A stretch of DNA of 64,000 nucleotides from Tetramitus jugosus. Taxonomy: Eukaryota > Heterolobosea > Eutetramitea > Acrasida > Vahlkampfiidae. The notes beneath the pieces are model-generated. The model searched no databases. It worked only from the letters and a program-made list of their open reading frames with translations, and was not told where the DNA came from. Made by a program: the position numbers and the translations under genes. Location of the stretch: the NCBI GenBank assembly GCA_937625935.1, contig OW569372.1, positions 186,001 to 250,000 of the forward strand, given 5' to 3'. Positions 1 to 64,000 of the stretch are shown one piece after another (position 1 is the first letter of the stretch; every line of letters begins with the position of its first letter).

Positions 1-1
1 A

Positions 2-577
2 GGCGATGTAATGATAACTGCACTGGAAATGACTGGAACCAATTATACACTCTTGAGAGTGACACCCACAACAGGAGAAATCAAAACGATTGCAACTTTT
101 AAGTTAGGTTCGAGTGCAGGTGATAGTGTTGGAGCTTACAACCCATCAGAGCAAATATTTTACATGCAATTTTCGGGTGCAAACAGTTATTTCATGGGAA
201 TTGATGTTCAAACTGGAACTGTTGTATACACTTTCAGAGATATTTACAGTATGCAAAGTATTGATTATGATCCAGTTTCTTCATCTTTGATTGGTGTTGG
301 CTACTCCAGTGTAGTTAATCATTCGAGAATACTTGTTCGTATCTCTAATGGAAAGCCTGCTGCTTATGGAGATGTAGGAGAGTACTCCATAATAGTTAAC
401 AAGGCAGGAGCTATTGATTTCATTCAAAGAGTCATGTACACAATGTTGGCCCGTACACCATCACCAGGAAAACCCATGCAAGTTGATCTGGTATCTATTG
501 ATATTGACTCTGGGAAGATTGTGAATCATGTTCCGATGAAACAAGTGCAGTGCTCCATCAGTTTTGGAACAGCGTAA
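2..577 (+). CDS. 3' part of a beta-propeller-like protein (5' partial)
   Basis: The reading frame is open to the left edge of the window, so the true start lies outside; the ATG at 11 is internal. About 191 C-terminal residues are visible. They are rich in short beta-strand-like repeats of the kind 'GIDVQTGTVVYTF', 'VRISNGKPAAYG' and 'SIDIDSGKIVNHV', which resemble blades of a WD40/YVTN-like beta-propeller, where a strand ends with 'D...G'. There is no membrane segment or catalytic motif in this part. The gene ends 104 bp before the stop of the convergent SGF29 gene. The function is unknown; the propeller assignment rests only on the repeat rhythm. Confidence 0.55.
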   Translation, partial: GDVMITALEMTGTNYTLLRVTPTTGEIKTIATFKLGSSAGDSVGAYNPSEQIFYMQFSGANSYFMGIDVQTGTVVYTFRDIYSMQSIDYDPVSSSLIGVGYSSVVNHSRILVRISNGKPAAYGDVGEYSIIVNKAGAIDFIQRVMYTMLARTPSPGKPMQVDLVSIDIDSGKIVNHVPMKQVQCSISFGTA

Positions 578-681
578 GTGAATACAACTCGATTAACAAG
601 TTATTGTATAAGTGAAAAAAGACGTAAACTTTAATTAAGTCAGGATGTATTCACATGAACAAATCCAATAGATGATCACAA

Positions 682-2090
682 TTATCTCCTTCTTCTCTTC
701 TTGGTCTGTTGTTGTGTCTGCTTTCCGCCACTGCGGGTCTTTGACGCCTGTGGTACAACTTCCTTCTCCGGCATAGGTGCAATATTCTTGTAGCTTACCT
801 TACGTGCCGGTGTCCGTCCACTGTCATCTTCATCATCCTCAAACTTCACTTGATAAGTATAGTTGTTGCTCGTAGATGGACCAGTGTGAACAGTCGCAGC
901 ATAGAACGAGGTAGTATCAGGATACATGGCCAACACTTGATTACCCTTCTTGAATACAGTGTGCTCTGAAAAGTCCTTTGACAGAACAATGAGATGCTTT
1001 CGCGGCAATTTGTATTTTTTGGGTCCTTTGCTATCTTCTCCGACATCGACATCCTCTACAGAATATTTCTTGTGAGAGCTATTGTAACCGACAATCTTTG
1101 CTAAAATCCACAATTCTTCTTCCTCAGAGTCGGATTGACCACTGACGCGCGCAGCAACCTTGGATCCTGATGGAATTGTATCGTCCTGCCCTAGATAACT
1201 CTCCATTGTTGTAACGGCAGCACCTCCTGATGACAATGTAGCAGCAGCAGCAGAAGCTACAGTAGATCCCTTTTCACTTGTTGACTCCAATGACGATGAT
1301 GCTTGATTCTCTGATTTTACAGTTTCTTTTCGTTTCTTGGCCATTGATCCTCTCGTTGTAGAAGCATCTTCTCTGCTTTCGTCTCTTGATGTAATCGTTG
1401 TGGTTGTTGTAGCTGATGATGATGATGATGGCGCTTGCGATGATGATGATGATGTTGTTGTAGAAGGGGAGGATGATTTCTTTTTGGTGGTAGTAGTAGT
1501 AGTAGTTGCTTCAGAGTCAGACGTGTGATCTTCGTCGTCTTCCATTTGAGAAGAAGAAGCAGTAGTTGATGATGCTTCTGAAGATGGGTAAGTTGTTGCT
1601 GATGACGATGATGCAGTTGATTTAGAGTCAGACAACGATGATGATGATTCAACAACGTCCATTGTAGCTGGAGTAGGTAGATATTGGTTCGTGATACCAT
1701 TGGCTTCATCTTCTCTCTTTTCAATAATTTCTTGTAGTTTGGCAAGTGTGACCATGATGAGACTATGATCGCATGTCAGTACCGAGAGAGAGATTTACAT
1801 GAAAAAAAAAGCGCGCGAAAAAAAACAACATACTTTTGTTCCTTTTCAGTGTTTGTGAGTGCTTCTTTGTACATTTGTTTCAATTGATCATATTGTTGTT
1901 CAATAGGAATACTATCGTTATTCTTGATGTTGGGTGCAATGTTGGATGAGGACGAGTTGAGTCGATGAGACGCAGTGATCAATCTTTCGTGAGCATTGTT
2001 GATTTTGTGTTGATAGTCATTGTTTGCTCTGTAAATTTGTTTGAATTGTTGCAGATTGTGACACACTTCCTTGGTCAGGCGCAGTGACAT
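682..2090 (-). CDS. SGF29: SGF29-like SAGA-complex factor, tandem Tudor domain
   Basis: Two exons: 2090-1834 and 1762-682, with a 71-nt intron (donor GTATGT, acceptor CATAG) that joins the frames in phase and gives about 445 residues. The C-terminal part (about residues 283-425) matches the SGF29 tandem Tudor domain, with 'GSKVAARV', 'LWILAKIVGYN', 'KYSVEDVD', 'VLAMYPDTTSFYAA' and 'YQVKFEDDED'. In known SGF29 proteins this domain binds histone H3 trimethylated on Lys4 and recruits the SAGA acetyltransferase. The N-terminal exon is helical, like the N-terminal coiled coil of the family. A long Ser/Thr/Asp-rich linker, coded by trinucleotide tracts, makes it longer than yeast or human SGF29. 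The protein ends in a basic, nuclear-signal-like tail (KKRRRR). Family assignment is firm; the intron is predicted. Confidence 0.85.
1381..1660. repeat. Trinucleotide-rich low-complexity tract
   Basis: Clusters of GAT/TGA, GTA and TGT repeats inside the SGF29 gene code for Ser/Thr-rich, likely disordered sequence on the minus strand. The plus strand shows a spurious open frame of Val and Asp runs. Such tracts recur across the window (for example at 2690-2760, 20850-20890 and 59790-59880). Confidence 0.7.
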
Positions 2091-2411
2091 GATGATATTA
2101 AATATTGTATGATATTGTGATCACAGGAGAACTTGTTGTTTGAATTTTCGCGATTGTCAGTTGGAGTTTTTTTGCGCGGCAAACTTTTTCATTTTCCAGA
2201 CTTTATTTTTGGAGTCAAATTTCGGCGCTTGGGAGTCAGCGAAATCCTGACACCCGAGTGGATTACCCGCAAGACACGCAACGCTTCCGTGGTCCAGAAC
2301 CCTTCCTACATCCATAGGTGTTTCTTTGTTAATTGTGACCTTGAACCCAACAAACACAAACAAAAGATATCACTTTAACCCAACGTGAGGTGTTTGAGTC
2401 AGTCACAAACA

Positions 2412-4531
2412 ATGGGTAAGCTATAATTGACCTATTATACCAATCTTGTTTTTGCCCCCCTCATACGTCGTAGTGTTTCAGTCAGTCACACTCACACACT
2501 CACGAAATAATAGGATTTCTGTACGATTACTTGTTCAAATCCAATAGCCCAGAAGAACCATCATCTTCCACAACCACAATAACAACCAAATCTCCTACTA
2601 ACACACCACAACAACAACAACAAGCTCCTCCAAGCATAAACAAGAAGAAAAAGTTGGTGCTCTTTACCCCAACTTCCTCTCCACCCAAACACCAAGCACA
2701 TCAACAACATCAATATCAACAACATCAATATCAACAACAACAACAGCACAATAATAATGTAACAGTAAATCATCATCAAGTGAATGATAATGATGATTCA
2801 TCACCACCACCATCACCTATAAAGCTCATTAGAGCTTCTTCGTCCACTGGTGGATTCACCAGAAAACGTTCTCTTCAAAATCTTTCGTTTCACATTGTAG
2901 GCACAACAAAATTACCATCGTTTGTGCTTCCACCATGGAAGGAAAATGTGCCTAGTCATTGGATGGGTCGAGAAGATGCATTAAAGAGATGTGTGCTTGA
3001 TTTATCGTCGACAGAGTACACTTTTCGGTTGCCTGTCTCTGAAATGAAGTTGACAAGTAGTTGTGATAGCTATGATGAAATTTTGGATGATGAATTTTTG
3101 TTTCAGTTTGATATTCATGACGGTGATGATGAGAGTGAAAATGAGGTAATAGTCGATGACGAGGTAAAAATTGTAAATGAAGAAGAGTTGATGGCGACGC
3201 CGCGGCAAAAGACGAAAGCGAAAGTGACTAATTTTATGAGAGCTTCACTCATGCTTCAGTTGGATCCGAGATTGGGTCATATTCGAATGGATGTAGCTCG
3301 ATTTGTGGACGAAGACTTGTTCTGGAGAAGTTACTTTTATTTTATACATGTGATTCGATCGACAGATGATGTTCAAGTCGTTCATCAAAGAGTGAGAGAG
3401 TTGCAGGAACGTGCGAGCAAGTTTTGTGGTGAGAGTCACACGCAAAAAGAACTGGGAATACAGATGAAGTGGGCGTTTCAATCGGTTGATCAATGCTCGA
3501 GTATGGTTGATATCTTGTTGTTGAAACCTGCGGCGGATATTACGCCCAATGATATTGCTCACATGCAAGATTCTTTCCAGGAGTGTGTGCAGAGAAAGAT
3601 GCGTATCAGTTTATTGTCTGCTGCTGTGAGTGAAGAGTTGGAGAAGAATCAGAAACGATGTTCCAAGAGTCAGAAAACACTATTTGACAAGATGGAACAT
3701 GTTAACTTGCGGTTCCAACAGTTAATGACCCAGTATGACCAGTTTCTTGAGTATGTGAATCAGAAGCCAAAGGTCGGATTCAGTCCAAAGTTGTTAGAGG
3801 CCTCGAGAGACCCTCCATCCTTTACTTCCTCTCATCAGAGACATCAAATTGTGTCTGCATTACCCATCCGGTTCCATAGAAAGCACTGGCAACTCGTCTA
3901 TTCAACCTATGAGAATGGCATAAGCATGGGTACACTGTTGCGAAGAGCAGTCGATGATGCTGGGGAGACGATATTGCTTGTTAAGACGACACGTGGCACT
4001 GTTTTCGGTGCCTACCATGGCACACCCTATGAGTTATCAGGAAGAAGGTATTACGGCAATGGAGAAACATTCCTCTTTTCATTTGCGAATACGGACAGTG
4101 CCGGACGTCAATTGTTCCAGGTCTATACCTGGTCCAAGAAGAATGATTTCTTTGTAAGGAGTAGTGATACAAGTGGCATTTCCTTCGGAGGTGGAGATGA
4201 TGGCAAGTGTGGCCTGTTTATCGATTCCACTTTGGCATACGGTGTATCTCATCCGTGTGAGACATTTGACTCAAATTGCTTGAATAGAGATCCCACACGG
4301 TCCTACTATGAGTCTCCTAAAGAAGAAGATGAAGAGTTCGATATTCTAGCTGTTGAAGTCTGGGGATTCAGATGGGAAGGAGCAGAGAGTGCATCTGCCA
4401 AAGCAAAGAAATCAATAGGGAAGAGCATCATTATCCCACAGTCCATGGCACCTGAGGGGTCTCTCAAAGTTTCATCGACACCTGTACTTTCATCACCTCG
4501 GCGCACTCACGATAGGCACAAAGAATCGTAA
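2412..4531 (+). CDS. BSD-TLDc domain protein
   Basis: I place the start at ATG 2412: a 4-nt coding exon (2412-2415), a 98-nt intron (GTAAGC to ATAG), then the main exon from 2514, giving about 673 residues that begin MGFLYDYLFK. Without this join the frame has no ATG near its start. Residues about 20-120 are Gln/Ser/Pro-rich and likely disordered. About 240-280 contain a BSD domain with the diagnostic 'FVDEDLFWRSYFYF'. About 469-622 form a TLDc domain: 'GAYHGTPYEL', 'YYGNGETFLFSF', 'GISFGGGDDGKCGLFID', 'CETFDSNCLN' and 'ILAVEVWGF'. TLDc proteins are linked to oxidative-stress protection and V-ATPase binding; BSD domains occur in TFIIH p62 and synapse-associated proteins. The N-terminal MG could be myristoylated. 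Domain calls are strong; the role is unknown. Confidence 0.8.
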
Positions 4532-4585
4532 AATCGTACCTCAAATACAAACATCAGTCAACCGAATTTAACAAATTATTTTAAT

Positions 4586-6002
4586 TTATTTCAGTTGCAA
4601 GGAGTTAACATACTTGATTAATTCCTGGATTTGTGACTCTTGAGCGCCCAGAATCTGTTGTGTGGCCAAGTTTTCAGCAGCCAACACATCAATCCTGTGC
4701 TCCAGAGTTCGAATTAAATTCTGGTACTTTGCATTGATTCGATTCTCAATCCTTCTCTCCATTGCAAACTCATGACTCGCTGACACTGATGGAATCGCTG
4801 ACTGCGTTCGAGTTGCCAACTTTGGTCTCTGCTGTGATTCAACAGCAGATGATTGTTCATCCTTACTTGTTTTCCATGGGGTGTTTGTCTTTGTCGTTGC
4901 AGTTTCTACTGTCGTTGAAGCGGTGGATGACGATGAAGAAGCAGAATCTTGTTCCACAGCAGGAGCAGTAACAGTAGGCAAAACAACTGATTCTTTTGTG
5001 CTCTTGTTATGCTTCACAAATGGCTTATTAAATTTGGTAGTCACATGATGATCCTTCATTGGCTTTTGTTTGGAGGAAACAATGGTTTGGAATTCTTCCA
5101 TTTCTTCTTCATCTAGAATATGTTCCACTGCTCTCTCAAAGATGTTTTCCTCTTGTTCTTCTACTTCTTCGTGTCTCTTGGCTGGTTCAACATGACTTGC
5201 TTTTGCTGTCGTCGTTGTTGGTATCACTTGTGAGCTCTTGTTTTGTGGTTGCTGTTTTTGCTTCTTCTTTTTGGACTTTTGGATCCAGAGTTCTCGTTGT
5301 TTTGTTGTGTCTTGGATGAACCAGTCTTTTCAATCTCACTCATCAACTGATCCAATGGAGTATCCTTCTTCACATCATAAACAGTAAATGGATGACTTCT
5401 CACTCGCGCCATAAACATGATTGTCGGAGTAATTTTATGCATGATGTATATTTCGAATACAACAGGTCCCTTGTGAAGCTTTCTCGTGTAGACATTGACT
5501 CTATTGAAACCAGGTGGTGGCACAACTATTAAAACACACAACATATCAAATATTTAGTCCGACTGTACACTCACGAAGAAAAAAGGCGCGAAAAAAAATT
5601 ACCTGTCATTTGACACATTTCCACGTGCTCCAAAGCTTCATCACCAGGGCCATCTTCTGGTCGACACACACGCACTTGATAGGTCAATTCGGATGCAGCT
5701 GCCATATGAACCTTGATTTTCATCTCATATTTTTGATTGGGTGCAACTGTACTCGGTATTTTAGAGTCATCAATGAGTGTGACTTTTAGGTCCATTACCT
5801 TTAGTCTTGGTCTATCAAATGCATCCTCACTTTCTTCTTCTTTGACTTGTTGTTCAACAGTCGGAGTTTTGTTTCTATTGTTGTTGTTTTGTTTGTGGTG
5901 TGGTGGTGGTTGAAAAACTTCGGAACCAGAGTTGAGCATTTGGTCCGTCTGGTCCAACATTTGTTGCATTGTTTCATCATCCATAACGAGGTCACCCAAC
6001 AT
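4586..6002 (-). CDS. Unknown protein with coiled-coil C-terminus; frame break near 5224-5330
   Basis: Exon 1 (6002-5603) and exon 2 (starting 5525) join across a 77-nt intron (GTAATT to AATAG) in phase. They encode an acidic N-terminus, then a beta-rich region about 90-200 ('KVMDLKVTLIDDS', 'YEMKIKVHMAA', 'GPVVFEIYIMHK') that could be an Ig-like sandwich. Exon 2 runs into TGA at 5224-5226, but an open frame one base back continues from at least 5330 to 4586. It has no early ATG and ends in a heptad-like coiled coil ('RIENRINAKYQNLI', 'LEHRIDVLAAENLATQ'). Thus either the gene ends at 5224 with an orphan frame downstream, or a missed splice, sequencing indel or frameshift in the A-rich stretch links them. 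I do not recognise the family. Confidence 0.5.
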
Positions 6003-6158
6003 TTTTTCTTCTATTATTGTCCTCTTTTGTTTTTGTGTGAAATTTTTGAGACTTGTCGGAGTCGGAACAAATAGGAGTTTCTCATATCAGGATTGTGGGT
6101 ATTGGCTAAGATGATTAAGATGGTGTAAAAGAGGACTTTCCACTCTTTAGATGTCCAG

Positions 6159-8591
6159 TCATACCATGTGCTCCCGTCGTTGCCTAAACAGTGTTACATA
6201 TTGTTGAGCAGGTCTTGAAACAATATTAACATAATCTTGGTAGGTAGGGAACAGTTTGGAGGGAGCGACAGGGTCGTAGTTGTTGACATCTTCTATCACG
6301 ACGTGAACCCATCGTTTCCTCTTCGAGCCAATCTGTAGAGGCAATAGTCGATCGAAGGGGATGTTACGGTGGCTTAAGGGTTGATATCTCTCTTCTGATA
6401 TTTGAAAGTATTCCAGGTTGTGGTTATCACTATCAAGACAGGACATGAGATAGGCTTGATCAATTTTCGGATATGCTTCATGAATCTTTAGATACTTCAA
6501 ACTGGACATGGCTTCGATTATCATTTTTATGATAGAAGAGCTATTTACCTTGCGAACACTGAGGACTTGCAAGTGTTTCAGATTCTGGATATGACTGACA
6601 TGAGAACTAAGAAACTCGCCGTTCCAATCCAATCGTTGCAAATTCTCACATAGACACACCAAATGGGAGAATTTATCAGTTGGAGATCTTCGAAGTGATT
6701 GCAAAGAACGTCCTATCCTGCCATTATCCAATTCAAAAAGCAGAAAATATGGTAACTGAGAGTTGTCCAAAAATAAATGTTTCAAATTGGACCCAATGGC
6801 TTTTTCATGCCAGAGAGCAAGTTGCTTTGCTTTCTGTAGGTCTGTATCATTCACTTTTGTGGCAATGACAGTCTCTAGATGTGGTTGTTGAATAAGATCC
6901 ATGACTAGTGTTTCTGAAGAAATCCCTGCTTGTGGAGGAGTCCATGGAAATAAAGTACAGGATGACTTGGGTACAGCTGGAGGAGCTAAACGATAAGAAT
7001 TCAATTCAACATGCTCCAATTTTGTAAAAGCTGAAAGACTCGGCAATAACCTTTTTGAGATCCACCAGTGCGGCATTTGTAGATACAATTTGGAACAGTT
7101 GAATCTTTCCAACAGTAATGAAAACGTCTGCCAAAGTTGCAAAACATAAAATTCTCCACACATATCACTACATTCGTCCACAATCACAGAGAGGTGAATC
7201 GTATGCTTCGGAAGATACTTCACGCGAGACAGGAATTGAGTCAGATTCTTCAAGTCATTCTTGGACTTGATAGTACAGATAACTGTATTGTTACTTTTCT
7301 TATTATACCACCATTGGAGAACCATTTTCATCCATTGCTTACACACTAGGCAAAGTGTGATCAACTGTGAAGGAGTACAATACTTCATAATAATTCCTAG
7401 AATATCATCATAGAAAACCGAAGAAGTATGAATAGCATCCAGTCCATCCTTCATGCATTGAGTCAACATTTCAAAGAACCAATGATATTCAACTGAGTGT
7501 ATGTCCGAGAATAAGAGTCGATCTGAGGAATAAGATGCAATATTTCCTCCAGTGATCTCATAAAATAATGGGTATGTATCGCACATAGATGTCAAATGAC
7601 TTCGAGTATTTTCGTCTGTGAGCATTGAAGCGTAAACGGGAACTTGTCCCAATTTTTTTAGCAATGGTAAATCATTAAGATACACGCTCAAATGCAGTAG
7701 GGTTTTGCTAGGATCCGAAGGTTTTCTCCATATTGCATCTGGGGAGCCAAATGGATATGCTCCATTGCTATCTTTGATGTTGGTCATGGAGTGCAACAGC
7801 TGTCTAACACATGCTTTTTCAATCATTTGTTTGCTGGTAAGGAGGCTGATTATGGTGTCACCGACTATGTTGGTGCGAAACCAACTCTCAACCACTCCAA
7901 GTGAGAACAACACAGGCAATACTTCTTCAAATCCATATTGTATGGCATGATGTATGATATGACATTGAATGACTGGCAAAGTGGAACCGTGAGAATGTTC
8001 ATTCAATAAGAAACGTAGTATATTGGATGGCTTTCCTCTCTTCAATAGTGCCCACCTCAATTGTTTACTGAGATTGGTTTCTTCTTTCTCATCTCTCAAC
8101 CAAAAATGTCTCACATTCTGGGAGTTATGAAAGTGTTTCATTCGCGATCGAAAGGGGCGTTTCTTTTTGGGATTCAACTCCTCTTCGTCTTGTGCATTCG
8201 CCACTTGGAGTAGTATTTCAGATTTCACAGAATCAGGTTGATCTTTGAGTAGCAAGTGTAAGCATCCAGGTGCATTGGAATAAATGGCCAAAAGAACCAA
8301 ATTTTTCCGATCTTCTAGAGCCAGAGAGACCATTCCCTTGGAAATGATATCATCCAGAATTTGAGTCCTACTGAAACACACTACATATTCAATTACATTC
8401 TGAAATGGACCCACTTTTACACCATGTACCATCACCTGTTCCATCTTCTGATACGCCAATGACAGTGCACGGGTCGGATCATGTTCAAACAAACTCTGGT
8501 TCACAAAGTGATCGTGCAGATGCCTTTCGATATCAACGTCGCGTGTAGGTTTGCGTATCCCTGAAAAACCAAGGTAAGAGCGAGACACCAT
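6159..8591 (-). CDS. F-box / leucine-rich-repeat-like protein
   Basis: Uninterrupted 810-residue frame from ATG 8591. About residues 395-432 form an F-box-like segment ('DDILGIIMKYCTPSQLITLCLVCKQW'), with the Leu/Ile and Cys-Lys-x-Trp spacing seen in F-boxes. This is followed by irregular leucine-rich stretches at about 480-760 ('LQRLDWNGEF', 'LKHLQVLSVRKV', 'LEYFQISEE'). The N-terminal half has ankyrin-like helical pairs ('PGCLHLLLKDQPDSV', 'PLLKKLGQVPVY'). By analogy it may act as an SCF ubiquitin-ligase adaptor, but the substrate is unknown. It lies head to head with the PHD gene (starts 95 bp apart, so likely a shared promoter) and 156 bp upstream of the next minus-strand gene. The F-box call is moderate; the repeats are degenerate. 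Confidence 0.6.
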   Translation of the reverse strand: MVSRSYLGFSGIRKPTRDVDIERHLHDHFVNQSLFEHDPTRALSLAYQKMEQVMVHGVKVGPFQNVIEYVVCFSRTQILDDIISKGMVSLALEDRKNLVLLAIYSNAPGCLHLLLKDQPDSVKSEILLQVANAQDEEELNPKKKRPFRSRMKHFHNSQNVRHFWLRDEKEETNLSKQLRWALLKRGKPSNILRFLLNEHSHGSTLPVIQCHIIHHAIQYGFEEVLPVLFSLGVVESWFRTNIVGDTIISLLTSKQMIEKACVRQLLHSMTNIKDSNGAYPFGSPDAIWRKPSDPSKTLLHLSVYLNDLPLLKKLGQVPVYASMLTDENTRSHLTSMCDTYPLFYEITGGNIASYSSDRLLFSDIHSVEYHWFFEMLTQCMKDGLDAIHTSSVFYDDILGIIMKYCTPSQLITLCLVCKQWMKMVLQWWYNKKSNNTVICTIKSKNDLKNLTQFLSRVKYLPKHTIHLSVIVDECSDMCGEFYVLQLWQTFSLLLERFNCSKLYLQMPHWWISKRLLPSLSAFTKLEHVELNSYRLAPPAVPKSSCTLFPWTPPQAGISSETLVMDLIQQPHLETVIATKVNDTDLQKAKQLALWHEKAIGSNLKHLFLDNSQLPYFLLFELDNGRIGRSLQSLRRSPTDKFSHLVCLCENLQRLDWNGEFLSSHVSHIQNLKHLQVLSVRKVNSSSIIKMIIEAMSSLKYLKIHEAYPKIDQAYLMSCLDSDNHNLEYFQISEERYQPLSHRNIPFDRLLPLQIGSKRKRWVHVVIEDVNNYDPVAPSKLFPTYQDYVNIVSRPAQQYVTLFRQRREHMV

Positions 8592-8686
8592 CTTCCGTCA
8601 AGTGTGCTACTGTAATAAATTGACCTTGTTCTGATATTTCTTCTTGCAGCTGATCGTCGGTGAAATTGAAACCAAAACGCAGCTTG

Positions 8687-10126
8687 ATGAGGAAAAAATC
8701 AAAAAACGAAAACACAACAAAAGAAAACATGGTGATTGGAAATTTGGCCCGAAGATCCATTCCACCGACCATACCCACCACAACAAGAACTCTTCCTCCT
8801 ACGACGACTACGAACCGTACCAATGTGATCCAATTTTCATCATCTAATAACAATAAGAAAACAGAACAAAAAACGGAAAAGAAAATGGAGCGAAAATCAC
8901 CTTCTTCATCATCTACATCATCGACAGACCACAAAGAAGGCAGTACATGTGATGTTTGTCAACAGAGAATGACCGTTTATGGTCTTCAGTGTATCAAGTG
9001 CATGAGTACGATGCATTTGAAGTGTAGTAGCTGCAGAGATATAGCAAAAGAGTATCGTAAACAGTGGATATGTGATCGTTGTGCCGTATGTGAGATTTGT
9101 AATCGACGAGAAACAAAAAAACGTTTGGTGAGCGGAGTCGGAGTCGGAGTAATAATACAACCGGAGAAAGTTGGTCGATGCAAAAAGTGTCATTCGTGGT
9201 ATCATGTGTGTTGTTTGGGTGGAGAAGTGCAGTTGAAGTGTGAGAGAGAACCGAATTGTAAGTGGACGTGTAACAAGTGTCTCGAAAGTAGTCAACGAAA
9301 ACGGAAGCGAAAAAGCTCGGGAGATGTGCTGAGTTTGGTCATGTCCAACAAGAACAGTAGCAAGAAAGCAAAGTTGCTGACGCCATCAGCTACTACTACG
9401 AGCAATGTTGCTTCTACTACTGCCAATGAAGGATCGGCTGACATGGCATCGAGTTCTTGTTCAATGTCGTCGTCATCTGGAGTGAGTCATGATGGTTCAC
9501 AAGCATCTTCAGGAGCAACAGCGACAAAAGAAGTACGATTCATGCAAATGAACTCTCCATCGCCGACACCATCGTCTCCGTCATTGATTGTGCTTTCGCC
9601 TCTCTCGTCATCGTCCACTCAGTCAGGCTCATCCCGGTCCGAGGATTCACCTGACAAGGAACGGCACTCGAATGCATCGAGACACAGTCATTTTGATCGA
9701 GAATCTTCGTCGTGTTTTACACCATCCTCTCAGCAGTCCTCAATGGAAATGGACAATGACCTTCGATTCTCATTGAATGACTCCTGTTGTGAAATTGATT
9801 TGAATCTTCCTTCACCATCAATGTCACCAGTCATGCCCAATTCGCCACCTCCGCCTATTGTCTATCAACAAGTGTTTTTTATGCTGAAGAGTAATTATGG
9901 TGTAAGAAGGTATAATGTACAGTCGTGTGATCTGTTTTCAGTGGCTAGGAAGCTAACTGGAAAACAAAATATTCAACTGTTCAGTGTAGAGTATATCGAA
10001 GAGATGAAGAGAGAAATTGTGTTTAAATTGGATGAGAATCTGAATGAAACATTACGCTGTCACTCCTCTGGAATAATTATTGTACATATTGACCCTAATA
10101 TTGACGAACTGACTGCACAAATATAG
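8687..10126 (+). CDS. PHD-type zinc-finger protein with PB1-like C-terminus
   Basis: The frame is open upstream, but the first ATG is at 8687; a start at 8885 (before 'MERKSPSSSS') would also keep every domain. From about residue 88 there is a double PHD-like cluster of Cys/His pairs: 'CDVCQQ', 'CIKCMSTMHLKC', 'WICDRCAVCEIC', 'CKKCHSWYHVCC' and 'WTCNKC'. A basic nuclear-signal-like stretch follows ('RKRKRKSSG'), then a long Ser/Pro-rich linker. The last 80 residues ('FFMLKSNYGVRRYNV', 'IIIVHIDPN') look like a PB1/ubiquitin-like fold. PHD fingers read histone tails, so a chromatin role is likely. The stop is 41 bp from the convergent deaminase stop. Zinc-finger call firm, C-terminal domain tentative. 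Confidence 0.65.
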   Translation: MRKKSKNENTTKENMVIGNLARRSIPPTIPTTTRTLPPTTTTNRTNVIQFSSSNNNKKTEQKTEKKMERKSPSSSSTSSTDHKEGSTCDVCQQRMTVYGLQCIKCMSTMHLKCSSCRDIAKEYRKQWICDRCAVCEICNRRETKKRLVSGVGVGVIIQPEKVGRCKKCHSWYHVCCLGGEVQLKCEREPNCKWTCNKCLESSQRKRKRKSSGDVLSLVMSNKNSSKKAKLLTPSATTTSNVASTTANEGSADMASSSCSMSSSSGVSHDGSQASSGATATKEVRFMQMNSPSPTPSSPSLIVLSPLSSSSTQSGSSRSEDSPDKERHSNASRHSHFDRESSSCFTPSSQQSSMEMDNDLRFSLNDSCCEIDLNLPSPSMSPVMPNSPPPPIVYQQVFFMLKSNYGVRRYNVQSCDLFSVARKLTGKQNIQLFSVEYIEEMKREIVFKLDENLNETLRCHSSGIIIVHIDPNIDELTAQI

Positions 10127-10168
10127 TTCATATGATTGTTGAACGAATAGCTTGTTCTCATATTTTAT

Positions 10169-13036
10169 TTAGCTGTTGCTGTTGCTCTGTGGATTCAAGA
10201 GCAGTTTTTTGATGTCCATAGACGTGAAGCGATGATAATTGCAGTCATTTACCATTGTCTTCAATGCTTTCTTATCTATGAGACCCAACTGTATCGCTCG
10301 ACACAGTTCTGCAGCGACAGAATGATGATTTTGGTCCTCACAGCTGCATCTAAGTTGAAACACACCGTCGTTGTCCGTGCAGTAGAGAAGTTGAGGCTTT
10401 TTCATTGTCTCATCCTTTTGCTTCCTCTTCAAATTGAACACTGGGTGTGTATCAAAATTGTAATCCAACAGATGGCAATTACTGCTGAGATTCACTTCAA
10501 TAGGTAGAAGAGCGCCCATTTGCGCCAAATCAATTGCACTCTGATCGGCCATGATTGACACACCATGTCCAAACCGATACGCTGGTATAGGTTCTTCCAA
10601 GCTCTGTATCTTCTTGAGGAATCGCTTAATCCAACCACTGACAATGAGCCGGTGCTTTTCGTATCCTTCATACTTCTTGGGTACAAACGACTTGGTTCCT
10701 TCATCAAATTCGAAATAGTGATCAGAGATTTCACCAGTGTGAGCCCTCAGCCCAAACGTACCTGTACCGTTCCCATATCGCATCCTTCTCTGAGCAAACT
10801 CCAAGAATTCGTCGAGCCAGAATGGACAATATGGGAAACCCAGTTCATCACCCATGAAATCCAGTCCAACAATTCTCTCGTGCAAGATGTCTGAATCACG
10901 GAATAAGCTCTCCATTCGCTGCAAGTCCTCCACAAAATCATGATAGAGGAATGTATCATAGAATGCGATATCAATGATCGAGTCATTGGACGAGAGGATA
11001 TGGGATGCTTCAACAGGATCTTTGGCATGTTTCCACACGACTTGACCCTTTTCGTTCGGTATAGGTAACCGAGCTTCCATTCGATTGATAGCAGCCAAGT
11101 AGTTGAACTGAACGCCGTGAAGAGGATTCCTCACAGATCCCAGAGGAATCAAATGACGATGACTGTAGTTGCGTGAACTATTGTCTTCTTCTTCATCATC
11201 TTCTTCTTCTTGCAGGTCTTGCGATGGTTGAGGGGATGGTTGGTGTTGTTGCTGACGGTGTGGTTGTTGTTGAGATTGCGGTGGCTGTTGCTTTGGTTGA
11301 GCTTCCACAGTCGTCTCTTCTGCTTCTGTCATCTTCTCAAGTGGTTCATCGGTCAGTTCAGGATGAAGAAAGTGACGAGCGAACCATGGCTTGAACAACA
11401 AATGTCGACACGTGATGGAAAACTCGACATAGCTCACACCGTTGCGTGCATACCTCTGACACACATGATTCAACAACTTGTCGTTCACGATCAAATATTG
11501 GCTGTACATTTCTTCCTTCAACGAAAAGTGTTGTGGATAGAAATTGGGACTGAATTTTAGCTTGTGCTGGTGGTGGATATGATTATTGTGGTTATTGTGG
11601 TTTGTATGAACCTGATTCTTTGTTGCTTCTCCTGCATCACGATTCAACAATGAGCTATCGTGTTCTCCTAGTTCCAAGTCACCAGTGCTTGCCCACTTGT
11701 CTTCGCAGGATCCTATTACTGTAAAGCAATTTTTCAGTTGATTCATCATTTTGTCGTCCTTGTAAGCAAGCTCTAACAGAGACTCGTTGGTAATGCCTCT
11801 CTTGTAATCAAAGAATTGCTCGTTTGCATTGAAAACCCAATAATCTTTGATCCTCTGCTTCAAGGGAGGGTACTCCAAGTCGAATCCACTCTTGAGAAGT
11901 GAAGCTCTCGAGTAGACGACTTGAACCGTGAACTCCAGTTCAAATGGACCCAATTCTTCAAACGCCCTTTTTAGCTCCTTGGTTACAGGCGCACCAGGCA
12001 CTTGATAATCCGTTCGAATGATGGAAACCAACAGTTCGAACTGAGAGGCCGTTAGACACTTGTCCATGGCGCTTTCATAACTATCCGTGAACAATACACT
12101 TCTCTTCTGAATTTGAGCCAATGGCGCGCCACGACCTGACATGACACGATCAATAAAGTGTAATCGTTGTATTTTTGCGTTCCTTGCACTACTTTTCATG
12201 TCAATGTCGATCGCAGGAACAAGAATATTGGGATACAGTTCACACTTGTAGTGATAGATTGATGGGAGGTACTTGTCCATGATTGTGTTGATCCAAAAGT
12301 GCCAACTGCCCATTCCAGTGAGATGAGTGTGCAAGTCAGATAGCTTCTTGTCTGATATGAGTTGACCAAGCAAGTCATAAGCTTCTCTCTTTCTTGTTGC
12401 TTGGTCTTTTTTATCTTCTTGAGAGAGTAAGGATTGTTGTTGCAATGCTTCTTTTTCAATCGATTGATACCATTTTCCAGTCTTCTTCTTCTTGTTGTGG
12501 TCGTTGTTGTTCATTTGTTGTGTTTGAACTGAGTCTTGCTTGTGGTTTAAGCTGCTGCCAATGTTGTTTGGCTGCTTTTGTTCTTGGTCCGTTTCCATGG
12601 AGGAAATTGACTTGCTGTGATTGGTCGTGGTTGGGGAGGTTTGTCCTGGTGATTTGCTTAATTTTTGACCCATTGAGTGCAATCCTGTGTTTAACAAACA
12701 ATTAAACTTTTCCTTCTTGTTGTTGTGTTTACTTTTAAAGTTGTTGTCGTTGCTTGGATAGTCTATGGATGGTTCAGGTGTAATCTGACCGTTGTGTTGA
12801 GTGCTGCTCTCTCTGTTGGAGTGGGGACTTGCTCTGTGAGATTGTACTTTGCGGTTGAGAATTTTCAATTTTTGCAATACTCTTCTTCTGTATATCGTGT
12901 TGGTTGTGGTGGTTGTTGACGTGGTTGACTGTTGTTCCGATAAAAGCTCCTCTGATACAAGATTTCTTTCTTCAAGGCTGTTACTCGAGTTACTGTTGTT
13001 TTTTGGGGTCTTCTTGTTCTGACGCTGGGATAACAT
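10169..13036 (-). CDS. Adenosine/AMP deaminase superfamily enzyme, large
   Basis: The first in-frame ATG is at 13036 (955 residues); the frame is open slightly further. An internal ATG at 12673 begins MGQKLSKS, a possible myristoylation start. The first 230 residues are Gln/Asn/Thr-rich. The metal-dependent deaminase set is complete: 'LHTHLTGMG' (HxH zinc ligands, about residue 235), 'RAHTGE' (zinc His and catalytic Glu, about 765), 'RFGHG' (about 820) and 'CTDNDGVF' (Asp pair, about 890). The enzyme should therefore hydrolyse the 6-amino group of adenosine or AMP. A Gln/Glu-rich insertion (about 600-650) interrupts the barrel. The overall size and the 'YPPLKQRIKDYW' region suggest an ADGF/ADA-like rather than a typical short ADA. 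Catalytic family firm; substrate uncertain. Confidence 0.75.
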   Translation of the reverse strand: MLSQRQNKKTPKNNSNSSNSLEERNLVSEELLSEQQSTTSTTTTTNTIYRRRVLQKLKILNRKVQSHRASPHSNRESSTQHNGQITPEPSIDYPSNDNNFKSKHNNKKEKFNCLLNTGLHSMGQKLSKSPGQTSPTTTNHSKSISSMETDQEQKQPNNIGSSLNHKQDSVQTQQMNNNDHNKKKKTGKWYQSIEKEALQQQSLLSQEDKKDQATRKREAYDLLGQLISDKKLSDLHTHLTGMGSWHFWINTIMDKYLPSIYHYKCELYPNILVPAIDIDMKSSARNAKIQRLHFIDRVMSGRGAPLAQIQKRSVLFTDSYESAMDKCLTASQFELLVSIIRTDYQVPGAPVTKELKRAFEELGPFELEFTVQVVYSRASLLKSGFDLEYPPLKQRIKDYWVFNANEQFFDYKRGITNESLLELAYKDDKMMNQLKNCFTVIGSCEDKWASTGDLELGEHDSSLLNRDAGEATKNQVHTNHNNHNNHIHHQHKLKFSPNFYPQHFSLKEEMYSQYLIVNDKLLNHVCQRYARNGVSYVEFSITCRHLLFKPWFARHFLHPELTDEPLEKMTEAEETTVEAQPKQQPPQSQQQPHRQQQHQPSPQPSQDLQEEEDDEEEDNSSRNYSHRHLIPLGSVRNPLHGVQFNYLAAINRMEARLPIPNEKGQVVWKHAKDPVEASHILSSNDSIIDIAFYDTFLYHDFVEDLQRMESLFRDSDILHERIVGLDFMGDELGFPYCPFWLDEFLEFAQRRMRYGNGTGTFGLRAHTGEISDHYFEFDEGTKSFVPKKYEGYEKHRLIVSGWIKRFLKKIQSLEEPIPAYRFGHGVSIMADQSAIDLAQMGALLPIEVNLSSNCHLLDYNFDTHPVFNLKRKQKDETMKKPQLLYCTDNDGVFQLRCSCEDQNHHSVAAELCRAIQLGLIDKKALKTMVNDCNYHRFTSMDIKKLLLNPQSNSNS

Positions 13037-13766
13037 TTGAGGAATTTTCAGCACGCGAGATGGAGCAAGGGCAAAGTACAATCTGTTTCTTTTTTTTGAA
13101 CAATGTTTTGAGAGAAATATTTTCAGGAATTCCCCAAGTGATTCCAGACCAAAATAACTCCAAATATGGAGTAAGAATAACTAGCGATTCTCTCAGCTGA
13201 GATCTGCATTGAACGATTCAGGACAATTCTGTTCTTATTGAAGGATGTCCATGTCCATATTAGCCGGGGAACATAACTGGGCTTGTTAAGAGTTTGGAAT
13301 CTCGATTTCAATTCGCGCAACTGTCTTTCAACAAGAGTTCAATCTATCGGAATGTTCAACGTTGATGAGGATGAATCTGAGATCCTGTTCCTCATTGTGT
13401 ATGATACCTTGCAAATGAGATGGCTATCAGGGCTGAAATTCTTTTGATTTCAACAAGGAAAAGTTCGCAATTGCAAGATAGTGGAAACAGCAGCATATAG
13501 TACAGCAAATATCCCCAACATACTGCTTCACGATCTTCAGACCCACCAATGATCACCGATTTAGCCTCAGTGTTTGGAGCTAAGGGTCTAGACAATATGG
13601 GACTCTAGTGACTTGAGTTCGTGTGGCCTGTCTTCAAGTTTCTGTCAACTCGATTTGTCGGCATGAAATTATTTTTCCGCAAGATACGCGCTCAAAACTT
13701 GGAACAAACACAAGACCAACAAGAACATCAATCAACAAAGCATTATCAACAATACAAGACTACGCA
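13037..13766. other. Intergenic region without a supported gene (730 bp)
   Basis: Only short, overlapping frames are present on both strands. The frame of the downstream TPR gene is open from 13623 but has no ATG before 13767. I see no tRNA-like cloverleaf and no repeat. The stretch probably holds the divergent promoters and 5' UTRs of the deaminase and TPR genes. It is unusually long for this window. Confidence 0.5.
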
Positions 13767-15431
13767 ATGCTTTTTGAACCTCCTCCTGGCCTAAAGTTTT
13801 ACGACTTTATCCAAAACTACTACTATGACAACGACATGACTGACAACAGGAATAATGATGATGATGCCATTAGCCATGATGAGAGAACCATTACTCGCAT
13901 CATCCACCAATCGGATCCCGACATTTTCCTCCCATCCATCACAATTACTAATCTGCGAGTCAAGCTCACATGGGGCAGATTCACCTATGCAATGGATCAG
14001 TTGAACATGTTGACACAGCACAGAGCCATACTGTGTTGCGACATTTTGTTGGACGTCGCACAACACAATCGAATTACACTACTGGACAAGCACAGTGATC
14101 AACTGGTTGAGGACAGAGTGTGGTCTAGGATGAAATCCATGTGTGAGTTCATTCAGGACTTGCACAACAACGTTAAGAAAAAATCAAGTATTGCACAGCG
14201 CGTGGTTCCGCTGATTTTGCGCATGAAAAAAACTTTTCAAGAGAAAAAAACGTCGCATGACTGGATGATTAATGCATGTTTGGAGAGGTACATGTTTCAT
14301 CCGTATACGGCACTCGAAATGTTCCAAAAGAGTATTTCACTTTCTCCTTCAAACTATGAAGTGTATATGTACTTGTCAAATTTGTTGAATAGTGATGAAT
14401 TTGAACGATCTTTGGATGCAATCAAGTGTCTGCACACTGCCGTCAGCATTTGTGATGCTCTAATATCGATAGAGTATGATCCGTTCAGTCTGAGGAGAAT
14501 TCAGGCCAATCGATTGGTGTTTCTGGGTCGTATCCTGTCTCACAGGAGTAAAGTGTCACTGGACGCTCAGATTAATCAATTTTTAGCAACGGGGCAGCAA
14601 CAGAATGATCCGCCGATAAATCCGAGTAATCTAGAACTGATCATGTATCAGACGGCGCTGCTGGTGGATCGACACGCGTTCCATGCATCGTTTTACATTG
14701 GATTCTTCTATGGTTTTTCCTCTTCGTTGCAAAGTGTTACTGTTGGACTAGGAGCCGGTACAGGGGCTCCTGATAGAGAAGAGGCGTTAGAGACAAGTAT
14801 CGTTCACTTTACCAAGACACTGTCCTTGTTGGATGAGAACAAGAAGATAATCTTTCAGAGTATTATTTATAACAATATTGCTGCAATGCGGATTCAGCTG
14901 CACGAGTATGATGAAGCACTGAAGTGGTACTGCGAGACACTCAAGGCAAATAGCATGATGGGGTGGGCAATAAGAGACAAGAGTCTCTGCTTGCGCCTTC
15001 AAGACAAGTTCAAGGAAGCACTGGATAATTTTACATTTTGTATCGAGACATTGGTGCCTGAGAATCCTAAAACAAAGGCTGAATTAATGGTTACAAAAGC
15101 CTTTTGGGAAGTGTCAGAAAACAATCTGACCGTCGCATCGAGGTCAACTCTCATTGCTTCACTGTCAACTGCACTTGCAATCGATCCTGCTTCGTGCTTT
15201 GGTTGGTACCTGAAGAGTGTCTTGTTGTGGAGCTACGATGAAAATGCTGCGATTGAATGCCTCACCAAAGGGATTGGCCACGCGCAAGGCAACAATACTC
15301 TTGGTATAATGCAGCTGTTGGACAAAAGAGCTGATTTTTATCAAGCAGCACGCAATGTTGATGCAAATCTCTTGAAGGAATATCAGAAGCAGGCGAAGAG
15401 GTTTGTAGATGTGCACATGAGAGTGGCATAA
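13767..15431 (+). CDS. TPR-repeat protein of unknown function
   Basis: The first ATG in the frame is at 13767 (MLFEPPPGLK), giving 554 residues. Helical pairs with TPR character occupy most of the protein. The clearest lie in the C-terminal half: 'IIYNNIAAMRIQLHEYDEALKW', 'AIRDKSLCLRLQDKFKEALDNF', 'SLSTALAIDPASCFGWYLKS' and 'DENAAIECLTKGIG'. These carry the usual small and large residues at W-L-G-Y-A-F-A-P positions. There is no catalytic domain, signal peptide or membrane segment, so a scaffold role is likely. The N-terminus is acidic (DDDAISHDE). Family-level call only. Confidence 0.65.
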   Translation: MLFEPPPGLKFYDFIQNYYYDNDMTDNRNNDDDAISHDERTITRIIHQSDPDIFLPSITITNLRVKLTWGRFTYAMDQLNMLTQHRAILCCDILLDVAQHNRITLLDKHSDQLVEDRVWSRMKSMCEFIQDLHNNVKKKSSIAQRVVPLILRMKKTFQEKKTSHDWMINACLERYMFHPYTALEMFQKSISLSPSNYEVYMYLSNLLNSDEFERSLDAIKCLHTAVSICDALISIEYDPFSLRRIQANRLVFLGRILSHRSKVSLDAQINQFLATGQQQNDPPINPSNLELIMYQTALLVDRHAFHASFYIGFFYGFSSSLQSVTVGLGAGTGAPDREEALETSIVHFTKTLSLLDENKKIIFQSIIYNNIAAMRIQLHEYDEALKWYCETLKANSMMGWAIRDKSLCLRLQDKFKEALDNFTFCIETLVPENPKTKAELMVTKAFWEVSENNLTVASRSTLIASLSTALAIDPASCFGWYLKSVLLWSYDENAAIECLTKGIGHAQGNNTLGIMQLLDKRADFYQAARNVDANLLKEYQKQAKRFVDVHMRVA

Positions 15432-15632
15432 TTAAGCTTCGGGTATGTGCCAGCCGTAGATCGATCACCCAGAACGCTCACCTAATTTTGTACGATAGAC
15501 CTATAAAAAATGGTCAACCAGGAATTAATTTATTAAATAAAGCAATAGCTTTGTCAACATAACTTGATTCAAAAAACTACCTTATCACAATCACAAACAC
15601 TATTGTACAATACATATATTAACATCATAAAA

Positions 15633-15869
15633 ATGGTTGAATCTGAATGCCTAGAAGAAATCAAGGACGAAATTTATGCCAGCAAATGGAAGAAGGACGA
15701 AGCGCAACAAAAGCTGGAGACCGACAGACAACCTCATGAAACCAGACTACTGGACAAGGAAACAATGGAAAACGTGCAACGATCACTAGACAAGGGAAAG
15801 GATCAGGTGCAACAGGATATCCACGTCGACTACCAAAAGGAACGCATCAAACAAGCTGCCAAGAAGTAA
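15633..15869 (+). CDS. Small, highly charged protein of unknown function
   Basis: A 78-residue frame from ATG 15633 (AAAATGG context). The composition is almost wholly hydrophilic and helical, with Lys/Glu/Asp/Gln repeated ('KWKKDEAQQKLE', 'VQRSLDKGKDQVQQD'), ending KERIKQAAKK. There is no Trp-rich core, Cys or membrane segment. It resembles small LEA-like or intrinsically disordered proteins, but I cannot assign a family. It stands alone between the TPR and alpha-MPP genes; a short AATAAA-like signal follows at about 15889. The frame and start context support a real gene moderately. Confidence 0.5.
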   Translation: MVESECLEEIKDEIYASKWKKDEAQQKLETDRQPHETRLLDKETMENVQRSLDKGKDQVQQDIHVDYQKERIKQAAKK

Positions 15870-16018
15870 ATCCTCGCTCCCTGAAACAAAAATAAACAAA
15901 TTGATCGAGAAAGTCCACCAAAAGAAACTGCGCTTCCTTGATCTCAATAAAACTCCTCAGTTTCACACCCAGGAAAAACAAAACTCAACAAAACAAGAAC
16001 ACAACAACCACAGTAACA

Positions 16019-17746
16019 ATGCATCGACGAAGCTTGCAAAAAATTCGAGGACACATCCTACAACAGAAAGCTTCCACAACAACAGCAAAACAACCACTTT
16101 CTCACATTTCTCGTTTCATTCATTCTTGTCCAGTGAATCATGACATATCAAAGACCAAGAACAACAATGATGACCACTTGAATTTTGTGAGTCCAAGCCA
16201 ACTCAAATCGATCAAAGAATTTGTTGCTTCCCGCCAAAAAACATCAATTACTCCGCCATTAAAGTCCGCCTCCGCAAGTCAACCCAAACAACATGGTGGA
16301 TTGACAGAGGTTAGCTTAAGCAAGCCATTGAACATTTCCAATATGCAAACTGTGAAAACAAAGATCCATTTCAATGACAGTGATGTTCGCATGACTACAT
16401 TGCCCAATGGTCTCCGTGTTGCCTCCATTGAAAATCCAACCAAAATGACCTCTGTTCAAGTCGTGTTTGGCATGGGTTCAAGGTTCGAAAAGAGTCAAGA
16501 ACGAGGATTGAGTATCCTGTTGAACAAGATGTCATTCAAGCCATCTCGTCATTTTGACACAATGAGACTGCATTCACTAGAGGATATGATCATGTATGAG
16601 TCGAGGTGCGATCAAGAGACGATCACCTACAATTCCACGTTTTATCGGAACAGAATGGAAGAGACAATGGAGATGATGGGTGATTGCATCTTGTATCCAC
16701 TGTTGGAACAGAGTGAGATTGATCAAACGGTTCAAGAATTGCAATTCAATCTGAGTGAACAGTATTTGGATCCTGCTGGTTCGGGAGTGTTGACTGATAT
16801 GATGATGGAAGCATGTTTTGGACAGTCTGTGGGCAATGAACCATCGTTGGGCAACCCTACACTGTACGTCAATGAAGCGACAACGACCGAATCGTTGAAA
16901 CAGTTTCATAAAAAGTATTTGAGACCGGATAATTGTGTGATTACGGGTGTGGGTGTGAATCATGAAGAGTTCCTGAACCTCGTTAAAAAGTATTTCCAAT
17001 TTGAAGAGACAACTACTACGGATTCTGATGCGATTACTATACCAAACTTGAAGAAGACCAAGGCTCAGTTCAAGAGTGGAGACTTGCGATTGCAATTCAC
17101 GGATCCGCCACAAGAATTTTCAAAGCAGAATTTGCCTTCATTGACATCACTTGTTGTTTCGTTCGAGGGTGTGAGCTCATTTGATGAGAAGAATATTTTT
17201 GCGTTGTATGTGCTGGAAACGTTGCTTGGTGGTGGTAATTCATTCTCTTCGGGAGGTCCTGGAAAGGGTCTGCAATCTCTCATTTATATGAAATACTTGG
17301 GTCATCATAGGCTGTACTCTATGGCTGCTGTGAATCAAGCATTTGGTGACACTGGCCTCTTTTCTATTATTGCAAGTACTGATCACGAGCATGCAGGCGA
17401 GTTGGTGAAGGCGATCACAGAGTTGTGCGTATCAGCTGGCGGACAAATCACTGATGAATATGTTCAGCGGGCAAAGGTTCAATTCAAGAGTGCAATGTTG
17501 CTGGGATTAGAGGATACGAATCGATGGAACTTGGCAGCCGATATCTTATTCTTTGACCGATTCCACTCTACCGACTACATTTGTCAGAACATTGACAAGG
17601 TAACAAAGGAAGATATTCTCAGAGTGTGGCGAAGTTTATTGACGAACAAACCACCTGCAATCACTGTCGTTGGAGACTTGAGTCAAATACCAACGAAGGA
17701 GCAGTTTGATACGTTTTTCGAGCAATTGAAACAGATCAATGTGTGA
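16019..17746 (+). CDS. PMPCA: Mitochondrial processing peptidase, alpha subunit
   Basis: The chosen start is ATG 16019 (MHRRSLQKIR), giving 575 residues with a basic, Ser-rich, acid-poor N-terminus typical of a mitochondrial presequence. The M16 metalloprotease fold is clear: 'TTLPNGLRVASIE', 'VQVVFGMGSRFE' and 'FHKKYLRPDNCVITGVGV'. The zinc motif HxxEH is absent at its usual place ('RGLSILLNKMSF'), while the glycine-rich loop is present ('GGGNSFSSGGPGKGLQSL'). Both are hallmarks of the non-catalytic alpha subunit, which binds presequences and pairs with beta-MPP to cleave imported precursors in the matrix. A core complex I subunit role is much less likely because the Gly-rich loop is intact. 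The stop lies 15 bp from the convergent NDOR1 stop. Confidence 0.85.
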   Translation: MHRRSLQKIRGHILQQKASTTTAKQPLSHISRFIHSCPVNHDISKTKNNNDDHLNFVSPSQLKSIKEFVASRQKTSITPPLKSASASQPKQHGGLTEVSLSKPLNISNMQTVKTKIHFNDSDVRMTTLPNGLRVASIENPTKMTSVQVVFGMGSRFEKSQERGLSILLNKMSFKPSRHFDTMRLHSLEDMIMYESRCDQETITYNSTFYRNRMEETMEMMGDCILYPLLEQSEIDQTVQELQFNLSEQYLDPAGSGVLTDMMMEACFGQSVGNEPSLGNPTLYVNEATTTESLKQFHKKYLRPDNCVITGVGVNHEEFLNLVKKYFQFEETTTTDSDAITIPNLKKTKAQFKSGDLRLQFTDPPQEFSKQNLPSLTSLVVSFEGVSSFDEKNIFALYVLETLLGGGNSFSSGGPGKGLQSLIYMKYLGHHRLYSMAAVNQAFGDTGLFSIIASTDHEHAGELVKAITELCVSAGGQITDEYVQRAKVQFKSAMLLGLEDTNRWNLAADILFFDRFHSTDYICQNIDKVTKEDILRVWRSLLTNKPPAITVVGDLSQIPTKEQFDTFFEQLKQINV

Positions 17747-17750
17747 GTAA

Positions 17751-17763
17751 AATAAAGTTTATT
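17751..17763. terminator. Overlapping bidirectional poly(A) signals
   Basis: The sequence AATAAAGTTTATT gives AATAAA on the plus strand (17751-17756) and AATAAA on the minus strand (17763-17758). It lies between the stop codons of alpha-MPP and NDOR1; the minus signal overlaps the NDOR1 stop codon. It probably serves 3'-end formation for both transcripts, whose ends must then overlap. Confidence 0.5.
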
Positions 17764-19669
17764 AGCTCCATGTTTCTTGCTGTAATCTTCTCATTGCTTC
17801 CAGTTTCGATAAATAGTCCTCTGCTTGTGCATCATCTGCACCAGCTTCGGTTTTGATTACATGCAATAGCGCATTACGAACATCTGTCGGCATTTGCTTA
17901 GCATTACCAGCAATGTATACAAATCCTCCCTGATTGTGAATAATGTCCCACACCATCTTACTATTTTCCTTGATTCTATGTTGTACATAAATCTTATCGG
18001 CTTGATCTCTCGAAAAGGCAGTCAAAACCTTGAAAGAGAAGCCATTTTGACCGGAGTACGGTTCCAACTCTTGGCCATACAGATAATCTCGCTTCGAATA
18101 TCTATTACCAAAGAATAAAACTGTTTGTCCCACTTGCTTGCCTTCTCTTGCTTGAATGCATCTTTGTTGAATTAAAGATCTGAATGGAGCCATACCAGTG
18201 CCTGGACCAATCAGCAATACAGGAGCTGGAGCTGGGGGAAACTTCATCGTTCCCTTCCTGACCCAAATTGGGACTGTGATGCCTTTGTGAACATCAGTTA
18301 ACCTTGAAAGCCATGATGAACACATTCCATATCGTTCTCGCTTGTATGGAGTTGTAAATTTGACAACAGATACCGTGATATGAATTTGATTGGGGTACAT
18401 TTGCTGAGCGGAACTAATGGAAAAGTATCGAGGGACGATTGGTGGTATGAGATCCAGTAAGTAGTTTAAGTCGAGAGTGCATTTAGGGAAATCATCCATT
18501 GCCTCCAGGAATGTTCTCTTCTCTCGATTATTGTACCGATTAAGATCTGTCACTCCATCTGAACAGCCAAACCATTGCAAACGATCGCACTCTTCCTCAT
18601 CCTTTGTGAAATGGCTCAACAACTCGAAAAAGTAGCGCCTTGGAGTTCCATTGATTGCCAAATGTTTCTCAAAAAGATCATAAGCTCGAACTGTGACGCA
18701 TGATCCATGGGGCCCACCTGGCACTCTAATATCAGGTGCATCTGGATCCGCCTTTTCAATCAGAAGCCATTGATTTTCATCCAAATTCCATCGCTTCAGT
18801 CCATGAATAATGGAATCGTGCTCATTCTTGGGCCACATGGCCAGCACGTCGCCAGGCTCATAGGCAAACACTGCTGAAGACTCTGTCGAAGCAGAATTAG
18901 ATGCTCCCGTATTGCTTGCCGATATATCGAACACAATATGTCTCACATCTTGCTCATTGCTCACATCAGTCAATCGGGTATTCTCCAAAATTCTCGAATT
19001 GAACGGATGCGTTTCACTGTAAGCTTTCTGCACACTATTGCTCTGATCCTTAGCATCTTGATTGGCCGAATCAGAAGCAACCAGAGATACACGATACCGA
19101 CTTGGTGGCAACACATCTGCAGGAGCTATGGACAAGTGAGAAGGCAACGGGTACAGCTCCAACACCTTGTTCAACATTGTTTCCATCCATGGAACCAACA
19201 CCGAATCCACACCATACACATCCTGATCATCCGCCAAGCCTCGCTCACAAAACTCCGATGCACCCAACTGTAGCAATCGTCGGTGTAATTTCTTGGCTAC
19301 AAAATTGTATTTTGGATAGGAACTGTCGCCCAAACCCAACACTGCAAACTGTAAATGAGACAACTGATGGGGAAAATTCTTGCGCATAATTGCGCGCCAA
19401 AAACGAGTCATATTGTCCGGTTGATCGCCTTGCCCAGTGGTCGCCACCACAAAAATGACGGTCATTTTCGCATCATTCTCATCACTACTGCTCTGAAACA
19501 AATGAGCATTCCAATCAAAATCATCAATGGCACTTGTTTTGATGGAAAAGTGACGTCTCTTTAGCTCTCTTGTCAATCTTTCGGCTACTTCTTGAGCAGT
19601 ACCTGTTTGACTACCATAAAGGATCGTGACCCTTCTGTTGTTGTTGTGGTCGTTGTCGTTGGTTGCCAT
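17762..19669 (-). CDS. NDOR1: NADPH-dependent diflavin oxidoreductase (Tah18/NDOR1)
   Basis: The start is ATG 19669 (MATNDNDH); the frame is open slightly upstream but without ATG. At 635 residues it is close to human NDOR1. Domains: FMN-binding flavodoxin (about 14-165; 'VTILYGSQTGTAQEVAE', 'VFVVATTGQGDQPDNM', 'VLGLGDSSYPKYN'); FAD-binding (about 215-440; 'PRYFSISSAQ', 'RYGMCSSWLS'); NADPH-binding (about 455-635; 'LLIGPGTGMAPFRSLI', 'FFGNRYSKRDYLYG', 'VYIAGNAKQMPTDV'). It passes electrons from NADPH through FAD and FMN to the Fe-S protein Dre2/anamorsin in cytosolic Fe-S cluster assembly. There is no N-terminal membrane anchor, which argues against cytochrome P450 reductase. Cofactor motifs are complete. 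Confidence 0.88.
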   Translation of the reverse strand: MATNDNDHNNNRRVTILYGSQTGTAQEVAERLTRELKRRHFSIKTSAIDDFDWNAHLFQSSSDENDAKMTVIFVVATTGQGDQPDNMTRFWRAIMRKNFPHQLSHLQFAVLGLGDSSYPKYNFVAKKLHRRLLQLGASEFCERGLADDQDVYGVDSVLVPWMETMLNKVLELYPLPSHLSIAPADVLPPSRYRVSLVASDSANQDAKDQSNSVQKAYSETHPFNSRILENTRLTDVSNEQDVRHIVFDISASNTGASNSASTESSAVFAYEPGDVLAMWPKNEHDSIIHGLKRWNLDENQWLLIEKADPDAPDIRVPGGPHGSCVTVRAYDLFEKHLAINGTPRRYFFELLSHFTKDEEECDRLQWFGCSDGVTDLNRYNNREKRTFLEAMDDFPKCTLDLNYLLDLIPPIVPRYFSISSAQQMYPNQIHITVSVVKFTTPYKRERYGMCSSWLSRLTDVHKGITVPIWVRKGTMKFPPAPAPVLLIGPGTGMAPFRSLIQQRCIQAREGKQVGQTVLFFGNRYSKRDYLYGQELEPYSGQNGFSFKVLTAFSRDQADKIYVQHRIKENSKMVWDIIHNQGGFVYIAGNAKQMPTDVRNALLHVIKTEAGADDAQAEDYLSKLEAMRRLQQETWS

Positions 19670-19776
19670 GATTTGTTTGTTGGAGCTGAAAAATGTTTTT
19701 CCAACCCAATTCGGTCGATTTGAGATGTTCCGCAATTGCAATACAACACATTTATTATTTTAGCTAACACAATAAA

Positions 19777-21213
19777 TTAATGAGAAGACGAGACTTGAGG
19801 AGTTGTTGCAGGTGTGAAGGGCAACAATTTTCCAAACAAAAAGTGTTGCATCACCACAAACTTGTCCAAGACTTCTGCTCTGTACATTTTGATCATTCCG
19901 CTGGAAATCTTGGTCCACGTTGGAACAGAACTAATATCGTTCAAGACGGGTGAATGTTCAGAAAATGGTCCTCTCTTCACCTTGTGAATAAATTGAATGG
20001 CTGCGAGGTACATGTAATCCGCACTGTACTCTTCCAATGTTTGTGGAGTATGAATCGAATGTGGTTCGATTCCCTCCTTGTTCTTTATCAGTTGTGAACT
20101 GCCAAACAAGAATGGCAAGAAGGAATAATCGTCCAATCCCCATACACCGTGACTTCCCGCTGGTTCAAGCTTATACGTCAGCTGTATATACCTCATTACC
20201 TCCAAATATCGGGGAAATATTATTCCTAGCAGACACATGGAGTCGCTCTCTGTTCGAGCAATGCCTAATTTAGCCAAGCAATACATGTAAGCACAAAAGC
20301 TAACTTCGTGGCCCGTTCCATAATCAATTCTCGTTCGATTACCGAATCCTTCTCTCCAATAGGCACTCAACTCCTTGTACTTCCAAGCATTCTCCTCACT
20401 TTCACATGCTTCTTCACTCGTACTAGCAGTAGTCGTAGTTTCTTTATTTTCGCCATCTTCATCTGATGTTGTTGCCATTGTTGTAGTTGAAACGAGATTC
20501 GCTTTCAACACTTTTCGTTGCAAATCATCCGATTCCAACAACATTTGATCAAACCATTGACGAAACGCCAAATTTCCATATCGTGAAGCACTGTTGGTCT
20601 CTGCAGTCGGAGGATTCTCCTTGACCAACTCTTCCATTCGATCCAAATTGTTCATGACTTGCTTCAGTGCATCACTCATTTGATGACTATACTTGTTCAC
20701 TATATCACTCAATTTGACACCTGTTGCCAAGTGAGCCAACTGACAAATGAATCGATCGAGACTTGCATACGCTTCTGATTGTCTAAATGGAGTCATATCA
20801 GGTGCATTGAAAATGTATCTTCTTGGGCCCATCATGCTATCAAGATCAGCTGCTTGTTGTTGTTGTTGTTGCAATTGTTGCAATTGTTCATTTTGTTTTT
20901 GAAGCAATTGTTGACGCAATAGCTGAGAGGTTGTGAGAGGTATGCCTGATGATGAAGAAGGTGATGGTGATGTGCGACCAGGGAACACTGTTGTTGTTGT
21001 TGTTGTCAAGTGATGATTGTTGTGAATGGTGTTGAGTGCAGCACCCATGCGAGTAGATGGATTAAAAGTGTTGGATGAGTAAGTATACATGGTGGTGGTT
21101 GGTGGTGGTTTGGCTGTGGTGGATGTGAATGTGGATGTGGATGTGTTGTTGGTGGTGGTATGATCCATGTTGTTGTCGTTGTTATTATTGTCGTTGTTGT
21201 TGCTTTGATTCAT
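19777..21213 (-). CDS. PTPA: PP2A phosphatase activator PTPA
   Basis: 478 residues from ATG 21213. The first 140 residues are Asn/Thr/Gln-rich and disordered. The rest matches the all-helical PTPA fold, with the conserved 'GHEVSFCAYMYCL', 'GSHGVWGLDDYSFLPFLFG', 'DYMYLAAIQFIHKVKRGPF' and 'SSVPTWTKISSGMIKMY'. PTPA is a peptidyl-prolyl isomerase-like chaperone that uses ATP to activate the PP2A catalytic subunit in the cytosol and nucleus. The family core is intact. An acidic/Thr insertion at about 245-275 is probably a surface loop. The gene's upstream side faces the mobile-element island: its ATG is 196 bp from the left target-site duplication, so the insertion may have displaced part of its promoter. 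Confidence 0.9.
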   Translation of the reverse strand: MNQSNNNDNNNNDNNMDHTTTNNTSTSTFTSTTAKPPPTTTMYTYSSNTFNPSTRMGAALNTIHNNHHLTTTTTTVFPGRTSPSPSSSSGIPLTTSQLLRQQLLQKQNEQLQQLQQQQQQAADLDSMMGPRRYIFNAPDMTPFRQSEAYASLDRFICQLAHLATGVKLSDIVNKYSHQMSDALKQVMNNLDRMEELVKENPPTAETNSASRYGNLAFRQWFDQMLLESDDLQRKVLKANLVSTTTMATTSDEDGENKETTTTASTSEEACESEENAWKYKELSAYWREGFGNRTRIDYGTGHEVSFCAYMYCLAKLGIARTESDSMCLLGIIFPRYLEVMRYIQLTYKLEPAGSHGVWGLDDYSFLPFLFGSSQLIKNKEGIEPHSIHTPQTLEEYSADYMYLAAIQFIHKVKRGPFSEHSPVLNDISSVPTWTKISSGMIKMYRAEVLDKFVVMQHFLFGKLLPFTPATTPQVSSSH

Positions 21214-21408
21214 TTTGTGTGATGTTGTCTATTTGTGAACTTTTTGTTTTTTTGTTTTTTGATCTGTCGAACAAAGGGATTGCGTGTCTTTCCTCTGAGG
21301 TTCTATCTATTTCTTCAAGCGAGACTGAAACTATATTCTTCTTCCTTTCCACCCATGATGAGTCCTTCCAACAACTAACAGTTCCATTTCGTTCGGATGT
21401 AAGCAGCG

Positions 21409-21424
21409 AGAAAACTCAAAAATT
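21409..21424 (+). repeat. Left 16-bp target-site duplication of element A
   Basis: AGAAAACTCAAAAATT, identical to 27992-28007. The last two T bases merge with the poly(T) run, so the exact edge is ambiguous by 2 bp. Confidence 0.75.
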
Positions 21425-21440
21425 TTTTTTTTTTTTTTTT
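21423..21440 (-). repeat. Poly(A) tail of element A (poly(T) on plus strand)
   Basis: Eighteen T in a row directly after the left target-site copy, followed inward by GTTCCATACAACCA. Its complement contains TGGTTGTAT, the same sequence found just before the tail of element B. Confidence 0.7.
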
Positions 21441-21454
21441 GTTCCATACAACCA

Positions 21455-21479
21455 CCCGAATAAAAATTTTGGCGACAAC
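21455..21479 (+). repeat. Left terminal inverted repeat of the CACTA-like element
   Basis: Begins CCCGAATAAAAATTTT. Compared with the complement of 26110-26134, 14 of the outer 15 bases and 19 of 25 in total agree. Confidence 0.6.
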
Positions 21480-21802
21480 TTTTACGGTCGTTTTTCAGAT
21501 TTTCCCAGTTGGAGCTCCACATGACTTTTAAAAGTCGACCCCTCAACAATACAAAGTGGACACATAAGTTTTTTCGTTTTCATTGCAGTGTTCACTGTCG
21601 AAAATTGAAAGGTTGATCTTCGAGGTATGAACTTTTCGAACAATGAAGCAATGTTCTCCCCTTCCACTTTCCTTAACATGAACGGAACAACATGCAACCT
21701 TGGAGCAAATAAAACAAAGGTAGTATCAATTTTTCTTTTTATCGAAAATTAACAAAGCCTTTGAGGTGTCTCGTGTGACCTCTTCTCCGCCTACCACTTA
21801 AA
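21480..21802. other. Left subterminal region of the transposon, no gene
   Basis: Between the left inverted repeat and the transposase stop codon. It holds the palindrome at 21524 and presumably the 3' UTR of the transposase. I see no further open frame or RNA gene. Confidence 0.5.
21524..21538 (+). repeat. Subterminal palindrome, left
   Basis: ACTTTTAAAAGTCGA; its core ACTTTTAAAAGT is a perfect palindrome. It lies 69 bp inside the left end. A second copy sits near the right end. Subterminal repeats bind the accessory TnpA-like protein in CACTA elements, so this is a candidate site. Confidence 0.5.
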
Positions 21803-24484
21803 CTAACGCAGCAATGCTCCATGCCAGGGCAACAAATCCACACAACCAATCACCTTCTCTTGCTTCCAAAACACAATCACTGGAGTTTCGATAGCCGATA
21901 CTCGGCAATGCTCAAGACCTTGAAACACTTGATTCGTCAAAACCTTGAACGAGATGCACACTCCCTCCTGCTTTTTCACTTGAATACCCACCACTAGAAC
22001 AACTCTTTAACAATGACAGTTAGATGATCAAGAATAAATGAAACGGCTACACCAAGTCAACATACCTTCCATCTCTTAATCTTACAGTGGAGTTATTGTA
22101 CGACCTTTGTCTTACATCATGCAGCGCATCAATTGAATACCAGTCTTTTCTCATGTACTTGTAGTAGCCCTCCTCCTTTTTCTTCACTCTTCCAAACACA
22201 TGCACCCCGTCCAGCCGAACACCATCAGAGCGAGACCCAAATCGTCTCTTCTACAAGGGTAAGTAAGAATTGGTTGAGTTCATTGAACAAAGTGACAACA
22301 ACATTGATACTACTTACACTCATTGCATGTAACACTTTCATCGTTCCTTTGTGTGACATGCCGTTCAAGCGATCTTCGAGATGCTGCAACAAGGGAATAG
22401 CCTCGCAAATACCTTGATCCACTCGATACGTTCCGTGGATGGATCGAAGAATCACTCGGTTAAAACTCTCAAACGGGAATGCTGTGTAGCACCAGAGAGG
22501 TCCATGCCTCTTCACACAATCAACCAAATGGGTAAGAAGATGAACATTTAATGTAACATACCGATCACCATACACTTCCTGGAACTGAGTCACATAATGT
22601 GTCAGCTCCATTTGTACTTTATCCAATTGTTGCGTTGACAGTTCAGGTTGAAGCAGGTCATACAGAGCATTGACCAGAATCATGTGGTGGTCAAAATAGG
22701 GAGTGTTTGCTGGAAACAAGTGTTTTGTAAGTCTCGATGTATAGAGCATGAACACAAGACACTCTGATGCTTTAAAATATCGATGATGCTTGATGATTGA
22801 TCTGAGATTTCGTCGAAACACAGATGGAAGCTGTTGCTGCAAGAGCAATTGATCGAATGACTCCCACATCTGCTTGCTCACTCTTGCTCCCAATCTGTCG
22901 TTATACTGCATGAGTGCCATGAAGAATGATTGTCAACAAAGAGTATTTGCCTTGGAGAATGAGTGTAAACAATGAAACGTCACATACCTTGGATTCTGTC
23001 CAAAGCTTCATCAACAAGGAGAATACTCCCTCCAGCAAATGCATAATATCAATACTTCCAAAACTTGTCCATTCCCAGTAAGGAAGCATTTCTGAGAAGA
23101 TCGAAATACCAGTGTGTCCATTGATGACTGGTAGATCAGACCAAGCCACTCCTTCACTGAGTAGTGTTCGATACTTGTTGTACACTTCTTTCACTTGAGT
23201 CTCTGTTCTCAGGGAGTGATCAAACACAAAATCTTGGAATCGTCTCAACAGAGGATAACAAAACCTCTTATCAATAGTGCAACCAGAGTGATTGCAAAAT
23301 CCACAGGCGCCCCTTCCACCGTGTTGTTGTTGCATGAACAAACCTGCTTTAGCCGGTAGATCGCAACAAGAGTTGATACATCGGAGCCGGAACAACTCTT
23401 CTTTACCGTGTGCATCCTGCCCTCTAATACCTTGATCAGCCTCCTTCAATTCAGTTGCTAGCACCGAGAACAAAATGTTCGATGTTGGCTTGTTCTTGCC
23501 AAACCACACGCCACAGAAGATGACATTTTCAATCTTCATCCTCTCGTTGAAAGGCAGCTCGTTGCACACCATGAAAATGGGAATGGCAGTAACGAGACTG
23601 CTCTTCCACTTTGTGGCACCGTCATAATTCACCAGAAAGGAGTAGCCCCCTCTGGTTGTTGTCACAGGAGCAGCAATTCTCCTGTACACTTCACCGTCAT
23701 AAACATCACGAATCATATCAGATGATTTACAATGCCTCAGGCGATAGTGCTGGGCGAGAGTGTAAAACCTTTTGTCCACTTTCATTCTGTCAACAAACTG
23801 TTGGACCGGATTGTTCCAAAGGAAATACTCCATTGAACAATTCCTATTGTGCTTGCAAACACTGTTGCCCGTCACAAAATTGTGCTCGCGACAAAAGTAA
23901 ATCTTGTTCATTCTTGAGTGGTGAGCAAGGCACTTGAAAAACTTGTGCTTGGATGTCACTAGAGCATTGTTCTTGGGAAGAAACGCCTGGAGGAAGGTCA
24001 ACAACTTTTCCAAACCTGACTTGCTCAGATTGAGTTGGACCATGAGATACAAAATCAAAGTATAAGCAGTATACAAAGAAATGGGAAGATATTGACACAC
24101 CTTTTGATCCCATAGTGGATCATCACTATGAATCGTGGAGATTCCATTGGTGTAATCATCTCCGATGACTGACCTTGATTCTTGCATCTCGAGCACGGGT
24201 CGAGCTTGAGCCAAGTCTTCTACATCAACGGACGAGAGTTTGGCTTCAATGAACTCTTCATCACCAAGCATTGGTTCACTACCACCAAAATCAGTTGTTT
24301 GGCATTGGATAGAGGGCACAGCAGTGGTGAGTAGTGGGCTTGGGTTCAGTGGAGTGTTGGATGTTGTTTGGACTGTTGAGGAGCAACAATCATATTGATG
24401 ATCAACAAAGCTAAATGTTGGATTTTCCAACATGTTCAACAACACTTGTCGCCTAGTTCTTGTTCTTGTCGTTCGATATTTCAT
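21803..24484 (-). CDS. Tnp2-family DDE transposase (EnSpm/CACTA-like), four exons
   Basis: Predicted exons: 24484-22988, 22905-22318, 22250-22066 and 22004-21803. Introns of 82, 67 and 61 nt have GTATGT, GTAAGT and GTATGT donors; all phases fit, giving about 823 residues with no stop. The frame is open further upstream but lacks ATG. The Tnp2 signature is complete: 'LVNYDGATKW' (Asp about 288), 'NELPFNERMKIENVIFCG', 'CCDLPAKA' (Asp about 375), a 'CGFCNHSGC' zinc-knuckle-like turn, 'SIDIMHLLEGVF' and, in exon 2, 'HLLTHLVDCVKRHGPLWC' with 'FPFESFNRV' (Glu about 645). The enzyme should cut at the element's inverted repeats and join them to new DNA. Nothing is visibly broken, so it may be active. 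Superfamily strong; exon edges predicted. Confidence 0.8.
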
Positions 24485-24607
24485 ATAAATGGACGTGCTT
24501 GTAGGTTTTTTGAGTGAGCAACTTTGAGAATTGTGATTTATTGTATCCACGAGCGGCTGAAGTCGGAGCTTTGTCTTGAAGACGAAACACACTTAAATTG
24601 AACAAAC
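24485..24607. promoter_or_regulatory. Shared divergent promoter of the two transposon genes
   Basis: The 123 bp between the ATG of the transposase (minus) and the ATG of the accessory gene (plus) must hold both promoters and 5' UTRs. No TATA-like box is obvious beyond ATATAAAT at 24484-24491. Head-to-head genes this close are likely co-regulated. Confidence 0.45.
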
Positions 24608-25942
24608 ATGAGCACTAGAACATACAAAACTCTTCATGTGGAGAAGTTTTCGTCCGCAGATCGTTTAGCTCTCATCACCTTCTTGTCACAGGACTCCAAC
24701 AACAACTACAGCAAACTGTCCAAAAAACAACTGCTGTATGTATGGTTGTCCTCAAAGGACAAAGTAATACAAAAAAACAAGAATGAAAAAAAGTTTACTG
24801 GACTCTCGTATGACGATTTGGCCAAGAAACTCAAGGAGTACAAGGTAGAGTGTCTACCTTTTGTAAGGCAACTACCTGTCGAACCATCTGCCAACACAAA
24901 GAAAGGGGCAACTTCCTCGTCAGGTAGTACTAACCTGACAAAATTCAAGCCATCACGCTTGCAAGACGGTAGTCGTGTCGAGCTGATGTGCGCAGATGGA
25001 GCGCATTTTGGAAGTGCAAATATCTGCGGTGACATCCCCAGCACTCAGGAGGACAAAGTGACTGTCTCCATCGTTTTCATTAACGCTCAGTTCGCCTTAG
25101 ATTTTTATCTTCCAGAGGAGACAGAGCCGGTATGCGTTGGTTCTGTCGTCGGTTGGGATAAAGTTCTCATTGTAGACCAAGAGGAATTCACCAAGAGTAG
25201 TTCTAATGAGGATAGGGAGCGCTTTAAGCATGTGGATGAATTCTTCGATGTCAGAGGGAGCTCCCAAAACATCCCTCCTCCACCAGTGGTTCTTACTCAA
25301 ACGCAAGAACCTCAATTGCGTCAATCAGATCAGGTGTCTCCTACACAAGATAGTGGTTTTGTCACGGTACCGGTGGAAGAATTTGAACGAGGCAAGGATG
25401 CACAAAGAAGATTGGTTGAAGCTCTGGAGAGACTGGAGAACTTGAAGGTCTTTGAAGCATGGTTCATGAAGACCCAAAAGACGGTGATAGAAAAGATGGC
25501 TGAAGTGACTCAGGGAAAAAAGGGCCAGTCACTGAACTTTGAAACTGGGTTCAAGTTCAACAACAAGTATTACAAAACAACTCCCGAGCAACACCACAAG
25601 TTGAGTCTTTCCCAACCGAATGTGGTTCTCAAGGCCTTCTTGGAAATTGTTGCCTCCGATTGCCAATTGGACTTGGAAAACGTGTCTTACAGTCGTCCTG
25701 GATACACAGGCACGGATAGGATTAGATTGGATCGTCAATTGGTTAACAACATTTGCGCTTGTGTCCGAAAGTCATTCAACTTCTTCATTGGTGCGAATGA
25801 TGCTTCCATCACGAAAGCTTTGGGTAAGACATTGGCAGACTTTCACAAGGAGCGCCTTGAGAAAGGTTCAAGTGAGGAGGTCATCGAAGATAATGTAGAC
25901 GACGAAGTGGAACCTCCTGCCAAAATTGCTCGTCATCAATAA
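24608..25942 (+). CDS. Transposon accessory protein, TNP1-like / BEN-like
   Basis: 444 residues from ATG 24608, intronless. A basic N-terminal helical part (1-110) is followed by a beta-rich segment at about 118-200 ('RLQDGSRVELMCADG', 'VCVGSVVGWDKVLIV') that resembles the DNA-binding TNP1/En/Spm-like domain of plant CACTA accessory proteins. About 235-310 is acidic/coiled ('RRLVEALERLENLKVF'). The last third ('LKAFLEIVASDCQLD', 'RIRLDRQLVNNICACVRKSF') has the helix pattern of a BEN domain, a DNA-binding fold. In CACTA elements the second protein binds subterminal repeats; the palindromes at 21524 and 26027 are candidate targets. Both domain assignments are tentative and rest on pattern only. 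The frame is intact. Confidence 0.5.
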   Translation: MSTRTYKTLHVEKFSSADRLALITFLSQDSNNNYSKLSKKQLLYVWLSSKDKVIQKNKNEKKFTGLSYDDLAKKLKEYKVECLPFVRQLPVEPSANTKKGATSSSGSTNLTKFKPSRLQDGSRVELMCADGAHFGSANICGDIPSTQEDKVTVSIVFINAQFALDFYLPEETEPVCVGSVVGWDKVLIVDQEEFTKSSSNEDRERFKHVDEFFDVRGSSQNIPPPPVVLTQTQEPQLRQSDQVSPTQDSGFVTVPVEEFERGKDAQRRLVEALERLENLKVFEAWFMKTQKTVIEKMAEVTQGKKGQSLNFETGFKFNNKYYKTTPEQHHKLSLSQPNVVLKAFLEIVASDCQLDLENVSYSRPGYTGTDRIRLDRQLVNNICACVRKSFNFFIGANDASITKALGKTLADFHKERLEKGSSEEVIEDNVDDEVEPPAKIARHQ

Positions 25943-26026
25943 AAGATTATTCCAAGGTAAAACAATTTCTTTTTGTTTTTGTTTTTCTTTTTGGACCATT
26001 TTGTTTTTTTTGTATTTGACGTGCCA

Positions 26027-26041
26027 ACTTTTAAAAGTCGA
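26027..26041 (+). repeat. Subterminal palindrome, right
   Basis: ACTTTTAAAAGTCGA, identical over 15 bp to 21524-21538, 93 bp inside the right end of the transposon. Confidence 0.5.
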
Positions 26042-26109
26042 ATCGTAAGTGAGAACGACGCGGGAGAAAAAAAAAGTCGACGGTTCATCTATCGTGTCAA
26101 CTTCCAAAT

Positions 26110-26134
26110 GTTGGTGGACAAATTTTTACTCGGG
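26110..26134 (-). repeat. Right terminal inverted repeat of the CACTA-like element
   Basis: Read inward on the minus strand it begins CCCGAGTAAAAATTTG. It pairs with 21455-21479 and is followed outside by CA, matching the left flank. Confidence 0.6.
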
Positions 26135-26137
26135 CAT

Positions 26138-26160
26138 GTGTGCTTGCGCAGCAAGCACAC
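26138..26160 (-). repeat. 3' hairpin 2 of element A
   Basis: A perfect 10-bp stem (GTGTGCTTGC with GCAAGCACAC) around a 3-nt loop, 86 bp after the ORF1 stop and directly beside the transposon insertion point. Element B has a hairpin of the same plan. Confidence 0.6.
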
Positions 26161-26185
26161 GATTGCTCATTTATTGACTTGTTTT

Positions 26186-26215
26186 GTGAGTGACGACCCG
26201 TAGGGCGTCATTCAC
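26186..26215 (-). repeat. 3' hairpin 1 of element A
   Basis: GTGAGTGACG pairs with CGTCATTCAC (one wobble), then a one-base bulge and CCC/GGG around a GTA loop. The TGACG/CGTCA part is shared with the first hairpin of element B, suggesting a common 3' recognition structure. Confidence 0.6.
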
Positions 26216-26246
26216 TCTTCTTCTCTTGTTGTCCCCGACGGTGCAC

Positions 26247-27410
26247 CTACAGGTTGGAAGAATCACTCTGGTGAGTGTTTTGGTTGATGCCCTTCATCAA
26301 AGAGCGTAACCTTGTAGTAGGACCGTCGATGGACACAGAGCCATCTGTTGTTGTTTTCTTGTTTTGGGCCTTGTTGCTCATCAGATCACCCAGTGTGATC
26401 CTAGCACTCCTCTTCTTGTTGTCATTGAGTTGTGGACTCTGAATCTCCTTTTCGGAGTCATCATCCACATCCACAATGACTGGTTCGTCCTCAGTTAAAC
26501 CATACCTTTTGCGTGCAGCAGCCAGCGCCAATGCAGCAATTTCCTTTTTCACTCTGGCGAACACTGGAGAAGTGGCATTCACTTGCTCCAGAATTTGCCG
26601 GTTCTCAGCACTGAGCTGTACAACAGGCACTGATAGCAGTGGTGTTGCTACAGTCCTTTGTTCTTCTACCTCCACTAGCTCAGGAGTCTCCATCCTAGCA
26701 GTGGCTTGGGCAACTTCTTGTTCCGGCATTGGAACCGGTTTGTTGCCCCATTGACCCTTTGTCTTTGCCAATTCCTTGGTGAGTTCTGTGACCTGTCGAC
26801 GCAGTCCGTCAACCACCGTCAGCAGCTCCTCGTACATCTTCGTCAACCTCTTGTTGACAGCCTTGAGAGGATCATGTGGTCTCTCGACGTATCGAGTGAC
26901 CGTGGCCTTGACCTTGTTCTCTCCGCTGAGCACTGCCCGTGCATAGGTTTCATCACCCATGACCACGAAAGCAGTGTCACGCTTCTTGAGCACACTGGCA
27001 ACCTTCTCAGGTCCCAGTAGCTTCTTGATGTCGTCCACTGACATGTTCTTCATGCCATGGACGACCACCTTTCTTGTGCAATCAACACTGCGCTTGGGTG
27101 CAGCAGTGCTGTTGCCAATCCTCCTTTGTTTGTTGAATAGATCAACAAACTCATAGATGCGGTCACCCTTGACCGTCACCCATGCAACAAAGCGTTGCTG
27201 GCCTTTCCTCTTGATGACTTGGACTCGGTTGAGCCAGTCACCAAACTCCTCTCCTATCTTTCTTGCCAAAGATGACTGAGAGACACCATTACCGTTGCCA
27301 GTAATGACGACCTCTCTGTCACTTGGCCTAGAGCCTTTCCGTGCAGTGGTCCACACTGCATAACGGCTGTTGCCGTATTCCTTCACCAAATTTGTTGAAT
27401 CACCAGACAT
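26247..27410 (-). CDS. LINE ORF1-like nucleic-acid-binding protein (element A)
   Basis: 387 residues from ATG 27410; the frame is also open for nine codons upstream to the element's 5' edge, encoding the basic KKRRKKRNH. Two small alpha/beta segments look RRM-like: about 30-95 ('REVVITGNG', 'RFVAWVTVKG') and about 110-165 ('RKVVVHGMKNMSVDDIKKLLG', 'DTAFVVMGD'). A heptad-rich segment (about 185-215, 'LTKMYEELLTVVDGLRRQV') could form a coiled coil. This order of RNA-binding folds plus coiled coil is that of LINE ORF1/Gag-like chaperones. There is no Cys-His zinc knuckle. The C-terminal half is acidic/Ala-rich. G+C is clearly above that of the host genes. Function inferred from fold pattern and context. 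Confidence 0.55.
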   Translation of the reverse strand: MSGDSTNLVKEYGNSRYAVWTTARKGSRPSDREVVITGNGNGVSQSSLARKIGEEFGDWLNRVQVIKRKGQQRFVAWVTVKGDRIYEFVDLFNKQRRIGNSTAAPKRSVDCTRKVVVHGMKNMSVDDIKKLLGPEKVASVLKKRDTAFVVMGDETYARAVLSGENKVKATVTRYVERPHDPLKAVNKRLTKMYEELLTVVDGLRRQVTELTKELAKTKGQWGNKPVPMPEQEVAQATARMETPELVEVEEQRTVATPLLSVPVVQLSAENRQILEQVNATSPVFARVKKEIAALALAAARKRYGLTEDEPVIVDVDDDSEKEIQSPQLNDNKKRSARITLGDLMSNKAQNKKTTTDGSVSIDGPTTRLRSLMKGINQNTHQSDSSNL

Positions 27411-27427
27411 GTGATTCCGTTTTTTTC

Positions 27428-27442
27428 TGCGTTTTTTAGAAA
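27428..27442 (+). repeat. Left 15-bp target-site duplication of element B
   Basis: TGCGTTTTTTAGAAA, identical to 27982-27996. It is made of the last ten bases of element A (its 5' end) plus five bases of A's own target duplication, which shows that B inserted after A. Confidence 0.75.
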
Positions 27443-27519
27443 TTATTTTTTTTTTTTTTTTTTTTTTTTTTATACAACCATTTCGGTTGCTCGCTTTATT
27501 GTCTTTTGTTTTCTTCGGC

Positions 27520-27538
27520 CATCGCTCGAAGAGCGATG
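27520..27538 (-). repeat. 3' hairpin 2 of element B
   Basis: 8-bp stem (CATCGCTC with GAGCGATG) around a GAA loop, in the 3' UTR between the ORF2 stop and the poly(A). Confidence 0.6.
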
Positions 27539-27562
27539 ACCCTTGGTCACCTGATTAATTCT

Positions 27563-27587
27563 CAATGACGCTCGCAGAGCGTCATTG
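27563..27587 (-). repeat. 3' hairpin 1 of element B
   Basis: Perfect 11-bp stem (CAATGACGCTC with GAGCGTCATTG) around GCA. The ORF2 stop codon TGA lies within the stem. Confidence 0.65.
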
Positions 27588-27981
27588 TTGTTTCGCTTTT
27601 GTTGTGGTGAAGAGGTGAAGGAGAGTCGTGAGACATCTCCGTTTCACCCCATTCACATAAATTCTTGCTTTTTTTACGGCCACTGCTACTCTGACTCCAC
27701 TGGCTACCAATCCATTGGTGATATCTTCGATGGCACTCGTTTCGATGCCCATCATACCTGTTAGATACTCTCTGCTAGTCCACCGCAGTGCTCTTTTTTC
27801 AATCTTTCCGTTCTTGAGTCTGACATTATCGAACCATATGTCGATACAACTGTCAGCTGACACTCCCATGCTAATTAGTTCCTTACCCACTGTCAGTGCT
27901 AGACACCGTCTAGCATGGACAGACCTGGGACAACGTACCAAGCAGTGTAAGACACTCTCGGGTTCTTTTTTGCACCAGGAG
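27582..27981 (-). pseudogene. C-terminal fragment of LINE ORF2 (zinc-knuckle region)
   Basis: About 132 codons, open from the truncated 5' edge of element B to TGA at 27582. The start shows 'SWCKKEPESVLHCLVRCP', the Cys...Glu-Ser-x2-His-x4-Cys-Pro pattern found C-terminal to reverse transcriptase (zf-RVT-like) in many non-LTR retrotransposons. The rest ('VGKELISMGV', 'SREYLTGMMGI') is the ORF2 tail. The reverse transcriptase and endonuclease are missing, so this copy cannot move by itself. The last codon overlaps hairpin 1. It is not a host gene even though a small frame could be called here. Confidence 0.7.
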
Positions 27982-27996
27982 TGCGTTTTTTAGAAA
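27982..27996 (+). repeat. Right 15-bp target-site duplication of element B
   Basis: TGCGTTTTTTAGAAA, exact copy of 27428-27442; it overlaps the first five bases of the right duplication of element A. Confidence 0.75.
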
Positions 27997-28007
27997 ACTC
28001 AAAAATT
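27992..28007 (+). repeat. Right 16-bp target-site duplication of element A
   Basis: AGAAAACTCAAAAATT, exact copy of 21409-21424, ending 27 bp before the tRNA-Leu gene. Confidence 0.75.
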
Positions 28008-28034
28008 AGAAAATTAAATTTCTATGGATGTCCA

Positions 28035-28116
28035 GCATGCGTGGCCGAGTGGTCTAAGGCGTCCGACTCAAGTTCGGATATCTCCGGATGCGTGAGTTCA
28101 AATCTCACCGCATGCA
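28035..28116 (+). tRNA. tRNA-Leu (CAA anticodon)
   Basis: 82 nt with a full cloverleaf. The acceptor stem GCATGCG pairs with CGCATGC, followed by discriminator A. The anticodon stem TCCGA/TCGGA encloses loop CTCAAGT, anticodon CAA. A 13-nt variable arm marks a class II tRNA, and the T stem GTGAG/CTCAC carries the loop TTCAAAT. A-box (TGGCCGAGTGG) and B-box (GTTCAAATC) are intact; there is no intron and no encoded CCA. A TTTTT terminator begins a few bases downstream. Two retroelement insertions lie directly upstream. Confidence 0.95.
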
Positions 28117-28250
28117 GAGTTTTTAATACTTTTGCGAGCGTTGCCTTTAACAATGGTTAGTGGTCCTTTGGTTGTGCCGTGCATATTGTGTCAAAGGATG
28201 AACACAACGTGGGACTCGAAAGAATTTTAGGAAATTAAACTTTTATTTGC

Positions 28251-29663
28251 TCAAAGAGAAAATGTCCTGGATCTTCCTGAAACTTTGAATAAAGAGATTG
28301 ATGGTTCCTCTGTAAGTGTCTGCCTCCGAAGTATCTTGTCAGTGTTTGTGTCCTTTTCGTCCTCGCTATCACTGTCGTAATCAGTGTACTGTCGTTCACC
28401 GCTGGAAGTGGCAATAATGGGAAGATAAGGATGAAATGTAGCACTATTGATTGTGCTCTTCTTATCCGTGTCGTAATCGTCAATCTTTAGACCAGTTGAC
28501 AAATCAAATACGGAAAACTTTCCTGCGTCATTACCTGTCACTAAATATTTACCAAAAGGATCACTATCAAAAGTCACTTTGACATTAGTAGATACGACAC
28601 GATCCATTCGAAAAGATAGAACTGGTTCGGTCACTTGCCTCAGATCCCAACAAAAAATCTCACCCGTCTTTCGGCATGCACTGAACAAAAAGTTGCCACA
28701 GACAGAGAACTTTAGACATGTGACTCCCTGTGAGTGCCCCTCGAGCAACTGCATCAACTGATTCTCACGCTCATCGTACAGTCCTACAGTATGGTCATAG
28801 GAACCGGCTGCCACAAGCGATGGATTGTTTCGCGAGAAGGCAAAACAAGAAATGATCGAAGTCTGTCCATAGTACTTTTTCATAATCTTTTCACAACAAA
28901 TGAGTTCATCCGAATCCGAACCAGGTCTCATTGTATCAAACACCTTTATCCTCCGATTCAATCCACAATAAATTCTGGATCCACTCGCATTGAATCCCAC
29001 TGACACTGCTGTCACTAATTCTCCGCTCGTTTGATCCACACAGTCATAAGAATGCAGCAATTGACCATTGAATGCATCCCACATGTGAACAGGTTGTGCA
29101 CAAGCCGTACTCAAAAAACAACATGTCGCAGATTGTTGAGAGTTCATCAATGGAAACCAATCAAAATCATAAATGGTGCCAGATTCCTTGACACGCAAAC
29201 AACTGTTCCATGGAGTCACTGTACTTGTGATTGGTAAATTTGAAGAATCAGTTGTTGGAGTTGTAGTTATCATGTCATCAGTTGATGATGTTGTGAGATG
29301 ACTGTGACTGAACAGTGAAGGATCATTCAATTCGAATAATCGCAATGATTGATCACTGTTGTTGGACAGTAGAACGAGACCATCAGGTGACCACTTTATA
29401 TTCTTGGTGTAGAGGTTGCTTTCACATTGATGAGACAATGATGATGAAAAATGTTGTTGTTGTTGTTGACTTGAGTTAACAGCAGCAAATTCATTGCAAG
29501 TTGAAGTGGATTGGATGAGTGTTGGTCGAGGTTCGTTGGGTCCAATGCAACATTCAATCATTGTTGTTATTGTCGTTGTTGAAGAAGTGAGAGGTTGCTG
29601 TGATTGAGGTTGATCATCATTGCTGTGATTGTTGTTCGTATCCGTGGTTATTGTAGATTCCAT
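28251..29663 (-). CDS. WRAP53: WRAP53/TCAB1-like WD40 protein
   Basis: 470 residues from ATG 29663. The N-terminal 80 residues are Thr/Gln-rich. The WD40 propeller has the family-specific stretches of TCAB1: 'NIKWSPDGLVLLSNNSDQ', 'IYDFDWFPLMNS', 'VHMWDAFNGQLLHSY', 'IYCGLNRRIKVFDTMRPG' and 'FSACRKTGEIFCWDLRQ'. In animals WRAP53 binds the CAB box of scaRNAs and telomerase RNA and directs them to Cajal bodies. In a protist it probably acts in small nuclear RNA or H/ACA RNP handling; that part is inference. The gene converges with tRNA-Leu, with 134 bp between them. The family call is strong because the sequence between the blades also matches, not only the generic WD pattern. Confidence 0.82.
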   Translation of the reverse strand: MESTITTDTNNNHSNDDQPQSQQPLTSSTTTITTMIECCIGPNEPRPTLIQSTSTCNEFAAVNSSQQQQQHFSSSLSHQCESNLYTKNIKWSPDGLVLLSNNSDQSLRLFELNDPSLFSHSHLTTSSTDDMITTTPTTDSSNLPITSTVTPWNSCLRVKESGTIYDFDWFPLMNSQQSATCCFLSTACAQPVHMWDAFNGQLLHSYDCVDQTSGELVTAVSVGFNASGSRIYCGLNRRIKVFDTMRPGSDSDELICCEKIMKKYYGQTSIISCFAFSRNNPSLVAAGSYDHTVGLYDERENQLMQLLEGHSQGVTCLKFSVCGNFLFSACRKTGEIFCWDLRQVTEPVLSFRMDRVVSTNVKVTFDSDPFGKYLVTGNDAGKFSVFDLSTGLKIDDYDTDKKSTINSATFHPYLPIIATSSGERQYTDYDSDSEDEKDTNTDKILRRQTLTEEPSISLFKVSGRSRTFSL

Positions 29664-29860
29664 TTTGTGTGGCGCGCAAAGTTATTTTAGTCGACAGGAA
29701 ACTCCGTTTTGATGACACTTGTTCTCAGCATAGGGGTGATCTCGACCACACCTGCCAGAAAGAAAAAAGCTTATTCAGTCGCACCAACAAAAAAAAATCA
29801 AATCATTATCACAAACTTTTTTTCTTGCACCATTGATTCGCTGTTCGTTCTTCCTTAATT

Positions 29861-32209
29861 ATGAGCGCTTTTGATCCACAACAACCACAACTTCGTGGTA
29901 GAAACACTGTTGGAGGTCAACAACAACACCCACAACAACAAAACTATGGCTACAGTACAGCATCTTCTGTTCCTCAAATGCAGCCTTCACCACCAAGACA
30001 ACAACCCTATGTTCCATCATCATCATCAGTCCCACAACATCAACAACAAATGAGCAGTGGTAGTGGTTCTTCATTTTTCAGTGAAAATTTTGGTGGATTG
30101 TACGGTAGTGGCTCAACACCTTCATCAGGCACACCACCTACATCATCATCATCATCAGGCATGTACAATCCATCACAGCAACAACATCAGCAACATCAGC
30201 AACAACAGCAACCACAATCATCATCATACACATATGAGGCACCAAAAGGTAATTTTTCCACGAGTGGTATCGGTAGTGGAAACATGAACCAACGAAGAAA
30301 TGTGAATGCAAAGTCCTTCTCTGCCAATTCGAATGGAGCAGGATTTTCATTTGCTTGTAAAGTATTCTCTGGTGTGATTGCTCTCGTTTTGCTGTTTATT
30401 ATCGTGATTACTGTGTATCATAGGAACAAGAGTCCTTCTTTCTATGATCCAATGAAGGATCAATTGGACACTCACAATGACAAGGTGAAGCAATTGAGGA
30501 ACAACATGATCAAACATGAGCAGCCAACTCCACCATTGGCACAACAACAAAAGGAACCATTAGCTCCAGCATCCCAGGGCGGAAAGAAGAGAGATCATAC
30601 ATCAGATGTGCGTGAACCTGTTCACGATCCTGCATATAACAGAGATTACACAAGAGAAGAGTTTGAGAAGGAGTACCAAGAAAAGTTGAGAGTTGAAATG
30701 GAGCAGAATGCTGCCAGAGAACGTGAGAGAGCTGAACAGGAGAAACAGGGTCAACACATGAGGGAACGAGAGAAGAAGTTGGCAGCTGAACGAGAGAAGA
30801 TGGAAAAAATGTACAAGACTCAACAGGAAGAGATTGAAAGAATTCAAGCAGAAGAAGTCGCACAACTTCAAAAGCAAAGGGAGGACGAAGAGAAACTCTT
30901 GAAAGAGCATCAAAAGTGGTTGGATGAGCAAAGAAAGTTGCAAGAGGAGGAGTTGAAGACTCAGCAAGAACTCTTGGAAGTTTCAAAGAAGAGAAAGGAA
31001 GAAGAAGATCACATTGAAAAGATCAAGAAGCAAAGAGATGAAATTCTAGAGCATGACAAGAAGAGAAAGAAGGAACTCGAGGAGCAAAAGAAGTTGAAGG
31101 AGGCAGAAGAAATGCAAAAGAAGTATGAAGACGATATGAGACGATATGAGGATGAAGTCAGAAGATATGAGCAAGAGTTGATGAAGGAGCGCCAAGAACA
31201 ATTGAGACTCGAAAGACTTCATCTGGACGAACTCGACCAACTGGAGAGAGGTAGAAGAGACGAGGACAGAAGAGAACAAGGACGAAGAAGAGAGTTGGAT
31301 GAACGTAAGAGAGAAAGAGAAAACTTAATCAGAGAGCGTCAAGCAAAGGAAGCTATTCTCCAAGAGCTGAGAATGAGAGAAGAGGAGTACGATAGCACTT
31401 ATGGACAAAGCAGCGGTCAGAGAAAGAGAAGAGCCGCACAGATCAGAAAAATGGAGGAGCAACAAATGAGAGAGTATGAGTCCATGATGAGACAGAGAGA
31501 AGCTATGCTTGCCCATCAAGAAGCTCAGGGACGTTATAGAGTACATGACGACTTGTATGACGAAGCCCATGGACAAGTTCAAGAGGAAGATGACATTCTT
31601 GGCGAGTTTGCTCACAAGTACGTTAATCCATCAAACAAGTATCAGAAGAAAAATATTTTGAAGAGAAGAAGAACAGGTAAGGGACAAGGATACAATCCAT
31701 ACGCATTCGATCTCAATGAGGACGACATGGACTCTCTCCAGCAATTCTATGAAGACTTGGAGGAGCAAGAGAAGAACGTCAAGAAACGAAGGAAGGACAA
31801 GAAGGGCAAGCAAGACGAAAAGGAAGAAAAAGCAAATCAAGAGAATGCTGATGCCGTAGCTGAAGAGAATGCTGAAGGCAAGGACGAAACTAACGTCCAA
31901 GGTGACACTGCTTCTGAGAATGCCTCCGAAAACAAGGACACTCCAGCCGCAGAACCAAACACTGTAGAAGAGAAGAAGGTTGATACTGTTCCTGTCACTC
32001 AACAACCAAACTCAGAACCATTCGTACCAAAGAAGAGAAGAACCAAGAAGGGCGGCAAGGCCGAAACAAGAGAAGAGTACCTCCAGAGACAACATATTGA
32101 AGCTCTAGATGCCATCCAAAAAGCAAACGAACAAGACGTATTCGGCTTCACCGAACACGGCGTAAAACACGGCGACGCTTTCGGCGAATGGGAAGAAGAG
32201 GCCGACTAA
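29861..32209 (+). CDS. Single-pass membrane protein with long coiled coil
   Basis: 782 residues from ATG 29861. Residues 1-155 are Gln/Ser/Pro-rich and disordered. One hydrophobic helix follows (about 163-187, 'GVIALVLLFIIVITVY'). From about 255 to 560 the sequence is almost wholly Glu/Lys/Arg/Gln in heptads ('REREKKLAAEREKMEKMY', 'EEQKKLKEAEEMQKKYED'), a long coiled coil or single alpha helix. The tail is acidic/basic with Asn/Glu repeats and ends EEEAD. There is no signal peptide, so it is probably type II-like with the coiled coil on one side of a membrane, perhaps a tether or Golgi/ER structural protein. I do not recognise a family; the role is unknown. Confidence 0.6.
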   Translation: MSAFDPQQPQLRGRNTVGGQQQHPQQQNYGYSTASSVPQMQPSPPRQQPYVPSSSSVPQHQQQMSSGSGSSFFSENFGGLYGSGSTPSSGTPPTSSSSSGMYNPSQQQHQQHQQQQQPQSSSYTYEAPKGNFSTSGIGSGNMNQRRNVNAKSFSANSNGAGFSFACKVFSGVIALVLLFIIVITVYHRNKSPSFYDPMKDQLDTHNDKVKQLRNNMIKHEQPTPPLAQQQKEPLAPASQGGKKRDHTSDVREPVHDPAYNRDYTREEFEKEYQEKLRVEMEQNAARERERAEQEKQGQHMREREKKLAAEREKMEKMYKTQQEEIERIQAEEVAQLQKQREDEEKLLKEHQKWLDEQRKLQEEELKTQQELLEVSKKRKEEEDHIEKIKKQRDEILEHDKKRKKELEEQKKLKEAEEMQKKYEDDMRRYEDEVRRYEQELMKERQEQLRLERLHLDELDQLERGRRDEDRREQGRRRELDERKRERENLIRERQAKEAILQELRMREEEYDSTYGQSSGQRKRRAAQIRKMEEQQMREYESMMRQREAMLAHQEAQGRYRVHDDLYDEAHGQVQEEDDILGEFAHKYVNPSNKYQKKNILKRRRTGKGQGYNPYAFDLNEDDMDSLQQFYEDLEEQEKNVKKRRKDKKGKQDEKEEKANQENADAVAEENAEGKDETNVQGDTASENASENKDTPAAEPNTVEEKKVDTVPVTQQPNSEPFVPKKRRTKKGGKAETREEYLQRQHIEALDAIQKANEQDVFGFTEHGVKHGDAFGEWEEEAD

Positions 32210-32343
32210 AAGGGAGTTCCTCCTTCATAATCCCGAGTTGGCACGTGCGAATTCACAAACAAATAAAAAACCCGACCCCTGGCACAAAAAGATATTCACA
32301 AACAACAGCACAAAAAATCTACCTTTCCACACAAAAGCAGTCA

Positions 32344-35300
32344 ATGTCAAGCTCTACCACCATATTCACCAATGATCTCATTGGCAGACATTTGGTGATC
32401 CAAAAAGCAAAAATTCTCAAGGGAAAGAGCAGAATCATTGAAATTAGAGCCAAATCTGGGTATGTCACAACATCATCAATGTCTCTATTTCTAAGAAGTG
32501 TTTTTCTCTAATGTCTGTCTCTCTGTCTCATGTTTTTAATGTGTACACAGTGTTCAATTGGTCAATCCAAATCCCTATGAAGTACAAAAGCTTATTCCTT
32601 GGGGTGAAATTTCAGAGATTGTCGCTTCTCAAAAGAGTGAAAATGAGTTTACGATTATTCATGGCAAGAAGAACACAAAAAATTTTTCAATGGAGGGTGG
32701 AGTGAGTCGAGTGACCGTTTTGTCTGATTTGTATTGTGGATGGAAGAGCAATCAAGTCAAAGTATTTTCATGTGAAAAAGTGGATCGATTGTCAGAGGTA
32801 TGTGTGTTTCATTATGTGATTCTGATGTTGTTGTTTTTATGAAAATTAACACGTAACGAACAATGTAAAATAGAGAGTGCCTGTAGATCTGCATGTCAAT
32901 GTTTGGAGCTATGAAACATCAAAGAATAATGTTCGATCGAAACCAACCAAGTTTGAAAACATTAAAAAGATTTCAAAGGTCACATCAGAGGAATCGGCAT
33001 TTGTTATTCATTCGAAACAGTTCCGAAAGCAATTGTTCTTTGCTTCGAACAGGGATGAGATTATTCAGAGCATAGTATCGAACGCGAGTACTTTTTTGGG
33101 AAAAGCAATTAGTGTAGATGTGTTGAATAATTGTGATGATTTGTTTACGTTGACAGAAGACAATTTGTCTCAAATTATGTACAGTGTAACAGTGAAGAAG
33201 AACAAGGGAAGTGAGGAGAAGAATGATGAACGAAAAATAGCGATTGACAAACGGACAATTTACGAGATTGATACGAGCACGAAACGAGTGATTTCCACTC
33301 ATCGATTCCGTCAAATAGGATCCATTGTGCGTTGTGCTTCGAGTGACACAAGATTTGTGATACAGTATCACACGCACAGTTTTGAATATGAATCTGCAGA
33401 GAGAGATGACCTCATTTCATCCATTTTAGAATTGTCAGAGAGGGACAAGGTAGTAATTCCAGTCAGGTCGAGGGTGTCTCCGCCAGGATGTAGAGTAGGT
33501 GATCCTGAAATTTACTCAAAGGAACTCTATGAATATATTCTAAAGCGAATAGCGACGATGAAAAAAGTGACTGACAAGAATGCAGCCGCGGATATTATGG
33601 AAGAATTCATTGATAATTATTCAATAAGCAACCATATAGCGCAAATATCAGACAAGAAAGCTACTCAATACATTTCTGATATGATGACCAAGTACACCAG
33701 CATACAGTCGCTATCAGAACATGAGCTTACACTGTTACTGGAGTCATTTATTCCAGTGATGACTCTGACTGATCCTTTCAATAATTTTAGTACTCTCTCT
33801 AAGACGTTGTTGAAATTTCTCTACCAATGTGTAAGTTCCCACAAGGCGCACATATCTTATCTAGCTTGCACCGTCCTTAAAGCTTGCGTAGATGAGATGC
33901 ATCCTCATAAAACTGACAAAAAAGAGATATCGAACAAACTTCTCGTGTTACAGCCAGATGGTTTGAATGTATTGTTTGGTGCACTAAAATATGGACTGGA
34001 AAACCCGAGTACACACACTCTGCTCGTATCAAGTGTTTTATCCTTGATGGAGAGCTGCTGCATATCTGCCAAGAGTACTACAGATAGAAATATGTTGAGA
34101 ACCATTGCTTTGAGCTTTTCTGATCATCTAGATCATTTGTTCGACTTGGCATACTCTTCCAGATCAGTACCCATAGTGTATAATAGCTTAATTTTGGCTC
34201 GAATTGCTCTGCAATTTAAAGCATGCGAAAAGGCACTGACTTCTATTCAAACGAAGGCCTTGAAATCAGGGCACTTGTTGCAGCAAGTCCACATTTGTAT
34301 TTCTACGAAAGACTCTGACGTTTGTACTATTGCAAGCGATATTGTAGCCTTTTTAGTTGACGGTTGTGCTGAGGCTGCTGCCCTACTTACACGAATAGTC
34401 CCACCGATTCTACTGAAACAACTCGGAACCCACAAAGGCACAGTATATCCGCTGCAAAAGAAGATGTTTGTTAGTGATAAGCCAACCCCATCATCACAAT
34501 CTCCCTTGGGAGTTCCTCCCATCAACGATTGGCATCCATTGTTTGAAGGATTGGCAAGTGATGTGTCCTCCTTCAGGATTATTTGGAATGAGAGTATGCG
34601 AAATGAGCTGCTCGAAAGTGTTTCGAAAGAATTGAATGAGTTTGTACAATATAAGAGGGAGTACAAAGGCTTTGATGTTTTATGGAACTATGAAGAATTC
34701 GAGATAACATACGGAGCAGTCACCAGCGAACCAAGTGTTGCTGGATATTTTATTCGTCCGTTTGTGGCCACCATATCAGAACAAGGTTGGACAAATGAGC
34801 ACCTTCTTGTACCTAATCCTCAGCAGTTCATTGATGAGCTTCACCACACGATTATGTTCAATGATTCTGTTGATATTAAGAAGCTATGTCTCCAAGCGAG
34901 CGCATTGCTGTACTTACGTTTCATTGGTAGTGTGTCATACTATGGGTTGGAACATATTTGTCTGCTCCTTCGAAGAAATATCAAAAACTTGTCTCTCGTG
35001 AGCGAAATTCTGAATTTCTTTTTGGCAGTCTTGGCGACAGATACGAATGCTGAGAAATTTATCGATGCTGGAGGTATTGATTTTATCACAGAGTTGGTCA
35101 CTCTTGTTCACCAAGTTGACAGCACAAATGAGGATACATTAATTTATATTCAAGTTGCTGATCGTTGCCTGAAAATATTTATTAGACTTATCACCTTGCA
35201 TTCTCCAGTCAATTCTGCAGGCTCTCTCTATGTGCCACAACCAAACGCGCAGTATATCATGTGTCGTAAGAACATTCTCCAATGTATTGTGCAACTTCTA

Positions 35301-38300
35301 TTAGCATATGAACAGAGCGATGACATTTTCCAACAAACTGTTCAATTGCTCAATCATCTTGTGGATAATAACGAGGAATTGATTAGTAATCTCTACTCTA
35401 CAGGAGTATTCTATTTCCTTCTTTTGTACAGTGGATCAAACGTCGAGGGAGCTATTACACTGTTAAAAAGAACTCACTTACTGCAGTCTCTTCATTGTGA
35501 AGAAAGGAGAACTGGCATATCCACGCCTGACGCATCTCCAATCATCCAAAGTATACTCAATGAGTTGCTACCAAAAGAATTAATCTGCCGACTAAATAAG
35601 CTCAGCATCGAAGAATTTAGCGCATTATTTATAGCTGATTATGTGGCTACTCCTGATGTCATATGGTCCTCTGATATGAGAGAGCATTTGCGTAGTTGTC
35701 TCTCTAAACATTTAGACTCATTTAGAACTGCATTGAAATCTGATAGATTTGCGGAATATCAGTTTTCTAATGTTTCACCAGTGGAGTACGATGTTCTCAA
35801 AATGGAACTTGTATGTTCAAACTATTATATTTCCAATTTCGTTCGAACTGAGTCATGGCCTGCAAACTTCTCGTTGGAAAATGTAGAAGAATTCGCTTCA
35901 GGTGTAACTTCATGCTTGGATTATTTGCTAGCCATGAATCCAAAGTTGTCAGACCAAACTGTGGGTTATTTGTCAATGTGTATTCGCGCTCAATTGATCC
36001 TGTTAAAGAGACAGTCAATTGCCACCTATCAAAACTACTCTATCCCGAAGCCATTATTGGAGATTTTACGTCGAAGCCGAGAGGAACAAGATTGTACTCG
36101 AGCACTATATTGCTTGCAGTATCAATGCTCTATTTTGCTTTTGGAGCTCGTCAGATGTTCGCCAAACAATATTTATTCGTTTATGCAACATTCTATCTGT
36201 AGCGATATTTGCCTTCTTGTGAATCATTGTACTTCACATTGCAACTCTAGTCAATTGAGATCATCAGAAGATCGATCAACTTCTCTGAATGAGTATTTCT
36301 CTCGAAGAACAGAATCAGTACAGTCCCAATGGATTCAACCTGGTGATGATTACTTACTGATTCCTTACAACGAACATGAGATCATGGCTGAGATTATTGA
36401 TTTTAGTCTCAATGTTCTCTTCTTCCTGCTTGCATCCTTTGAGGATACCTGTTCACAGATAGCAGAGAGCATTACGATTGTTGATGACTTAATTCGATGT
36501 CTATTGATACCAGAGCGCAAAACACCTAGCGTATTCCATAACACTCTGAAGATTTTATCGATATTGTCTTCGTCAGTGTTAGTCCAAGATCGAGCATTCA
36601 AGTCTGGACTTCACATTCATCTCCTTTCAATCATTATGGATTGTGCCTTGGAGCGAATAGAGTTCTCCCTTACTGTAGAGCTTGCAGTTCAATGTTTTAG
36701 AAGATTAGCTGGGTGGAGTAGAGATGATAGTCATCCATACGGAGCATGCAAAGAATTTTCCCTCATGCTGAAAGCTCTGAATCAAATTTTCCCAATGCAT
36801 GTGATTCAATCGCTGTGCAGAAAGCCGTCTCCTTCATTCATTGACGATGATCTCAAGTATCCGAAAGAAACTCCTGTTACAATATGGAACAAGCAGACAC
36901 TTCAAGAGTTGGATATGTACATTCAACAGGAGAAAATTGCTTTAGAGGAATCATCCTTTGACTTCTCTTCGATATTCTCATTCACATATCAGACACATGA
37001 GTGTGAATTACGTGCTTCAGGAATATTCGTTCGTCTATACAATAACACTATTGGCAGTTTCGTGGTTGAAACACCTGACAACTTTGTGCAAGAATGCTGC
37101 GTGCTATGGAAAAGTGAATTGGAAAGAATGGACAAATCAAAGAGGTTATGTATTGATTCGAATGAATTCCATCGTATCACCATTCTGCTTGAAGCCATAT
37201 ACATCATATTCAAACAGAATGATTCTCTTCGAAAACTCTCATTCATCTCGACGGACATGGTTCCTTTATTGGTCGAGCTGTTGCGTGTTGAAGTGCAATA
37301 TTCAAGGGCTATCTTTTATGTGCTACATATTATTTATATGATCATTCGTACAGCTGGAGCAGAAATTACCACTGCTCTAGTGAACGCTGGAATGATTGAA
37401 TCTGTTCGAGATATTCTCTACAGCCATACCTTTTCTGATCATCCAGCTGAAGTTGTAGGTGATATCCACGACAACCTATTAACTGTACTCTATTTCATTT
37501 ACTCTTCTGATGTGAACGGAAAAGCCGCAGCAAAGTCCATCAACTGCGGTCTTCTCCTGTACATCCTGGCTCAATTCTGTGATTGCTTCAAAAAGCATGA
37601 ACATGCTCGTGTGAAATCATCCTATCTTTTGTCACGATGCATCATATCACAAGTCCAAGCCAGAGAACTGATGAACCAAGTATTCCCCAAGATACTTGTG
37701 GAGATTATTGAGAAAAATCCAATGGAGGCTGTAAGTTCCTATGAAAAGATGCATGAATATCCAGAATTCATTTGGAATCAACAGATGCGTCAGGTTGCAA
37801 AAGAAACAATTCACAAATGGTTGAATGAACACAATGCTGAAATAACGAGAAATAGTGCTGCCGAATGCACTAAATATGGATCAATAGTTTATGAGTATCC
37901 ACGTCAAGTTGCCGGAATTTATGTTCAGATGTACAATAACCATCCAAACTATCCAATTCCTCACTTCTACGACTACGTGGTAGCACTGGTCAAAGATATT
38001 GATTCAACAGCTGATGATGATCAAAAGAAGCAATCAGCATACGCTTTGCATTTATGCTGTGGAGGAGAATATTACAACAAGAGCACTGTGCCGATTCTAT
38101 GCGACTCTATTCCACGAATTACATTCCACATGCTAAACAGCTCAATTAGCGCCCAAACTCATATGCTTCAAACATTAACGAAAATGTCAATGGATAACAG
38201 TTGCTTGAACAGATTCAATGAACATCCTACATTCATGGATGAAATGTCCGAGTGCATTGTAAAGATACATGATCACCAAGAAGAGTTAATCATGATTGTG

Positions 38301-39365
38301 TTACGAGTAGCAACGAAAAATGCCAAAATTATTGAGCAATGTTCCTCGCATGAATCTTCCATCTGTTCTTTACTGATTAATATTGTCAATGGAAACACTC
38401 ACAGTATCCCAGTCAGAGAACTAGCAGCCAAAACCCTGAAATACTTGGCAACTCGAAGCTCAGGCCTGTTAGACAAACTAAATGAGGATAACATGTACGA
38501 AACAAAGATTGCACTATACACAGCTCTGTGTCAGGATGAATTATTCACTTCTTTAATTGCTCCTCCAATCCATCCAGGAGGAGCCATGGGCTACATGGGC
38601 ATTAATTTAAATAAGAAGGACGAGAATGAACTTGAGAGCAAACGTTTATTCGAGCAAATGTTGAAACAGACGTACTATCTTCAGAAGTTGATCAGCCTCG
38701 AACAAAACAAATTGAATGAACCATCGAGCCGAATCTCCGTGAATATCACCAAAAAGGCAGAGGAACCAGTAGTTGTCTCTCCATCTGAAACTCCGACTCG
38801 TCCAACACCACCAAGCAGTCCTCCGTCCGTTTCGAAGCTTGGTACACCAACGCCCCCTGCAACTCCACCACCATCAACCAAGTTGGAGGCAACCCCATCA
38901 ACACCTCCAACAATTGATACAGAAGAAACAATCGCTCCTATCTCAGCAGATGATGTACCACCTATGGAACAGCTATTGGTTGATCCAGGATTGCAAGAAA
39001 TTCAATTCGAAGACCAAGAAACATTGAGTGAGATCGAAGTGGACGATGAAGAGTCAAACATATCCCATGATAGCATGCCATCTTCCACTAATATTGCCTC
39101 TTCACCTCCACCTCCTCCCCCAATGATTCCTCGTTCCCTGAATTTGGATGTCCCAACCAAACGATTCTCCATGAATTCAAGTTTAATGAGTGATATTCAA
39201 AGAGGAATAGCACTCAAATCTCCTACGGCCAGTCCGCGTAGTACACCATCCCCTATTTCCAGTCCCACCTCCCTTGGTGCTGATTTTTTGTCCAAGATGA
39301 ATAACAGAAGAAGCCACATTCGGGATGACGAGTCCGGGAGTGGTTCCGATTACGATTCAGAGTAA
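32344..39365 (+). CDS. DNAJC13: RME-8/DNAJC13-like endosomal protein lacking a visible J domain
   Basis: Three exons: 32344-32459, 32551-32797 and 32874-39365, joined in phase by introns of 91 and 76 nt (both GTATGT donors), giving about 2284 residues. DNAJC13 is close to 2240. The N-terminus has two PH-like units of the RME-8 family ('NPNPYEVQKLIPWGEIS', 'RFRQIGSIVRCAS', 'FEYESAERDDLISSILE'). Four IWN repeats are seen at about 690 ('IIWNESMRNELL'), 1050 ('VIWSSDMREHL'), 1458 ('TIWNKQTLQEL') and 1753 ('FIWNQQMRQVA'), within long ARM-like helical arrays. The tail is Pro/Ser/Asp-rich. RME-8 acts on early endosomes, working with Hsc70 through its J domain; no HPD motif is found here. Family strong, the J-domain loss is notable. 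Confidence 0.8.
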
Positions 39366-39400
39366 AACATAAGTTTCAAAAATATAAGTTTCTAAGACAT

Positions 39401-41980
39401 TCAAGTCTCTTCTTTACTGGCAGCAAAGGTTTCATGATTCTTTCCGGAGAACATTTGGGAAATGTCTTCAGCCGTGTTTGCCTGCGAGAGTGGCTTGTCC
39501 TTTCTCACCTTCACAAACACTGGGAAACGCAAGCTGATACCTCTTTGGATGGGATCAAAAGCACGACCACATGTGTGAGTAGACGACTTGGACAACTCCA
39601 TAAACGACACTTCGATGAGTACGGATGGTTTGAACCAATGCTTGGTTGACTTGATCACGGGAGCACGAACATCATAATTATCCTGAGGTCCGTCGATACG
39701 ATAATTCTGTACCAGGTCATCCATCAGCTCGTTTGATATGCTCACACCAGATACACGCGTCACAGTTTCATATTTTCTAGTGACAGTATTGTATGCTGCC
39801 AAAATGAGTGATCGCCACTTTGATGAATTTTCTCGTTGTGTCGCTCCAATGCACACCAAGTCCAAAGTGTCACAGGCACTCTTTGCATAATCCTTCTTGT
39901 ACTTGTACCAACCTCTATATGATGGAGTATAGGATTGATCCATGTATTTAATAATCAGTCCTTCATACTTTTTCCCAACACAGTTTGCTAATTCATCCTG
40001 GAAGATTTCGAGTTTGTCGTCTAGAGGCAAATCTCCTTTCACCATACGATGGTATGCTCTATGAACAAGCTTGTCAGAGTCATCACCAGTATCTGGCACT
40101 TTGAAGACTGAATCCAATCGTTCTAATCGCTCTTTCAATGGCAATGACATAAATAGGTCTTCGGGTCTCAGTATATCAAACACGGCTATTCTAACTGGCA
40201 TCTTGGCTTCAGGATCCTCATGCAATCTACTGATTTGTGGTTGCAAACGTTGGAAGGGCAACGGTGACTTGGTTTCTTCATCAAAAGGATAGATTTCAGC
40301 ATCGAGAGTAAATGATTTCAGTGCACCATCAGGATTCACAGCCTCTATTATATACTTGTCCAGTGGACGCAAAGTGTCTGAGATGTTATTATGCAAGCGA
40401 CTAAAGTACTCTATTGACACACGAGACCTCAGACACTTGTAATGAATGTGTACTCTGTTGCCATCGTACTTGCACTCGAGTCGAATATCTGATGGCACAT
40501 TGAGCACCTTTTCAATGTTCTGACCAGATTTGGCCAACATGGGCAAAACCTTGTTTGTTTTTGCATTTTTGTTGACCAGAATCTCCACTGTACCACAGTC
40601 CAACACTTCCTCCAAGATCTTTGCCAATGATTTTCCCTCTTCAATCTTGGCAGCGATACCACTCGATACGTTGACGTACGGAACATGATTTGCATTGAGC
40701 TTTGCATTGTTTGACAGTGCAATTGCAAGTGCTTGCTCCAACATGGACTGCGTAATCACAACACCGAGATCAGAGTTGTTTAAAATACAATCGAACACGG
40801 ATTCAATCTCCTTGTTCGACACGGTCTCTCTCAACAAATCAGAAATGATAACCATTCGATCACCAATCAAAATATCTCCCATGACATTCACCATACCACT
40901 GTGCACTTGCTTAATCGTCAATGTTGGCTTCTTTGCCATCCAACATCCTTCATCCTTGTTGTAGGACCTCTGATTCAACGTGTGCATGTTCAGGTACTGT
41001 GACAAGATTTTTGCTTCGGGCCACATGTCCATCTTTGCCTTCCTATACTTTTCATACTTTGACAGATCATTAATGTTATCAGAGGGACCACAACGCAGTG
41101 CATGAGCAGCGACTCTTGCTGTTTTCAGTGTGACTCTGAACCGAGAACTCAACAAATCGAGCACCTGGATCACATGCTTGGGAGATTTTGATCTCAACAA
41201 TCGATCAAAATAAAAGGACAATCGTTCCATGTTCTCTCTAGAGGATACACCTCTGCATCGACTCAACACAAAATCAGCCAACGTCTTGAACAGGAACAAT
41301 GGATTGGAATTGACTCTTTTCACACTTGCTCCTTTTTGTGCCGTCACAATCGTAGCAGTTGTAGCAGAAGGAGTAGTCATTGAGCTTCTTGTTGTTGTTG
41401 GTGTTGCACTTGTGGATGAGGGAATAGTGGCAATTGTGTGTCGAGTGATTGGATGACTGTATTCTTCTTCGTCTTCTTCTTCTTCCTCCATTTCTTCATC
41501 ATTGATTTCATTCTTTTGTTGTTGTTGTTGTTGTTGAAGAGATGATGATGACTGCTTATCGAGATGAGAATCAAACTCTGTGGAAAACATGCGTTGTCTC
41601 TCTGCTGGGTCAATCATGTTATAGAGATCTTCAGCCTCCTTGTCACTCATGAGTTTGTTGTTGTTGACATTGTCTTCTGTAGAAGCTTCTTCAGCAGACA
41701 ACATGTTGTTGTCTTCATCACTATTGTTATTATTTTTTTTGCTACTTTGTCTTGTTTTCTTGGTGGTATTATTGTTGTTATTGTCATTGCTAGATTGTTG
41801 AAAAGGAGTGCTTGTTGTATGAAACGGTGAGGATTGTTGTTGTTGCAGTAGGAGAATTTGTTGTGGTTGAATGTGTGGTGATAGGATGAGATGTGGTTGA
41901 GATCGTCCATTGTGGATCAGTAGATGGGAAGAAGCTCGTTTGTGAGCACTTCTCAAGGCATATTGACGCAACTGAAACAT
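39401..41980 (-). CDS. ATP-dependent DNA ligase, probably mitochondrial
   Basis: The start is ATG 41980 (MFQLRQYALRSAHKRASSH), whose Arg/Ser/His-rich, acid-free N-terminus looks like a mitochondrial presequence; 859 residues. Residues 40-220 are Asn/Gln/Ser-rich. The ligase has an N-terminal DNA-binding domain (about 225-480), then the nucleotidyltransferase: motif I 'ECKYDGNRVHIHY' (adenylated Lys about 504), motif III 'TLDAEIYPFD', motif IV 'KKYEGLIIKY', motif V 'YKYKKDY', followed by an OB fold ('SLRFPVFVKVRKDK'). It should seal nicks using ATP. The layout fits DNA ligase I rather than IV because no BRCT domains are present. Dual or nuclear targeting through another start cannot be excluded. 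Confidence 0.83.
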   Translation of the reverse strand: MFQLRQYALRSAHKRASSHLLIHNGRSQPHLILSPHIQPQQILLLQQQQSSPFHTTSTPFQQSSNDNNNNNTTKKTRQSSKKNNNNSDEDNNMLSAEEASTEDNVNNNKLMSDKEAEDLYNMIDPAERQRMFSTEFDSHLDKQSSSSLQQQQQQQKNEINDEEMEEEEEDEEEYSHPITRHTIATIPSSTSATPTTTRSSMTTPSATTATIVTAQKGASVKRVNSNPLFLFKTLADFVLSRCRGVSSRENMERLSFYFDRLLRSKSPKHVIQVLDLLSSRFRVTLKTARVAAHALRCGPSDNINDLSKYEKYRKAKMDMWPEAKILSQYLNMHTLNQRSYNKDEGCWMAKKPTLTIKQVHSGMVNVMGDILIGDRMVIISDLLRETVSNKEIESVFDCILNNSDLGVVITQSMLEQALAIALSNNAKLNANHVPYVNVSSGIAAKIEEGKSLAKILEEVLDCGTVEILVNKNAKTNKVLPMLAKSGQNIEKVLNVPSDIRLECKYDGNRVHIHYKCLRSRVSIEYFSRLHNNISDTLRPLDKYIIEAVNPDGALKSFTLDAEIYPFDEETKSPLPFQRLQPQISRLHEDPEAKMPVRIAVFDILRPEDLFMSLPLKERLERLDSVFKVPDTGDDSDKLVHRAYHRMVKGDLPLDDKLEIFQDELANCVGKKYEGLIIKYMDQSYTPSYRGWYKYKKDYAKSACDTLDLVCIGATQRENSSKWRSLILAAYNTVTRKYETVTRVSGVSISNELMDDLVQNYRIDGPQDNYDVRAPVIKSTKHWFKPSVLIEVSFMELSKSSTHTCGRAFDPIQRGISLRFPVFVKVRKDKPLSQANTAEDISQMFSGKNHETFAASKEET

Positions 41981-42132
41981 GTTTAGTGAATTGTGGAAAT
42001 CAAATTTGTTGTTTTCTTTTTTTTTCAAGTTTTTCCGGCGAGCATTTGGGCGGGAAATCAAGCAATACAACCAAGCAGAAAGAAGGTATCATGTTCAAAG
42101 TAGCAATCAAATACAGTTGCAGATTATATATA

Positions 42133-42903
42133 TTACTCTTTTTGTGTAATGACCAAGATACCCAGGATGCCAATAACAGCAAACTTGACCCATGGATAAT
42201 CGTTCATCACGATTGTGACCATACCGACGTGTGGCAGAATGCCCTTGACTTGTCCAATAATGTGCTCCTTTCGCAACCATTCCATGTCTTCATTGTAAAT
42301 ACCATAACGATCATCTCTAGCATTGTTATCACCCTTGGTCAAGACAAACACATCATCCTTTGTACTGTTCATGAGAGATCACAAAATGACAAAATGACAA
42401 AAGAAACAAAAAAGCAAGGTGTCAGCCATTTGCTTTGGCGCCCATTTTTCACCCTTGTATTCCGTAAGAAAGCTTTGATCAAATTAGAAACATACTTTTC
42501 GTGATTTCGCGTCACTCGATGAACAATTGGAATATCTCTATTATTGAGCTTATAAACAACAATGTCTCCTGTTCGGATTGGCTTCTCCGTGTTCAAGCTC
42601 AAGAACAAGATGTCTCCTCTGTAGAATCCAGGCTCCATGCTACCACTAAAAAAACAATAAAGTCATATCATCACAAAAAAAGTTTGTTAGGATTTTCTGA
42701 ATGCAATCTCTTATAGAGAGCATCAAAAGCTTTTGATTTGAAAATACGTACGTGAGAACAACGACGATTGGACTCTCGCAGTTTGTGTACACTGAAAGGC
42801 CCTTCCATATGACTAGTGCAGCACAGACAACGAAAGCTAAGTTTACAATTTGAGAGATCAATTCTCTCACGTTCATGGATTTGAGCTGTTGCAGTGCTTC
42901 CAT
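42133..42903 (-). CDS. SEC11: Signal peptidase complex catalytic subunit SEC11
   Basis: Three exons: 42903-42752, 42645-42496 and 42364-42133, with introns of 106 and 131 nt; the joins are in phase and give 177 residues, almost the length of human SEC11A (179). An N-terminal membrane helix ('[18 protein letters not shown]') precedes the catalytic Ser in '[17 protein letters not shown]'. The catalytic His lies in 'IPIVHRV' and the Asp pair in '[10 protein letters not shown]'. '[16 protein letters not shown]' is the conserved C-terminal part. SEC11 cleaves signal peptides in the ER lumen using a Ser-His-Asp site. All key residues are present. The Ser preceding the Gly of the usual S-G-S-M motif is Thr here, a position that is not catalytic. 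Confidence 0.93.
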
Positions 42904-43061
42904 TTTTGTGTTTGTTTTTTTCTGACTGATTGCAATCAGAAAATTTTCACCTCAAGTGAATTTTGATCACAACAAGTTGTTTTTGTTTGTTTCGAATGAC
43001 GAGTGAACATTTGATGGTGTTTGTTTACAGGAAACCTTCTTCTTTATTGTTTGTAGGTTGT

Positions 43062-46000
43062 CTATTCATCCATTTGCTCGTCTTCTTCATCGTCATCTGC
43101 TCCTTCTTCGACGTTGAATTGGAAATCGTATTCTTGATCACAGCCGCGATACGCGTCACACATGAAGAACAGCTTGTATTCGTAGGAGCCAGGTGTCTTG
43201 GGTGCTGTGAATACGAGGTTGGTTTTTCTAGTCTTGTACGCGTCTACTCTCTTGATGGCACAAATGGTGTTCTTCTTGACGTCACCAATGACGAGCCACC
43301 ATTGCTCAACTCGCTTTCCAGGGAAGTATGGAGCATAAATAGGTGCATCAGGTTCCATATCTTCATCCACTTCGAATCGAACAGACATGACGACTTGTTC
43401 CTCGGTTCTAATATCATCCTTGTCCTCAATATTGTGATGCAGTTCGATATTTGGATATCTGTTCAGTGCATTCGCAACATCTACCATCATCTCGTCAGAG
43501 AATTTGAGAAGCGCATTTCTGTCATCATCTTCCATATTAATCAGATCAAATATGTTTTCAATGCCAGCCTTCTCGCACTTAGTAGCCAATTCTTGATCAA
43601 AGTATGGCAGTTGCATCAGATAGGAGTCCTTCTTCCAGCATGCCTGGGCAATCATTTGAGATAACTCCATGGCGGCCAGTGCTGGGTTTAACCAACCTTC
43701 AGTGGCAATAACATCCACCAATGATTGAATCAGTTTGACAGAGTTCTTTAACACAAATTGCTTGTCTTCTGTCATTTCGGCTGTCAATTTCTGACGAGAG
43801 AAATGAGATTGGAGCAATAGGTTCACCTTGGTGTGTGGGTCATTGTATTTTGGTTTCTCAATCTTGAGTGGAGCATGAGAGGCAATCTTATGAAGTATGC
43901 CTTCTTCCTTCTTTCTGATGACAATGTCCTCATCGAACTCGGATGCTGCACTCAATATTTCAAGTAGAGCTCGAATGTTTGACCGGTCAGATATGCTGGA
44001 GCTAAATATTTCAATAGTCGAGTATTTGATATAATAGTATGAAGAAATACTTCCAAGATTCATCGGGGTAATCTTGTCATCATCGACAGCAATACATCTG
44101 GATTGCTCTAACTCAGAAATGGTATTCTCGACCAATTCAGATAAATAATCAGATATGTGTCTGTTTGTGACACCATGTAAGTTGTAATAGTTAGGGTTCT
44201 TAGTGAGTCTTCTGTACAGGAACGTCCAAGTAAGATAATTGACAGCATCTTGCTTGCTTTCGATCGTTTTCGCATCAATCTCAGCATTCATATTGTCATA
44301 CAATAAGTGATCAAGATGTGACTCTACCGGGAATGGTTCGGACAAGAATTTCTTGTAGTACTCCTTCTTTGGGTTGTGGCACATGACGAATACCTTGCCT
44401 GACTCGTCCAATTTTGGTCGACTGGCCTTACCAACCATACTCAAAACATCCATGATTGAATACTCAGTGTATCTGTGCTCCTTACCATTATACTGTTCTG
44501 TACCCATGATAATGACAGCATGAGCATCTAGATCATACGCCCAGCTAGTAGAGTTGACACACACAAGCACAAGAATCACTCCACATGAGTACAAGTTCTC
44601 AACAATCTCCTTGTCAAGTTCAGACAAACCATCATCAAGAAATCCGATACCGTATTGGATGGTAGTCTTAAGCGTTGCATTTGATAGACGATCAATCAGT
44701 TGATCAAGTGAATCTTCTTGACGGCCAATGAATCGCTTTGGATTTTCATCAGTAGCTACTCTAGTGTACAGATCTACAGCGGTAGAACGTGTTTCTTTTC
44801 TTGATGAGGTGTAAACAATCGCAGGCTTACCGTAGGATTGATTTCGCAGAATGAGATATGCTGGCTTCATCATGGCTGACTGTCTAGCGTTGAAGCTACC
44901 TTGTGAATAGCCTTGAATATGAATATCGATAGGAATAGGACGAACACTTGGATGAAAATTGAAAAGGGTTTGATTCTTTGTTGATGCTCCAATCCATTCT
45001 CCTAAATCCTTTGCATTTGCGACTGATGCACACAATCCAATAATTCGTATCTTGTTCTGTACCTTAGAACAAATGTATCTCATTCTGGAAACAATCACTT
45101 CGATGATTGGACCTTTGTTTCCGCCAATGAGGTGAAGATCATCGACAATAAAGAGATTTATCTTTGTCACGACCTGTCTAGATCTCCACTTACGTGAGAA
45201 CATGTCCCATTGTTCTGGTGTACAGAGTGTGATGTTACTGTTTGTAAGTGTCTTCAGGTCAGCAACAATATCACCTACCAACACTCCAACTTTTAAATTC
45301 AAAGTCGAACCAAACTTGTTTTCCCATTGCTTGGCTCGCAGAGCAACACTTGCAGAATGAGGAACAACATACACACAACGGAAAGCTTCTCCATACTGAT
45401 TGAGAGCACGTAATATTGCCAATTCAGCACACACTGTCTTACCTGTACTCACAGGACCAGAGAGAAGAATGTTTTCATCCGTGTTATAGAAGGTGCTGAA
45501 TGTTTGAGTTTGAATCGGATTAAACTCTTGAATATCATCAAATAGCTTCTCGTACTGTTCGTTTCGAAGACTGCTGATAGGCAATAGGCGAAGGTCCAAC
45601 AACTCGGTAGGTGGAGCATACTTTTCAGGCAAAATCAAGTGTCTGAATGATATTGGAAGTCTGGTCTCTGATGAGAGCCACTTGTCGGATACTACCTTGA
45701 TAAAGTACTGTGGTGGAAGCGGCTCGAATACAGGTACAGTAAAGCTCACAAAGTGTTCATCTTGGGAGTACTTTTTCTTCAATAAGAATGGTTCCGAGTG
45801 AAGAATGTTTTCACCATCAACATCCTCAACAATGATCCAGAATGCTTCGGCAGGACCATGGATGGATTCTACGTATTGGAAGTCTGGAATAATAGTCAAT
45901 TCAATCTTTAGCACGCTTCGTGTGAGTGGTTGCACATGCGCAGTCAGATCAAGCTTTGGGAACTGATGAATGTGCTTGTAGATGGTGTTACCCATCTTCG

Positions 46001-49000
46001 GGAATCTAACAAGACTACCCAACTCAGCAGGCGATAAATCGAACAATCTAGCCCATGGCAAAGATCTCTTTTCCAACTGCTTCAAGATATCCTCAGGAAT
46101 ACCGCGGAATTGTCTTAAAGGTGTTTGAGAGCTCCACATTCTCTTTTCAATCATCTTGGCCAAATTGAGTACTCTGTCAGCAAGTTGGGCCCATCCACGC
46201 TTGAGCACAATTTCAAACAATGCTCTTGTAATTCTAGCAGCAGATTGAGTCAAGTAAACCATATCAGCCATGAGCGCAAATCCTTCTAGTTTCAATCGGG
46301 AGATGTACGCTTGTAGAAGTACATTGACCTTTGCAGATGGTTCATCGATTGACTCCTTGACAGGAATTGGCACTCTTTCTAAAAGTTTTAAGAGCTCAAG
46401 CTTCTCCTCTTGTCTAATCTGGATAAACTTAAACTCCTCTGACAAGGAGAAAACTCTAAAGAGTTCAATATCGCTCATTGTGGGCTTCAGATGTTCGTTG
46501 AAGGTAGCAACTGACTTATAACTCACATAGTAATGACTTGCAACTCTTCCTAGATCTGTTGATTGGAAGTTTCCAGTCTTTCGATCGTACTTGATCAAGT
46601 TGTGCTTTGACAACAGAGAGGCAGCTGTATGAATAAGATCTCTCCGTCTATTTTCGAGGTTACGATCATTCTCCAATGCATCTCTTTCTATTCCATAGAG
46701 CACTGGATTTCTCATCATACGCACAAACAAATATGTGTAACTGAGCCAATTAATTGCATCATTCATGTTACTGACTGTTCCAAGTACGATTTCTCCGTTT
46801 AGGTTATCTGCCAAGGGTTTGATAAATTGACTTTCGATTGGAAGTTGTTGATTGAGCAGTGATAGGTAATACTGTAATTCGGTATGACTCGTAATAATAA
46901 TACCTTCACCCTTGTCGTCGAATTGAGGTCTTCCAGCTCTACCCATCATTTGCATAATGTCCATGTAACTTAATTCTGACCACCTTCCCTTCTCTGGATT
47001 GTAGATCTGAGTTCCTTTGATGATAACTCTGTGTGCTGGTAGATTCACACCCCAAGCCAATGTGGCCGTAGATACTAATACTTGCAATCTACCATCAGCA
47101 AAGAGATCCTCAACGAGAGTACGATCCAATCTTGTCATACCAGCATGATGAATACCGAAACCATATGGCAATAGTTCCTTTAAATCAGGACTAGTTACAT
47201 TCTCAATTTCTGATCTCAAGATTTCTCGTGTGACACTATCGTTCTTAATGAACTTCTCAATCGTTCCATTCTCAATGGCCATCTCCTTGATTGTTTTGGC
47301 AGTTTTATACGTATCCTTTCTTGAGTGAGCGAACACGAGGACTTGATCTCTACCAACACATTCCATCACCTTGTTGTAAGTGATTTCATTCATTAGCTTA
47401 TACCTATTGAAAGCTTTTCGTTCAGTAATACCAATATATTGTTGCTCTAGAGGTACAGGACGATAACGATTATCAAAATGGAAGAGATTTTGTGGTTTCA
47501 CACGCAAAAATGTTGCCACATCTCGATAGTTTGGCAGTGTAGCTGACAAACCAACGATACGAATCGGTTCTTGAGTAGCCTCTTGTTGTCTAATTGTTCT
47601 GGCGACAACGGACTCTAATACTGGACCACGCTCATCGTGCAGTAAATGAATCTCATCAATAATGATCAATCTCACTAAACTGACATAGGTTCTATCTCCA
47701 CTCTTACGCGTAACGATATCCCACTTTTCAGGAGTAGTCACAATGATTTGTGTTTCATCGATTTGCTGCTTTGTCATATTGCGATCACCAGTCAGCTCTT
47801 GAATATTCAATCCATAACTATGGAACCGTTCGTTCAAATTACCGACAACTTCTTGCACGAGAGCTTTCATTGGTGCAATGTACACAATCTTAAAATCTTT
47901 TTCAATCAAATGAGTTTGTGTTTCGTCCAAATGCTTACTCAATTCATGCAAAATACAAAGCACAGCCACATTGGTCTTTCCCGCACCTGTAGGAGCACAG
48001 ATCAGCATGTTACCTCCCGAGTAAAAAGCAGACTTGAAAATCTTGCTTTGTATCCGATTCAACTTTTTTACATTGGGTAGTGAGGCATGAGCCCATCTGG
48101 GCAGTTCTTCAATATTTACAAAATGCTCGTCTTCCTTCATTTGTGGAGCTTGCAATCCCGGTATTAATACTTGCTCATATCCCTTAAATTGTTGCCGTAT
48201 GACTCCCTGGGGTAGTTCACATGTCTTGTTACTCATTAAATGACTTCCTTGTTCGAATGCCAATTCATCGAGATCCAACACCTGAGGAGGAAGTTCATTT
48301 CGCTCATCTCTTTCATCGATCTCCATTTTAGTCTCTGCACTTGGCTGTTTTCTTCGTGATGCAGCGTGCAGCTTTTGCAAAATTGGTGCCAACTGTTCAT
48401 TTGCTCTCATTTCTTCTTGAATCTTCCGTTTTGCCTCATGATCATCGCCAGCTCTCTTCAACTTGACACAATATACAATCTTCCACCTGTTTTTCATCAA
48501 TTTCTGGATTAATTTAAACTTATCGAATTCCAGTAGTTGAACCAACTTGTTCTCGCAGTCTCGATCATCGTTTAGCTGCAGTATATCGTACACCTGAGAG
48601 GAAACATTATTGGTTGTCGATGCATCGCCATAGTACTGTTTTAGTTCATTCGGCAGCCAGTCAACATCAATCGAGCTCGGATCAATATAATCTGGATCAC
48701 TTGTATCCTCTGATCCATCCTCCTTATGTGCACCACCATGTCTCCTATTGTATCCAATGTTTTGTGGTGCACTACTCTCGTCTTCATCTTCCATTGACTC
48801 ACCAGCATCATCTTTTTGATCTTCTTCATCTTCTTCGTCCTCTTGTTCGTCATCACTCTCAACGACATAGTTCAATTCACCTCCTCTCTTTCGTTTGTTT
48901 CCACCCATACCACTGCTATCACCTTCTACTTCGTCCTCTTCGTTAAACACTAACGATATGCCAATATCATCATTGTCGTTCATCATTGCATGATCCTCAT

Positions 49001-49664
49001 CTTCATCTATTGATGATGAATAATCGTTGATTCTCTTTGAAATTTGAACCAACTTTGCAAAATGATCTTCTCTCATTTCAGGCAAAATCAACTTTGCTTG
49101 TTTTAATTTTTCTGGATCATTGACTCTCTCTTGCTTCAAAATGGACAACATTTCATCTGCTGCACCACGAATTACATTCTCATCTGCTTCACCCAAATAC
49201 GGATAAATAAAAGCCAACAATGTTTCATATGCCACTTGAGTCTCTTCTGTTTTTGGCTTATAGAATGATTCTCTCGTATAGGCACTCACAATATTATCAT
49301 TAATGGACAACATTGTTTTTTTTCTTTTTTTGAGGTGTTGATTCGAAGAAGAAGAAGAGGTGACATGCTTCTTTGTTGTTGCTGATGATGATGACGTTGT
49401 TGATGATTGTGGTTTCGAGTATTCAACACGACTGCCCATTCGTTCCAAGTCTTTTCCACGCAAACTTTCTACTTCACCTGTTCCTTCACTCTTATTGATC
49501 CGAGGACGGTTCTCTGCAATCAACACAATGTTTGCATTGGATCGATAATCATAGTCGGTGAATCTTGTGATGCTATCACGATCATTTTTATCACTGTTGC
49601 TACGAGAGGATGATTTTTGACCACCACGATCACTCGTACTTCCACCACGTTTGTTTGATGACAT
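43062..49664 (-). CDS. SNRNP200: Spliceosomal U5 snRNP helicase Brr2
   Basis: Intronless; ATG 49664 (MSSNKRGGST) is preferred over an upstream in-frame ATG at 49805; 2200 residues versus 2136 in human. Two Ski2-like helicase cassettes with Sec63 units follow an acidic N-terminal plug region. Cassette 1 has Walker A 'APTGAGKT' (about 558), 'DEIH' (about 670) and 'QMMGRAGRPQFD'. Cassette 2 has 'GPVSTGKT' (about 1405), 'DDLH' (about 1510) and 'SMVGKASRPKLD', that is, a degenerate motif II and motif VI. This asymmetry, an active first and a regulatory second cassette, is known for Brr2, which unwinds U4/U6 to activate the spliceosome. It shares a 265-bp divergent promoter with SDHAF1. Confidence 0.95.
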   Translation of the reverse strand: MSSNKRGGSTSDRGGQKSSSRSNSDKNDRDSITRFTDYDYRSNANIVLIAENRPRINKSEGTGEVESLRGKDLERMGSRVEYSKPQSSTTSSSSATTKKHVTSSSSSNQHLKKRKKTMLSINDNIVSAYTRESFYKPKTEETQVAYETLLAFIYPYLGEADENVIRGAADEMLSILKQERVNDPEKLKQAKLILPEMREDHFAKLVQISKRINDYSSSIDEDEDHAMMNDNDDIGISLVFNEEDEVEGDSSGMGGNKRKRGGELNYVVESDDEQEDEEDEEDQKDDAGESMEDEDESSAPQNIGYNRRHGGAHKEDGSEDTSDPDYIDPSSIDVDWLPNELKQYYGDASTTNNVSSQVYDILQLNDDRDCENKLVQLLEFDKFKLIQKLMKNRWKIVYCVKLKRAGDDHEAKRKIQEEMRANEQLAPILQKLHAASRRKQPSAETKMEIDERDERNELPPQVLDLDELAFEQGSHLMSNKTCELPQGVIRQQFKGYEQVLIPGLQAPQMKEDEHFVNIEELPRWAHASLPNVKKLNRIQSKIFKSAFYSGGNMLICAPTGAGKTNVAVLCILHELSKHLDETQTHLIEKDFKIVYIAPMKALVQEVVGNLNERFHSYGLNIQELTGDRNMTKQQIDETQIIVTTPEKWDIVTRKSGDRTYVSLVRLIIIDEIHLLHDERGPVLESVVARTIRQQEATQEPIRIVGLSATLPNYRDVATFLRVKPQNLFHFDNRYRPVPLEQQYIGITERKAFNRYKLMNEITYNKVMECVGRDQVLVFAHSRKDTYKTAKTIKEMAIENGTIEKFIKNDSVTREILRSEIENVTSPDLKELLPYGFGIHHAGMTRLDRTLVEDLFADGRLQVLVSTATLAWGVNLPAHRVIIKGTQIYNPEKGRWSELSYMDIMQMMGRAGRPQFDDKGEGIIITSHTELQYYLSLLNQQLPIESQFIKPLADNLNGEIVLGTVSNMNDAINWLSYTYLFVRMMRNPVLYGIERDALENDRNLENRRRDLIHTAASLLSKHNLIKYDRKTGNFQSTDLGRVASHYYVSYKSVATFNEHLKPTMSDIELFRVFSLSEEFKFIQIRQEEKLELLKLLERVPIPVKESIDEPSAKVNVLLQAYISRLKLEGFALMADMVYLTQSAARITRALFEIVLKRGWAQLADRVLNLAKMIEKRMWSSQTPLRQFRGIPEDILKQLEKRSLPWARLFDLSPAELGSLVRFPKMGNTIYKHIHQFPKLDLTAHVQPLTRSVLKIELTIIPDFQYVESIHGPAEAFWIIVEDVDGENILHSEPFLLKKKYSQDEHFVSFTVPVFEPLPPQYFIKVVSDKWLSSETRLPISFRHLILPEKYAPPTELLDLRLLPISSLRNEQYEKLFDDIQEFNPIQTQTFSTFYNTDENILLSGPVSTGKTVCAELAILRALNQYGEAFRCVYVVPHSASVALRAKQWENKFGSTLNLKVGVLVGDIVADLKTLTNSNITLCTPEQWDMFSRKWRSRQVVTKINLFIVDDLHLIGGNKGPIIEVIVSRMRYICSKVQNKIRIIGLCASVANAKDLGEWIGASTKNQTLFNFHPSVRPIPIDIHIQGYSQGSFNARQSAMMKPAYLILRNQSYGKPAIVYTSSRKETRSTAVDLYTRVATDENPKRFIGRQEDSLDQLIDRLSNATLKTTIQYGIGFLDDGLSELDKEIVENLYSCGVILVLVCVNSTSWAYDLDAHAVIIMGTEQYNGKEHRYTEYSIMDVLSMVGKASRPKLDESGKVFVMCHNPKKEYYKKFLSEPFPVESHLDHLLYDNMNAEIDAKTIESKQDAVNYLTWTFLYRRLTKNPNYYNLHGVTNRHISDYLSELVENTISELEQSRCIAVDDDKITPMNLGSISSYYYIKYSTIEIFSSSISDRSNIRALLEILSAASEFDEDIVIRKKEEGILHKIASHAPLKIEKPKYNDPHTKVNLLLQSHFSRQKLTAEMTEDKQFVLKNSVKLIQSLVDVIATEGWLNPALAAMELSQMIAQACWKKDSYLMQLPYFDQELATKCEKAGIENIFDLINMEDDDRNALLKFSDEMMVDVANALNRYPNIELHHNIEDKDDIRTEEQVVMSVRFEVDEDMEPDAPIYAPYFPGKRVEQWWLVIGDVKKNTICAIKRVDAYKTRKTNLVFTAPKTPGSYEYKLFFMCDAYRGCDQEYDFQFNVEEGADDDEEDEQMDE

Positions 49665-49929
49665 TGTTTGTTGTGAGTAGGTGAGGTGTATTGTGTGTTT
49701 TTTGGTGTTTCGTGTCGCTTGTTGTGATTTTTGAGCGATCAAATTTGTGGTGGAGCTTTTTTTTCTCGTTACTTTTGTCGCCTGTGAAACTATCGTCAAA
49801 CTCATTGAAGATCTTTTTGTTGCCGCTCCGGCAAAATTGTGCGGAGAAAGAGCGGCATTTCTCGTTGTCTCCTATTTTTTTTCTTCTTATTCGAATCATC
49901 AACATCAAAGCAAACCATACCACAAAGCA

Positions 49930-50286
49930 ATGTCATCAGTTGCACCACGAGTCAAGAGATTATCAGGTCTTCAGAGACAAGTTCTCTCTGTCTATCGACT
50001 ACTCTTGAAAGCAGCGGATAAAAAAGAAAAGCCCGACATAATGAAACAATATATCCGACAACAATTCCGACTCAAGGCACAATCGATACCTGTGCATAAC
50101 CATTATCAAATCGAGTGGTTCGTCCGGTATGCCAAAGGACAACTCGAAACGATCAGTTCCCCTCATTGTACAAACATTACTTTTATGACTGTCAAAACAG
50201 AAAGAGATCCTTCTATTGATCCACTACAGGAGCAAAAACAACGATATCAACAACAAATGGCCAATAATAAAAGCAAAGCAATATAA
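49930..50286 (+). CDS. SDHAF1: SDHAF1-like LYR-motif complex II assembly factor
   Basis: 118 residues from ATG 49930 (MSSVAPRVKR). 'SGLQRQVLSVYRLLLKAA' near the N-terminus carries the LYR-type motif (here VYR) in the exact setting of SDHAF1 (Leu-Gln-Arg-Gln-Val-Leu-Ser-x-Tyr-Arg). 'YIRQQFRLKAQSIPVHNHYQIEWFVRYAKGQLE' follows the family pattern of helices 2 and 3, ending in a basic Arg-Tyr/Lys segment that contacts the Fe-S subunit. SDHAF1 helps deliver iron-sulphur clusters to SDHB in mitochondria. A Gln-rich tail of about 30 residues is extra. The small size and conserved motif make the call good. Confidence 0.8.
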   Translation: MSSVAPRVKRLSGLQRQVLSVYRLLLKAADKKEKPDIMKQYIRQQFRLKAQSIPVHNHYQIEWFVRYAKGQLETISSPHCTNITFMTVKTERDPSIDPLQEQKQRYQQQMANNKSKAI

Positions 50287-50388
50287 CATGGGAACTACTC
50301 ATTTTTTGTTTTTGTTGTTTTTGTTGTTGTGTGATGTTGATTGTATAAAGTGCAATTTTGGTTGTATAATGTTCGAAGCTTTTTCTTT

Positions 50389-50898
50389 CTATTTCATGTA
50401 TCCTGGATAGTAAAGCTTATATTGATCTATGCGATGCCGTCGGTTAACGATTGCTCTCGTTCTTGACTGTTGCTGTTCTCTTCTCTTGTGCATCGTTTGT
50501 TCCAACAATGGTTCGTCGAATTGAACCCAGGCTTCCATATCGTTTGGCACTTGTTCCTCGTGGATCAGCATTTGTGCATGGTTTGGTATCAAATGCTTCA
50601 TCCCATTATCACGTTCCACAATGGCCAACGAACGTTCGTGACTGTCAACAAAGGAAACTGGTAAGCGATAGTTGCTGCGAACCTTGTGCAATGTGAGTCG
50701 AGAAACGATCCGAAGCATTGAATAGTACACTTGTTTCAGTTTAATGTTCTGTGATGCTAGTTTCACTGTCAGGTGATTGCTGAACATGGTTCCACTGACC
50801 AGTATTTGAAATAGAAAGATGATGGAAGCAATCATCTTTTTCTTGTTTTTTGGGTTGAACAAAATCGAAAAAACATCATGTGTAAGATCACACAGCAC
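50389..50898 (-). CDS. Small unknown protein with one membrane helix
   Basis: 169 residues from ATG 50898, only 9 bp after the stop of meckelin on the same strand. One hydrophobic segment ('MIASIIFLFQILVSGTMF', about 22-39) may be a signal anchor. The rest is soluble, with 'YRLPVSFVDSHERSLAIVE' and a basic Gln/Arg-rich tail ('KRREQQQSRTRAIVNRRHR') ending YYPGYMK. No family recognised. The tiny gap to meckelin suggests either a separate gene within the meckelin 3' UTR or an alternatively spliced tail of meckelin. Moderate confidence that it is coding. Confidence 0.4.
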   Translation of the reverse strand: MLCDLTHDVFSILFNPKNKKKMIASIIFLFQILVSGTMFSNHLTVKLASQNIKLKQVYYSMLRIVSRLTLHKVRSNYRLPVSFVDSHERSLAIVERDNGMKHLIPNHAQMLIHEEQVPNDMEAWVQFDEPLLEQTMHKRREQQQSRTRAIVNRRHRIDQYKLYYPGYMK

Positions 50899-50907
50899 AT
50901 TTGTTGT

Positions 50908-53900
50908 TCAGTTTACGAGGAATCTTTCATCCAGCAGCGTTTTTGAGCATATATTCCTTTGGAGAAGGATATGCCTGATGAGACGAATGATCAAATTGAT
51001 CAAGTAGACGACAATGATGCTGGCGAATGGATTATTGGCTCCAACATCGACCACTCCATAGAGTACAATGTTGAATGTCAAGAGACTGAGTTCAGATCCC
51101 ATGGGAAGCAATCTCTTGAAAGAGTAGCTCACGTTATCATTGTAAAAATAGGTCTTTTGAGACATGCTGTGATCCGGTTCGAAACCTAGTCTCTGTGTCA
51201 GCTGTCGATCAAGTACTTGGTCAGGTTTCAGTTTAATTTCACTCACAGCTTGCTTCAGGTATTCATTCAAGTTATGATAGCAGTCGAATAATGTCAATGG
51301 ATGGAGTGCTACTCGTTTGATACTCCCCAGTCCAAGGTCGAGCAACTTGAAGAATCGGTCAATTGTTATTTCTGTGTGCATGGGTGTATTGTTCATTGCT
51401 TGGTTCGCTTGATTGGGTAGCAATTTCGTTTGATTGGGATAGTTGTTCTTTGATTTCAACAATTCGTGAGCAATGGGATCTGCAAGTTTTTCATTGTACA
51501 CTTTCCTGAAGTCCTGTGAAACATAAATGCTAAATGATTGGATTGGTGGAATTTGTGGATCAGGTAGAAATCCTCGCGTCAACACTGTGTTGCTTCTTTC
51601 ATTCTGCAAATACTCGTTGAATTCTTTCATGTTTGCATCAGCGAATGGATGAACGCTCTCTCCGTGAATATAGTATCCAAAGTTACTTTCACTCAACAAA
51701 AATACTGAGATGTTAGCCAAAGAGCAAGTATCAATGAACACTGTCAGTGGATTTCTAATGAACCGATAGTGGAAGAGTCGAATGTACAGAAATTGCACAG
51801 CTGCAATTGCAAACCAAAATATTGTTATGATCGCAAATCTCAAAGCATAGTTCGTTTGAAAAGTACTCGTAATGTCCTTAAAATTCGGCTGAGCTGTCGC
51901 CAAGTTGTTCAAGCGGAATCCATATATTAATAGCAGCAGGAAGAAGAGGGTAAACTCTAGATTAATAACACTTAAGCTGCTAAGCTTCTTCCATTCTTTA
52001 GCGATAGAAACAGTTCTCCACATGCTGATCGGCGAGTAATTTCCTTGTCTACCTCTATTCTCAACGATTTTACCTCTAGATTTTTCCCAATCAATGAAGA
52101 AGATATCGTATGATGTTTCGCGGTAGAGCGCACCTATCTGCTCGATGATTTTTCCCACGAGACACACACATATTATCGTTGTGTAGTATATCAAGTCTAA
52201 GCCGTATGGTTTGGGTAGAAGAGCGAATGCATTGAGCTGGTGCTTAAAAAAGAAGTACCAGTATAGAGTTACGCACCATAGAATGATGAATATTAAATTT
52301 GAGAACACCGAGCAGAACTGAAGAATGAGTTGTCCAAAGATCTATTGCAAGATTGTGAGTACTTAGGATTGCTTAAAGATCTATTGTGAAATGATTATAC
52401 TTACCGCCACATCAACAAAGGCAATCTGCCTTCGTCTGATATACTGCCATACTCGATATACACTCACCACAATAGCTATAATAAGTGATACTGAGATGAA
52501 CGATATTACTGATATCCAAGATGGCTTTTGATTCTTTACATACTCAGCAGAGAAGGATATCTTTTTGATGGGTGAGTTTTTGAAATATTAACATTTGGAA
52601 GAACCAAATTGAACATACTTTTGGGGTATAGATTGTTTCAGAATCGCTGGTTGTGAAGTTAGCACTCACAGAATCAACATCCTTTAGTTTTCTAGATGTG
52701 TATCGAATAGATAGGATAGGAGGATTGATTCTCTCTTGAGTTTTGTCCCTCAATGACACACGCAACCGAATCGTTTCTGCAATTCGTACTACTTCAGGTT
52801 TTTCAGCATTTGCTTTCTTTCCAACTAGATTATCGTACATGAAGAATCGGCGATACAACTGATAATTTTGTGGCCATAGGTCCTTTGGTTTCTGTATTCT
52901 CTTATCTTCCAAGAATATCTGGACTGGCACAGGGTAAAGAGTCGATCCATCCAATATATACAACTCATAGAATTCAGGATTTTCAAACCTTGTGAGTGAT
53001 TGGACATTAAATCGACACTCTATTTCCTGGTCCGAGCCAAAGTTTAAGAATCTAGTCTGGTCAAATACGCCACCAGGACATAATGTTAACTCGTTCGTAA
53101 GTTCTCTCATACCCAGCCACTCACCACTCCACGTATACACGGATAATATATAGGTAAGCCTACGAACTCCATTTCTGTTCTTCGCATTGAGAGCAACTTT
53201 CATCTGGATATCATCATTAGAGACTACTCTTCCTGACTGTGCGCTGTAAGTCAGCCAAGGCATACCGCTTCTCCATCCAGGATATCCATTGGTATCATCG
53301 ACATATGTGCTGATTATCGAATCAAATAGTTTACAAGCGCTCGATTGTTCATCATATAGTTGTACGACACACATATTAGCAAGATTATTGCAAGCGGTAA
53401 CGTCTCCAGTTTGTTTGCATTTGGTTGCCGAAGAGAAGAACTGTTGATATATAATGTTTGATTGAACGGATTGAGATGAAGGTGTTACTTTCCTCTTCTG
53501 CGCCATGGTTTCATAAACTTGCTTGTAGTTTACAGTGGAAGCGGTTTCGATTGAATACTGTCCTACGATTGTTTGATAAACAGAAGATAGCAAACAATTT
53601 CCGTTCCATAGGGTATACTCAGCAGGACAAACACATGAACCAGACGATCCAATCATTCTTCTATCAGGACAGGGTATGCAGGCGTATGCATCAGATTCGT
53701 CTCGCACTGAATTTTCGGGACAAGGAGTACATATCTTTTCGTTGTTGGTCTCCACTGTTTATGACAATCCCTTAGCATCTTGTTAACTAAAACACCAGAC
53801 AGATGATTCATACATACCTAGAATATTTGCCTGAGAGTCACAAACACACTCTCTCCTTTCAGCATTGAACTTTGATCCACTACCACATGTCATACATCGA

Positions 53901-54285
53901 AATCTATCCCTAGAAGATGCCTTTAATTACAAAACAGGAGCATGAATGAGCGATGCGATGAAAACAGCAATAACTTGCAACAACTACAACACCTTACCTT
54001 TCCTGAGCTAAAACAATCGATGCAAGTTCTGGCTTCAGAGGAAGATACACTCTCCATATATCCTTCAGAACAAGTGCAATCATTGATTGTTCCCGTCGAA
54101 GTTGAGCTAAAGCAAGGAATGCACTGAAAGGAGTTGGAATTATAATAGTGCTGTTGGTTCGCACACGCGGGATACGGATTGTAGGGTATACTTGCTTTGG
54201 ACCAACATATGACACAACACACCAAAACATAGAGGAAAAACACTGTGCGATTTGTAGTTGATGAGCATGAGGAACCACCATTCAT
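50908..54285 (-). CDS. TMEM67: Meckelin (TMEM67/MKS3), ciliary transition-zone protein
   Basis: Five predicted exons: 54285-53998, 53920-53818, 53754-52619, 52560-52405 and 52341-50908 (introns 77, 63, 58 and 63 nt); all phases agree and give 1038 residues (human 995). A signal peptide ('VFFLYVLVCCVICWS') leads into Cys-rich repeats ('CIPCFSS', 'CTPCPENS', 'CIPCPDRR', 'CVCPAEY'). The extracellular part has the meckelin 'CNNLANMCVVQLYD' and 'GWRSGMPWLTYS'. Several membrane helices follow from exon 4 on ('VISFISVSLIIAIVV'), with 'YDIFFIDWEKSRG' and 'LLDERFLVN' at the end. Meckelin sits in the ciliary transition zone and controls membrane protein entry, which fits a cell that builds flagella. 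It is divergent from the EF-hand gene (136 bp apart). Confidence 0.85.
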
Positions 54286-54421
54286 TTTTGCCCAAACTAT
54301 TCCCGCCTTTGGTTGTGAGATGAATTTCTGTACATCCGATGGCGGTTGAATCATTCCAAAGTGAATGAATTCCCCGTCTTCAGCTGGGAACTTTCAAACA
54401 CAAAACAGAGATTAGGTGTAG

Positions 54422-57207
54422 ATGATGAATACAGCAAACAAAGAGGATGCTCTTTACACATGGACTTTAGTTCGAACATTGTATATAGATATTGTTTTGG
54501 ATGGCGCCAGAGGAGAAGATTTTTCAGGTAAGAAACATACGGCTTGTTTAAGTTTAAATCACTACTAACATCGAGTTCGTAGGGATTTCCAACTTTATTC
54601 AAGGGTTGGAGTTTACAATACAAGGTAGATTTCCTGAGAATCAGATGGCTGAATTGTACTCATCATGGCTCAAGAAGAGGGTAAGATTGTGCATTTTCGC
54701 TCTGTTTTGCAGTGGTATACGTTCAATATTCACAGTTGGGACCATGTAATAGAACCGGAGAGACAAGATAAATGTTTCAGAGGAAGAATTTCAGACGTTA
54801 TTTAACAATGCTGAGCTGAAAACATTGGATATACTCATTGGATTTCTAATCACTCAGCATAATATTGATCTTACGAGAAGAGGATGCTCCGATGAGTGGA
54901 TCAACGCCGTGGAACACTTATTTTTCTTCTTAGACACGAATAATAATAGTTATTTGTCTCTGGATGGTAATGTCTTTTTGTTTGATTCTATTTAGTTCTC
55001 AGTCTGACTAATACGAATAACAGAGCTCCATTTTTTAATATCTGCCCTATTGGGTAGAGATGCTAAGAAGCTCGATGTTGAACAAATTATTAACCGAACG
55101 GGAGATTTTATGAGGGATGTGGAACCATATGATGGTGTAATTACTCTCAAGAGATTTAAAGAATACTTTCTTCGAAACAAATTAGATGTCAGTGTAATAG
55201 AGAGTACAATACAAGTGCTGGAGAGAGATGCTCAACAATGGAGACAATTGCCATTGGAAGGCTCCAGTGAAGGATTACCCAAATTGTGGATTCACTCTGT
55301 AATCTCAGTGTTAAGTAACTCGCTCTTCACGAAGGATATTAGTTTAATGAAGGAGTATCTAATCTGGCAGACTTATGGATTAAGATACCGGTACAGAGAT
55401 AATCTCTTTTCGTCTTCAGTGTCTCTTTTGGTGTTCAAAGAGTTCTTGCGGAGGTACAGAGCTCAGATGGAGAATACCAAGGGACTAACTGATCACTATT
55501 TTCACACCCACCCTCTCTATTCAGTGCTTGATTCTTGCTTCAAAAAGTACAAACAGGTCATTCATGATACTCTAAGTGGTTTCTCTCCAAGTATTGAGGA
55601 TAGAGTGCATAAGACAGTCCCAACTCATCTCCAGAGAGCTCAATCCAACTCATCTGTAGAGTATGATCGAAGAGCACTTGAAACTCTCGAGAAAAATCAA
55701 CCTAACTCTGCGGAGCCAGATGAAGTGAGTTTTTCGAGCGAACAAACTCCTTTACCAGTTCAGCTGCTAAAAGAAACTCCGGAAGAGATGTCTCCCTCGC
55801 CGATTCGTCATGAGAAACAAAGGAAAGAGTCAGAGTATGTGAAGCAAGTTCGGAAGGTGGATACTGCCACATCTCCAGTTTCAAATGCCCAATTCTCGAA
55901 TGATATCCACGCTTCAAAATCAATGCTCTCACCTATTCCACCAGAGTTTGTTAGTGAGAGTTTCGACTCAGATGATGAAGCTTACAGGTCAGTGCGACCT
56001 GTTCTCTCGCCAAGATCTCACCATGCATCTTCTAATACATCAATCAACGATTCTCAGGTGAAACCTGAACCAAGCAGCAATACTCTCGCATCAGCTCCAT
56101 TTAGAACAGTATTACCTTTTGATATTGATCTGATGATAAGAAATGCAGAGTGGAGAGATATCAAGCGGGGGAGTTTCCAAGATGTTCATTTTTTACCTGT
56201 TAGATGTACATACTCAACAGAACAGTCAACACAAGATCAAAGAATCAAGTCAATGCAGGAAGAGACTTCCCATCAGTCTTATCATCTTCCTCCAAGGATG
56301 GGTTTTACATTGGTTAGTAATTCAGATGTTTCGACTCATCAGGATGATACGGGAACTTTTGAAACACCTAACTTCTCTCATAATCTGGATACTTCACGAG
56401 CAACAGCAGTGAAACAACAGTCTCCTATATCTACAGTCATAGAACCTTTAATTCCGCGTATGGGTGAGGACCAACGAGCAGGTATACAAGTAATGCAAAT
56501 CAAACAGGAATCAATGTCATCAACAGTAGAGCGGATTATGGCTGTTGATAACTTAGCAGTGTCTGAAACCTCACCAGTAATTCCACTTGCTAATAAGGAA
56601 GAAATTCGAACACAAATAGAGAATAGGACGAACTCATTATTGAGCACCAATGATGATATCACTCCAGAATCTCTGAAGAATGTGCTGAAGAAGATAAGAG
56701 CGAGCTCAACGAATCTTGTTCGTTCTGGTCCGAGCTCAGTGACGTCCAGTCGAAGATCCAGTATTGATACTTCGACTGAACCACCGGAATCTGACAACCT
56801 CGAGCTCATTCAAGTCAAATTGAGTCGATCTGACTTGTTGGACTCCTCACCCGATGAGAGATCTACAAGACTTCAAGACTGGAATCCAACAAACAAACCA
56901 AGCAGGTCAGCCCGGAACTCATTGCACTCAGATCACAATGCACCCACTCGATCCGAAACCCTCATCAAGCCAATAACTCTCAACAATGTTCCCCATCGAA
57001 GAGGGTTGCAGGGAGGAGGTTACAACAGCTCTTCAGTTCCTTCCATTGTCTACAATGCTCATAATCCAAGTACAACCAACAATCGAAAATGTAAGTAGTC
57101 TTAACTTTCTTGTTCATCTGTATGCGTATACATATACTTAACCTCACACAATGCAACCACCAGCCACCGACCTGAACCAACAAAAAGAAAAGGGCTGGAA
57201 GATTTGA
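54422..57207 (+). CDS. EF-hand protein with long disordered tail
   Basis: Predicted parts: exon 54422-54527; exon(s) between 54583 and about 54680 whose ends I cannot settle; 54781-54966; 55024-57090; and a short last exon 57164-57207. The final four are in phase. An EF-hand loop spans the 54966/55024 splice: 'FFFLDTNNNSYLSLDE' followed by 'LHFLISALLG', with Asp, Asn, Asn, Tyr, Ser and Glu at ligand positions. A second, weaker hand follows ('VEPYDGVITLKRFKEYF'). Residues after about 250 are Ser/Pro/Thr-rich and disordered. It is probably a calcium sensor. Being head to head with meckelin, a flagellar role is possible but unproven. I know no named orthologue. Confidence 0.6.
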
Positions 57208-57254
57208 CACATCACTTCAACCAATCAATAAAAAAACACAGCACAGAAAACAAA

Positions 57255-58403
57255 ATGATCAGCAAACACAACTCCAACATTTCGAATAGTCGACAAACAA
57301 AATCGACCATCAACCCAAAGAATCAACCCGTTCCCAAAGAAGAAAAAGAAGAAAAATTCATAAAAGATGATCAACTATTCACAGAAGACGACAACAATAG
57401 TGATGATGACAATGACGATAATCTCCTATCCATTAAACAAGTACACGAACAAATTTTAGAATTGGAAAGTGCCATTCAACAGGGAATCAATCGAATTCAC
57501 TGCACAAACACTCTGATTGACTCCTTGTCCGAATTGAACTCTGATATTCGATCGGCGATTAAAGAAATGATGCTAAAAATAGATCAAATGGACCTCTTGG
57601 TCGAACAATTACAACAACAACATCAGAATGTGGATGACGATGATGATAGCAGTGCCATACAAGCTTCACTCAAATTACATTATAGTCACATTGTAGATGA
57701 AATGAGAAGAAGTGTCAATCGATTGCAGTTTGAACAGAGACAGGCCAATATTGAATATCAGAGAAAAGCAAAGCAATTGTATCAAAAAACGCAACGGAAC
57801 AAGTTGTTGGCTTCGGCAGGTACGACTACGACCATTGCGGCCTCAACTTCTTCAAATGAAAAGGCATCACCGCTTGTCATGGAGTCCATTGCCAACAGAT
57901 ACTTGACAAACAAACGAGGTAGTAGTAGTAACCGTAATGCTGGTGAAGGACATGTAATGAATGATACGTTGGTTAAAGCGGGAACAAATAATATAACAAA
58001 GTCGTTGATGAATACGAGAGAGTTGTTGAGTGGTCAATTGTCGAGTACGGCGAACAGTATGGGCAAGTTGAGTGTTTCGCGTCAAGTGTTGCAGAGCGCA
58101 GTGCACTCGCAGCAGAATTATGAGAAAACGGTGGAGCAGAGCAGTGCGTTGATCAAGTTTATGAAATGGCAGGAAAAGTATGAGCAGTTGATGCTGTATG
58201 CTGCGTTTGCATTCTTTTGTGTCGTTTGTCTGTATGTGTTCAACAAGCGAATACCAGTGATATCGCTCATGCTGTATATTGTCAAGTGGATATTGTCCTG
58301 GATACCATACTTGTTATTCTCCGCATCTGGATCTCAAACAACGAACGGAGCACCATCGCCATCACCTTCATCATCACTGCCACCTCAACGAAATGAATTG
58401 TAA
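57255..58403 (+). CDS. SEC20: Sec20-like SNARE
   Basis: 382 residues from ATG 57255, only 47 bp after the previous stop. The N-terminal third is charged/disordered, followed by coiled coil ('LIDSLSELNSDIRSAIKEM'). The Sec20 domain (about 255-330) is recognisable: 'TRELLSGQLSSTANSMG', 'SRQVLQSAVHSQQNYEKTV' and 'FMKWQEKYEQLMLYAAFAFF', with the first membrane helix at about 312-331 and a second at 335-357. Sec20 (BNIP1 in animals) is an ER Qb-SNARE for retrograde Golgi-to-ER fusion. The second helix near the C-terminus is longer than the usual lumenal tail. The family call is moderate to good; no ER-retrieval HDEL is seen. Confidence 0.68.
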   Translation: MISKHNSNISNSRQTKSTINPKNQPVPKEEKEEKFIKDDQLFTEDDNNSDDDNDDNLLSIKQVHEQILELESAIQQGINRIHCTNTLIDSLSELNSDIRSAIKEMMLKIDQMDLLVEQLQQQHQNVDDDDDSSAIQASLKLHYSHIVDEMRRSVNRLQFEQRQANIEYQRKAKQLYQKTQRNKLLASAGTTTTIAASTSSNEKASPLVMESIANRYLTNKRGSSSNRNAGEGHVMNDTLVKAGTNNITKSLMNTRELLSGQLSSTANSMGKLSVSRQVLQSAVHSQQNYEKTVEQSSALIKFMKWQEKYEQLMLYAAFAFFCVVCLYVFNKRIPVISLMLYIVKWILSWIPYLLFSASGSQTTNGAPSPSPSSSLPPQRNEL

Positions 58404-58442
58404 ACTTGATGATAAATAACGATGATAATTAGGTTGTTTTAT

Positions 58443-59975
58443 TTAATCGCTTACTATTAGTTTGAATAACACGTTAATAGGTGCAGGCTTTGGTTCATCA
58501 AGCGCCATCAAAGCACTGCCAATCAACATTCGCATCATCCGATCTTCTACTTGATCCAAAACAATCATAAATATAATAGCTCGATGAGTCAACATCAACA
58601 GTTGTCGATGCGGCATCTGATCGAGATGTTCCAGGTCTCTCAACCGTTGAAACACTGGCATATGAATCGGCATAAAGGAAAGAAAATGAGCGCAATGTTG
58701 TTGGACATGGGATGCAAAACGGTGGTCTGCATAATCCTCTGCTGCAATCTCCACCATTGCAACCCAATAGTCATCATAGTCATAAACTTGTATTGCGTCC
58801 CACAACCGAGTAAACGCTTGCCACGAACGTGCTTCTGTTGCCACAATCACTTCCAGAGCACTTGGATTGACTGGATCAAGATCCAACAAACGATCCGTAG
58901 CAGTCTCCATTGACGCTATCTTGATTGCACCTTCATCTTCATCAGACTCCATGTCCACATCATCCTCGTCATCTGACAAGAATGGATCTCCATCGAATCC
59001 TCTGGTTTTTACTCCCTTGTGCATTTCAATCTCACGCTCCACGTCTCCTGACTCAATCTCTGGAACGTACGTCGGTCTCACACTGGCCATAATCTGTTTT
59101 CGATGACGCTTGAATTCGACCAAGTGTTGCAGAGCTACTGAATCTTCCGGATGATCCTCACAGTAACCTTCGAATACTCTCTCTGCCAACCCTACTTGCC
59201 CAAACAGCACCAAGCTCTTGGCCCGATGCCACGCAGACACAAAATCCACTGGTTTAATCATTTCATACGCATACAGCAACTTATCCGGATACATTTCACC
59301 ATAATTCAAATAAAAATTGTCCAACTCTACAAATTTCATAAACGCAATCTCCTGCTCATAAAACTTCAAATTTTGTCTATTAAAGTGACGCGGTCCTTCA
59401 TGAAACAACCGAATCGCATCATTTGTCTTTCCCCACTCCATCAACAAATCCAAATAAATGGTCGGGTGTCGATTGTCCTGATGATACGTACTAATGAAAA
59501 AATTTTCAAGTGTCCGTGCATCAATGGCTCCCTTGCGATACAGTGCCACAAACATTTCCTTGAGCGGAGTGGTTTCTCCGAGTAGTCCACCAGTGTTCTC
59601 ATGTACGTGCTCTGCTTTGCTCAGGGATGATGAGACAAGTGCACTCTGACTCAACACACAAACTGCCATTCGAAATTGATTTTTACTGAGAAAGTGATAA
59701 AAGAGGACGCGCAACAAGTACATGAGTGATCGATGATGGTATCGAGTCATTGGTTTGTTCAATCGTGAATTTTTATCTTTGAGTATGGCAGTAGTAGTAG
59801 TAGTAGTCGTATTGGATGATGATGATGATGATGATGTGTTAGTAGTGGTAGTAGTGGTAGTAGTGGTGGTGGTGGAAGATGATGATCGTCTGGGGTAGGA
59901 AGGTGGGAACATGCTGTTCATGAAGCGCCATCGCTTTCGTTTACTAGGTTTGGAAGGCACGGGATTGGATTGCAT
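58443..59975 (-). CDS. Helical-repeat (TPR-like) protein, possibly Pol I factor TAF1A-like
   Basis: 510 residues from ATG 59975. A basic N-terminus ('KPSKRKRWRF') precedes Thr/Ser tracts (about 32-62). Then come helical repeats: 'HFLSKNQFRMAVCVLSQSA', 'YLDLLMEWGKTNDAIRLFHEG', 'SLVLFGQVGLAERVFEGYC', 'SVALQHLVEFKRHRKQ', an acidic loop ('LSDDEDDVDMESDEDEG') and more helices at the C-terminus. The 'AERVFEGYCEDHPEDSVALQHLVEFKRHR' region, read in parts, recalls the repeat of TAF1A, a subunit of the RNA polymerase I factor SL1, but the match is weak. Otherwise a generic TPR scaffold. The gene converges with SEC20 (39 bp between stops). Confidence 0.5.
   Translation of the reverse strand: MQSNPVPSKPSKRKRWRFMNSMFPPSYPRRSSSSTTTTTTTTTTTNTSSSSSSSNTTTTTTTAILKDKNSRLNKPMTRYHHRSLMYLLRVLFYHFLSKNQFRMAVCVLSQSALVSSSLSKAEHVHENTGGLLGETTPLKEMFVALYRKGAIDARTLENFFISTYHQDNRHPTIYLDLLMEWGKTNDAIRLFHEGPRHFNRQNLKFYEQEIAFMKFVELDNFYLNYGEMYPDKLLYAYEMIKPVDFVSAWHRAKSLVLFGQVGLAERVFEGYCEDHPEDSVALQHLVEFKRHRKQIMASVRPTYVPEIESGDVEREIEMHKGVKTRGFDGDPFLSDDEDDVDMESDEDEGAIKIASMETATDRLLDLDPVNPSALEVIVATEARSWQAFTRLWDAIQVYDYDDYWVAMVEIAAEDYADHRFASHVQQHCAHFLSFMPIHMPVFQRLRDLEHLDQMPHRQLLMLTHRAIIFMIVLDQVEDRMMRMLIGSALMALDEPKPAPINVLFKLIVSD
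59791..59880. repeat. Trinucleotide tract (GTA/GAT) in coding sequence
   Basis: Runs of GTA and GAT triplets within the preceding gene code for poly-Thr and poly-Ser on the minus strand. Likely length-variable between strains. Confidence 0.7.
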
Positions 59976-60310
59976 TTTCTCTCTTTGTTGTGTTTGTTGT
60001 TCTGTTGTTGTTTTTGGGATTTTGAAGTTGTTGAAGGTGGGAGGAGTTTTTTTCGAGAGTGCAAGAGATTGGTGGAACTTGTGAAAAAACGGGTGCGGAG
60101 AAAAGAGTTTCGGGCGGGAATGGTGTCATTTACGGGTGGTTGTTACTCTTCGAGTTTCGAACAGGTGAAATGAAACTTTGAGTTCCGTTGATTTGTAGTG
60201 GGAACCCTCTATTCAGTTTACAGTTCTCCTCCTGAAGCCTAACCACAAGTTCTCAGGAAGAAACCAACCAACAACATTGAATCAATTCGTTGTGTGTATA
60301 CTATCAGAGC
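59976..60310. promoter_or_regulatory. Divergent intergenic region
   Basis: 335 bp between the starts of the TPR-like gene (minus) and the prominin-like gene (plus). No gene, RNA or repeat is visible; it should contain both promoters and 5' UTRs. Confidence 0.45.
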
Positions 60311-62663
60311 ATGAACAAGCAATTCCTTCTCGGTTTGGCCACTATTTTACTGGTGTTGTTTTCTATTATACATGTGGGCGAGGCCGGTTCCACACCAACA
60401 CGAAAGTGGCCTGATGATATCTCCCAGGGGAAAGCTTGGGTTGGTTATGGAATATATGTTGGTCTATCCCTTCTTTTTCCTTTCCTGTTTGTCTTTGTGA
60501 TATACAATACCTCTTTTTATTTCTGGTGCTGTCGATGCACATGTGGCCTATGGTATGTTGATCTTGAGTAATGTCTAAAAGTGCAAAAGGTTTTCGTCTA
60601 ACTCTTCAATTCTTGGTTGTTCTCATAGTGGTGGTGCAAAACCACACTATCGTGGTTACACATCAAGACAAGTTTCAGTCTGGAAGATGATTTTCCTCTT
60701 CTTTTTCATCATATCAGGGATTCTTCTCTGTTTGGCTACTATCTTCACAATCTTCTTCTCCACGTCTATTAAAGGTGTCCAAACAGAATCCTTTAAGGTG
60801 GTGGATGTAACCAAATCCAGAATAGTTGCGGTGATAGAGAATGTTAACAATACTGGGTTATTGATTGATGAAGCACTGGTACCAATTCAAAGTATTTTCC
60901 TGATAGTGAAAGAGTTCAACACCAGTTTGAACACCATGATGGGAGGATTAGATATTTTAACTACTGACGTTCAGGATATTTCAAACGAAGTATCATTAAT
61001 ATCATTAGAGACTGATGTTCTTCAAGATGCATTGTTGAACATCTCGATCACAAGTAATGGGACAATTGCTGATTACTCCTCTGATGTTCCTGATGTTAGT
61101 CAGATAACTTCCTTTCTCAACACTTCCAGGGATGCCATTCAAACTGCTAGAGACAACATCATGAACGGAGTGAGCACTTACAATACTCTAGTGACAAACA
61201 TGCAAAATCAAGTGACCAATTTACGATCAGAGGCAAACGGTATTCTTGGTGGAATGGTTAGTCAAATATCTGGTCCAATGAGTTCAATTACTGAATATAT
61301 TCGAATATTTGATGTAGTGTACAAGAGAGTGAAGTACTACGTTGATATCATAGATGGAGTACGTTTGGCCGTTCTGATTGTGTTTTATGTGTTCATGGGG
61401 GCGATCCTTATTATGGGACTTGTTGGAGTGTGTATGAACTGGCCGCCTTCTCCAAGACTGTCCGCATGTTGTTCATTCTTTACCCCATTTATTTTTGTTG
61501 TAATAGCTTTAGTACAACTCTTTTTATTCATTGGATCAACTGACATTTGCAGAGAATTTGAACCAGCAGTGAGAAGGAGTCAACCGATTGTCGATAGGTT
61601 ATTTGGAAATGGCCACTCTGGAGCTCGTAGTCTTGCACCCATCAATATGGATATGGATCTACTTGGACTTGAAGTTCAGATGTCTTCCAGTGGCATTTCT
61701 TCTATGTTGAATGTCTCAGATATCGTCGATAAGGTTCTCTACTGTTCTTCAGAAGATAGTTTATTAGATATTATCCCTGGACTGGATTTGAGTCTACTCA
61801 ATATTAGCAAGTATATTGATCCAATACGGACCAAGATAGATGAACAGTTGAACAACTTTGATGCGCCCACTCTCATTGGAGATGCTACTCAAAATCTGAA
61901 CAACCTTACACACATTCGATCTGATGTCAATCTGACAGATATTAATCTATCTCTAACATTCCTTTTTGGCACTCTCGACGACATGGTCTTATTCATATCT
62001 AATCTGACAAACCTGGGATACGATGAAAGTAAACTACTGGCTATTCTAGACGAGGTCAATACAAAATCAGCTTCGATTGGAGGACAGTATTTAGAATTGG
62101 ACAATATTACTCTACTAATACCGTCCGATGCTCCATACAACACTGATCAAGTGTTCTTTGAAGATAGGAAGACTGCAATTTTGGACGGAATCGCACTGAG
62201 AGATGCGACACTACTCAAAGCAGAGATTATCAGAATTAACATTGATAAGTCAAACAGCTCTCTCTTAGCAATATCTCGTAGTGTCAACAGCATAAACACG
62301 ACTCTCCACGATGATACTGGTCCTAATCAAATCAGAAGGGGAATCAATTCGCTCGGAGAAGTATTCAAGGCTCTGCAAGTGGCAATAGGCAACGCATTTA
62401 CTTCCTTTTATAACCTAATATCGTCGAAACTTAATGACATCCTGGCTTTGACCAAGTGTGATCATGTAAGCCACTTTTACTCTGCTAGTAAGAAACATGT
62501 GTGCCAAGGAATTAGTCCCTCATCGGGTATCATCGCTATATCTTGCTTCTTACTTTCCGTAGTTGGTCTTGTTTGGTTCTGTTTCATTCTTCCTCTCACG
62601 AAGAAAATTGGAAATGCAACTGCAGAGAACTCAATTGACAGAGAGTTATCAGAAAGGTACTAA
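60311..62663 (+). CDS. Prominin-like pentaspan membrane protein
   Basis: Two exons (60311-60552 and 60629-62663; 76-nt GTATGT intron, phase 2), 758 residues. A signal peptide ('FLLGLATILLVLFSIIHVGEA') is followed by five membrane helices with two large extracellular loops: helix 1 'VGLSLLFPFLFVFVIY', a Cys-rich turn 'FWCCRCTCGLCGG' (formed across the splice), helix 2 'FLFFFIISGILLCLATIF', loop of about 210 residues, helices 3 and 4 ('VFYVFMGAILIMGLVGV', 'FTPFIFVVIALVQLFLF'), a second loop of about 300 with Cys, and helix 5 'IIAISCFLLSVVGLVWF'. Many Asn-x-Ser/Thr sites lie in the loops. This plan matches prominin/CD133, a protein of plasma-membrane protrusions and cilia. Topology is clear; homology is likely but sequence-level support is limited. 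Confidence 0.62.
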
Positions 62664-62973
62664 AAAACCAAAAGTTTTTGGACGAATAAAGTGTTTTCGA
62701 CCAAAAATGTTTTTTGTGTTTTGACACCCACACTACAATTCGACGATTGACATTCTGCGAGATAGATTTCGAGAAGCTGGAATTAGTGGTGTCCTTCATT
62801 TTGTTTGAGTTGAAAGGTTGAAATGATGATTGTGCTTCATGAACGAAGCTTTGTAAAATAGGGACATCTGAAGAATATGGGAAGATGATACAAATCTGAT
62901 ATCAACCAACTCTTTTTGTGTGCCACAACAAAAAACTGGACATGATCTCACGGTGAGAACAGAAACACACAAA
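62664..62973. other. Intergenic region, no gene seen
   Basis: 310 bp between tandem plus-strand genes. An AATAAA at about 62686 probably ends the prominin-like transcript. The rest should hold the promoter of the next gene; I see no RNA gene or repeat. Confidence 0.5.
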
Positions 62974-64000
62974 ATGAGCGAACAAACAATGTCATTCTCA
63001 CAAAACTATCATCGGCCTCATCTTGGCATGAACCGCTACAACAACCACATTGAAATTATGTCAAACGACGAGTCAACACCACCACCACTGATTCACAACA
63101 GCATCACAACAATGACTGTCGACGATGATCAACAAGAAGAACAGTTGGAAAAACAAAGACGCTATCAAAGTCTCCATCATCACCATCGGCCTCACTATGC
63201 AACCTCTTCATCATCACCAATCACCGAACATGATCACAACAACAACACACAGAATCAAACAAACACAACAACAACAATAGGAACAGAAGGAACAACTCCC
63301 TCTACAACAATTGTTGTCAATGAATCAACACAACAAAAGAAAAAGAACAACGTAACAACAGTCACAACAGTTTCTCCTGATGAAGTGCAGATTGATGTCG
63401 TTCCTGGTGCTCCTACAGGAGCTGCCAATTCGACGATGCAACCTGCCAGTTTTTGGAGCATGTTTTATTCTCCCATTTCGTATCTTTTTGGCGGGAATAA
63501 TACTCCTGCGATCGCACAGGATGCCTCTGCACAGCAGAGCTCTGTTGAAGAAGAAACGAGAAAACAGAAACAAGAACGGTTGATCCGTGATGGCAATCAA
63601 AAAGGTGGAAGTGACTCCGCCGTAGTGATAAAGCGGAGAAAAGGAAACTCCTACACTCACTGGATATCTGATATTATGCAGCGGTTTGGGACAGATGCAA
63701 GCAAGACGGTGACAGATGCGTTCAAGGAGCCATTAGAGCTGTTGGCAAGGTCTCCCGTGCTCAGAACAGGTGAAGTGCTCGTTGTTCACAGTGTTGATTT
63801 TGATAGTCTGAGACTAGATCGACTGTTCAAGTACATGGGACTGTTTGTCTTCTTTCTCCAGTTTTCAAAAATGTTTCTGCACAGATTGTTCCTGAGGAGG
63901 AGTGGTTTGAGGGCAATTACCAGTCATCCATCTTCACATGATCAGCTCATGCACAAGCCAGTTGTTGCTGCTATTACTGCTGCACCATCGACAAGCAGTC
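62974..64000 (+). CDS. Unknown protein, 3' end beyond the window
   Basis: From ATG 62974 the frame is open without a stop to the right edge, giving 342 residues so far. The first 150 are His/Gln/Asn/Thr-rich ('HHHHRPHYATSSSS'-like) and disordered. A more ordered part follows, with 'PASFWSMFYSPISYLFGG', a basic stretch ('VIKRRKGNSYTHWI') and, at about 284-310, a hydrophobic segment ('YMGLFVFFLQFSKMFLHRLFL') that may be a membrane helix or a membrane-binding amphipathic one. No known domain is recognised. It may be part of a longer membrane-associated protein. Confidence 0.65.
   Translation, partial: MSEQTMSFSQNYHRPHLGMNRYNNHIEIMSNDESTPPPLIHNSITTMTVDDDQQEEQLEKQRRYQSLHHHHRPHYATSSSSPITEHDHNNNTQNQTNTTTTIGTEGTTPSTTIVVNESTQQKKKNNVTTVTTVSPDEVQIDVVPGAPTGAANSTMQPASFWSMFYSPISYLFGGNNTPAIAQDASAQQSSVEEETRKQKQERLIRDGNQKGGSDSAVVIKRRKGNSYTHWISDIMQRFGTDASKTVTDAFKEPLELLARSPVLRTGEVLVVHSVDFDSLRLDRLFKYMGLFVFFLQFSKMFLHRLFLRRSGLRAITSHPSSHDQLMHKPVVAAITAAPSTSS

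What the first reader, a model, noticed from the sequence alone, without database searches (positions are those of the whole stretch)
27428..28116. Candidate tRNA-gene-targeting non-LTR retrotransposon family
Two LINE insertions hit the same short zone upstream of one tRNA-Leu gene: duplications end 27 bp (A) and 38 bp (B) before the mature tRNA, in the same orientation with 5' ends toward the tRNA. B restored a similar distance although A already occupied the site. This parallels position-specific integration upstream of tRNA genes by Dictyostelium TRE5 elements, which is thought to use Pol III factors. I am not aware of such a system in this type of organism.
Basis: partly seen in the sequence, partly recalled or inferred. 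Interest (0 to 1): 0.85.

Follow-up and report, generated by a model that had tools for sequence, protein, structure and literature searches.

The report
Jumping genes that target tRNA genes
In a soil amoeba, LINE-type jumping genes land almost to the base at one spot just upstream of tRNA and 5S RNA genes, a targeting trick known to us only from similar elements of the distantly related slime moulds.

Summary
Both insertions are real: exact target-site duplications end 27 bp (A) and 38 bp (B) before tRNA-Leu. The genome matches Tetramitus jugosus, Heterolobosea. Of 40 copies of A scored (of 164 candidates), 25 have the 5' end 35-53 bp upstream of an intact, facing tRNA gene (median 44); 1 lies 5 bp from a tRNA, 1 beside a degenerate tRNA, 4 lie 35-45 bp upstream of 5S genes, and 9 sit behind another element in a stack, 3 of them untraced. 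The first nick, read from duplications, is 29.1±1.4 bp upstream of the tRNA (n=14, one outlier left out) and 22 bp upstream of 5S (n=2), without a clear motif. Autonomous LINEs show the same geometry in 7 of 11 copies examined. A is an ORF1-only element whose ORF1 is under purifying selection. Best explanation: target-primed reverse transcription guided by the Pol III initiation complex, as in Dictyostelium TRE5; protein contacts are inferred. Kinship with TRE5 could not be tested. No report outside dictyostelids turned up in our paper searches.

The parts
28035..28116 (+). tRNA-Leu(CAA) gene, the target
   Evidence: ARAGORN
26135..27437 (-). element A, main part: 5' end at 27437 toward the tRNA, ORF1 and most of the 3' region
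   Evidence: alignment with 20 long-locus copies; left edge is the DNA transposon
26247..27410 (-). ORF1 of A, 387 aa, intact; two RRM-like units and a coiled coil predicted
   Evidence: model
21425..21454 (-). remaining 3' end of A with its poly(A) tail, cut off from the rest by the DNA transposon
21409..21424 (.). target-site duplication of A, left copy
27992..28007 (.). target-site duplication of A, right copy; ends 27 bp before the tRNA
27443..27981 (-). element B: 5'-truncated LINE, poly(A) tail (27443-27471 region) and C-terminal ORF2 fragment
27428..27442 (.). target-site duplication of B, left copy (overlaps the 5' end of A)
27982..27996 (.). target-site duplication of B, right copy; ends 38 bp before the tRNA
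21455..26134 (.). DNA transposon with imperfect inverted ends and a weak tnp2-like ORF, inserted in A's 3' end

Best explanation
The two insertions belong to a LINE superfamily of Tetramitus jugosus that integrates by target-primed reverse transcription at a fixed place upstream of Pol III genes. Autonomous members (about 5 kb) carry ORF1 and an ORF2 with an APE-like endonuclease and reverse transcriptase. ORF1-only elements such as A are probably mobilised in trans by that ORF2, which would recognise a shared 3' stem-loop and poly(A). The integration complex is held by proteins on the gene, most likely TFIIIB (TBP, Brf1, Bdp1), probably through ORF1p. The endonuclease nicks the tRNA-sense strand about 29 bp before the mature tRNA (22 bp before 5S), nearly regardless of sequence; the second nick lies roughly 8-19 bp further out. 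So the element's 5' end faces the gene at about 45 bp, and each new insertion pushes older ones outward into a stack. Shown: spacing, orientation, duplications, both gene types, stacks, ORF layout, selection on ORF1. Inferred: TFIIIB contact, role of ORF1p, trans-mobilisation.
For: 40 A copies: 25 at 35-53 bp of a facing tRNA, 4 at 35-45 bp of 5S, 9 in stacks of which 6 have a facing tRNA beyond. First nick 29.1±1.4 bp (n=14 tRNA) and 22 bp (n=2, 5S); no position above 0.43 bits at 17 nick sites. Neighbours are 14 tRNA isotypes plus 5S, so the shared feature is Pol III transcription. Autonomous LINEs: 7 of 11 with a facing tRNA at the 5' end. Whole-genome pattern A-5'end + gap + B-box core: 10 hits, 0 in the reversed control. 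ORF1 intact in 17 of 21, median dN/dS 0.30. 29 distinct poly(A)-linked 3' ends found by GTTGTAT-A(n), 25 of them with GCAA as the upstream arm (counted by eye).
Against: L018 lies only 5 bp from its tRNA; C16 LINE (L065) has no recognised Pol III gene; 3 of 9 stacked A copies and 3 of 11 LINE copies were not traced; B's nick is at 38 bp. Endonuclease and zinc-finger matches are below Pfam cut-offs. No protein interaction was or could be tested.
Confidence: 0.82

Rival explanations
1. Survivorship: the LINEs insert anywhere and, in this compact genome, only insertions beside tRNA genes are tolerated.
For: The genome is compact (26.3 Mb), and the window is gene-dense.
Against: Tolerance cannot give a nick placed with sd 1.4 bp or one fixed orientation.
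Confidence: 0.03
2. The ORF2 endonuclease recognises a DNA sequence that happens to lie upstream of Pol III genes.
For: Many target-specific LINEs cut a fixed sequence (general knowledge). Slight A/T excess around the nick.
Against: At 17 nick sites no position exceeds 0.43 bits; 14 tRNA isotypes and 5S have different flanks.
Confidence: 0.04
3. Copies spread by duplication of whole tRNA loci, not by separate insertions.
For: L013 and L015, both at tRNA-Tyr, align over 2.9 kb.
Against: 17 of 20 long loci have readable duplications, and they differ from locus to locus, L013 and L015 included.
Confidence: 0.02
4. The complex is guided by another Pol III feature: TFIIIC, Pol III itself, or the open chromatin of the gene, and not TFIIIB.
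For: Sequence data cannot tell these apart; Ty1 uses Pol III subunits (PMC5911963, passages).
Against: The nick is too sharply placed for open chromatin; tRNA and 5S genes differ in their internal promoters but share TFIIIB (recalled).
Confidence: 0.2

Closest known systems
TRE5-A of Dictyostelium discoideum (TRE5-A.1 and the ORF2-less TRE5-A.2)
   Same: 5' end faces the tRNA 5' end; 47±3 bp upstream of tRNA genes and 37-42 bp upstream of 5S; APE endonuclease and RT in ORF2; an ORF1-bearing derivative without ORF2 (PMC5391098, PMC5911963, passages).
   Different: Host is a heterolobosean, not a dictyostelid. Less than about 30 nt before ORF1, where TRE5-A has an A/B-module 5' UTR. ORF2 has its own ATG in an ATGA overlap (coordinates), where a -1 frameshift is reported for TRE5-A. 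Sequence kinship untested.
NLTR-B of Polysphondylium pallidum
   Same: Non-LTR element 39-64 bp upstream of tRNA genes (PMC5911963, passages; PMC5006619 section 9).
   Different: It carries an RNase H domain; none was found by Pfam in the ORF2s scanned here. Different host.
Ty3 and DGLT-A (LTR retrotransposons)
   Same: Position-specific integration at Pol III genes; Ty3 through TFIIIB (PMC5911963, passages).
   Different: LTR elements with an integrase, other chemistry, closer sites (1-4 bp from the start site; 13-33 bp upstream).

Membership tests
Pol III-gene-targeting non-LTR retrotransposons (functional class) | non-LTR retrotransposon: RT, poly(A), target-site duplications | tested here: met
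   RVT_1 in ORF2; poly(A) and duplications in 17 of 20 long A loci and in L053, L052, L049
Pol III-gene-targeting non-LTR retrotransposons (functional class) | fixed distance and orientation to tRNA or 5S genes | tested here: met
   25 of 40 A copies at 35-53 bp of a tRNA, 4 at 35-45 bp of 5S, 9 stacked, 2 others
TRE5 | 5' end faces the tRNA 5' end about 40-54 bp upstream | tested here: met
   median 44 bp
TRE5 | use of 5S genes at 37-42 bp | tested here: met
   37, 35, 39 and 45 bp
TRE5 | ORF2 with APE endonuclease, RT and zinc finger | tested here: inconclusive
   RVT_1 over cut-off; Exo_endo_phos and zf-RVT matches below cut-off
TRE5 | ORF2-less derivative that keeps ORF1 | tested here: met
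   A family
TRE5 | modular 5' UTR (A and B modules) | tested here: not met
   less than about 30 nt before ORF1 in A and L053
TRE5 | RT groups with TRE5 in a tree | not testable with these tools
TRE5 | ORF1p binds TFIIIB subunits | not testable with these tools
   needs experiment

The most novel reading that the evidence does not exclude
A Pol III-guided LINE superfamily outside dictyostelids, evolved independently or inherited from a very deep ancestor, in which the target gene gives both landing site and promoter: with under about 30 nt before ORF1, each new copy would be transcribed from the open region between its 5' end and the tRNA gene, and would lose that promoter when the next insertion displaces it outward.
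Probability: 0.3. Interest if true: 0.88.

Novelty: new variant of a known kind. Interest (0 to 1): 0.74.

Why it matters
In the papers we could search, non-LTR elements that read the Pol III machinery are reported only from dictyostelids. The same geometry within a few base pairs, including the 5S case and an ORF2-less rider, in a heterolobosean makes it an open question whether such guidance is ancient, transferred, or a repeatable solution. Stacks of insertions at single genes keep a record of the order of events, and the 29 versus 22 bp nick offset predicts where TFIIIB sits on the two gene types. ORF1 swaps between the two systems could show which protein does the aiming, which is of practical interest for insertion at safe sites.

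Tried and rejected
Led nowhere: naming the host by PDB similarity of BRR2 and a second ORF; Mantamonas as host, rejected because the paper gives 59% GC; an SSU rRNA search that the server did not answer. Kinship to TRE5: the listed RT hits (120 of 273, 19) show no dictyostelid among those that bear a name, but most bear none, so this says little. Pfam on ORF1 gave nothing; the RRM reading rests on a predicted model only (mean pLDDT 60.9; 70-88 per block over residues 11-150, 53-65 over 151-190). I first doubted A's duplication because its 3' end seemed to be missing; the DNA transposon resolved this. Rejected: random spread, motif-specific cutting, locus duplication as the main cause (see rivals). 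Rows dropped before counting: 2 of 42 rows (short pieces beside another copy); L018 from the nick mean and from the 25 distances; L010, L022, L030 and L034 had mis-set boundaries, and L010 and L034 were taken. L019, L022 and L028 (all nested) gave no readable duplication. How many A 5' ends lack a B box at the gap was not searched.

Full report
HOST. G000 has 26,348,746 bases in 56 contigs. Contig lengths C1 699,783 and C46 399,693, C23 499,551 and C54 49,460 equal the longest scaffold, N90, N50 and (rounded) mitochondrial size in the genome note for Tetramitus jugosus CCAP 1588/3C, Heterolobosea (PMC11106597; part 1 of 3 of the text seen). The naming is my inference. The window lies on C29.

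THE OBSERVATION. tRNA-Leu(CAA) is at 28035-28116. B carries an exact 15-bp duplication starting at 27428 and 27982; A an exact 16-bp duplication starting at 21409 and 27992. They end 38 and 27 bp before the tRNA. A's left duplication is displaced by a 4.7-kb DNA transposon with imperfect inverted ends (21455-26134) inside A's 3' end. Before B inserted, A's 5' end was 44 bp from the tRNA.

ELEMENT A GENOME-WIDE. One search scored 40 of 164 candidates and gave 42 rows; I count 40 copies and dropped two short rows beside another copy. I read the 5' flank of the 40 (window; distances). ARAGORN finds a tRNA directly beside 26: 25 at 35-53 bp (mean 44.7, sd 3.2, median 44) and one (L018) at 5 bp. 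L043 faces a degenerate tRNA (Rfam 33.2 bits). L017, L027, L031 and L042 face 5S genes at 37, 35, 39 and 45 bp. Nine, the window copy included, abut the 3' end of another element. Six of these nine have a facing tRNA on the far side (window, L019, L022, L029, L032, L046); three (L028, L030, L038) could not be traced. The 26 direct tRNA cases cover 14 isotypes, and in each the element's 5' end faces the tRNA's 5' end. A whole-genome pattern, A's exact 5' end followed after 75-105 bases by a B-box core, gives 10 hits and 0 for the reversed control.

THE NICK. Seventeen of 20 long loci have readable duplications of 8-19 bp; the other three are nested. Their gene-proximal end, the first nick in the target-primed model, is 27-32 bp upstream of the mature tRNA (mean 29.1, sd 1.4, n=14; L018 left out) and 22 bp upstream of 5S in both cases. 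It is tighter than the 5'-end distance, as expected if the nick is what is positioned. At 17 nick sites (16 of these plus window A) no position exceeds 0.43 bits and the primer ends are not T-rich. Window B, at 38 bp, lies outside this range. A tRNA leader of several nucleotides would bring the 29 and 22 bp values to a similar distance from the transcription start; that is inference.

AUTONOMOUS LINES. RVT_1 has 73 hits in the genome, not all of them LINEs of this kind. L053 and L052 carry ORF1 and an ORF2 of 1,274 and 1,283 aa with RVT_1 over the cut-off; Exo_endo_phos matches and, in L052, zf-RVT lie below their cut-offs. The two ORF2s are 42% identical, so the superfamily is diverse and probably old. 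I looked at the 5' side of 11 RT copies not picked for a tRNA neighbour (four were picked because they adjoin an A copy). Seven have a facing tRNA there: C10 51 bp, C29 58, C34 46, C35 42, C37:212k 55, C27 47 (edges uncertain by a run of T), and C20:474k, where only the start of a tRNA was in reach. One (C16, L065) has no recognised Pol III gene. In three the 5' end was not located (C38, preceded by other LINE sequence; C37:190k; C14:162k). L049, L050 and L054, picked for B similarity or a known tRNA, give 44, 38 and 45 bp.

COORDINATE TEST. One search lists 110 ORF1 hits (110 of 238 candidates scored). On C1 to C10 (to 352 kb), where the strict B-box list is whole (442 hits genome-wide against 108 for the reversed control), 10 of 19 have a facing gene within 4 kb upstream and 0 a non-facing one; downstream the counts are 2 and 1. 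Four of the nine misses are A copies on C3, C4 and C7 that do have a facing tRNA by ARAGORN (L033, L016, L013, L026), so the strict list misses many genes.

WHAT A IS. A is about 1.33 kb: under 30 nt, ORF1, a short 3' region and poly(A). ORF1 is intact in 17 of 21 copies read in full, median dN/dS 0.30 over 136 pairs, so its protein is under selection. It is 39% identical to ORF1 of L053 over 210 residues and 32% to that of L052 over 196. A protein search found 5 relatives, none with a named organism. The model shows two beta-alpha-beta-beta-alpha-beta units and a long helix, and its top matches are mostly tandem-RRM proteins with low TM-scores. A second ORF1-like family, about 65% identical in DNA, lies beside A in several loci. 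Twenty-nine distinct 3' ends, picked by GTTGTAT-A(n), come from A, B and other families; 25 have GCAA as a possible upstream arm (counted by eye). This suggests use of one ORF2 in trans.

COMPARISON. Dictyostelium TRE5-A integrates 47±3 bp upstream of tRNA genes (80.2% of events) and 37-42 bp upstream of 5S, 5' end facing the gene; it needs the B box, its ORF1 binds TBP in vitro, and TRE5-A.2 lacks ORF2 (PMC5391098, passages; PMC5911963, passages). TRE-like elements were not found in Physarum, Acanthamoeba or Protostelium (PMC5006619, abstract and section 9). The present system works like TRE5. I do not file it as TRE5: the modular 5' UTR is not met and kinship could not be tested.

LITERATURE. 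I found no report of a non-LTR element upstream of tRNA genes outside dictyostelids, and none on retrotransposons of Tetramitus, in searches. The library holds open-licence PMC papers only, and in one search only 20 of 1,091 papers were listed. Of the 8 papers of one search I saw passages or sections of four (PMC5006619, PMC5391098, PMC5911963, PMC7175516) and only the listing of the other four.

Noticed in passing
window 21455-26134: DNA transposon with imperfect inverted ends (29 nt, 76% complementary), a weak tnp2-like ORF (22901-24592, below the Pfam cut-off) and a second ORF (24608-25942), inserted in A's 3' end.
   Followed up: partly
genome G000, 47 places listed: 5S rRNA genes are dispersed over the chromosomes, most with identical scores, instead of lying in one array; 47 of 772 candidates were scored.
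   Followed up: partly
C1:4436, C3:2089, C17:2337, C22:2739, C10:606104, C48:379851: Weak RT matches within a few kb of contig ends, several in long open frames; possibly a separate subtelomeric element.
   Followed up: no
L050 (C40:86500-91800), near 265: A LINE copy that lacks ORF1 and the start of ORF2 still begins with the family's 5' terminal sequence (AAAAAACGCAGAAAAAA); perhaps a template jump.
   Followed up: no
C1:1-400 (L057): Contig end is pure CCCAAA repeat, so the telomere repeat appears to be TTTGGG.
   Followed up: no
C54 and C56: Both contigs give tRNA hits at the same coordinates, so the mitochondrial genome may be present twice in the held assembly.
   Followed up: no
L016 and L017: Two A copies, one at tRNA-Leu and one at 5S, are 100% identical over 1.33 kb, which points to recent movement.
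   Followed up: no
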